Notes under the pieces: generated by a model
Databases searched by the model: none
Told to the model about the DNA's origin: nothing
Seen by the model: the letters and a program-made list of their open reading frames with translations, nothing else
Assembly: GCA_020719165.1 (NCBI GenBank)
Contig: DYQT01000013.1
Coordinates: forward strand, 1-33,093
From: Draconibacterium orientale
Lineage (GTDB): Bacteria; Bacteroidota; Bacteroidia; Bacteroidales; FEN-979
Direction: 5' to 3'
Length of the DNA stretch: 33,093 bases
In this document: one piece after another, positions 1 through 33,093 of the stretch
Numbering within the stretch: the first letter of the stretch is position 1
Layout of the letters: each line of letters starts with the position of its first letter
Translations under genes and position numbers: made by a program

Positions 1-440
1 ATACTGGTCTTGAAATTATCAACAATTGCCTGGTGACAGGTTCTGCAGGTTTCATCGGAAAAGAGAGAGGGATGTCTGATGAAGTCGCCGGAGTGGGCTA
101 AATATTTGTCATCGGTATTGTCGGTTCCTTTATGGCATCCGATACAACCGGTTTTATAATGGCCCGAAGCCTTAAATGCATTGTATCCTTCACCGCCCAT
201 GAATACCCGGTCGTAGGGTTCATAGTGAGGCGCCTCTCCCCCGCAGCCTCCGGCGGGAGCAGCCGTATCGGGGGTGTACACTTTTTGAAGATGAGCGTAA
301 TCAGTGTGACACCCTTCGCAGGAGGCTACCGTGTTGGTAGGGGCGGGATCTGCCGGGTCTGTTTTTGAGCAACTCACCGAGATGGCAATTAAGAACAATA
401 CCGACATCAGGGAGAGTGTAATCTTGCCTAATCTTTTCAT
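1..440 (-). CDS. Multiheme cytochrome c lipoprotein (partial, C-terminus off the left edge)
   Basis: This minus-strand reading frame starts at ATG 440 and stays open to base 1, so it is missing from the ORF track, which lists only closed frames. The first residues MKRLGKITLSLMS are followed by a hydrophobic stretch and a lipobox ending ISVSC, so a lipoprotein exported by Sec is expected. Three CxxCH heme-attachment motifs are visible (CEGCH, CIGCH, CRTCH), so the mature protein should carry at least three covalent c-type hemes. Electron transfer at the outer side of the inner membrane or in the periplasm is inferred. It is divergent from the Crp/Fnr gene at 623, with an FNR-type palindrome between them. 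The partner and substrate cannot be told because the C-terminus is outside the window. Confidence 0.85.
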   Translation of the reverse strand, partial: MKRLGKITLSLMSVLFLIAISVSCSKTDPADPAPTNTVASCEGCHTDYAHLQKVYTPDTAAPAGGCGGEAPHYEPYDRVFMGGEGYNAFKASGHYKTGCIGCHKGTDNTDDKYLAHSGDFIRHPSLFSDETCRTCHQAIVDNFKTS

Positions 441-559
441 AACCAATGAATTTAAGTTTCATTTTTCGTTATGTAAAGTTGGCGGTTTTATTCATTCCGC
501 ACGGATAATGGTTATAGTCATGACTACAAGAATTGTATGTTACTGCTCATGAGAAAACA

Positions 560-571
560 TGATTTAAATCA
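560..571. promoter_or_regulatory. FNR/Crp-type operator (perfect palindrome)
   Basis: TGATTTAAATCA is a perfect 12-bp palindrome that matches the core of the FNR consensus (TGAT-N4-ATCA). The flanks extend the dyad imperfectly (AAACA...TGTTTT). Its centre is about 40 bp before the transcription start inferred from the -7 box at 592-599, the classic class II activator position. It also lies about 120 bp upstream of the divergent cytochrome gene. Binding by the neighbouring regulator is inference. Confidence 0.6.
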
Positions 572-591
572 GTGTTTTATATGATTTTTCG

Positions 592-599
592 TATATTTG
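592..599 (+). promoter_or_regulatory. Bacteroidota -7 box for the Crp/Fnr gene
   Basis: TATATTTG is an exact match to the Bacteroidota primary-sigma motif TAnnTTTG. It lies 23 bp before ATG 623, giving a leader of roughly 17 nt. Confidence 0.65.
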
Positions 600-622
600 C
601 CTTTTAATAAGAGTGAACAGAA

Positions 623-1318
623 ATGGTCAACAAAGAACGCTTTTCCGGATGTACTATCAGTCCTCACCATTGCAGGTGTTTTGAAATGCTTACTCCCGAT
701 GAAAGGGTTAGCATGGATTCTCATTCGGTAAAAGTTAAATATAAAAAAGGAGAGACAATCTGTAAGCAGGGAGCTCTTGCCTCGCATATCATGTATATGG
801 AGAGTGGATTGGCAAAGGTTTTTCTTGAAGACGGGGTTAATTCGCTGGTGCTAAAAATTATTCCTGACGGGAACATGCTCGGGCTCTCTTCGGTGAATTC
901 GGAAAACAACACCTATCAATATTCGGCAATGGCTTACATTGATTCAGAGATCAAGCAAATTGACCTCCGGTTTTTTAAACAGATGCTTGGACAAAATCTC
1001 TTGTTTGCCCAGGAGGTTATCAATATTCTCGGATCAAACAGTGTGCAGATCAATGGCCGGTTTTTCTGTCTTACCCACAAGCAATCATATGGCAGACTGG
1101 CCGACATCCTTCTTTGCCTGTCGGAGCGGATATTCAGAAAATATGATTTTGAATTACCCTTGTCTCGCAAGGACCTGGCGGAATTGTCGGGCATGAGTCC
1201 GGAAACAGTTATCAGGATGCTTAAAAAATTCAATGACGACGGCCTCATCCGGATGGAAGGCAAGTCATTTAGCCTGCTCGATCCGATCAGGATGAAAAGA
1301 ATCAGTGAAACGGGTTAG
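623..1318 (+). CDS. Crp/Fnr-family transcriptional regulator
   Basis: The 231-residue protein has the Crp/Fnr layout: a cyclic-nucleotide-binding-like beta-roll (about residues 20-135), a dimerisation helix, and a C-terminal winged helix-turn-helix (about 160-225) with the recognition segment LAELSGMSPETVIRMLKKF. The ATG start is supported by a TATATTTG promoter 23 bp upstream. Three cysteines cluster at the N-terminus (C10, C17, C19) and another lies at C47, which could bind an iron-sulfur cluster or heme, but the spacing is not that of E. coli FNR. Next to a multiheme cytochrome gene and preceded by an FNR-core palindrome, it probably senses oxygen, nitrogen oxides or redox state and regulates itself and the cytochrome. 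The signal sensed is inferred. Confidence 0.88.
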   Translation: MVNKERFSGCTISPHHCRCFEMLTPDERVSMDSHSVKVKYKKGETICKQGALASHIMYMESGLAKVFLEDGVNSLVLKIIPDGNMLGLSSVNSENNTYQYSAMAYIDSEIKQIDLRFFKQMLGQNLLFAQEVINILGSNSVQINGRFFCLTHKQSYGRLADILLCLSERIFRKYDFELPLSRKDLAELSGMSPETVIRMLKKFNDDGLIRMEGKSFSLLDPIRMKRISETG

Positions 1319-1322
1319 TTTA

Positions 1323-1561
1323 CTAATTTCCCGATGCCACGGCAACCAGCAATGCTCCGGTGATGTAGGCAGCGATCCACCAAGGCTTGAGCCAAGAATC
1401 ATGAAGGTGGTGGCGGTAATATCCAGGAGAACACCCAGTGCGAGAAATGTAACGATGCCTTTTGTAATCATCCGTTTGCGTTGCTCTGAGATAATGGCAA
1501 TGCTGTAACAAATCAGGGCGGTTTGAACGATGATGATACCGGCAAGGGAAAATGGGCTCAT
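1323..1561 (-). pseudogene. Small membrane protein, apparently frameshifted near its C-terminus
   Basis: From ATG 1561 the frame gives two clear membrane helices (FSLAGIIIVQTALICYSIAI and GIVTFLALGVLLDITATTFM). After ILGSS the frame turns unmembrane-like and runs into the 3' end of the convergent Crp/Fnr gene, stopping at 1265. The other frame from the same point reads LKPWWIAAYITGALLVAVASGN, a good third helix, and stops at 1323, just past the regulator's stop at 1318. A one-base indel near 1380-1400 therefore explains both oddities. A TATCTTTA box (1583-1590) lies upstream. The function is unknown. The frameshift could be real or a sequencing error. Confidence 0.5.
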
Positions 1562-1628
1562 TTTATAATATTTTTAAGCCGGTAAAGATAATTAAAAGGG
1601 GGACTGGTGGGAAAATGGAACGGCAGAC

Positions 1629-1666
1629 AAAAAACCTTCCGGCTAATGCTAGCCGGAAGGTTTTTT
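1629..1666. terminator. Intrinsic terminator hairpin, bidirectional
   Basis: AAAAAACCTTCCGGCTA and its exact reverse complement form a 17-bp stem around the 4-nt loop ATGC, with A and T runs at the two ends. It lies 20 bp past the stop of the minus-strand lipoprotein gene ending at 1686, which it most likely terminates. Confidence 0.9.
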
Positions 1667-1685
1667 GACCGCCGTTCCAGGTTTA

Positions 1686-2387
1686 TTAAAACGTACCTGT
1701 GGTGAGGTTTATATAGTATTGTTTGCCGCTTATGGTCAGAGTTCCGGTATAATTACCTGTGTACACCAGCGTTCCGGTGAAGCTGAGGGTTCTCCCGCTG
1801 CTGGTATTCCCGCTTACGATGATGGTGGCCGTGCCACTTTCGAGGATGCCGGTGGTTTTGTTTACCTGAAAATTAACGAGGGTGGTCGATACACTGCCGG
1901 TTATTGAACTATTGCTCCCTATTTTCATGGTAAAAGTCCCTTCCCGTCCCGACTGTCCGTTAACGGTATAATAATCGCCTGTAAGAAAACCGGTTATGTT
2001 GACCGAGCCATCGGCGCTTACGGTGGCATTAACATTTGGTGAATTGTAGCTGCCCGTTGAGGTATAGGCAAGCTGGTAGTTGTTGGGATTCAGAAAACCG
2101 TAGGAATAATTTACCTGATATTGGTAGGTGATAACAGCGCCTGTGGCACTTGTTATGGTGAAGGAGGAGTCGGTCAGCGTTGACTTTATTTTAAGGTTTT
2201 GCGATAATTCAACTGCGTCCTCAATCTGGGAAAGGGTTCCTGCATTTGAGGTGCACATTGAAGTAGCCATGATGGATGCAGCCTCTTCAATTGTTGCGTC
2301 AACAACAGGTGTTTCGTCGCTCTTTTTGCACCCCGAAGCCATGACGATGGCTGCTAAAAGGATGGTTGCAATTTTTAAATTTTTCAT
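1686..2387 (-). CDS. Hypothetical lipoprotein
   Basis: The 233-residue protein starts MKNLKIATILLAAIVMASGC, a lipoprotein signal with lipobox ASGC followed by KKSDE. The rest is rich in Thr, Ser, Asn, Gly and Tyr with alternating beta-strand patterns (for example GRTLSFTGTLVYTGNYTGTLTISG), typical of secreted beta-sandwich or barrel-like proteins. I do not recognise a named family. The gene begins 30 bp after the stop of the upstream minus-strand gene, so the two are probably co-transcribed, and a strong terminator follows. It is likely anchored in the envelope. Confidence 0.75.
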   Translation of the reverse strand: MKNLKIATILLAAIVMASGCKKSDETPVVDATIEEAASIMATSMCTSNAGTLSQIEDAVELSQNLKIKSTLTDSSFTITSATGAVITYQYQVNYSYGFLNPNNYQLAYTSTGSYNSPNVNATVSADGSVNITGFLTGDYYTVNGQSGREGTFTMKIGSNSSITGSVSTTLVNFQVNKTTGILESGTATIIVSGNTSSGRTLSFTGTLVYTGNYTGTLTISGKQYYINLTTGTF

Positions 2388-2417
2388 TTCGGGTTAAGTT
2401 GTTAAAGGATTTGTAAT

Positions 2418-3065
2418 CTATTTACCAATCAGGTCGTCGCCAACAAACCGCTGCTGCGGATCCCATAAGAGAAAAGCAACAGGAGAATAATATTTAACGA
2501 TTCCGCGATTTTCAAAGCGCTTGATTATCTGGTTGCTGCCAATGAAAAGAAATTTGTCGTCAAGATAATTCTTTAGGATAAAGGCAATGCCACGTTCCCA
2601 TGTACCAAAGAGAGCCGATTTTTCATTTAAAAGCTGGTCAATCTCATTTTCATGCCTGTCGGCAATGGCCCAGGCTCTGGCCATGATCCGCCGCATTTCA
2701 TCGCGGGTTGCCTTCTGCACCTCTTTTTGCTTCGCGGTAAATTCCGGCTCCTGACTGAATGAGAATTCCGGAGAGCTGATCAGCCCGATGCCCGCGCTGT
2801 TTCGTTTTGTAATCAGCTGGCGAACCTGGTTGTTTAGTTGTGCAACCTCCTGTTTTTCCTGGGCAGTGAGCACCTTATCAAGTTTAACACGTTGTGATTG
2901 CATGATTGGTTTAACATTTTTATCCAGGTAGTTGCGGATTTCCAATGCCAACTTTGCCTTCTCATTTTCGGAAGGGGTGCTGAAGGCGGAAAATAAAACG
3001 ACCCCGAACATTAACAGGATGATCATCCCGATCGACCCTGACAGCATTTTTGTTTTTGTTTTCAT
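2418..3065 (-). CDS. Membrane-anchored or exported helical protein, Spy/CpxP-like feel
   Basis: The ORF track begins at 3170, but a TAGTTTTG promoter at 3107-3114 lies inside that extension, so I take the ATG at 3065 (MKTKTKMLSGSIGMI), giving 215 residues. An N-terminal hydrophobic segment (about 8-28) is a signal peptide or anchor. It is followed by charged helices including LTAQEKQEVAQLNNQ, which recalls the LTxxQ motifs of periplasmic Spy/CpxP chaperones. The C-terminal third (FGTWERGIAFILKNYLDD...) has no match I recognise. The gene precedes and probably shares a transcript with the lipoprotein at 1686-2387. The function is unknown and the Spy/CpxP resemblance is only an impression. Confidence 0.65.
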   Translation of the reverse strand: MKTKTKMLSGSIGMIILLMFGVVLFSAFSTPSENEKAKLALEIRNYLDKNVKPIMQSQRVKLDKVLTAQEKQEVAQLNNQVRQLITKRNSAGIGLISSPEFSFSQEPEFTAKQKEVQKATRDEMRRIMARAWAIADRHENEIDQLLNEKSALFGTWERGIAFILKNYLDDKFLFIGSNQIIKRFENRGIVKYYSPVAFLLWDPQQRFVGDDLIGK

Positions 3066-3106
3066 GTGATTTGCGTTTAAAATTAATGATTTTTTTGTTG
3101 ACGAAG

Positions 3107-3114
3107 CAAAACTA
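3107..3114 (-). promoter_or_regulatory. -7 box for the 3065 gene
   Basis: On the minus strand TAGTTTTG matches TAnnTTTG, 41 bp before the ATG at 3065. It argues against the longer ORF starting at 3170. Confidence 0.55.
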
Positions 3115-3287
3115 ATACAGCAGGGCACAGTGAAAAGAAGAAATTCAACCAACGGCAGAATGTTTTGCATAACCGGTGAAATGTGTTCATTGGTTGTTTG
3201 TTTATCGGAAGGTGTCTTTGGTGGGTAGTAAATTACCGGAGGTTTAAAAAATGCAGCAAAGGTTTTGCGATTGATGTATCATTGCAT

Positions 3288-3295
3288 TACTTTTG
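3288..3295 (+). promoter_or_regulatory. -7 box for the LytS-type kinase operon
   Basis: TACTTTTG matches TAnnTTTG 14 bp before ATG 3310. Transcription would start only about 8 nt before that ATG, so the in-frame ATG at 3331 may be used instead. Confidence 0.55.
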
Positions 3296-3309
3296 ATACA
3301 ATGTAACCC

Positions 3310-4344
3310 ATGAGTGCAAACCTGCCTGGAATGGTCACACGAAAGAACTATCAACGATTGTTGCATGTTGGATCATGGACGGTATTTCTGATCCTGAGTG
3401 TTTTTATTTTTTCCAACTTCTGGCCCTTGAACATCGCAATTCTGAAAGCGGTGTCAAATGGTTCGTTGTTCATCCTGGTGTTTTATTTGAATCTTTCGGT
3501 TCTGATACCATACTTTTACACGAAGAAACGATACGTTTTGTACATCATGGCGAGTATCGGACTTTTTGGAGTATTTACCTCTCTCAGGATCTTTTTCAGG
3601 GAATATTTTTTTGGATTACCTTCTGTCGTCGGGATGCCGGAACGACCGCTTCAGAGTGAATTTCTGATTGTCAGCAGTTTTCTGTTTGTGTTCGGGATCA
3701 GTATTTTTGTTAAGCTGATACAAAATCACGTCGATTCCGTCGAACGTAACCGGGAGATCATCCGGCAACGCGATGAAGCCGAATTCAGGATGCTGAAGGC
3801 TCAGGTGAATCCTCATTTTCTGTTCAACACCCTCAACAATCTCTACACCCTGGCTTATACCGGTTCCGAAAAAACACCCGGCGCCATTATGTCCCTGTCG
3901 GAAATTATGCGGTATTTGATTTATGAGGCCGGGGCTCAACTGGTTCCGCTTGAAAAGGAGATCAGGTTCCTGACAAACTATGTAGAACTTGAAAAACTCA
4001 GGATCGAAGATACTTCAAAGGTGACTTTTCGGATCGATCAGCCATCGGAAAACAGCATGATCGCACCACTGGTCTTCATTGCTTTTGTTGAAAATGCATT
4101 TAAACACAGCAACATCGATACCGATCCCGAAGGATTTGTCCAGATTTTCCTTTCCTTTGGTGAAAGTGAAATATATTTCACTTGCGAAAACAGTATGCCT
4201 ACGTCAACAATTCCGAAAAAGGAGGGAGGAACGGGTTTGGCTAATGCCAGAGCCAGGCTCGACCTGATGTATCCCGGAAAGGCGGCTCTGCGAATAAACA
4301 GCACCAACCTGGTTTACAGCGTAACTTTAAAAATCAGCATATGA
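3310..4344 (+). CDS. LytS/YehU-type sensor histidine kinase
   Basis: The protein has 344 residues. Four hydrophobic segments (roughly 18-40, 45-70, 75-95 and 115-135) form a membrane domain with no large extracytoplasmic sensor. They are followed by a short coiled linker and the His_kinase domain (PF06580 type), with the phosphoacceptor in QVNPHFLFNTLNNL (His169) and an ATPase part with FVENAFKHS (N-box) and GGTGLANARARL (G-box). Its stop overlaps the next start as ATGA, so kinase and regulator are translationally coupled. The signal is unknown. The in-frame ATG at 3331 is an alternative start because the promoter is so close. Confidence 0.92.
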   Translation: MSANLPGMVTRKNYQRLLHVGSWTVFLILSVFIFSNFWPLNIAILKAVSNGSLFILVFYLNLSVLIPYFYTKKRYVLYIMASIGLFGVFTSLRIFFREYFFGLPSVVGMPERPLQSEFLIVSSFLFVFGISIFVKLIQNHVDSVERNREIIRQRDEAEFRMLKAQVNPHFLFNTLNNLYTLAYTGSEKTPGAIMSLSEIMRYLIYEAGAQLVPLEKEIRFLTNYVELEKLRIEDTSKVTFRIDQPSENSMIAPLVFIAFVENAFKHSNIDTDPEGFVQIFLSFGESEIYFTCENSMPTSTIPKKEGGTGLANARARLDLMYPGKAALRINSTNLVYSVTLKISI

Positions 4345-5069
4345 AGATCCGTTGCCTGATTGCAGATGATGAGCCACTTGCTTTGAAACTGATTGCCGAT
4401 TACATATCACGGATTCCACATCTTGAGCTTATCGGAAGTTGCAAGAGGGCAACAGATATCCCGGGTTTTGCCGGTCAGGTTGACCTTCTTTTTCTCGACA
4501 TCCGGATGCCGGGGTTATCGGGCATTGAGTTGCTGCGTTCGCTTCCGGTAAAGCCACTGGTGATAATGATTACAGCTTACTCTGAGTACGCAATCGAAGG
4601 ATTTGAACTCGATGTGACTGATTACCTGGTAAAACCAGTCACCTTCGAGCGATTCCTGCAGGCAGTGAACAAAGCGACGCTGCAATATGAATTACAACAT
4701 CGGATGGTTCTGCCACCGCAATCGATCCAGGTTGCCGAGCCAACCGGAGATGCGGGTAAGAAAGACTATTTTTTTGTAAAAAGCGGTTTTAAATCGGTCA
4801 GGATTAATTTCGGTGATATTTTGTACATAGAAGGGCTGAAAGAATATGTAAGCATCTATACTGCCGGCGACCGGAAATTTGTCAAGCTTGCGGCGCTGAA
4901 AGATCTGGAACAGATGCTTCCAAAAGAGCTTTTTATTCGTGTACACAAATCATATATTGTTGCTGTTCATAAGGTTACTGCCGCTTATGGCAACGTCGTT
5001 GAGCTGAATCAGGTGAGTTTGCCGGTTGGGCGAATGTATAAAGAGGCAGTGATGAAAGTATTTTCTTGA
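4341..5069 (+). CDS. LytTR-family response regulator
   Basis: The protein has 242 residues: a receiver domain (about 1-115) with acidic pocket ADDE, phosphoacceptor Asp53 in LFLDIRMPG and Lys98 in DYLVKP, followed by a LytTR DNA-binding domain (about 140-240, with ILYIEGLKEYVSIYT and FIRVHKSYIV). It overlaps the kinase gene by 4 nt and is the obvious partner. LytTR regulators bind spaced direct repeats; the target is not evident here. A CTTCCC-aaac-GGGAAG hairpin 25 nt past the stop may help end the transcript but has no U-tract. Confidence 0.93.
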   Translation: MKIRCLIADDEPLALKLIADYISRIPHLELIGSCKRATDIPGFAGQVDLLFLDIRMPGLSGIELLRSLPVKPLVIMITAYSEYAIEGFELDVTDYLVKPVTFERFLQAVNKATLQYELQHRMVLPPQSIQVAEPTGDAGKKDYFFVKSGFKSVRINFGDILYIEGLKEYVSIYTAGDRKFVKLAALKDLEQMLPKELFIRVHKSYIVAVHKVTAAYGNVVELNQVSLPVGRMYKEAVMKVFS

Positions 5070-5160
5070 CCAGGGTGATCCCATTCCAAATTCCTTCCCA
5101 AACGGGAAGTAACGTTCCGCTCAACGGCAGTGGCTTCGCGGATGGGTGAGGTGTTTTTGT

Positions 5161-5222
5161 GATGAATTCAGGCTTGGGTTGGGATACATCAATGATAGCG
5201 TTATAACCTGAATAATTCATCT
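5161..5222. repeat. Imperfect inverted repeat
   Basis: GATGAATTCAGG (5161-5172) faces CCTGAATAATTCATC (5208-5222), a reverse complement apart from a 3-nt insertion, with a loop of about 35 nt. It directly abuts the terminal repeat of the next element. The role is unknown; it could be a structured 3' region or a remnant of the neighbouring mobile element. Confidence 0.4.
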
Positions 5223-5353
5223 CGCAAAGACGCAGAGACGCAAAGTTTTGAAATGCTATACTTTAGTTGCATGAAACATTTTATAACAGAAATTTTGTTT
5301 TTCAATACTTTTCATTCAACTACAGTGTCTTTGCGGCTTTGCGGCTTTGCGAG
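5221..5353. repeat. MITE-like element with 25-bp terminal inverted repeats
   Basis: The left end is made of octamers CGCAAAGA/CGCAGAGA/CGCAAAG starting CTCG. The right end (5329-5353) is the reverse complement, with three CTTTGCGG-type octamers ending CGAG; 22 of 25 positions pair. The 80-bp core is AT-rich and has no ORF. I see no clear target-site duplication. It fills most of the 328-bp space between the response regulator and the 5398 gene, and could also form a long transcript hairpin. A non-autonomous repeat family is inferred. Confidence 0.55.
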
Positions 5354-5397
5354 GAATTTTTATGTATAAAGCAGAATAATATTTAAAACCCGGATAT

Positions 5398-8073
5398 ATG
5401 TTAAAAAAAGCTTTGATTCTGCTGCCTTTGGCGTTGCTGCTGCTCTCTTTGGTAAATAGTCCGGCTGGTAAAAGGCCCTGGAATGAAGAGAAAACAGACA
5501 GCCTCGGACCAGCTGTAACAGCGCACTCGCTGGGAATGATGCACAGCACCGTTCACTATGATCTGACACGATTCCTGGCTGTTCAAATGGGCCTTTCGCC
5601 CGATACGGCAGAGATAATCGCGCGGTTTTGTGCCCTGGTTGATCAGATCAACCCCAAACCAGGTTACCCATACCGCCCTTCACTGAACAGCACCAGCATC
5701 CCGGATACTTTTCCAGATTGGCCCGAAAGTATTGCGGGTACCGAAAGAGGGGGATTTACCGGCAATTCGCAAAATGAATTTACCGCTCAATACTGGCATT
5801 TTCCCTTTCGCGACCCGTCCGATTCGCTTACAGGCGATATTGTTTGGGGAACCTATCCGGAGGTTTCTGACTTTGATCATTTTACCGGGCCGCCGCATTT
5901 CTGGCGCGTTCCGATCTCCTATAATCTGAAAAGCATCATGAATTGGGCGTTGTACCATGGCGGGCAGGCTGGTTTACCTGATGAGCTTACGCCGGTTCAG
6001 GTAAAGTATGCTGATGCCGGCAGCTTGGGTTACCAGCTTGTGCAGCCAAATTCTATCCAGGCTTTTGGAATTTTTCTGCACTCCCTTGCCGACTCTTACT
6101 CTCATGAAGAGTGTATGGCCAAAGATACCATCCGGGCACATCCCGCAGGCGACCCCTATTGCGGATTAACCTACCATTCGGAACACGAATTTGCCTACGA
6201 CGTGAGCATGCGCGCCAGATTGCATGCAGACTCATGTGTTCATGCCCTTTGGAGAGCTATCAGGGAATACAAGAGGGTAAACAACATCACCGCTCCGGCT
6301 TTGTGGACAGCAGACAACAATGGATTTCAGGATGGCGATGGCATACCTGACCAACTGGAGGATGATTTCGATACAGATACCACGGAATCATTTCTCGAAC
6401 GATGGAAAAATCCTGCTCCGGGCGATTTGAATGGCGACGGAATAATCAATCACAGCGATCACAGCACCTGGAGAATTCACATGTGCAACATTGGTTTTCA
6501 GCCTTCCATCCAGGTTGGGATCAATTCAGACGGTAGTCAGCCGGCACCTTCTGCCATCCTTGATGTAAAGTCGGTGAATCGCGGATTGCTGATTCCCAGA
6601 GTTTCAACCTCTTCCCGCGACATCCTTCCGTCCCCCGCAACCGGACTTTTAATATACAACACTACCACAAATCAGTTCAACTATTACAATGGAAGTTTTT
6701 GGTGTCGAATCGAAACAACCTATCTCACCTCCAGTACAGGCACATTACATCCCGGAGGTGGAGTTTCGATAAGCGCATCACCCGGTGTATTGCCCGACAG
6801 CTCGGCAATGCTGGATGTAAATGATCCAAACCGGGGTATTTTATTGCCCCGGACAACGCCCGATTTCATTATGACTCCCGCTACCGGATTAACCATTTAC
6901 AACACTGCGACCAACCTTCTTAATTTTTATAATGGCAGCCAGTGGATTGCACTTTGCGCTGCATCCACCGGAACTGCAGGATTTGGCGGAAGTCAAAACC
7001 CGGCTGGTATGGCCATTAGCCCCAACGGCTCGAATTCCCACCATTCAGCCATGCTGGATGTGGCAGCGGTTGACAAAGGGGTGTTGATACCCCGACTTTC
7101 AGCCATACAGCGCGATTCATTGCTTCCCGCTGCAGGTCTGTTAATATACAATACCACGGCAAACAACATGGAGTACCATGATGGTTCATCCTGGTTTCAG
7201 TTAAAAACAAACATGCCCTCTTCCCCTGAAGGCGGAACCCAGGTTCCATCGCAAACGCAGATTATCTGGAACTGGAGTGCTGTTCCCGGCGTTTCAGGAT
7301 ATAAATGGCATGTTGTCAATGACTATGCTGCCGCGACGGACATGGCCGCCTCAACCACTAAAACCGAAACAAATCTTACCTGCGGAACAGCTTATACCCG
7401 GTATGTATGGGCCTATAATGCATGTGGATATTCTTCACCGGTAGTTCTGGCACAAACAACATCGGCTTGTCCTGCCTGTGGTACTTCAATCATCATCAGC
7501 CATGTGGCCGGTGTTGTGGCGCCGGTTGATAAATCGGTAACCTACGGCACGGTGACCAACATTCCGGGTGAGCCTGCAAAGTGTTGGATTACCAGCAACC
7601 TTGGCGCCGACCGGCAGGCATTGAGCAAAATTGACGGTACGGAGGCCTCTGCGGGATGGTACTGGCAGTTTAACCTCAAACAAGGTTATAAATATGGCAC
7701 GATCCGAATACCTGTTTCATTATGGATAACCAGTATCGGTGAGAATTCTGACTGGATTGCCGCCAACGATCCATGTTCCATTGAGCTTGGCGGTAATTGG
7801 CGGGTGCCATCCTTCTCTGAATGGACCAATACAGATGCAAGTGGTAGTTGGTCTGACTGGAACGGCCCATGGCTTTCGGGTTTAAAACTGCATTCTGCCG
7901 GTTATCTTTCAGGCAGTGATGGATCATTGCTTTACCGGGGTTCGGAAGCGGCATATTGGAGCAGCTCGCAGGATGATGTCAACCTTGGATGGAGCCTGTA
8001 TTTTAAAAGCGACTACAGCAGTTTGAACAACGACAGCAAAGCCTATGGCTTCCCGCTGCGTTGCATCAAATAG
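5398..8073 (+). CDS. Large secreted mosaic protein (phospholipase C/S1-P1-like front, tail-fibre-type repeats, FN3-like, FISUMP-like end)
   Basis: The protein has 891 residues and starts with a signal peptide (MLKKALILLPLALLLLSLV). Residues about 40-300 carry spaced His/Asp/Glu motifs (HSTVHYDLTRF near 49, HSLADSYSHEE near 227, YHSEHEFAYD near 259) that resemble zinc-dependent phospholipase C/S1-P1 nuclease-like proteins. Two Ca-binding-like stretches follow (DNNGFQDGDGIPD near 306 and the dockerin-like GDLNGDGIINHSD near 342). Three repeats of about 80 residues start near 385, 468 and 550 with the pattern SA(I/M)LDV...RG(L/I/V)L(I/L)PR...TGL(L/T)IYNT...YNGS.W. An FN3-like segment (about 608-700) and a C-terminal FISUMP/DUF1566-like domain (WRVPSFSEW, AYWSSSQ, FPLRCIK) complete it. 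No type IX C-terminal sorting domain is seen. An adhesive, enzymatic surface protein is inferred; catalytic activity is untested. Confidence 0.85.
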   Translation: MLKKALILLPLALLLLSLVNSPAGKRPWNEEKTDSLGPAVTAHSLGMMHSTVHYDLTRFLAVQMGLSPDTAEIIARFCALVDQINPKPGYPYRPSLNSTSIPDTFPDWPESIAGTERGGFTGNSQNEFTAQYWHFPFRDPSDSLTGDIVWGTYPEVSDFDHFTGPPHFWRVPISYNLKSIMNWALYHGGQAGLPDELTPVQVKYADAGSLGYQLVQPNSIQAFGIFLHSLADSYSHEECMAKDTIRAHPAGDPYCGLTYHSEHEFAYDVSMRARLHADSCVHALWRAIREYKRVNNITAPALWTADNNGFQDGDGIPDQLEDDFDTDTTESFLERWKNPAPGDLNGDGIINHSDHSTWRIHMCNIGFQPSIQVGINSDGSQPAPSAILDVKSVNRGLLIPRVSTSSRDILPSPATGLLIYNTTTNQFNYYNGSFWCRIETTYLTSSTGTLHPGGGVSISASPGVLPDSSAMLDVNDPNRGILLPRTTPDFIMTPATGLTIYNTATNLLNFYNGSQWIALCAASTGTAGFGGSQNPAGMAISPNGSNSHHSAMLDVAAVDKGVLIPRLSAIQRDSLLPAAGLLIYNTTANNMEYHDGSSWFQLKTNMPSSPEGGTQVPSQTQIIWNWSAVPGVSGYKWHVVNDYAAATDMAASTTKTETNLTCGTAYTRYVWAYNACGYSSPVVLAQTTSACPACGTSIIISHVAGVVAPVDKSVTYGTVTNIPGEPAKCWITSNLGADRQALSKIDGTEASAGWYWQFNLKQGYKYGTIRIPVSLWITSIGENSDWIAANDPCSIELGGNWRVPSFSEWTNTDASGSWSDWNGPWLSGLKLHSAGYLSGSDGSLLYRGSEAAYWSSSQDDVNLGWSLYFKSDYSSLNNDSKAYGFPLRCIK

Positions 8074-8088
8074 TGTTTTGGTTCTGAC

Positions 8089-11052
8089 TTATTCAGGGTT
8101 ACTGCCCTGCACTTTTTCGGTGAGCTCTGAACGATCAATTTTTACAAGGGTTTGAAAAAGTGACTGGTCGCTTGTAATTTTCTCAGAATTGCCATATACA
8201 CAAATCTTAGCCTGCCGGAGCCCCTCTTGCACCAATTGTGTGAAGCCTCGGATATCCTCCTGGGTTGTTGACAGCACTGCATCGCGGTCGCGTTGCACCT
8301 CTTCTTCTGTACGCTGGGATAAAAACATGCTTACAGCCTGGTCACCCTTTTGTGATGGCGTAAGCGGCGAGTCCATTTCTGAGATGGTACCGATGATGTA
8401 GCGGGTCATGCTCAGCGAGTCGGAGGCAAAGGAAGAGAGATATTCGGGGGTGTTGTCAAAATTTTCGATGGTGCTTACCAGATTCGGGTCGCGGTAAGAG
8501 TTGAGGGTAAAGTTTCCCCCGGGGGCAATGCTGCTGAAGCCACCATAGGCCCCACCGATCACCCGGATGCGGGTCTGGAGCCAGTCGGTAGATAAAACAT
8601 GGTTGAGAACGCGCATCTTTGCATCCCATCCATAGCCGAGCGTTTTGTAATTAAATCCTTTCACCACGTATTGCACATTTGATGCCGCCATCAGTCCTTC
8701 GTTTTGATTGACCGTGCGAAAATCCCAGTTTTGCTCCTCCAGGGTTCCCGGCGGAAGTTGACGTGCAAGAAAATTCAACCCGTTTGCAAACACTGTTTGA
8801 TCTTTTTTTGCACCTGTCACAGAGACTACCATGTTATTCCAGTTGAACAGCAATCGGGCAACCTGTTCCAGGTTCGCAATGATGACATTGGCATCAGCAT
8901 CGAAATTCTTCAGCAGGTCGGTAACAAACCAGTAATACGAAAGCCCTCCGGTGATTTCGTTGAACATACCCTGGTTGCTGATATAGGAAGAAAGTCGGCG
9001 GCTTGCCACATGGTACCCGTTGCCTTTCACCTGGGCCTCGATTTGTGACTGGTGACGCAACAGAATTGTTTTCAAGCGATCGGGATCACGGTATATCGTA
9101 TTGTTCAGAATCTCTTCTCCCAGTTCGAATAGCTTGACAACTTTATAATTCATGGTTTTTGATGTAACCACAAATCTGGGCAGAATTTGATTATCATCCA
9201 TTTTCACGAGGTAGGTGCGGAGTGAGGTAAAAAAACCTCCGGTATGAATGTTCAAAGCCTTGTTCAGGTCGCCAAAAGAATAATTTTTGGTATTCATGCT
9301 GCCAATTACATGCGACAGGAGGGAAACATAGGGGATCAATTCCTGAGGCACCTGCTGCATTCCGAAGAAAAGGTTTACATACACTACATCGTTGGTAAAT
9401 TGTTCATGCGACAGCACGGGAATCCCGGCAATATTTTGCTGTGTAACTGAATAAAAATGCGATTTTGGGTCGATGTCGCCTATTGTAAGCATGGGAACAG
9501 AGGCAAGTGCTTCAGGTGTATCCTCACGTTGCTGATAGGCAATGAGCTCTTCTGTTTGCCTGATTATCTGGTCAACGGCAGCTTCATCCAACGTTGCTTT
9601 ATATGTTACGAGCTCAGCCTCAACCATTGCATTTTGTTCTTTCTCCATTCCGGCAGAGGGCTCCAGCGACAGCAGCAGGGTATGCGGATTGTCGAGAAAG
9701 TAGGTGCGAATGATCGATTCGAGGTAATCGGTTGTCAACGCTTTTTTAACCTCAGCCAAAGGGATGTCATATTCAAGTCCGGTAAGCGGATCATTGGAGA
9801 AGAACCATCCGGGGAGAGCCATGTTCAGGTATGTGAGTCCTTTATGGGCATCATCACCTTCACGCAGCCGGAATTCGATCCGGTTGATCACCCCTTCGAT
9901 TTCCTCTTTGTTTAGTCCTTCATCTGCCGCTTTGCGCAAAGTGTTTGTTACAATCGCCAGAAATTTTTCAGTGTCTTCCGCATTTGCATTGATGGCAGCA
10001 ATTTGCACCGCGTGCTGTTTGAAGTTGGAAGAGGATCCCGAAACATCCTGTCCGATACCGGCTCCGAGCAGCGCCAGACGAATGGGAGCAGATTCCTGGT
10101 TGACCAATACTTCACAAAGGATATCAAGCGCCAGTGTAAGCGCGTGGTCGGTATTGTGTCCGGCAATAAAGTTGTAGGTGAGAAAGGTTTGGTTTGTGGT
10201 TACCGACTCCTCCATCACCGGGTAAAAAGCGGTCACTTTTTTCATGGCCGCAAAAGGCAGTTGATCCTCGATGGTGATCTTATTTCCCGTTTTGGTAAAT
10301 TTGGCCAGATATGCATGGTTGATGAATGCCAGCTCTTTTTCCAGATCGGCATCGCCATAGAGAAAAATATAGCTGTTTTCGGGGTGATAATATTTTTGAT
10401 GAAATTCAAGAAAGGCTTCACGTGTCAGGGTAGGAATGGCAGAGGGTGTTCCTCCCGACTCATGTCCGTAAGCGTTGTCGGGAAAGAGGTGTTTGAATAC
10501 CTGGTACCAGAGTTCGCGTTGGGGATTAGAGAAAGACCCTTTCATCTCATTGTAAACCACCCCGGTATAATTCAGCGGTTCATCTTTGTCTGAAAGCTCA
10601 ATATGCCATCCTTCCTGTTTGAAGATACGCGGATCCTCATAGATCAGCGGGTTGAATACGGCATCGAGGTAAACGTGCATGAGATTAAAGTAATCCTTGT
10701 CGTTCATGCTGGCTACAGGATACATGGTATAATCCTTGGATGTAAAAGCATTGAGAAAGGTGCTGAGCGAGCCTTTCAGGAGCACATCGAATGGGCTTTT
10801 TACCGGAAAATTTTTTGATCCGTTGAGTACCGAGTGCTCCATGATATGAGGCGCTCCATTGTCCGACTCCGGAAATGTTTTAAAGCCGATGCTGAAGGTC
10901 TTGTTCGTGTCATCACAAATGATCTTTAGCAACTGTGCGCCACTGTTTACATGTTCAAAATGGAGACAGTCGGCATTAATCTCCCTGACAAACCGTTGTT
11001 CAATCAGGCGGAATCCGTGAATAATATTGTCGTTGATATATTTTGTTGCCAT
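8089..11052 (-). CDS. M16C metalloprotease, presequence-protease (PreP)-like
   Basis: A 987-residue zinc peptidase of the insulinase/pitrilysin clan. The inverted zinc site is GAPHIMEHSVLNGS (His69, Glu72, His73), with the distal Glu in VVYNEMKG. Length and the single-chain N and C halves fit the PreP/M16C subfamily, which degrades peptides in a closed chamber. No signal peptide is visible, so it is probably cytoplasmic. The ORF track starts at 11091, but a TATCTTTG promoter at 11075-11082 lies inside that extension. ATG 11052 (MATKYINDNIIHGF) is therefore preferred and aligns better with the family start. It is convergent with the 5398 gene, whose stop is 15 bp away. Confidence 0.93.
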   Translation of the reverse strand: MATKYINDNIIHGFRLIEQRFVREINADCLHFEHVNSGAQLLKIICDDTNKTFSIGFKTFPESDNGAPHIMEHSVLNGSKNFPVKSPFDVLLKGSLSTFLNAFTSKDYTMYPVASMNDKDYFNLMHVYLDAVFNPLIYEDPRIFKQEGWHIELSDKDEPLNYTGVVYNEMKGSFSNPQRELWYQVFKHLFPDNAYGHESGGTPSAIPTLTREAFLEFHQKYYHPENSYIFLYGDADLEKELAFINHAYLAKFTKTGNKITIEDQLPFAAMKKVTAFYPVMEESVTTNQTFLTYNFIAGHNTDHALTLALDILCEVLVNQESAPIRLALLGAGIGQDVSGSSSNFKQHAVQIAAINANAEDTEKFLAIVTNTLRKAADEGLNKEEIEGVINRIEFRLREGDDAHKGLTYLNMALPGWFFSNDPLTGLEYDIPLAEVKKALTTDYLESIIRTYFLDNPHTLLLSLEPSAGMEKEQNAMVEAELVTYKATLDEAAVDQIIRQTEELIAYQQREDTPEALASVPMLTIGDIDPKSHFYSVTQQNIAGIPVLSHEQFTNDVVYVNLFFGMQQVPQELIPYVSLLSHVIGSMNTKNYSFGDLNKALNIHTGGFFTSLRTYLVKMDDNQILPRFVVTSKTMNYKVVKLFELGEEILNNTIYRDPDRLKTILLRHQSQIEAQVKGNGYHVASRRLSSYISNQGMFNEITGGLSYYWFVTDLLKNFDADANVIIANLEQVARLLFNWNNMVVSVTGAKKDQTVFANGLNFLARQLPPGTLEEQNWDFRTVNQNEGLMAASNVQYVVKGFNYKTLGYGWDAKMRVLNHVLSTDWLQTRIRVIGGAYGGFSSIAPGGNFTLNSYRDPNLVSTIENFDNTPEYLSSFASDSLSMTRYIIGTISEMDSPLTPSQKGDQAVSMFLSQRTEEEVQRDRDAVLSTTQEDIRGFTQLVQEGLRQAKICVYGNSEKITSDQSLFQTLVKIDRSELTEKVQGSNPE

Positions 11053-11074
11053 AGCCGAAGGTTCTATTGGTTTG

Positions 11075-11082
11075 CAAAGATA
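11075..11082 (-). promoter_or_regulatory. -7 box for the M16 protease
   Basis: On the minus strand TATCTTTG matches TAnnTTTG, 22 bp before ATG 11052. It fixes the start downstream of the longest ORF. Confidence 0.65.
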
Positions 11083-11222
11083 GCGTAACATTGGTAAAAC
11101 AAATTTAAAGGCAGGTAAGCTTTTTTTGCAGGGTAAGATAATCGGGGAGATTTTTTTATATTTACGGGGCGAAAAAGGCAGGTTGGGAACAGGCGGGAAT
11201 CGGGAAGCATGATGGGTTAACC

Positions 11223-11243
11223 GTGACGCGTGACACGTGACGG
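11223..11243 (+). repeat. Heptad direct repeat (GTGACnn)3
   Basis: GTGACGC-GTGACAC-GTGACGG, then GTGG. It sits between the divergent M16 and DUF6599-like genes and belongs to the same repeat type as 32195-32222. The remaining bases of the 11083-11274 gap hold a weak TATATTTA box (11157-11164) and nothing else I can name. Confidence 0.6.
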
Positions 11244-11274
11244 GTGGAGTGTTATCAGGTTAAAATATTTACAT

Positions 11275-12120
11275 ATGCGTATATTTCTGTTTGTTTTTTT
11301 GCTGATGCCGGCCTTGCTGGTGGCACAGCCTGTTTTGCCCCTGACCGGTACCGATTTTCCGGATGCGATAGTAGGGAGTGTTTTAACCTATGATATTGAA
11401 ACACTGCCGGAATACAATGAAGGAGCCGATCTATTCAGCGAGTTTGGATTCAAATCGCTGATGGTTCAGGAGATCACGTGGAAGGCCGAAAAAATCAAGG
11501 TGGAGGTATATCAGATGAACAGCGCTGAAGGCGCTTTTGGCATTCACACACTCTCGCTTGTAAAATGTTTGCAAAGGGATACGCTTTCACCGTTTGATTG
11601 CAATTCGCCATATCAGTATCAGCTGCCTTATGGGAATTTATACATATCCGTCACGAGCGAAACAGGCTCGGGAATAGCCCGTGCCATGTATCTTCCGGTG
11701 GCGGGAGCAATCATGCAAAAAAATCCGCAGAGACTGATAGAACTCCCCGAGCCATTCAGTCAGCCAAGGTTGAAAAACGAACAAAAAAACCTGGTTTATA
11801 TCCAGGGACTTACTGGTTTGCAGAACAGTTTTTTCCCATGGCAGGAATTATTTCTGGGGGTGCGTTTTGGGATGTATGCCATTTTTCTGTCGAATTCCGA
11901 CAATGAATTATATTTTGCCCGCATCAGGTTTGAAACTCCTGCCGACATGGTGCGGTTTCTTACATTAGCCGGACTGATGCAGGATGGTATTCCAATTCCC
12001 AATACAAACAACAATGATGGTTTGTATCGGGAGTTTCAGCAACTGGATAATGGAACAATTTATTTTCTTCAAAGTCAGGTGCCGTTGCCAATAACCTGGG
12101 TTATTGCACCGGAGAAATAA
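11275..12120 (+). CDS. Secreted DUF6599-like protein
   Basis: I choose ATG 11275 because it begins a clean signal peptide (MRIFLFVFLLMPALLVAQ), whereas the ORF-track extension to 11230 is read through the heptad repeat. The 281-residue protein has features of DUF6599: a front segment with YNEGADLFSEFGFKSLMVQE, then EVYQMNSAEGAFGIHTL, and a later half LGVRFGMYAIFLSNSDNELYFARIRF. It is a probable periplasmic protein of unknown function. It is convergent with the TPR gene, 13 bp away, so it is not part of that operon. The family assignment is moderately sure and no function is implied. Confidence 0.75.
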   Translation: MRIFLFVFLLMPALLVAQPVLPLTGTDFPDAIVGSVLTYDIETLPEYNEGADLFSEFGFKSLMVQEITWKAEKIKVEVYQMNSAEGAFGIHTLSLVKCLQRDTLSPFDCNSPYQYQLPYGNLYISVTSETGSGIARAMYLPVAGAIMQKNPQRLIELPEPFSQPRLKNEQKNLVYIQGLTGLQNSFFPWQELFLGVRFGMYAIFLSNSDNELYFARIRFETPADMVRFLTLAGLMQDGIPIPNTNNNDGLYREFQQLDNGTIYFLQSQVPLPITWVIAPEK

Positions 12121-12133
12121 CTTCAACTTTAAG

Positions 12134-12778
12134 CTATTTTATCAAAGACAAGCCTTCAACGGCCGAAGGATCTTTTGGTCTGTTGAGAAGAACCTTATTA
12201 AAAAGCACCTGAGCCTCCCGTAATTTTCCAAGTTTCAGATTGGTCCATGCAAACAAAATCATGCTGTCGTAATCGAAGGGATAAAGGTTTACAACTTTTT
12301 CAAGGTGTTTTTCAGCCTTTGCAAAATCTCTTCTGCCGTAATAGATAGATCCCATCCGGTAGTTGGCCAGGGTATTCTGCGGGTCAATTTTGAGAATTTC
12401 AGCATATTGGGAAACCACCTGATCCCAGTTTCCCAAAGCCGACGCGGGATTGGCGAATCCAAATTTGGCCTCAATGGCATATGGTTTCAGCGAAATCGCC
12501 TTCTGATAATAGGCAGATGATTCGGTGAACTGACCGGCAAGGTAGGTAACCCAGCCAAGTCTGAGATTAATTTCATAGAAATCTTCAAGATACACTTTTT
12601 TAAGAACTGCCGTGGCATCGGTAAAATTTCCTCTGGCCTCATATGCGTGACTTTTACTGAAAGCGTCCTGCAAAATCTGGTAGTCCTGTGCCTGAACAGA
12701 AAAAAATGAGATAAACATCAGCGAAATAGCGAAATGGCGAAATCTCTTTAAGCTGTGACTTTTTGTTATAGTTTCCAT
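12134..12778 (-). CDS. Periplasmic TPR protein (last gene of the PqqD/ATP-grasp operon)
   Basis: The protein has 214 residues with an N-terminal signal peptide (HFAISLMFISFFSVQAQ) and tandem tetratricopeptide repeats over residues about 35-210 (GQFTESSAYYQKAISLKP, GNWDQVVSQYAEILKIDP, RDFAKAEKHLEKVVNLYP, GKLREAQVLFNKVLLNRP). TPR domains bind peptides or other proteins; here a scaffold in the periplasm is inferred. Its ATG overlaps the upstream barrel gene by 13 nt, which indicates coupled translation and a shared function. Confidence 0.85.
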   Translation of the reverse strand: METITKSHSLKRFRHFAISLMFISFFSVQAQDYQILQDAFSKSHAYEARGNFTDATAVLKKVYLEDFYEINLRLGWVTYLAGQFTESSAYYQKAISLKPYAIEAKFGFANPASALGNWDQVVSQYAEILKIDPQNTLANYRMGSIYYGRRDFAKAEKHLEKVVNLYPFDYDSMILFAWTNLKLGKLREAQVLFNKVLLNRPKDPSAVEGLSLIK

Positions 12779-14256
12779 GTGATTCCTCCTATGATGGTGT
12801 TAGTGTTATATGGGACAAAAAGGGTTGATGGTTTTGTATTTACCTCATTGGTTGCGGGATTGGTGGTAAAATAATATTGTATGCTCTCTTTGCGGGAATA
12901 CTGATAGAGGAGTGAAAATTGAAGATGTTTCCCGACCAGAAAATAGAGACTGCCACTGGCACGATAATCAATTACGTCGCTGTTGTTATACACCACTGCG
13001 CCATTCATGATGCTTGCGTTGGTATAGTCGCCGTAATTAAAACTCCCTTCAGCCCAACACCAGGAGGTGATTTTTGCCCCCAAAACTTCACTGAACAAAA
13101 ATCGTTTATCTTTTCCCTGAAAAAAGCCCGTTACCGAAGTGGTGCTGTAAAGGTTAAGGTTGCCAAAAGGCAGCCAGGTAACCGAGGCTCCGGCCTGCTT
13201 TTGCTTTTTGTTGTTGAGGTTTGAATAGCTTCCCGAAATCCCGATGTTGACACGGCCAAACTTTTTCGACAATGCCAACCCCACAAAATAATTGGAGAAG
13301 GAGGTGTCGGATCGTGTGAAGGTATAAATAGTCCGATTGAAGGGGAATGTAACATACTCCTGACCCTCGTTCAGGTAATACCCGGTATCATTTACAGTTA
13401 CCTCCTCTGCCGATGCACTTACAAGCGGATAACTGACATAGATCAAATGAAAAGCGGGCATGATCCTGATTCCGCCATTCAAATACCAGGAGAGGCTGGC
13501 ATAGACTTCATGCTGGTTTACATTGTAACGGAAGCTGGTATCATAGATCACCCGCGGAAAAGAGTAGTGGTAATACTGTCCCCAACTCGAGTCGGCGATA
13601 CCATCGAGATGATCTTCAATACGGCTATACTGGATGTATTTTGTTTTAGAGAAGTTGAGGTAGTTATATGCCAGCGTTAGCCCGATCCGGTTTGAAAGGT
13701 TGAATTTCATCCCAAGATGCTCATACAGGTAGTTGCCATAAACATCTGTTTCACCATAAATGCTGTCGGCTTCCATCAGCGATGGTTTATCTTTGAGGGC
13801 GTTGTTGCTGCTCAGGGTATAACCGCTTTCGAAACTGAGGGCATCAACAAATCCTTTTTTGGCATCGATAACATTTTTTGCTTTTGCTGGGAGTGAGGCC
13901 TGAAGGAGCCTGGCCTCTTCCAATTGGTTTGTGAAGAGGTATGAATAATAGAGATAATCTGCAATCACGGGATCATCTGCTTCAAATTTTCGCGCTTTTT
14001 CCAGGTGGGTTCCTGCGGGAATGTACTCCCTTTTTTCATAATAGGCCAGCCCCATTCTGACACGAAGATAATAGAAGTCGATATCTGCGTGCAGGGCTTT
14101 TTTGCCTAGGATGATCACGCTATCCCATTTTTTTTCCAGAAAGTACTTGTAGGTTAATTCATCCACGGTTTTGTAATCAACGGTTGTGGAAGCCTTCAGG
14201 CGCTCAGGGGTCAATAAAAGGAGGGTAAATATTAAAGGAATCAGGAACTTTATCAT
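12766..14256 (-). CDS. Outer-membrane beta-barrel protein with TPR-like N-terminal region
   Basis: I start it at ATG 14256 (MIKFLIPLIFTLLLLTP), which overlaps the upstream stop as ATGA; the ORF-track start at 14346 would lie 90 nt inside the upstream gene. The 496-residue protein has a signal peptide, a helical TPR-like region (about 25-140; KKWDSVIILGKKALHADIDF, EYIPAGTHLEKA), and then many amphipathic aromatic strands (for example NRIGLTLAYNYLNFSK and FGRVNIGISGSYSNL) ending in GGITWKL, as in outer-membrane barrels. It resembles YaiO-like TPR-barrel proteins in layout. It lies between the transporter-peptidase and TPR genes, so it probably links this system to the outer membrane. Confidence 0.8.
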   Translation of the reverse strand: MIKFLIPLIFTLLLLTPERLKASTTVDYKTVDELTYKYFLEKKWDSVIILGKKALHADIDFYYLRVRMGLAYYEKREYIPAGTHLEKARKFEADDPVIADYLYYSYLFTNQLEEARLLQASLPAKAKNVIDAKKGFVDALSFESGYTLSSNNALKDKPSLMEADSIYGETDVYGNYLYEHLGMKFNLSNRIGLTLAYNYLNFSKTKYIQYSRIEDHLDGIADSSWGQYYHYSFPRVIYDTSFRYNVNQHEVYASLSWYLNGGIRIMPAFHLIYVSYPLVSASAEEVTVNDTGYYLNEGQEYVTFPFNRTIYTFTRSDTSFSNYFVGLALSKKFGRVNIGISGSYSNLNNKKQKQAGASVTWLPFGNLNLYSTTSVTGFFQGKDKRFLFSEVLGAKITSWCWAEGSFNYGDYTNASIMNGAVVYNNSDVIDYRASGSLYFLVGKHLQFSLLYQYSRKESIQYYFTTNPATNEVNTKPSTLFVPYNTNTIIGGITWKL

Positions 14257-16463
14257 CTCTTGTGTAGCAGGGTTACGGTAATACTCATCTCTTTTTCCCG
14301 AATGATGAATCGTTCCAGTCCATGCGGCCCGACAAACAGGTCGCATTCCATCTTTTTAATTTCGTAATTCCCGATTCTTGCACTGGTGACTGAATGTAAT
14401 TGTATGTTCGATTGCATCAATTCATCGTTCATGGTCACATAATGAAGAGAATAGTCGGCGTGGGCAAATATACAAAACGGTGCAGCAAAGTCTTGCAAAA
14501 TCCCTAAAATACGGTTATTAAAAGTGTTTACCGGATAATTATCTTTCACTTCAAGGTCGCGGTAATATCCCATCATGACTTTGTAGGAGGCAAGGTAGAA
14601 CTGAAAAAGCAGGGATGATTTATCCCCGTCGAAATGGGTGAAATAGTGAATCTCGCCATCATTGTAAAAATAGGCCTTCGATTTTGTTTTTTCACAAAAC
14701 ACAAAGGTACTGTTCAGTGCATCGATCTGAACCTCCCAGTCAACCTGGTATTCGGGTCCTGAATCCGGTGTTACCTGATAGCTGAATTTTTGTCCTGGTA
14801 TCAGGTGAAAAGCCCTTTCCAGGGAGGTGTTTTTCGTAATGTTGGATACCAGTTCATCCTTCAGCGGAGTCTCATACGATTTAAGAGCAAATGATCGCGG
14901 GGTATGGCTGATGAAATGACTAATGGGATAATCCAGGGTTTTTGAACCGATGTAGGGTGTTCCCTGAATCTGAAAATGAAGATGCGGATAGGGCGATCTT
15001 CCTGAATTTCCGCAGTGAGCCAAAATCTGCCCTTTCTTTACGGAGTCGCCCGCTGCCACCTTGATACTCCCTTTTTTCAAATGGGATACTTTGGTATAAA
15101 GCTGATCGGCATGCCGGATAATAATCGTATTACCCCAATTGTGCTCGAGGTCAACGTTTCCAATGTTATTCTCCTCCACATCTGTTGTCACCTCCTCAAT
15201 CCTGCCATCCGCCGGGGCAATCACGGGTTTATTGTAGGCATAGTAATCCTCGGGATAGTCGCCCTTTTCGGTATAGGTCAGTCCTTCTTCATCGATAAGT
15301 TCAAAATCCCAGGCATGGCGCCAATCGCCTTGGTGGGTATAGGTGCCATTGTGACCCTGGGTTACTTTCCAGGCTCCCCAAAACGGGAGAATAAACGGGA
15401 AGTAAATCGATTTTCCGAACCGGGCCTTGTAGTTGATGTGGGAGTAGAGGTTTTTTTCGGGGGAGTATTGTTGATATCCGACCAGTTCCGGTTTCGTAAA
15501 ATAGCGCTCACGGAATTTCAGGGAATATAGAAACAGCAGCACAACCATGTTAAACGGCAATGAATACACCGATAGCTGAAAAAGTGCCAGGATTGACTGG
15601 GTACTGGTAAGAATGATCGAAATAACGGGAGTTAGCAGGATCACCCAAAGGAACGACCATCGCGAAGGAATGATGAAGAAGCCTCCGATGGCAATAGAGG
15701 TCAGGATAAAATTAAACCCGATAAAGCCGTAACTCAATTCATGAATATCGGCACCCACGATTTGATAATAAAAATGTGCCGAGAAAAACCCAACGAGGGA
15801 CAGAATGAATGCAATGCGCGAATAAATGAGAAGACCGATGGCAATCAGGATGCCGGCAAAAAGGTGGTATTGAAAAAAAATAGCCCCCAATGAGGTGAAG
15901 TAGATCCGAACAGGTTCGGGTATATCCATCTCGAGGAACCAGTTGTAGGAAGATACCATTGGATGCCCGCCGAGAGAGAACATTTCATTGGTCATATAAA
16001 TACCATGCTCGCTCACTTGCAGTGTTGTAAATTGCCGGGTGGCGAGGCTTACCAGCCAGGTGGCAACCAGAAAAGAGAGGCTCATGTATGGGAGTCCGTA
16101 TTTTCCGATGGCGCCTTCGAACCAGAGGGTCAGGAATAGTGTGAGCATTGCGGCGAATGCCAGCACGATAAAAAATGAAACTCCCGGTTGGTAATAGCTT
16201 CCGAATCCCAATCCCACCAATAAACTATTGAATCCGTAGTAACCCTTTTTGATATTTGCCTGATTGAGGCCAATCAGGTATGCCAGGGTGTTTGAAATTA
16301 CCACAGCGAAGAGCCCGCTTGTTCCCGCCCAAAAATCGAAAAAGGAGACAATCAGGAGGATTGTTGCAAACACCCGGTTGTTCGAAAAAAAGATTTGGGG
16401 GTAGCTGTTTATGATCCCTGAGAAAAAGGATGGAAACATGTCGGGAACCGTGTTGTTCTTCAT
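14253..16463 (-). CDS. Urea-transporter-like membrane domain fused to M23 peptidase domain
   Basis: The protein has 736 residues. The first 320 or so are highly hydrophobic and show the two-fold urea-transporter (UT) signatures GYYGFNSLLVGLGFG and SYGFIGFNFILTSIAIGGFF. Residues about 360-540 form an M23/LytM-like domain with VIAPADGRIEEV, VSHLKKGSIKVAAGDSVKKGQ and SPYPHLHFQI (HxH at 494/496). The first zinc-ligand region reads THQGDWRHAWDFEL, where His383 to Asp386 is one residue shorter than the usual HxxxD; His377 is another candidate. A C-terminal region of about 190 residues has no recognised family. Start and stop abut or overlap both neighbours (0-nt gap upstream, ATGA downstream). Transport of urea or a small amide, coupled to cleavage of wall or other peptides, is inferred. 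Members with this fusion may exist elsewhere in Bacteroidota. Confidence 0.85.
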   Translation of the reverse strand: MKNNTVPDMFPSFFSGIINSYPQIFFSNNRVFATILLIVSFFDFWAGTSGLFAVVISNTLAYLIGLNQANIKKGYYGFNSLLVGLGFGSYYQPGVSFFIVLAFAAMLTLFLTLWFEGAIGKYGLPYMSLSFLVATWLVSLATRQFTTLQVSEHGIYMTNEMFSLGGHPMVSSYNWFLEMDIPEPVRIYFTSLGAIFFQYHLFAGILIAIGLLIYSRIAFILSLVGFFSAHFYYQIVGADIHELSYGFIGFNFILTSIAIGGFFIIPSRWSFLWVILLTPVISIILTSTQSILALFQLSVYSLPFNMVVLLFLYSLKFRERYFTKPELVGYQQYSPEKNLYSHINYKARFGKSIYFPFILPFWGAWKVTQGHNGTYTHQGDWRHAWDFELIDEEGLTYTEKGDYPEDYYAYNKPVIAPADGRIEEVTTDVEENNIGNVDLEHNWGNTIIIRHADQLYTKVSHLKKGSIKVAAGDSVKKGQILAHCGNSGRSPYPHLHFQIQGTPYIGSKTLDYPISHFISHTPRSFALKSYETPLKDELVSNITKNTSLERAFHLIPGQKFSYQVTPDSGPEYQVDWEVQIDALNSTFVFCEKTKSKAYFYNDGEIHYFTHFDGDKSSLLFQFYLASYKVMMGYYRDLEVKDNYPVNTFNNRILGILQDFAAPFCIFAHADYSLHYVTMNDELMQSNIQLHSVTSARIGNYEIKKMECDLFVGPHGLERFIIREKEMSITVTLLHKR

Positions 16464-17819
16464 TTAGTTTATCTTCCGGAGGTGTTCAGGGATGTTTTCC
16501 ATGCTGTTCATGTTTGCAAGCGATTCCTCTGTACGGATCACATGAAGTTTTTCGTCCATGTCAATTAACAAAATGTTCGGGCGAAGGGTGATGAATTGCA
16601 TCCATTGTGTCATATTGTAAGCGCCAACACTGTGAATTACCACGTGTTCGCCTTTATTCAGCAGTGGCAGAGAGGTGCTTTCCCTGATCACATCAATGTT
16701 CATGCACAGCGGACCATAAACGCAGGTATCTTCGGTATATTGGGTAAACGATTGGGCCGGGGTGATTTTGTGATCGTACCAGAAGGAGGTGAACAAAATA
16801 TTCACACCAATGTCGAGGATGGTATTCCTTCGCCCGGTACTCGACCGTTTGTTGGAGATGACAGTCCCAAGCAGATATCCGGCCTCATCAATGAGGGCAC
16901 GACCGGTTTCGAGGATAAGCAATGGCAGTTTATCTTTCTGGAAATTGCTGTTCAGTAAAGCGGTTGAAATGGCCTCCGCAAAATCATTAAAAGATGGGCT
17001 GGTGTCGGCACCGGGTAAATAAGAACCTTTGAGCGTGTTTTTTGAGGCAAAGCCTCCGCCAAGATCGATGTATTTGATTTCGTGTTTGAATTTGTGTTCA
17101 ACCGACAGCGCCAGTTCAGCAAGTTTAGTAGCGGCAACACCATATGCATGCGGCGACAGCATAAATGTGCCGATGTGGCAATGTAACCCTACCAATTCCA
17201 TTTTACCCGAATGCATAATTTTATTCAGGGCATCCCAGGCCTGACCATTCTCATAATTAAAGCCAAAGCGGTCCCATATCGGATATACACCCGTATCCAT
17301 GTTCACCCTGATGGCAACACGCGGACGTTTTTGCAATAATTCGGCAAGTTCTGTAATGGTATATAGCTCATCCAGATGATCGATGTGTATCAGCGAATCG
17401 TTTTTTATGGCTTTGGTCAGATCTTTTTCGCTCTTATCGGGACCATTGAAGATGATCTTGCGGCCATCAATACCCATTCCGATGGCTTTATCATACTCAA
17501 AACCCGACACTACCTCTGCCCAGGAGCCCTCCTGGTGGAAGATGCTGCATATTGCGTTGAGATAGTTGGTTTTATATGACCAGGCAAACTGAACTTTAGG
17601 GTAAAGTGTTTCAAATGCCCGTTTTGCCTTTTTGATGGTGCTGCGGATAATCTTTTCGGAAATAACAAACAAGGGGGAACCATATTCTTTGACCAGTTTT
17701 GCAACAGAATGTCCGTCAATATGGGTTACAGGTTCATAATCCATTCTTGTTCCGAATTTATTCGGCATGCCGGTTTCAAGCTTCTTTATCACCGGGCGTT
17801 CATATCTAATCTTGCTCAT
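16464..17819 (-). CDS. Fold-type III PLP-dependent decarboxylase, LysA/ornithine-decarboxylase-like
   Basis: I use ATG 17819 (MSKIRYERP) rather than the upstream TTG, giving 451 residues. The PLP lysine lies in FAWSYKTNYLNA. Other family motifs are HCHIGT, the phosphate-binding LGGGFA, LETGRALI, and the partner-subunit active-site loop CVYGPLCMNIDVI. The DAP decarboxylase version of that loop is usually GPxCESxD; the Glu-Ser is replaced by Met-Asn here, so the substrate is probably not meso-diaminopimelate. SVGAYNMTQW keeps the tyrosine region. It likely decarboxylates a basic amino acid or a conjugate in the cytoplasm. It sits 64 nt after the ATP-grasp gene, and its stop is immediately followed by the ATG of the transporter-peptidase. 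Confidence 0.88.
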   Translation of the reverse strand: MSKIRYERPVIKKLETGMPNKFGTRMDYEPVTHIDGHSVAKLVKEYGSPLFVISEKIIRSTIKKAKRAFETLYPKVQFAWSYKTNYLNAICSIFHQEGSWAEVVSGFEYDKAIGMGIDGRKIIFNGPDKSEKDLTKAIKNDSLIHIDHLDELYTITELAELLQKRPRVAIRVNMDTGVYPIWDRFGFNYENGQAWDALNKIMHSGKMELVGLHCHIGTFMLSPHAYGVAATKLAELALSVEHKFKHEIKYIDLGGGFASKNTLKGSYLPGADTSPSFNDFAEAISTALLNSNFQKDKLPLLILETGRALIDEAGYLLGTVISNKRSSTGRRNTILDIGVNILFTSFWYDHKITPAQSFTQYTEDTCVYGPLCMNIDVIRESTSLPLLNKGEHVVIHSVGAYNMTQWMQFITLRPNILLIDMDEKLHVIRTEESLANMNSMENIPEHLRKIN

Positions 17820-17883
17820 AACGTATTGTTTCTTATTTACCAAACTATATTATTCGTTGTGCTGTATTTGACATTCATTTTTA

Positions 17884-18930
17884 TCAGAGTTCGCCGTGCA
17901 TGCTTATCTGCTCGAACTCCTCCCGGTCAACGATCATATCCCAGGAGTAACGGATAAACATCTTCCCCACATCATAGGTAGTAAAAGGCTCCACTTTCTC
18001 ACCCAGGGCGAGGTTTACAAGCGCTTCGGGAATGTTTTGTCCGACTCCTACCGCGAGATATATCCAGGCAGGCAGCCGCGGGTTAATTTCTAAAAGGTAA
18101 AGTTCCCCATCTTTGTTTTTCATCAATTCCAACTCAAACCCGCCACGCCATTTTGTGTTTCGCAGAAATGTACGGGTCATCTCCAGCATTTTCTGATCAG
18201 AGATGGTAATGCCTCCCCATGCCTTGCCTTTGTCGGTAATGTATTGTTTGCGCATCGGAACTGCTCCAATGGTGTTTCCATTGCCATCGCCAAGCCCTGT
18301 CACATTGAATTCGGTACCGTGAATGAACTCCTGGATAATGATTGGAAGCCCCCACTTTGCGCTTATTTTATTGAAGTAGCTCTTTATCTGCTCAATACTG
18401 TAGGCGATGGAAGCATCGTAAAATTTGCCTTTAACCAGCATCGGGAAGTTAAATTCGGAAAGTAAACTATGAACCGTGTTCAGATCATAAATCACCTTAC
18501 TTTTTGGGACACTGATGCCATATTTCTTTCCAAATTCGTTCAGGTTCACTTTTTCACGCTCTTCAAACTGATTCAGGGTTGGCAGAAACATGTGGATTCC
18601 CATCGTTTTGAGCCTGGGCTCCAATTTGATAAAAGGGAAGAGCTCGGCATCAAAGTTCGGGATGATTACATCCAGTTTCTCTTTTTCATGAATATACTCC
18701 AGCCGTGCCAATAAGGTATCGATGCCGGCAGAGGGATAGGGTATGGAATAGGTGCGGTCAACAATGTTGTGCATATAAATGCCCGGTTCCAAACTTTCGT
18801 ACGACAATCCGATGATCTTTACGTCGAATGTGGCAGCTTCCCGCAAAGCTCTGATCACCGATACCCCGGGCCCCGGCGAGTCGATGGCATTCAGACCGGT
18901 TACACCGATGTTAATCGTTCGTTTCTTCAT
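17884..18930 (-). CDS. ATP-grasp carboxylate-amine ligase
   Basis: The ORF track uses a TTG at 18939; the ATG at 18930 (MKKRTINIGVTGLNA) is preferred, giving 348 residues. The N-terminal Rossmann-like preATP-grasp part (about 1-110) starts INIGVTGLNAIDSPGPGVSVIRAL. The ATP-binding part carries FPMLVKGKFYDASIAYS, IIIQEFIHGTEFNVTGL and the metal-binding LYLLEINPRLPAW. The layout is that of carbamoyl-phosphate-synthase-type ATP-grasp ligases, which activate a carboxylate as acyl phosphate and join it to an amine. It overlaps the PqqD-like gene by 20 nt. Its likely job is to ligate an amino acid, amine or peptide in the same pathway as the decarboxylase. The substrate is unknown. Confidence 0.88.
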   Translation of the reverse strand: MKKRTINIGVTGLNAIDSPGPGVSVIRALREAATFDVKIIGLSYESLEPGIYMHNIVDRTYSIPYPSAGIDTLLARLEYIHEKEKLDVIIPNFDAELFPFIKLEPRLKTMGIHMFLPTLNQFEEREKVNLNEFGKKYGISVPKSKVIYDLNTVHSLLSEFNFPMLVKGKFYDASIAYSIEQIKSYFNKISAKWGLPIIIQEFIHGTEFNVTGLGDGNGNTIGAVPMRKQYITDKGKAWGGITISDQKMLEMTRTFLRNTKWRGGFELELMKNKDGELYLLEINPRLPAWIYLAVGVGQNIPEALVNLALGEKVEPFTTYDVGKMFIRYSWDMIVDREEFEQISMHGEL

Positions 18931-19171
18931 TGGTTTCAATCAGGTTATGATTATAAAGGATGCCTACAAAATCGTGGTAGTCTTTCTCAAATGTGGCTTT
19001 TTCAGTACTATACTTCTCAAGGATGGCTTCACTGATTTTATCCACAGATTTATCCTCACGAATGAGTTTCAGGATCTCAACCCCGATCGGGTTTACCGAG
19101 AATGATTCGCCGGTTACCGGGTTGAACAGCAGCCCGGCCTCGCTTACCGCAACATTTTTTCGTAGTTTCAT
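18911..19171 (-). CDS. PqqD-like small protein (RiPP-recognition-element-type fold)
   Basis: The 86-residue protein MKLRKNVAVSEAGLLFNPVTGESFSVNP... has the PqqD pattern: two short strands around a 'GE.f.vN..g..I..li' segment, then helices with DKISEAILEKYS, and FVGILYNHNLI at the end. PqqD domains bind leader peptides of ribosomal peptides or partner enzymes. No radical-SAM partner is in the window; the coupled partner is the ATP-grasp ligase (20-nt overlap). It is the first gene of the operon, 151 bp after the AraC-type gene. I looked for a small precursor peptide next to it and did not see a convincing one. Confidence 0.75.
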   Translation of the reverse strand: MKLRKNVAVSEAGLLFNPVTGESFSVNPIGVEILKLIREDKSVDKISEAILEKYSTEKATFEKDYHDFVGILYNHNLIETNEETND

Positions 19172-19237
19172 AATTGTATCTTTTTATGGAGACACACTGT
19201 CGTGCATCTTTGAGTTTTGGTAAATGTTTCCAGGTTG

Positions 19238-19266
19238 CAATATTACATCAGGGAGTAATCCCGGAT
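19238..19266 (-). promoter_or_regulatory. Candidate promoter and operator of the PqqD/ATP-grasp operon
   Basis: On the minus strand TAATATTG (19245-19238) differs from TAnnTTTG at one base. Just upstream lies the dyad ATCCGGGATTACTCCCTGAT (19247-19266), symmetrical except for one pair. A regulator bound there would occupy the space between the -33 and -7 regions, which suits repression. Both calls are motif-level only. Confidence 0.35.
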
Positions 19267-19322
19267 GTTACGAAATTTTGGGAACGATGTATAAAATTTT
19301 ATGATTGGTTTTAGAGAATATT

Positions 19323-19922
19323 TTATTCGGCAGAAACTATTTTATCAAGGCCTGAACGGCCCATCGCAGGAATCACCTTATACTCGGTTACGGAGATGCC
19401 CGTAATTGATTTGAACTGCGTCGACAGGTATTGTACGCTGCTGTAACCCATCATGTAGGCGATTTCGCTTAACGTAAGCTCGCCGTATTCAATAAGTTCC
19501 TTTACTTTCTCAATCTTATGCAGGATGGTGAATTTTTCCAATGTGGTGTTTTCATGTTTTGAAAACAAAGAAGAGATGTAGGGGTACGACATTCCAAACC
19601 GTTCAACAAGGTAGTCGGAGTTGCGCACCATGGCATTGTAGGTAGAGTTATGTACCAGATCGATCACGGCCTGCTTAATCTGCTCTACCAGCATTTTTTC
19701 CTTATCCGTGATAATTTCAAACCCATATCCTTCCAGGATCGCTTCAATTTTTTTCCAGGTAAACCTCTCCTGGTCGGCAGCGAGAACAAGGGTTCCCAGT
19801 TTTATATCAATAATCTCGATGCCCTCCACCGAAAATTCTTTGCGCAGCAAATGGATGCAACAACTGCTGGTCATGTTCTTTACATGAATGGTTCGACGCG
19901 GAAATGGGGTTTTACTTTTCAT
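19323..19922 (-). CDS. AraC-family regulator with heavy-metal-associated-like N-terminus
   Basis: The protein has 199 residues. Residues about 11-75 (IHVKNMTSSCCIHLLRKEFSVEGIEIIDIKLGTLVL...) have the beta-alpha-beta pattern of HMA metal-binding domains, with Cys-Cys where the usual CxxC would be. Residues about 95-190 form an AraC double helix-turn-helix (RFGMSYPYISSLFSKHEN; LTLSEIAYMMGYSSVQYLSTQFKSITG). It begins 9 bp after the rodA stop, so it may be read from the mrdA-rodA transcript, and lies 151 bp before the PqqD operon, its most plausible target. Related HMA-AraC proteins in Bacteroidota usually have a CxxC motif. Whether this one still binds metal is open. Confidence 0.8.
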   Translation of the reverse strand: MKSKTPFPRRTIHVKNMTSSCCIHLLRKEFSVEGIEIIDIKLGTLVLAADQERFTWKKIEAILEGYGFEIITDKEKMLVEQIKQAVIDLVHNSTYNAMVRNSDYLVERFGMSYPYISSLFSKHENTTLEKFTILHKIEKVKELIEYGELTLSEIAYMMGYSSVQYLSTQFKSITGISVTEYKVIPAMGRSGLDKIVSAE

Positions 19923-19931
19923 GTGGATGGC

Positions 19932-21191
19932 TCACACAAGGTCATAGCGTGATGAGTCCTGGCGGATAAAGATAAACAATAAAACCGTAAATGCCCACAA
20001 AGAAGATCCTCCATAACTCACAAAAGGCAGTGGAATGCCGATAACGGGAGCAAGCCCGAGCGTCATGCCGATGTTGATGGCAAAATGAAAGAACAAGATG
20101 GAGGCAACGCCATAGCCATAATACCGGCTGAACCGCGAGCGTTGTCGTTCGGCCATCAGGATAATGCGGATGAAAAGGCTGAGGTAAAGGATCACCAGAA
20201 CCGAGGATCCCAAAAACCCCCACTCCTCACCCACGGTGCAAAAGATAAAATCGGTGCTTTGCTCGGGAACGAAGTTGTATTTTGTTTGCGTCCCCTGTAA
20301 AAAGCCTTTTCCGAAAAACCGTCCCGATCCGATGGCAATGAGTGACTGGTTTACGTTGTATCCGGCCCCTTTGAGGTCAACATCGTGTGCAAGCAATACA
20401 TGGATACGGTTGCGCTGATGTGGCTCCAGAATGTTATTAACGCTGTAATCAACGGAGAAAACAAATCCGACAGATCCCAGAAATATTGCACTTATGAGCA
20501 GTATTGTGCGGAGTTTGCGGTTGCTGAAATAATAAAATAGACCGGCTGTAATAAGCAGTACAATAACCAGGATAACTTTCGACACCAGCAACGCCAGGAT
20601 ACCCAGTACCGGCAATACAATGAAAGCCAGCGGAACGAACCCTGTGAGTCCGGCGCGATAAAGTACAATTACCAGAGCCAGGAATACGATGGCTGAACCA
20701 ACATCATGCTGTAAAAAGACGATTGCTGCCGGCACGAGAATAATTGCGGAGGCGATCACCAGGCTGCGCAATTTGTTAATGGTGACATCGAGGGTGCCCA
20801 AAAATTTTGCGAGGGCCAGTGCAGTGGCCATTTTAGCGAATTCAGCCGGCTGGATGCCAAATCCTCCGATGGCAAACCAGCCCTTGGATCCCGACACTTC
20901 GCGTCCCGAAAAGATCACGACCACCAGCATGAAAAGGAAAAACCCATAAATAAACCAGGCAAACTGCGAAAAAAATTTGGGATCGACAATCAGTATTCCC
21001 AAAGCCAGAAACATTGCAGCAATGATAAAGAGCATCTGCTTGCCGTATTTCTGTGTCAGATCCACGATATTGTTGTGGGCATCGTTATACACCGCGGCGT
21101 AAATGTTCAGCCAGCCAATAAAGACCAGCGCGAGGTATAGTACAAGCAATACCCAGTCAATCCGGTAAAATATCCCCTTGTCTTCTCTCAC
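19932..21191 (-). CDS. rodA: Rod-shape SEDS peptidoglycan polymerase RodA
   Basis: A 419-residue polytopic SEDS protein (about ten helices) with the family segments IGGFGIQPAEFAKMA, FLQHDVGSAIVF, GSGRFFGKGFLQGTQTKYNFVPEQSTDFIF and PFVSYGGSSLWA. It polymerises lipid II glycan strands with the class B PBP encoded just upstream. The start is GTG at 21191, 35 nt inside the mrdA 3' end; no better in-frame start exists before the first helix. Co-transcription with mrdA is clear. Confidence 0.95.
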   Translation of the reverse strand: MREDKGIFYRIDWVLLVLYLALVFIGWLNIYAAVYNDAHNNIVDLTQKYGKQMLFIIAAMFLALGILIVDPKFFSQFAWFIYGFFLFMLVVVIFSGREVSGSKGWFAIGGFGIQPAEFAKMATALALAKFLGTLDVTINKLRSLVIASAIILVPAAIVFLQHDVGSAIVFLALVIVLYRAGLTGFVPLAFIVLPVLGILALLVSKVILVIVLLITAGLFYYFSNRKLRTILLISAIFLGSVGFVFSVDYSVNNILEPHQRNRIHVLLAHDVDLKGAGYNVNQSLIAIGSGRFFGKGFLQGTQTKYNFVPEQSTDFIFCTVGEEWGFLGSSVLVILYLSLFIRIILMAERQRSRFSRYYGYGVASILFFHFAINIGMTLGLAPVIGIPLPFVSYGGSSLWAFTVLLFIFIRQDSSRYDLV

Positions 21192-23022
21192 TTTCAGGCA
21201 GTTTTCCGTTTATAAGATTCCCATTTATCATGCTGTTTTCCAGCTCTTTGCGTTTGACGGTGCGGTTCAGGTATTTTTCAATCATCAAACTTGCGATGGG
21301 GGCGGCCCATGCGGCGCCATAACCGGCATTTTCAACTACAACCGAGATGGCAATTTTTGTATTATTTAACGGGGCAAAGGCAATAAAGATCGAATGATGT
21401 TTGCCGTGCGGATTCTGTGCGGTACCGGTCTTTCCACCCATGGTGATGCTGTCGATTTTTGCAATTCTTCCGGTACCGTCGGTGATCACATTCGCCATTC
21501 CCTGAATCACAACATCGAAGTATTTCTCGTCGACCAGCACTTTATGTTTGGTAGTGAATGCCTTATTCAGACTGTCTTTCCGTCCGATAGCACGGATAAT
21601 ATGAGGGGTATAGTACCATCCGCGGTTGGAGATCAGGGCTGCCTGGTTGGCCAGCTGCATGGGCGTTATTCCGATCTCGCCTTGACCGATGCCGAGAGAA
21701 ATGATGGTCATCGATCGCCAGCGGTTTTTGCCATGGTATTTGTCGTAAAATGCAGGTGTGGGAATGTTTCCGTTGAGTTCGCCCGGGATGTCGATGCCCA
21801 GCTTTTTACCGAATCCGAAGCTCATCACCTCTTTCCGCCAGTTTTCGTAACCCTGCCGGGTGTTCAGGAATGATTTTTTATCGATGATCGATTTAAATAC
21901 CCTGCAGAAATAGGTGTTGCATGATATCTGGATTGCCCCGATCAGATCGAGCGGGGATGGATGGGGATGGCATCCCACCATTTTCCCATTTCCAAGCGGA
22001 AATCCACCGGGGCACCCGTACCGCGTGTCGGGGAAAAGCACTTGTTCCTGTTGCCCTACCAGTGCATCAACCAGCTTGAATGTTGACCCCGGAGGATACA
22101 TGGCCATCAGGGCACGGTTGAAAAGGGGTACAAATACGGTATCCTGCAGGAGTTTTGTATAATTTTTTTTCCTGATGTTGCCAGCCAGCAGGTTTGGATC
22201 ATATGACGGGCTGGAAACCACGCATAAAATTTCACCTGTTTGGGGTTCAATGGCTACGATGCTCCCTTTTTTATTGGTCATCAGCAGCTCGCCATACTCC
22301 TGCAATTCGGCATCCAGCGATGAGTACAGATCTGTTCCTGCCACCGAGGTAGTGTCGTACCTCCCTTCCCGAAAACTTCCCTTATCGCGGTTGAGCACAT
22401 CGAATACCCGAATCTTCATCCCCTTTTTTCCCCGGAGGACATCTTCATACGATTTTTCAATTCCGCTGATGCCAATATAGTCGCCCGAACGGTAATAGGG
22501 GTTTTTCTCAATCATGTCGGGACTTGCCTCACCAATATACCCGAATGCGTGAGCGGCAACTTTGTAGGTGTATTTGCGAAGGGTTCGGGGTTGAACATAA
22601 AATCCAGGAAAGAGAAATAGCTTCTCCTCTAAAAAACCGTAGTTGTCGCGCGTGATTTGGGCTTCAAAAATGGAGGGGCGGTAAGGAGAATATTTTCTGG
22701 CCTTTCTCAACCGATGGATAAACTCATCTTTGTCGATTCCAATCAGGTAGCAAAGCGCCATTGTGTCGGGGCTCTTTACCTGTTGGGGGATTACCATCAA
22801 GTCATATGCAGCCTCGTTGTATATCAATAGCTTGCCATTGCGGTCAAACACGAGTCCACGGGCCGGATATTGGGTTACATAACGCAAAACATTATTGTTG
22901 GCAGACAGAATGTATTTATCAACCAGTATCTGCACATAAAAAAGACGGGCCAGATAGAAAAGCCCGATAAGCAGGAAAAACCCGATAATGATGAATTTCC
23001 GGTCAGCGTAAATTCGATCCAT
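21157..23022 (-). CDS. mrdA: Penicillin-binding protein 2, class B transpeptidase
   Basis: The 621-residue protein has an N-terminal anchor (FIIIGFFLLIGLFYLARLFYV), a pedestal/dimerisation region (PARGLVFDRNGKLL), and a transpeptidase domain with the catalytic PPGSTFKL (Ser313, Lys316), SCN in IQISCNTYFC, and GGKTGTAQ (Lys531). It cross-links peptidoglycan during cell elongation with RodA. An AGGAGG ribosome site lies about 12 nt before ATG 23022, inside the last codons of the lipoprotein gene, which ends 7 nt upstream. The mreC and mreD genes that commonly precede this pair in Bacteroidota are not adjacent here. Confidence 0.95.
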   Translation of the reverse strand: MDRIYADRKFIIIGFFLLIGLFYLARLFYVQILVDKYILSANNNVLRYVTQYPARGLVFDRNGKLLIYNEAAYDLMVIPQQVKSPDTMALCYLIGIDKDEFIHRLRKARKYSPYRPSIFEAQITRDNYGFLEEKLFLFPGFYVQPRTLRKYTYKVAAHAFGYIGEASPDMIEKNPYYRSGDYIGISGIEKSYEDVLRGKKGMKIRVFDVLNRDKGSFREGRYDTTSVAGTDLYSSLDAELQEYGELLMTNKKGSIVAIEPQTGEILCVVSSPSYDPNLLAGNIRKKNYTKLLQDTVFVPLFNRALMAMYPPGSTFKLVDALVGQQEQVLFPDTRYGCPGGFPLGNGKMVGCHPHPSPLDLIGAIQISCNTYFCRVFKSIIDKKSFLNTRQGYENWRKEVMSFGFGKKLGIDIPGELNGNIPTPAFYDKYHGKNRWRSMTIISLGIGQGEIGITPMQLANQAALISNRGWYYTPHIIRAIGRKDSLNKAFTTKHKVLVDEKYFDVVIQGMANVITDGTGRIAKIDSITMGGKTGTAQNPHGKHHSIFIAFAPLNNTKIAISVVVENAGYGAAWAAPIASLMIEKYLNRTVKRKELENSMINGNLINGKLPESERRQGDILPD

Positions 23023-23029
23023 TAATTCG

Positions 23030-23557
23030 CTAACGCCTCCTCAGAATGACGGGTGGTGTAGAATCAACATTGCTTTTGTTCAATCCCCGGTCGTAAATGT
23101 AGAATTTGAATTTGATGGTATCGTACACTGGCACTGGATTCAATTCAAGGGAGTCAACGATAATGCCTTTAATGGCTTTATTGGCATCGTCGGGGGTGAG
23201 GTATGGAATTCGTGCATTGTAAGAAGGAATAAGCGGTACTTTAACGTAGGTGCCATTTTGTTTTTCGTAATAGTCAATGATGTAATTGTAGTAATAAATA
23301 CTGCCGGTGTCGAAAGGAGGATTTATTTGATCCGGACGCAACCCGATATCTCCGTTCCCGTCTTTGAAAGCGATGGTTAAAAACCCTCGTGTGGCATGCC
23401 CCGCCGAATCGTACTCAGTGGTAAAACCCTGAAAGGCAATTTCAGGGATGTCGGGAAATACCTCTTTTTTAATGCATGATGCAAATAGGAAACTGCCGGC
23501 AATCAGCACGAATAACCAGCGATAGGAAAAACAATGAAAGTTGCGATAAAACATCAT
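23030..23557 (-). CDS. Hypothetical lipoprotein preceding mrdA
   Basis: The 175-residue protein has a signal peptide and lipobox FASC at about residue 28, then IKKEVFPDIPEIAF. It contains FKDGNGDIGL, a Ca-binding-looking loop, and a C-terminal strand-rich part (TIKFKFYIYDRG). It ends VILRRR, with the AGGAGG bases doubling as the mrdA ribosome site. The gene is divergent from the LuxE-like gene at 23676. Conserved lipoproteins of this size are common in Bacteroidota, but I cannot name a function. Its operon position suggests an envelope role. Confidence 0.8.
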   Translation of the reverse strand: MMFYRNFHCFSYRWLFVLIAGSFLFASCIKKEVFPDIPEIAFQGFTTEYDSAGHATRGFLTIAFKDGNGDIGLRPDQINPPFDTGSIYYYNYIIDYYEKQNGTYVKVPLIPSYNARIPYLTPDDANKAIKGIIVDSLELNPVPVYDTIKFKFYIYDRGLNKSNVDSTPPVILRRR

Positions 23558-23675
23558 GAGCGGGTCGGCGTTAATTCAGTACCTTTACCGCCTGTAAAAT
23601 TACAAAAAAAAGTGAACGGCTGAATGTGAAAAAGGGTAAGTCGGACGAACACTTTTTTTGGAACCGTCATTTTTT

Positions 23676-24653
23676 ATGGAATCGAGAGAAAAAATTTTTG
23701 AAATATCTTCAGAACAGGAGTTTACCGCGTTTGCATTGGAACTGTTTCGGCATCAATACAGGCATAACCTGGTGTACCAAAGTTTTGTGGATGCACGGAA
23801 AGTGAAAGTTGAAATGGTGTCACAGGTAGAGGATATCCCGTTCCTGCCGATTGAATTCTTCAAAACGCATGATGTGGTGTGCGGCAATGTTCCTTCACAA
23901 GCCGTTTTCCGCAGCAGCGGTACCACCGGCATGGTGCGAAGCCGGCATCTGATAACCGACCTGACGGTTTATCGTCACTCATTTATCAAGGGTTTTGAAC
24001 GGTGTTACGGCAACCCGCTCGATGTCCAGTTTCTTGCACTTACCCCCACACCCGAGCAGGCCCCCGACTCCTCCCTTGTTTACATGATTCAAAAGCTGAT
24101 GGATTTAAGCAGCAGCCCCGAAAACGGTTTTTTTCTGGCCAGCCATTCGGGGTTAAATGCGCGTTTGAGGCAGCGGCGAGCCCGGAATAAAAAGGTGGTG
24201 CTGATTGGTTTAACCTATGCGCTCGTCGACTTTGCAACTCATTTTCCCGGCGACTATTCTCCACTCATTGTGATCGAAACCGGCGGAATGAAGGGACATC
24301 GTACCGAAATTACCCGGGAGGAGCTGCATTCGCTTCTCAGTCAGGCTTTTGGTGTTGAGCAAATTCATTCGGAATATGGCATGACCGAATTGTTATCGCA
24401 GGCCTGGTCGCAGGGTGAAGGTCGTTTCAATACCCCTCCCTGGATGAAAATCCTGATCCGCGACACAAATGATCCGTTGAGTTTTGTCGGCCCCGGCGAA
24501 ACCGGCGGAATCAATATCATCGACCTGGCAAACCAGGACTCCTGCAGTTTTATTGCAACCCAGGATCTTGGCCGAATGCACTACGACAATCAATTTGAGG
24601 TTCTTGGCCGGTTTGAAGCTTCTGATGCGAGGGGGTGCAGCCTGATGATTTAA
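23676..24653 (+). CDS. LuxE-like acyl-protein synthetase
   Basis: The ORF track begins at a TTG (23658); ATG 23676 ([11 protein letters not shown]) is preferred, giving 325 residues. The adenylate-forming motifs are visible: [13 protein letters not shown] (phosphate loop), [15 protein letters not shown], and the C-terminal RGCSLMI typical of LuxE-like proteins, whose cysteine can accept an acyl group. Such enzymes activate fatty acids for acyl transfer. No luxC/luxD partners are nearby, so a luciferase role is not implied; in Bacteroidota this protein usually stands alone. It is divergent from the lipoprotein gene at 23557. Confidence 0.85.
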
Positions 24654-24676
24654 TTTACGATTTACGATTTACGATT
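24653..24676 (+). repeat. Heptad direct repeat (ATTTACG)3
   Basis: Three exact ATTTACG copies plus a partial ATTT, beginning in the last base of the LuxE-like stop codon and ending before the VF530 gene. No other signal is seen in the 49-bp gap. Confidence 0.6.
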
Positions 24677-24702
24677 TTTCAGCCAGTAAATTTTTCCCGC
24701 AC

Positions 24703-24918
24703 ATGAATGCTCAACCCAACAATCCGTTGCATGGCAAAACACTGGAGGCGATTCTGATTCACCTGCTCACACTTTACAGATGGGAAGATCTTTACAAAAT
24801 TGTCAGGATCAACTGCTTTCTCGAAAATCCAAGCATAAAATCAAGTCTGACGTTTCTGCGAAAAACCCCGTGGGCTCGAAAAAAAGTGGAGGATTTATAC
24901 CTTAAATCGCTGGAATGA
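24703..24918 (+). CDS. VF530 (DUF2132) family protein
   Basis: The 71-residue protein matches the VF530/DUF2132 pattern closely: [13 protein letters not shown] near the start, [15 protein letters not shown] in the middle and [24 protein letters not shown] at the end. The family is a small helical domain of uncertain function, thought to bind DNA. Its TGA is directly followed by the ATG of the decayed uracil-DNA glycosylase gene, so they were a transcription unit, and a nucleic-acid role would fit. Confidence 0.9.
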
Positions 24919-25486
24919 ATGGTAACAGTTGCCGACAGGATCATCGCCTTTAACAAACAACTTGATTTTTCCGGTAATTTGCCTGATGGCATCAGCATCA
25001 TGAATCCTTTTAAGGAAAATGATACGATCATCCCGGTTTCATCAGCCTTTTATCAGAAGTATTACAACGATAACAATCCAAGGCACCTTATCCTCGGAAT
25101 CAATCCCGGGCGGTTTGGCGCAGGCGTTACCGGCATCCCGTTTACCGATCCGAAATTCTGTTTGTCCGCTTGGCTTCACGGCTATTGGTCCCAAAGGAAG
25201 GGAGGTAAATTACAATTATTATGACAGCGCCGAACTTACCCGTGCGGTGTACGATTTTATCGTTGACAGCATTAACAAGCAAATCGCCATCGGTGTTGAA
25301 ACCGACGTATGCTTTTGTTTTGGCACCGGAAAAAACGAAGCATTTCTGCGGAAATTAAATGATGAAAAGAAATTTTTCAGTAAAATTGTTGCGCTGGAAC
25401 ATACGAGGTTTGTAATGCAATACAAAACCAGATCGAAAAAAGATTACATTGATAAATATATTTCTGCGTTCAAGCAAAACCAGTAA
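24919..25486 (+). pseudogene. SMUG2-like uracil-DNA glycosylase (DUF4918), internal deletion and frame change
   Basis: The first frame gives MVTVADRIIAF... with the active-site segment HLILGINPGRFGAGVTGIPFTDPK, then turns to unrelated residues and stops at 25224. The +1 frame takes over at about base 25151 with NSVCPLGFTAIGPKGREVNYNYYDS and runs to 25486 with CFCFGTGKNEAFLRKLND and the expected C-terminus. In the family, several dozen residues normally separate TDPK and NSVCPLGF; here they are joined directly, so about 40-50 codons appear deleted out of frame. The remaining protein lacks a part of the core and is unlikely to work. It is immediately followed by another damaged gene. Confidence 0.8.
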
Positions 25487-25490
25487 ACCT

Positions 25491-26756
25491 ATGGCTAAAA
25501 CCAACAGTTGGTCGTGGGATCACATCAAACCGGCGTTTAACTTTACGGTATTGGTCGCTTCACTTGGCTATTTTGTTGACATGTACGATCTTGTGCTATA
25601 CGGGATTGTGCGCATTCCAAGTTTAACCGACCTGGGAATCACCGGCGATGCATTGATTACCGAAGGGATGTTTTTGCTCAACATGCAAATGCTCGGGATG
25701 TTGATTGGGGGAGTCATATAGGGTATCCTGGGAGATAAAAAATGGAGGCTTTCGGTTTTGTTCGGTTCGATTGCCCTCTATTCGGTTGCCAACATAGCAA
25801 ATGCCTTCGTTACCACGGTATCTGCCTATGCGTTTGCCCGATTTTTTGCCGGTGTCGGGCTTGCCGGCGAATTGGGAGCAGCCATCACCCTGGTAAGCGA
25901 GATCATGAAAAAAGAATCTCGTGGATACGGCACTACCATTGTAGCCTCGGTAGGGATATTGGGCTCGGTAACTGCCGGACTGGTAGGCGACTACTTCACC
26001 TGGAAATGGGCATATATTTTCGGAGGGATCCTCGGATTGTTGCTCCTGGTGCTTCGCGCAAAAATGCTGGAGTCGGGGATTTTCACCTCGCTGCAATCAA
26101 ACAAGGTTGTAAAGAAAGGAGATTTTCTCAGCCTTTTTACAAACCGAAAGAGATTTTTTAAATACCTGCGTTGTATCCTGATTGGACTCCCGATGTGGTT
26201 TGTGGTAGGAGTCCTCATTATACTATCGCCTGAATTTGCTGATTGCCTGGGTGTTAAAGGTGCTGTAACCGCCGGAAAATCAATCATGTACTGTTACTCC
26301 GGGTTGGTGCTCGGCGACCTTCTCAGCGGATTTTCAAGCCAGGTTTTTCGTTCCCGGAAGCGCATCGTGCAGGTTTTTCTCCTTCTTACTGCCACCATGA
26401 TCCTGATTTATCTGAACGCCACCAACATCACACTGGACCTTTTTTATACACTCTGTTTCTTTATGGGGATCAGCATCGGCTATTGGGCCGTTTTTGTGAC
26501 CATTGCTTCCGAACAGTTTGGCACCAACCTGCGGGCAACCGTCACGACTACCGTACCAAATTTTGTAAGAGGTGGTGTGGTTGTCATCACCCTCTCTTTC
26601 GATGGTTTGAAAGGGGGTCTCGGACTTCAGGGGGCGGCCTTTGTTGTGGGATTCTTTACCATTTCATTGGCCCTGGTTTCCTTGTATTTTATGGAAGAGA
26701 CATACGACAAGGATTTGAATTATCTGGAGGAAACATCCTGCAATGAGCCGTTGTAG
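25491..26756 (+). pseudogene. MFS transporter interrupted by an in-frame amber codon
   Basis: From ATG 25491 (MAKTNSWSWDH) the frame encodes the first two helices and stops at TAG 25719-25721. It then continues in the same frame for 345 codons with normal MFS helices to 26756. The stop sits in LIGGVI-stop-GILGDKK, where the MFS loop 2-3 motif normally has Trp before GxxGD; TGG to TAG is a single change. The next residues KKWRLS show Trp where the motif has Gly, a second deviation. About 421 codons in all, in the sugar/metabolite-transporter size range. A recent loss, suppression or a sequence error are the alternatives. Confidence 0.82.
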
Positions 26757-26775
26757 CGGCATGTGGAGGTTTATC

Positions 26776-27444
26776 TTACAGCAGCAAATCCTGCCACCTG
26801 TCGAGGAGCGCAGGCAGGTCATTCTTTGGTGAGTTAACCAGCCACGAAACAGGCCATGCCTCCATTCGCTCCGCCGGATAGGGTTTCAATAACTCAACCA
26901 GCGACAAATCTGATTTTGGTTCGATCCAGCGTTGTTCATCGTCACGATGCAAGATTACCGGCATCCGGTTGTGGATTTGTTCAACCAATGCATTCGGGCT
27001 GGTGGTGATAATGCTGAATGAATGAACCGTCTCCCCCTCCAACGACACCCAGTTGTCCCACAACCCGGCAAAACAAAAAGCCTCCTTGTCTTTCAAGCGG
27101 ATGTGCATGGGGGTTTTGGCGGCATCTTTCTTCCATTCAAAAAATCCGGTGGCGGGAACCAGGCAGCGTCTGGTCAGAAATGACTTTTTGAAAGAGGGTT
27201 TTTCCACCAATGTTTCTGCCCGGGCATTGATAAGTTTATTTCCGATGGAGGGTTCTTTTGCCCAGGATGGCACAAGTCCCCATCGGAAAAATTGTAAGGT
27301 GTCGGGAGCATCATTGGCAATTACGGCCAGTTTTTGGGAAGGGGAGCAGTTGTAACGTGATATGTAGATGGCTGTGCGCACCCTTACGCCAAACCGTTCA
27401 AGGATCAATGCATCTTCAACGGCAAAAGAATAGCGTCCACACAT
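26776..27444 (-). CDS. SRAP (YedK/HMCES-type) abasic-site protein
   Basis: The 222-residue protein starts MCGRYS, exposing the catalytic Cys2 after removal of Met1. Other SRAP residues are visible: Asn73 in NARAET, Glu103 in GFFEWKK and His158 in IHNRMPVIL. These proteins form a thiazolidine crosslink with abasic sites in single-stranded DNA and shield them. It is convergent with the damaged MFS gene and divergent from acylphosphatase. The start is fixed by the need for Cys2 and by a TAATTTTA box about 21 bp upstream. Confidence 0.95.
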   Translation of the reverse strand: MCGRYSFAVEDALILERFGVRVRTAIYISRYNCSPSQKLAVIANDAPDTLQFFRWGLVPSWAKEPSIGNKLINARAETLVEKPSFKKSFLTRRCLVPATGFFEWKKDAAKTPMHIRLKDKEAFCFAGLWDNWVSLEGETVHSFSIITTSPNALVEQIHNRMPVILHRDDEQRWIEPKSDLSLVELLKPYPAERMEAWPVSWLVNSPKNDLPALLDRWQDLLL

Positions 27445-27464
27445 CTTTCATGAGTTTAAAGCAG

Positions 27465-27472
27465 TAAAATTA
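27465..27472 (-). promoter_or_regulatory. Candidate -7 box for the SRAP gene
   Basis: On the minus strand TAATTTTA matches TAnnTTTR, 20 bp before ATG 27444. A second perfect box, TAGTTTTG, lies farther upstream near 27506-27513. Confidence 0.4.
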
Positions 27473-27532
27473 CTCAGAAAAATCATAAAAATCCTGCCAT
27501 AACAAATAAACTTGCAAAACTAATTTTTTCCT

Positions 27533-27540
27533 TATATTTG
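27533..27540 (+). promoter_or_regulatory. -7 box for acylphosphatase
   Basis: TATATTTG matches TAnnTTTG exactly, 24 bp before ATG 27565. It rules out the TTG start at 27538 shown in the ORF track. Confidence 0.65.
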
Positions 27541-27564
27541 GCCCATGAAAACCGGCAGGAACAA

Positions 27565-27840
27565 ATGAAGCATTACAATCTTACAATTACCGGGAAAGTA
27601 CATCGGGTTGGTTTCCGTTTTTCGGCCATGGAAGCAGCCTACCGGTTTTCTATCTATGGGTTTGTGATGAACTCAGGCAAAAACACTGTATCTGTTGAAG
27701 CAGAAGGAACCATCGAAAATCTGGACCGTTTTTTGGCATGGTGCAGGAAAGGGCCGCTGGGCGCTAAAGTTGAAAATGTGGAGGTTCAGGAAGCGCCGTT
27801 GAAAAACTTTACCAGGTTTGAAATAATCAATGGTGTTTAG
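27565..27840 (+). CDS. acyP: Acylphosphatase
   Basis: A 91-residue protein of normal family length. The phosphate-binding segment reads KVHRVGFRFSA (usual consensus GxVQGVGFR) with catalytic Arg18, and the catalytic Asn36 lies in GFVMNSGKNTVSVEAEG. It hydrolyses acyl phosphates in the cytoplasm. ATG 27565 has GGCAGGA 7 nt upstream and a promoter at 27533. The Gln-Gly to His-Arg change in the loop is unusual but leaves the catalytic pair. It is convergent with rsmI. Confidence 0.92.
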   Translation: MKHYNLTITGKVHRVGFRFSAMEAAYRFSIYGFVMNSGKNTVSVEAEGTIENLDRFLAWCRKGPLGAKVENVEVQEAPLKNFTRFEIINGV

Positions 27841-27876
27841 TGTTTAATGCAATTTGCACCGGAGGTCGCTGTTGCT

Positions 27877-28557
27877 CTATCCCAGTCCGGCGATTACAAT
27901 AACAATTTCCCCTTTAACAGCCTTGTTTTCATAATAGGCGATGAGCTCTTTCAGAGATCCACGGATGTTCTCTTCAAAGATCTTGGACAATTCGCGTGAA
28001 ACGCAGGCATGGCGATCTTCTCCGAAATATTCTGTAAATTGTGTCAGTGCCTTTACCAGCCGATGCGGAGATTCATAAAAGATCATGGTTTTCTCTTCTT
28101 TTGCAAGGGCAGTGAGGCGGGTATGCCGCCCTTTTTTGTGGGGGAGGAACCCCTCGAATACAAAATGGTCGGATGCAATGCCGGAATTGACCAGTGCGGG
28201 AACGAAAGCCGTTGCGCCGGGAAGGCATTCAACCCGAAGCCCGGCTTGTATGCAGGAACGAACCAGCAGGTAGCCCGGGTCGGAAATAGCGGGTGTTCCG
28301 GCATCGCTTACGAGAGCGCAGATTGCACCATCTTTCAGCCGTTCAATAACGTTTTCAATGGTTTTATGTTCATTGAAAAGGTGATGCGGCACTAATTTCT
28401 TAACGATGCCATAATGTTTGAGCAGGTGGCCGGTCGTGCGTGTATCCTCAGCCAGGATAAAATCAACCTCTTTCAGCGTTCTGAGTGCGCGAAGGGTAAT
28501 ATCTTCCAGGTTACCGACAGGGGTGGGTACAATAAATAATTGTGTTGCAGGCCGCAT
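27877..28557 (-). CDS. rsmI: 16S rRNA (cytidine1402-2'-O)-methyltransferase RsmI
   Basis: The 226-residue tetrapyrrole-methylase-fold protein has the full set of RsmI motifs: FIVPTPVGNLEDIT, LAEDTRTTGHLL, ALVSDAGTPAISDPGY, and IFYESPHRLVKAL. It methylates C1402 of 16S rRNA using S-adenosylmethionine. It begins 15 bp after rprY and is likely the last gene of the rprX-rprY-rsmI transcript. The C-terminal helical domain of longer RsmI proteins is absent or reduced, as in other Bacteroidota. Confidence 0.95.
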   Translation of the reverse strand: MRPATQLFIVPTPVGNLEDITLRALRTLKEVDFILAEDTRTTGHLLKHYGIVKKLVPHHLFNEHKTIENVIERLKDGAICALVSDAGTPAISDPGYLLVRSCIQAGLRVECLPGATAFVPALVNSGIASDHFVFEGFLPHKKGRHTRLTALAKEEKTMIFYESPHRLVKALTQFTEYFGEDRHACVSRELSKIFEENIRGSLKELIAYYENKAVKGEIVIVIAGLG

Positions 28558-28572
28558 ATCTTAAAACAATGG

Positions 28573-29274
28573 TTAGTTGTTCATCACAAGTTTGAATCCA
28601 ACCCCGTGAACGTTGAGCAATTCAACTCTTGAGTCGTCTTTCAGGTATTTGCGTAGCTTTACAATATAAACATCCATGCTGCGGGCATTGAAATAACTGT
28701 CGTCATTCCATATTTCTTTAAGGGCCGTGTGGCGGTCGAGTACGACATTGGCATGGGTGCACAGCAATTTTAACAATCCGGCCTCTTTCGATGTCAGTTT
28801 CTGCTCTTTATTTTGGCTGATAAGCGTTTGACGGTTATAGTCAAAGGTGTAATTGCCAATTTTGTAAACGTTTGCTGCGCTTGCTGATTTAACGGTTTCA
28901 TCGGTGCGGCGGAGGATGGCATGTATTCGTAACAATAACTCCTCCATGCTGAAAGGCTTTGTGATGTAATCGTCGGCGCCTATTTCAAATCCTTTCAATT
29001 TGTCATCCTGGAGCGACTTTGCAGTTAGAAACAGGATAGGCACTTGTTTGTTAGCAGCCCTGATCTCCATGGCTGCAGTAAATCCATCTTTCACAGGCAT
29101 CATGATGTCGAGGATGCAAAAATCGAACTCTTTTCGTGCGAATGCATCGGTTGCTTCCTGCCCGTTGGTGCACAAAGTGGTTGCGAAGCCTTTTACCTCT
29201 AAATAATTTTTCAGAATATTCCCCAGGTTACGGTCATCTTCTGCAAGAAGCAATCTGGTTTGATTTTTATCCAT
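28573..29274 (-). CDS. rprY: OmpR-family response regulator, RprY-like
   Basis: The 233-residue protein has a receiver domain (about 6-122) with acidic residues AEDD, phosphoacceptor Asp56 in CILDIMMP and Lys106 in DDYITKPFSMEELL. A winged-helix trans_reg_C domain follows (about 138-232; LTSKEAGLLKLLCTHANVVLDR, NARSMDVYIVKLRKYLKDD, HGVGFKLV). Sequence and layout are close to what I recall of Bacteroides RprY. It follows its kinase by 34 bp. A 10-bp-phased repeat array upstream of the kinase gene is a candidate target. Confidence 0.9.
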   Translation of the reverse strand: MDKNQTRLLLAEDDRNLGNILKNYLEVKGFATTLCTNGQEATDAFARKEFDFCILDIMMPVKDGFTAAMEIRAANKQVPILFLTAKSLQDDKLKGFEIGADDYITKPFSMEELLLRIHAILRRTDETVKSASAANVYKIGNYTFDYNRQTLISQNKEQKLTSKEAGLLKLLCTHANVVLDRHTALKEIWNDDSYFNARSMDVYIVKLRKYLKDDSRVELLNVHGVGFKLVMNN

Positions 29275-29308
29275 TTGACTTTTTCTAATAAACGGGAAAG
29301 GTACGATT

Positions 29309-30595
29309 TTATTCTTTGATCACAAAGGGCAGGAATACCCTGAACTTGCTGCCTTTGTTCGCTTCACTTTCGATGCTGATTTTTCCATGATGCTCCTCAA
29401 CTATGGCCTTCACATAGCTGAGACCTAATCCGAATCCGCGCACTTCATGGATATTTCCGGTGGGCACACGGTACAGTTTGTCGAAGATTTTCTTTTGTTC
29501 ATTTTTACTGATTCCGATGCCATTATCTTCAATGGTCATGGCAATACCGTTGTTCACATTCTCGGTACTGATGCGGATCATTGGACGCTTTGGTGAATAT
29601 TTGTTGGCATTGTCGAGCAGGTTGTACACCAGGTTTGTTACATGCACTTTGTCTCCCTCAATTTGTGATTTTGATGCCTTCAGTCTGCGTTTGATCTCTC
29701 CATCCTTGATTTCAACCTGTATCTTGAGGTTTTTAATCACATCGGTAATGATTTCATGGAGGTCGATGAGTTCCCGCTTCATTTTCAGCTCCCCTTTGTC
29801 GATCACAGCCGTTTGCAATATTTTTTCTGCCATCCCGGCCAAACGTTTATTCTCCTCCTGGATCATAGACAGATAACTGTCGAGAAATTCGCCAGAACTA
29901 CGGAGATCCTTGTCGCTAAGCGCTTCGCAGGCCAGCGAAATTGTCGAGATGGGTGTTTTAAATTCATGGGTCATGTTGTTGATGAAGTCGTTCTTTATTT
30001 CGGAAAGCCTTTTCTGGCGGAAAATCGTGGCAATGGTGTACATAAACGAGGTCACGATAACAATGATCAGAATGATTGAGATCAGCAACATGCCCCAAAG
30101 TTCGGTAAGCAGAAACTGCTTTTCCCTGGGGAAATAGATGAGCAGGTATTCGGGACTGGTATAAATATCGGCCTGAAAGAGGACATAAGCGTTTCCTTTT
30201 TCAATCAGGTCTTTACGGAAACTGGGTGTTCGCTCCATCAAGAATTCCTGACGTTCGGGTTTGTAGATGCAGAATTCGTAACGGGTGTCCACCCCGCGAA
30301 TGTTGAGTTGTAACCCGATCAGAGAATCCAGCTCGGTTAGGGTCAGTATACTGTCGTAGGGAAGATGCTGTTTGAAATTCAGAACACTCTCAAAAGGATT
30401 CATCGCCAGCGCTTTGGTTCGTTCCATGCGCTCTACCTTTTGCACCACTTTTACCATGGCTTCATTTACGCTGCGACGAAAATTTGCCTCCTTTATGGCC
30501 GAAGCGCTCCGAATCCAATAAAACTGGATTCCCATGAGTCCGGTCAACGCGATGGTCATGGCAATGATGGTGAAGATAATAACCCGCCTGTTCAT
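29309..30595 (-). CDS. rprX: Sensor histidine kinase, RprX-like
   Basis: The 428-residue protein has two membrane helices (about 7-28 and 165-188) flanking an extracytoplasmic sensor of about 135 residues. HisKA contains the phosphoacceptor NNMTHEFKTPIST (His210), and HATPase_c has LVYNLLDNANKYS (N-box), IEDNGIGIS (G1) and RGFGLGLSYVKAIVEEH (G2). It lies upstream of rprY in the usual RprXY order. The -7 box TACCTTTG ends only 5 nt before ATG 30595, so the transcript may be leaderless or nearly so. The stimulus is unknown. Confidence 0.92.
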   Translation of the reverse strand: MNRRVIIFTIIAMTIALTGLMGIQFYWIRSASAIKEANFRRSVNEAMVKVVQKVERMERTKALAMNPFESVLNFKQHLPYDSILTLTELDSLIGLQLNIRGVDTRYEFCIYKPERQEFLMERTPSFRKDLIEKGNAYVLFQADIYTSPEYLLIYFPREKQFLLTELWGMLLISIILIIVIVTSFMYTIATIFRQKRLSEIKNDFINNMTHEFKTPISTISLACEALSDKDLRSSGEFLDSYLSMIQEENKRLAGMAEKILQTAVIDKGELKMKRELIDLHEIITDVIKNLKIQVEIKDGEIKRRLKASKSQIEGDKVHVTNLVYNLLDNANKYSPKRPMIRISTENVNNGIAMTIEDNGIGISKNEQKKIFDKLYRVPTGNIHEVRGFGLGLSYVKAIVEEHHGKISIESEANKGSKFRVFLPFVIKE

Positions 30596-30600
30596 GACTG

Positions 30601-30608
30601 CAAAGGTA
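30601..30608 (-). promoter_or_regulatory. -7 box of the rprX-rprY-rsmI operon
   Basis: On the minus strand TACCTTTG matches TAnnTTTG. The start codon lies 5 nt downstream, which implies a near-leaderless mRNA. Confidence 0.6.
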
Positions 30609-30630
30609 TCGAAAAATGGCGCTGTTTATT

Positions 30631-30665
30631 TTAACAATATTTAACGTATATTAATATTCATTAAC
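30631..30665. promoter_or_regulatory. Four TTAAC/T units at 10-bp phase, putative OmpR-family operator
   Basis: TTAAC at 30631, 30641 and 30661 and TTAAT at 30651 are exactly 10 bp apart, on one face of the helix. The array lies 22 bp from each of the divergent -7 boxes (30601-30608 and 30688-30695). OmpR-family regulators bind as head-to-tail dimers on direct repeats of 10-11 bp. RprY binding and control of both rprX and pgi are inferred. Confidence 0.5.
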
Positions 30666-30687
30666 AGTTTCAGGTTTGCGGATGCAC

Positions 30688-30695
30688 TATTTTTG
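30688..30695 (+). promoter_or_regulatory. Candidate -7 box for pgi
   Basis: TATTTTTG matches TAnnTTTG. The leader to ATG 30847 would be about 145 nt, long for this window; it contains no riboswitch that I recognise. Confidence 0.5.
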
Positions 30696-30846
30696 CATCG
30701 CAAGTTTATAAAAAAAATATTTACTGGTGATTGTTTCTGTATAGAAAACATATGCCAGACAGGTTATCAGAGATTGTTTATTGATTTCAAAGTGTGTTCA
30801 GGCAAGTGAGCGCACTTTTTTTTTAACCAGAGGTAAATTCAAACCC

Positions 30847-32190
30847 ATGACACAACTGCAAATCGACATCAGCAAACTAAAATCTTTCTCAAACGAAGCT
30901 GCCTGGACAGCCATGCAGGAAGAGATGCACCAAAGCCACAGCTTGTTAACGGATAGAACCGGTAAAGGAAATGATTTTCTGGGGTGGGTTGATTTACCTG
31001 TACAAATTGAGACGGAGTTTCTCAGGCGCATTCAGTCGGATGCTGAAAAGATCCGGGAGATGGCCGAAATATTTGTGGTTATCGGGATTGGCGGCTCCTA
31101 TCTTGGGTCAAAAGCGGTAATAGAGGCCCTGGGAAATCCGTTTGAAACTGCGAAAAGAGGTTCCGGATATCCGCATGTTGTTTTTGCCGGTGAAAACCTG
31201 AGTGAAGATTATCATGCCCGGTTGCTTGAATTGCTCGACAAAAAAGAGTACGCGGTTGCGGTTATTTCCAAATCGGGCACTACCACCGAACCCGCCATCG
31301 CCTTCCGGCTGATCAGGCAGCATATTGAGGCGAAATATGGGAAAGAGGAGGCCCGCAAACGAATTTTTGCCATCACCGACTCCTCACGCGGGGCTCTGAA
31401 GAAGCTGGCCGATGCAGAGGGATACGAAAGCTATGTGATTCCCGACGATGTGGGCGGACGGTATTCGGTGCTTACCCCGGTAGGCCTTTTACCAATCGCT
31501 GTTGCCGGCTTTGACGTGTGTGCGTTGGTTGACGGGGCAGTGAAAATGCGCGAGGTGGCATTGAAATCATCTGCTATGGATGAGAATCCCTGTGTTGTGT
31601 ATGCTGCAGCGCGCAACATCCTGCTTCAAAGCGGGAAGTTTGTGGAGATTCTTGTCGCTTTTGAACCCAACCTGCTCTATGTAATAGAATGGTGGAAGCA
31701 ACTTTATGGCGAAAGTGAAGGTAAAGAGCACAAGGGGATCTTTCCGGCCGGGGTGACATTCACCAGCGATCTGCACTCTATGGGTCAATACATCCAGGAG
31801 GGAAAGCGTATTCTTTTCGAAACGGTGATTTCTGTTGGCGAACCTGTTTCGCGGCTGGTGGTGCCCGATGATCCGGAGAATCTCGACGGGTTGAATTTTC
31901 TTTCCGGAATGCGTCTTTCCGACGTAAACCGGCAGGCAGAACTAGGAACCATGCTGGCCCACGTTGACGGAGGTGTGCCGAATATCAGGCTTGCAATTCC
32001 CGCCATCAACGAGTATTACCTCGGCCAGTTGATCTATTTCTTTGAATTTGCCTGCGCCCTGAGCGGGTATGCGCTGGGCGTAAACCCCTTTGATCAGCCG
32101 GGTGTGGAAGCCTACAAGAAAAACATGTTTGCCCTGTTGGGTAAACCAGGTTTTGAAAAGGAAACCACCGAAATCAGGAAAAAATTATAG
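30847..32190 (+). CDS. pgi: Glucose-6-phosphate isomerase
   Basis: The ORF track begins at a TTG (30781); ATG 30847 (MTQLQIDISKL) fits the family start, giving 447 residues, the length of the compact bacterial type. Motifs are VVIGIGGSYLGSKAVIEAL, AVISKSGTTTEPAIAFRLI (sugar-phosphate site), GGRYSVLTPVGLLPIA and the late NPFDQPGVEAYKKNMF with the catalytic lysine region. It interconverts glucose 6-phosphate and fructose 6-phosphate in glycolysis/gluconeogenesis. It is divergent from rprX and convergent with purN, 12 bp away. Confidence 0.97.
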   Translation: MTQLQIDISKLKSFSNEAAWTAMQEEMHQSHSLLTDRTGKGNDFLGWVDLPVQIETEFLRRIQSDAEKIREMAEIFVVIGIGGSYLGSKAVIEALGNPFETAKRGSGYPHVVFAGENLSEDYHARLLELLDKKEYAVAVISKSGTTTEPAIAFRLIRQHIEAKYGKEEARKRIFAITDSSRGALKKLADAEGYESYVIPDDVGGRYSVLTPVGLLPIAVAGFDVCALVDGAVKMREVALKSSAMDENPCVVYAAARNILLQSGKFVEILVAFEPNLLYVIEWWKQLYGESEGKEHKGIFPAGVTFTSDLHSMGQYIQEGKRILFETVISVGEPVSRLVVPDDPENLDGLNFLSGMRLSDVNRQAELGTMLAHVDGGVPNIRLAIPAINEYYLGQLIYFFEFACALSGYALGVNPFDQPGVEAYKKNMFALLGKPGFEKETTEIRKKL

Positions 32191-32194
32191 AGAC

Positions 32195-32222
32195 GTCTCG
32201 TGTCACGTGTCCCGGGTCACGA
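32195..32222 (-). repeat. Heptad direct repeat (nnGTGAC)4, overlapping the purN 3' end
   Basis: On the plus strand GTCTCGT-GTCACGT-GTCCCGG-GTCACGA, i.e. four seven-base units of the type found at 11223-11243. It provides the last codons (VTRDT) and stop of purN. Confidence 0.6.
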
Positions 32223-32775
32223 ATTTCTCTATCACCTCAGCAAAATACCGGTATTCAAGCGTATGAACCTTCCCTGCAAGGCTTTCAGGAGTCTCATTCG
32301 GTGACACAGGGCATTTCGCCTGGAAAATAATGCTCCCTTCATCATAGTTTGCATCAACAGAATGGATTGTTATGCCCGACTCAGAGTCGCCGGCTGATAT
32401 TACAGATTGGTGAACCTTTATTCCATACATGCCTTTGCCTCCGTGTTTTGGGAGAAGAGCCGGATGAATATTGATGATTTTCCCCGGATATAATGCAAGT
32501 ATGTTATGCGGTATGAGCCAGAGAAATCCGGCCAGGATCAGGTAATCAATCCGGTTCGTTTTCAGCAATTCGGGAATATCATCGGTTTCATAAAACGTAG
32601 CACGGTTGAAAACAATTGAAGGGATTTTTAGAAGAGCTGCACGTGTAAGTACATGAGCATCCGGTTTGTTACAGAGCAAAATACTGACTTCAATCGCAGG
32701 ATTTTCTGCAAAATACTCAATGATTCTTTGGGCGTTGGAACCATTGCCAGAGGCAAACAAAGCCAGGCGCAGCAT
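32203..32775 (-). CDS. purN: Phosphoribosylglycinamide formyltransferase
   Basis: I use ATG 32775 (MLRLALFASGNGSNAQ); the ORF-track start at 32799 lies within the promoter. The 190-residue protein has the GAR-binding FASGNGSN loop, the catalytic INIHPALLP (Asn, His) with KHGGKGMYG, and GITIHSVDANYDEGSII with the catalytic Asp. It transfers a formyl group from 10-formyl-THF to GAR in purine synthesis. The last five residues VTRDT and the TGA are read from a heptad repeat, so the native C-terminus may have been replaced. It is divergent from acpP, a common Bacteroidota arrangement. Confidence 0.95.
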   Translation of the reverse strand: MLRLALFASGNGSNAQRIIEYFAENPAIEVSILLCNKPDAHVLTRAALLKIPSIVFNRATFYETDDIPELLKTNRIDYLILAGFLWLIPHNILALYPGKIINIHPALLPKHGGKGMYGIKVHQSVISAGDSESGITIHSVDANYDEGSIIFQAKCPVSPNETPESLAGKVHTLEYRYFAEVIEKFVTRDT

Positions 32776-32796
32776 AGTGAAATTGGTGTTGGTTCG

Positions 32797-32804
32797 CAAA
32801 AATA
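32797..32804 (-). promoter_or_regulatory. -7 box for purN
   Basis: On the minus strand TATTTTTG matches TAnnTTTG, 21 bp before ATG 32775. Confidence 0.65.
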
Positions 32805-32986
32805 CAAAACCAGGCGTTTGAAACCTAACCCGATAAAGTTATAAAATGTTGAAATAAAGCGAAAAAGTGTCTGCGGAAGGAAAACCAGAACCCTAACATA
32901 TTTTCTAAGTATCACAAAATCAACAATGTGTTTTTTTAAACTGTTAAAAATTCTTAAATTATGTTGGAGGGATGCAAGAATATTCT

Positions 32987-32994
32987 TTTCTTTG
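32987..32994 (+). promoter_or_regulatory. Candidate -7 box for acpP
   Basis: TTTCTTTG differs from TAnnTTTG at one base; a TTG at 32964-32966 is near the -33 position. The rest of the 32805-33022 intergenic space is AT-rich, with nothing else I can name. Confidence 0.4.
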
Positions 32995-33022
32995 CAAACG
33001 TTTTTAACCAAAAAAAATTAAC

Positions 33023-33093
33023 ATGTCTGACATTGCAGCAAAAGTAAAAGCTATCATTGTTGATAAGCTTGGTGTTGATGAAAGTGAAGTTAC
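33023..33093 (+). CDS. acpP: Acyl carrier protein (partial, cut by the right edge)
   Basis: ATG 33023 opens a frame reading MSDIAAKVKAIIVDKLGVDESEV to the end of the window; it is not in the ORF track because it is open at the edge. The sequence is the typical first helix and loop of bacterial acyl carrier proteins. The phosphopantetheine Ser in DSLD would lie beyond the edge. It carries acyl chains in fatty-acid synthesis; fabF is expected to follow. Confidence 0.92.
   Translation, partial: MSDIAAKVKAIIVDKLGVDESEV

Follow-up and report, generated by a model that had tools for sequence, protein, structure and literature searches.

A 736-aa protein of Draconibacterium orientale joins a urea transporter (UT) domain to an M23 peptidase domain, and this UT-M23 fusion may be a small-solute channel bearing a cytoplasmic zinc hydrolase, of predicted activity, that serves a new ligase/decarboxylase pathway, a reading which we put forward tentatively. 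The gene lies on the minus strand at 14253-16463 of the window, that is, the whole stretch of 33,093 nucleotides analysed (contig DYQT01000013.1). It is the fourth of six genes on this strand, whose order downstream is PqqD-like protein, ATP-grasp ligase, FslC-like decarboxylase, UT-M23, TPR/outer-membrane protein and TPR protein. This cluster looks like part of a small-molecule pathway not described before, rather than a cell-wall enzyme. No relevant paper on the UT-M23 fusion, or on UT together with ATP-grasp or PqqD, was found in the open-access literature searched.

UT-M23 is encoded by a single uninterrupted frame. Its UT domain comprises residues 17-314 (15522-16415), with a Pfam match (E = 3.8e-57) that covers positions 4-290 of the 292 in the profile, and the PF03253 search of its own genome matched it as well. 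The Pfam Peptidase_M23 match spans residues 410-500 (E = 1.3e-17), inside an M23/LytM domain of about residues 353-510 (14934-15407). Beyond these two, nothing in UT-M23 was above the Pfam cut-off, and the C-terminal ~220 residues, modelled as a beta-rich domain at residues 518-736 (14256-14912), have no Pfam match. The AlphaFold2 model, built on 36 homologues, has a mean pLDDT of 86 (88 for the C-terminal domain). In this model the UT part shows the UT fold, with ten transmembrane helices in two halves, and was matched by Foldseek to dvUT and UT-B with a TM-score by target of about 0.8. The M23 part was matched to the LytM-type domains of DipM, EnpA and LytM (probability 1.00), so that a LytM fold is present, while the C-terminal domain is weakly similar to a LolA/nitrobindin-like barrel, with a probability of 1.00 but a TM-score of about 0.3. 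A preliminary description of this DNA had placed the two UT half-repeat motifs, together with the HLH motif of M23, in one frame, with about 190 C-terminal residues unassigned; all of these are found in the 736-aa frame, the unassigned part being the ~220 residues above. The genome search that it proposed recovered complete UT-M23 copies from about 50 fetched loci, with 35-83% identity in many independent genomes. Therefore, an assembly artefact does not explain the fusion.

The M23 active site appears complete in the sequence, with the His-Asp-His zinc ligand set and the catalytic His all present. The first zinc ligand His377 (15333-15335), the zinc ligand Asp386 (15306-15308) and both histidines of H494-L-H496 (14976-14984), of which H494 is catalytic and H496 a zinc ligand, are invariant in 49/49 aligned homologues, and in the 36-sequence alignment these residues and the catalytic His461 (15081-15083) are all invariant. 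The HLH motif reported earlier is thus the HxH of H494 and H496. However, the unusual "HxxD" spacing, counted from His383, had been read from the wrong histidine. H383 is kept in only 45 of the 49 homologues and is replaced by Q, F or Y in more divergent fused homologues, where H377 is unchanged; consequently, H383 is not a zinc ligand. The spacing is H-x8-D386, and the canonical HxxxD is absent. In stand-alone relatives, the strands follow in the same order and the spacing is H-x10-D or H-x11-D (alignment read by eye); the variable H-D loop is, as far as the alignment indicates, a trait of this M23 subclade, including haloarchaeal and Thermus proteins. Compared with DipM, EnpA and LytM of the LytM/lysostaphin type, UT-M23 shares the fold, the His/Asp/His ligands, the catalytic His and the HxH, but has the H-x8-D loop in place of HxxxD, is predicted to be cytoplasmic and is tethered to a channel.

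Could such a domain work without catalysis? The cytoplasmic M23 domain, with the C-terminal domain, might be mainly a sensor or gate for the channel, in which case hydrolysis would be of minor importance or would not occur. Catalytically dead regulatory LytM domains are known, for example EnvC, which is a fold match here, and the C-terminal beta domain weakly resembles folds of the lipid/ligand-binding type. This reading is rather unlikely, since the metal and catalytic residues are invariant in the aligned homologues, unlike those of the stand-alone relatives L085 and L086, which have lost zinc or catalytic residues and are apparently degenerate LytM domains.

The partners of UT-M23 in the cluster suggest biosynthesis. 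The ATP-grasp ligase (17884-18930; PF15632, PRK12767 group) is carbamoyl-phosphate-synthase-like by profile. The PLP decarboxylase (16464-17819) is closest to the N-citrylornithine decarboxylase FslC, matching the NCBIfam FslC model at E = 2.5e-67, yet below the family cut-off, and matching FslC of PDB entry 7kh2 at E = 2.7e-58. It shares the fold-III PLP type with FslC and BtrK, and with FslC the Cys-Met of the catalytic GP-x-C motif (GP-x-C-M), but its partner is an ATP-grasp ligase and not an NIS synthetase. The substrate of FslC, N-citrylornithine, is an N-acylated ornithine. Since an FslC-like decarboxylase and a carbamoyl-phosphate-synthase-like ATP-grasp ligase occur together, the pair suggests that an amino acid is ligated and the conjugate then decarboxylated. 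Downstream of UT-M23, a probable outer-membrane protein with an N-terminal TPR-like part (12766-14256) overlaps the UT-M23 stop by 4 bp; it is assigned from the conserved overlap and its position, and its homologues have TPR matches and one weak OMP_b-brl match. The last gene (12134-12778) encodes a TPR protein with a signal-like N-terminus.

The first gene encodes an 86-aa PqqD-like (RRE) protein (18911-19171; PF05402, E = 2.4e-12, with 14/15 homologues matching), and its place beside an ATP-grasp ligase and a metallopeptidase brings to mind a RiPP-type pathway, in which the PqqD-like protein would present a ribosomal precursor to the ATP-grasp ligase and the decarboxylase, and the cytoplasmic M23 domain would cut off the leader. 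We consider this unlikely. Besides the PqqD-like gene itself, no conserved small precursor ORF was found near the cluster; a peptide could not be exported through the UT slot, and the decarboxylase is similar to enzymes acting on amino-acid derivatives. The possibility that the PqqD-like protein is a LysW-like amino-group carrier was rejected, because its C-terminus is conserved neither in residue nor in length. Just upstream of the cluster lies a gene for an AraC-type regulator (19323-19922) with an N-terminal NMTSSCC motif. Among 27 selected loci, most of them divergent, 8 have AraC-type homologues with a similar NMACNCC motif near the cluster, and the regulator may control the cluster.

The cluster, which the preliminary description did not mention and which tells most about UT-M23, is widely conserved. 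Among the 395 genomes of the Bacteroidota sample, 44 have a UT, which is fused in 34 (32 intact, one truncated and one frameshifted) and stand-alone in 10. The ATP-grasp profile at E <= 1e-60 matches exactly the same 34 genomes as UT-M23; the chance of two identical random sets of this size is about 1e-49, with shared ancestry ignored. Nearly every locus with sufficient flanking sequence has the same gene order and strand, and the 4-bp overlap noted above is conserved. Carriers include Bacteroidales, Cyclobacteriaceae/Algoriphagus, Rhodothermaceae, Balneolales and Ignavibacteria-type MAGs. Of the cluster members, the outer-membrane protein evolves fastest, and it is unrecognised in the most distant loci.

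Several apparent exceptions and additional partners were rejected. Locus L056, the only one whose genes are not neighbours, seemed to lack the operon, but its cluster is broken up and the ATP-grasp gene is on another contig of the genome. In L081 (genome G047), a natural two-gene split was suspected between UT and M23; the break (8944-9030) resembles a frameshift near a T homopolymer, and the cluster is otherwise intact. A gene for a 289-aa membrane-type protein in the interval between the PqqD-like and ATP-grasp genes is found only in two related MAGs (L053, 1974-2843; L069, 2382-3251) and is not counted as a member. RodA, M16 and DUF6599 lose their linkage in distant loci; the DUF6599 gene (11230-12120, opposite strand, downstream of the cluster) is kept only by near relatives.

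On which side of the membrane does the M23 domain act? With helix boundaries taken from the AlphaFold2 model, and with the N-terminus and the large loop between the halves left out of the count, the loops facing the same side as both termini have a mean of 9.0 Lys/Arg versus 0.16 on the other side (n = 49 homologues); when the C-terminal tail is also omitted, the means are 5.2 and 0.16. The positive-inside bias favours an N-in/C-in arrangement in 49/49 homologues, the charged loops correspond in the alignment to those of dvUT, and the model has no membrane-crossing helix after residue 316, that is, no eleventh one. In human UT-B, both termini are intracellular and the loop between the repeats is outside (PMC5700210). 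From the charge bias, the ten helices and the UT-B topology, the M23 domain is strongly predicted to be cytoplasmic.

The preliminary description had taken UT-M23 for a wall peptidase, in effect a periplasmic endopeptidase tethered to the channel, and had itself named a cytoplasmic M23 domain as the outcome against this. The predicted topology gives that outcome in all 49 homologues, and we now regard the wall enzyme as distinctly improbable, in spite of the M23 fold with its intact active site, the signal-like N-termini of several stand-alone M23 relatives and the RodA gene near the cluster in the genus of the window. Extracytoplasmic action is the rule for characterised M23 enzymes and for proteins with a LolA-type fold, and the LolA-like hint from the modelled C-terminal tail points in the same direction, all of which counts against a cytoplasmic M23 domain. 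However, the RodA linkage does not extend to distant loci, the cluster is of a biosynthetic kind, and related M23 proteins occur in haloarchaea, which have no murein. Given these haloarchaeal proteins, a wall function should not be assumed for this M23 subclade. These relatives belong to a sister group of membrane-tethered M23 proteins from Thermus, haloarchaea and some Bacteroidota (L082; L094, 2288-3247; L095, 2261-3124; L096, 2186-3112; L097, 2069-3565), which are 33-39% identical to the M23 domain of UT-M23 and share the H-D loop variant, in their case H-x11-D, with hydrophobic helices followed by an Arg-rich segment ahead of M23. They differ in having an anchor other than UT and in showing no operon link in the fetched stretches. 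Their M23 domains are possibly cytoplasmic as well, including those in organisms that lack murein.

The channel part was compared with dvUT by mapping pore residues through a phmmer alignment. Like dvUT and UT-B/SLC14A1 of the UT family (PF03253), UT-M23 has two inverted half-repeats, ten helices and a Phe slot, and the equivalents of dvUT Gln24, Phe27, Phe80, Leu84, Phe190, Gln191, Phe243 and Leu247 are kept. Unlike in the known family members, T130 is replaced by S128 (48/49 homologues), T294 by S301 (42/49) and Glu187 by Ala194 (45/49). By this mapping, UT-M23 appears to retain a slot suited to a small planar solute, with altered polar contacts. UT-M23 further differs in being fused to an M23 and a beta domain, in not being accompanied by urease and in belonging to a ligase/decarboxylase cluster.

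The fused UT-M23 shows no association with urease. Counting true urease at E < 1e-50 in the phylum sample, we found it in 6 of the 10 genomes with a stand-alone UT, five times within about 7 kb of the UT, and in one of the 34 genomes with a fused UT, there on another contig (Fisher p = 0.0002, the species not being independent). In the family to which the window belongs, UT-M23 was found in over 30 of 43 genomes and urease in 0/43. Ordinary urea uptake for nitrogen, with an incidental M23 domain, would suit the good UT domain and its conserved slot, but is very improbable given this lack of urease, its pairing with the stand-alone UT instead, the conservation of the fusion together with the ligase/decarboxylase cluster, and the loss of both Thr and of Glu187 from the pore.

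For the small-solute channel with a cytoplasmic hydrolase, a possible account, which we offer with caution, is that the channel-tethered M23 domain hydrolyses the ATP-grasp/decarboxylase product in the cytosol and that the freeing of a small solute other than urea is thereby coupled to its transport. In the scheme that we infer for catalysis, step order, direction and solute, an inner-membrane slot channel of the UT type, N-in/C-in, would carry at its cytoplasmic mouth both the zinc M23-type hydrolase and the beta-barrel-like C-terminal domain, which is possibly ligand-binding. The PqqD-like protein as a chaperone and the ATP-grasp ligase would form an amide-type conjugate, which the FslC-like PLP enzyme would decarboxylate. 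The M23 domain would then hydrolyse the amide of the intermediate beside the channel mouth. Since a ligase product would be too large for the UT slot, the channel might pass a small planar co-substrate or leaving group, and the outer-membrane and TPR proteins would round off a route through the envelope. The transported molecule may be linked to the hydrolase, as suggested in the preliminary description, the latter then facing the cytosol.

UT is usually seen as a urea pore and M23 as a wall hydrolase, and here the two belong to a single conserved protein that apparently serves another purpose. The cluster is present in about 9% of the sampled Bacteroidota species, and the fused type makes up three quarters of the UT-bearing genomes sampled (34/44). 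Therefore, the labels "peptidoglycan peptidase" and "urea transporter" in genome annotations would probably mislead in the case of UT-M23. The cultured carriers Algoriphagus formosus and A. kandeliae make the question testable. If the proposed reading is true, UT-M23 would represent an M23 peptidase at work inside the cell, together with a UT that has a biosynthetic, urease-independent role.
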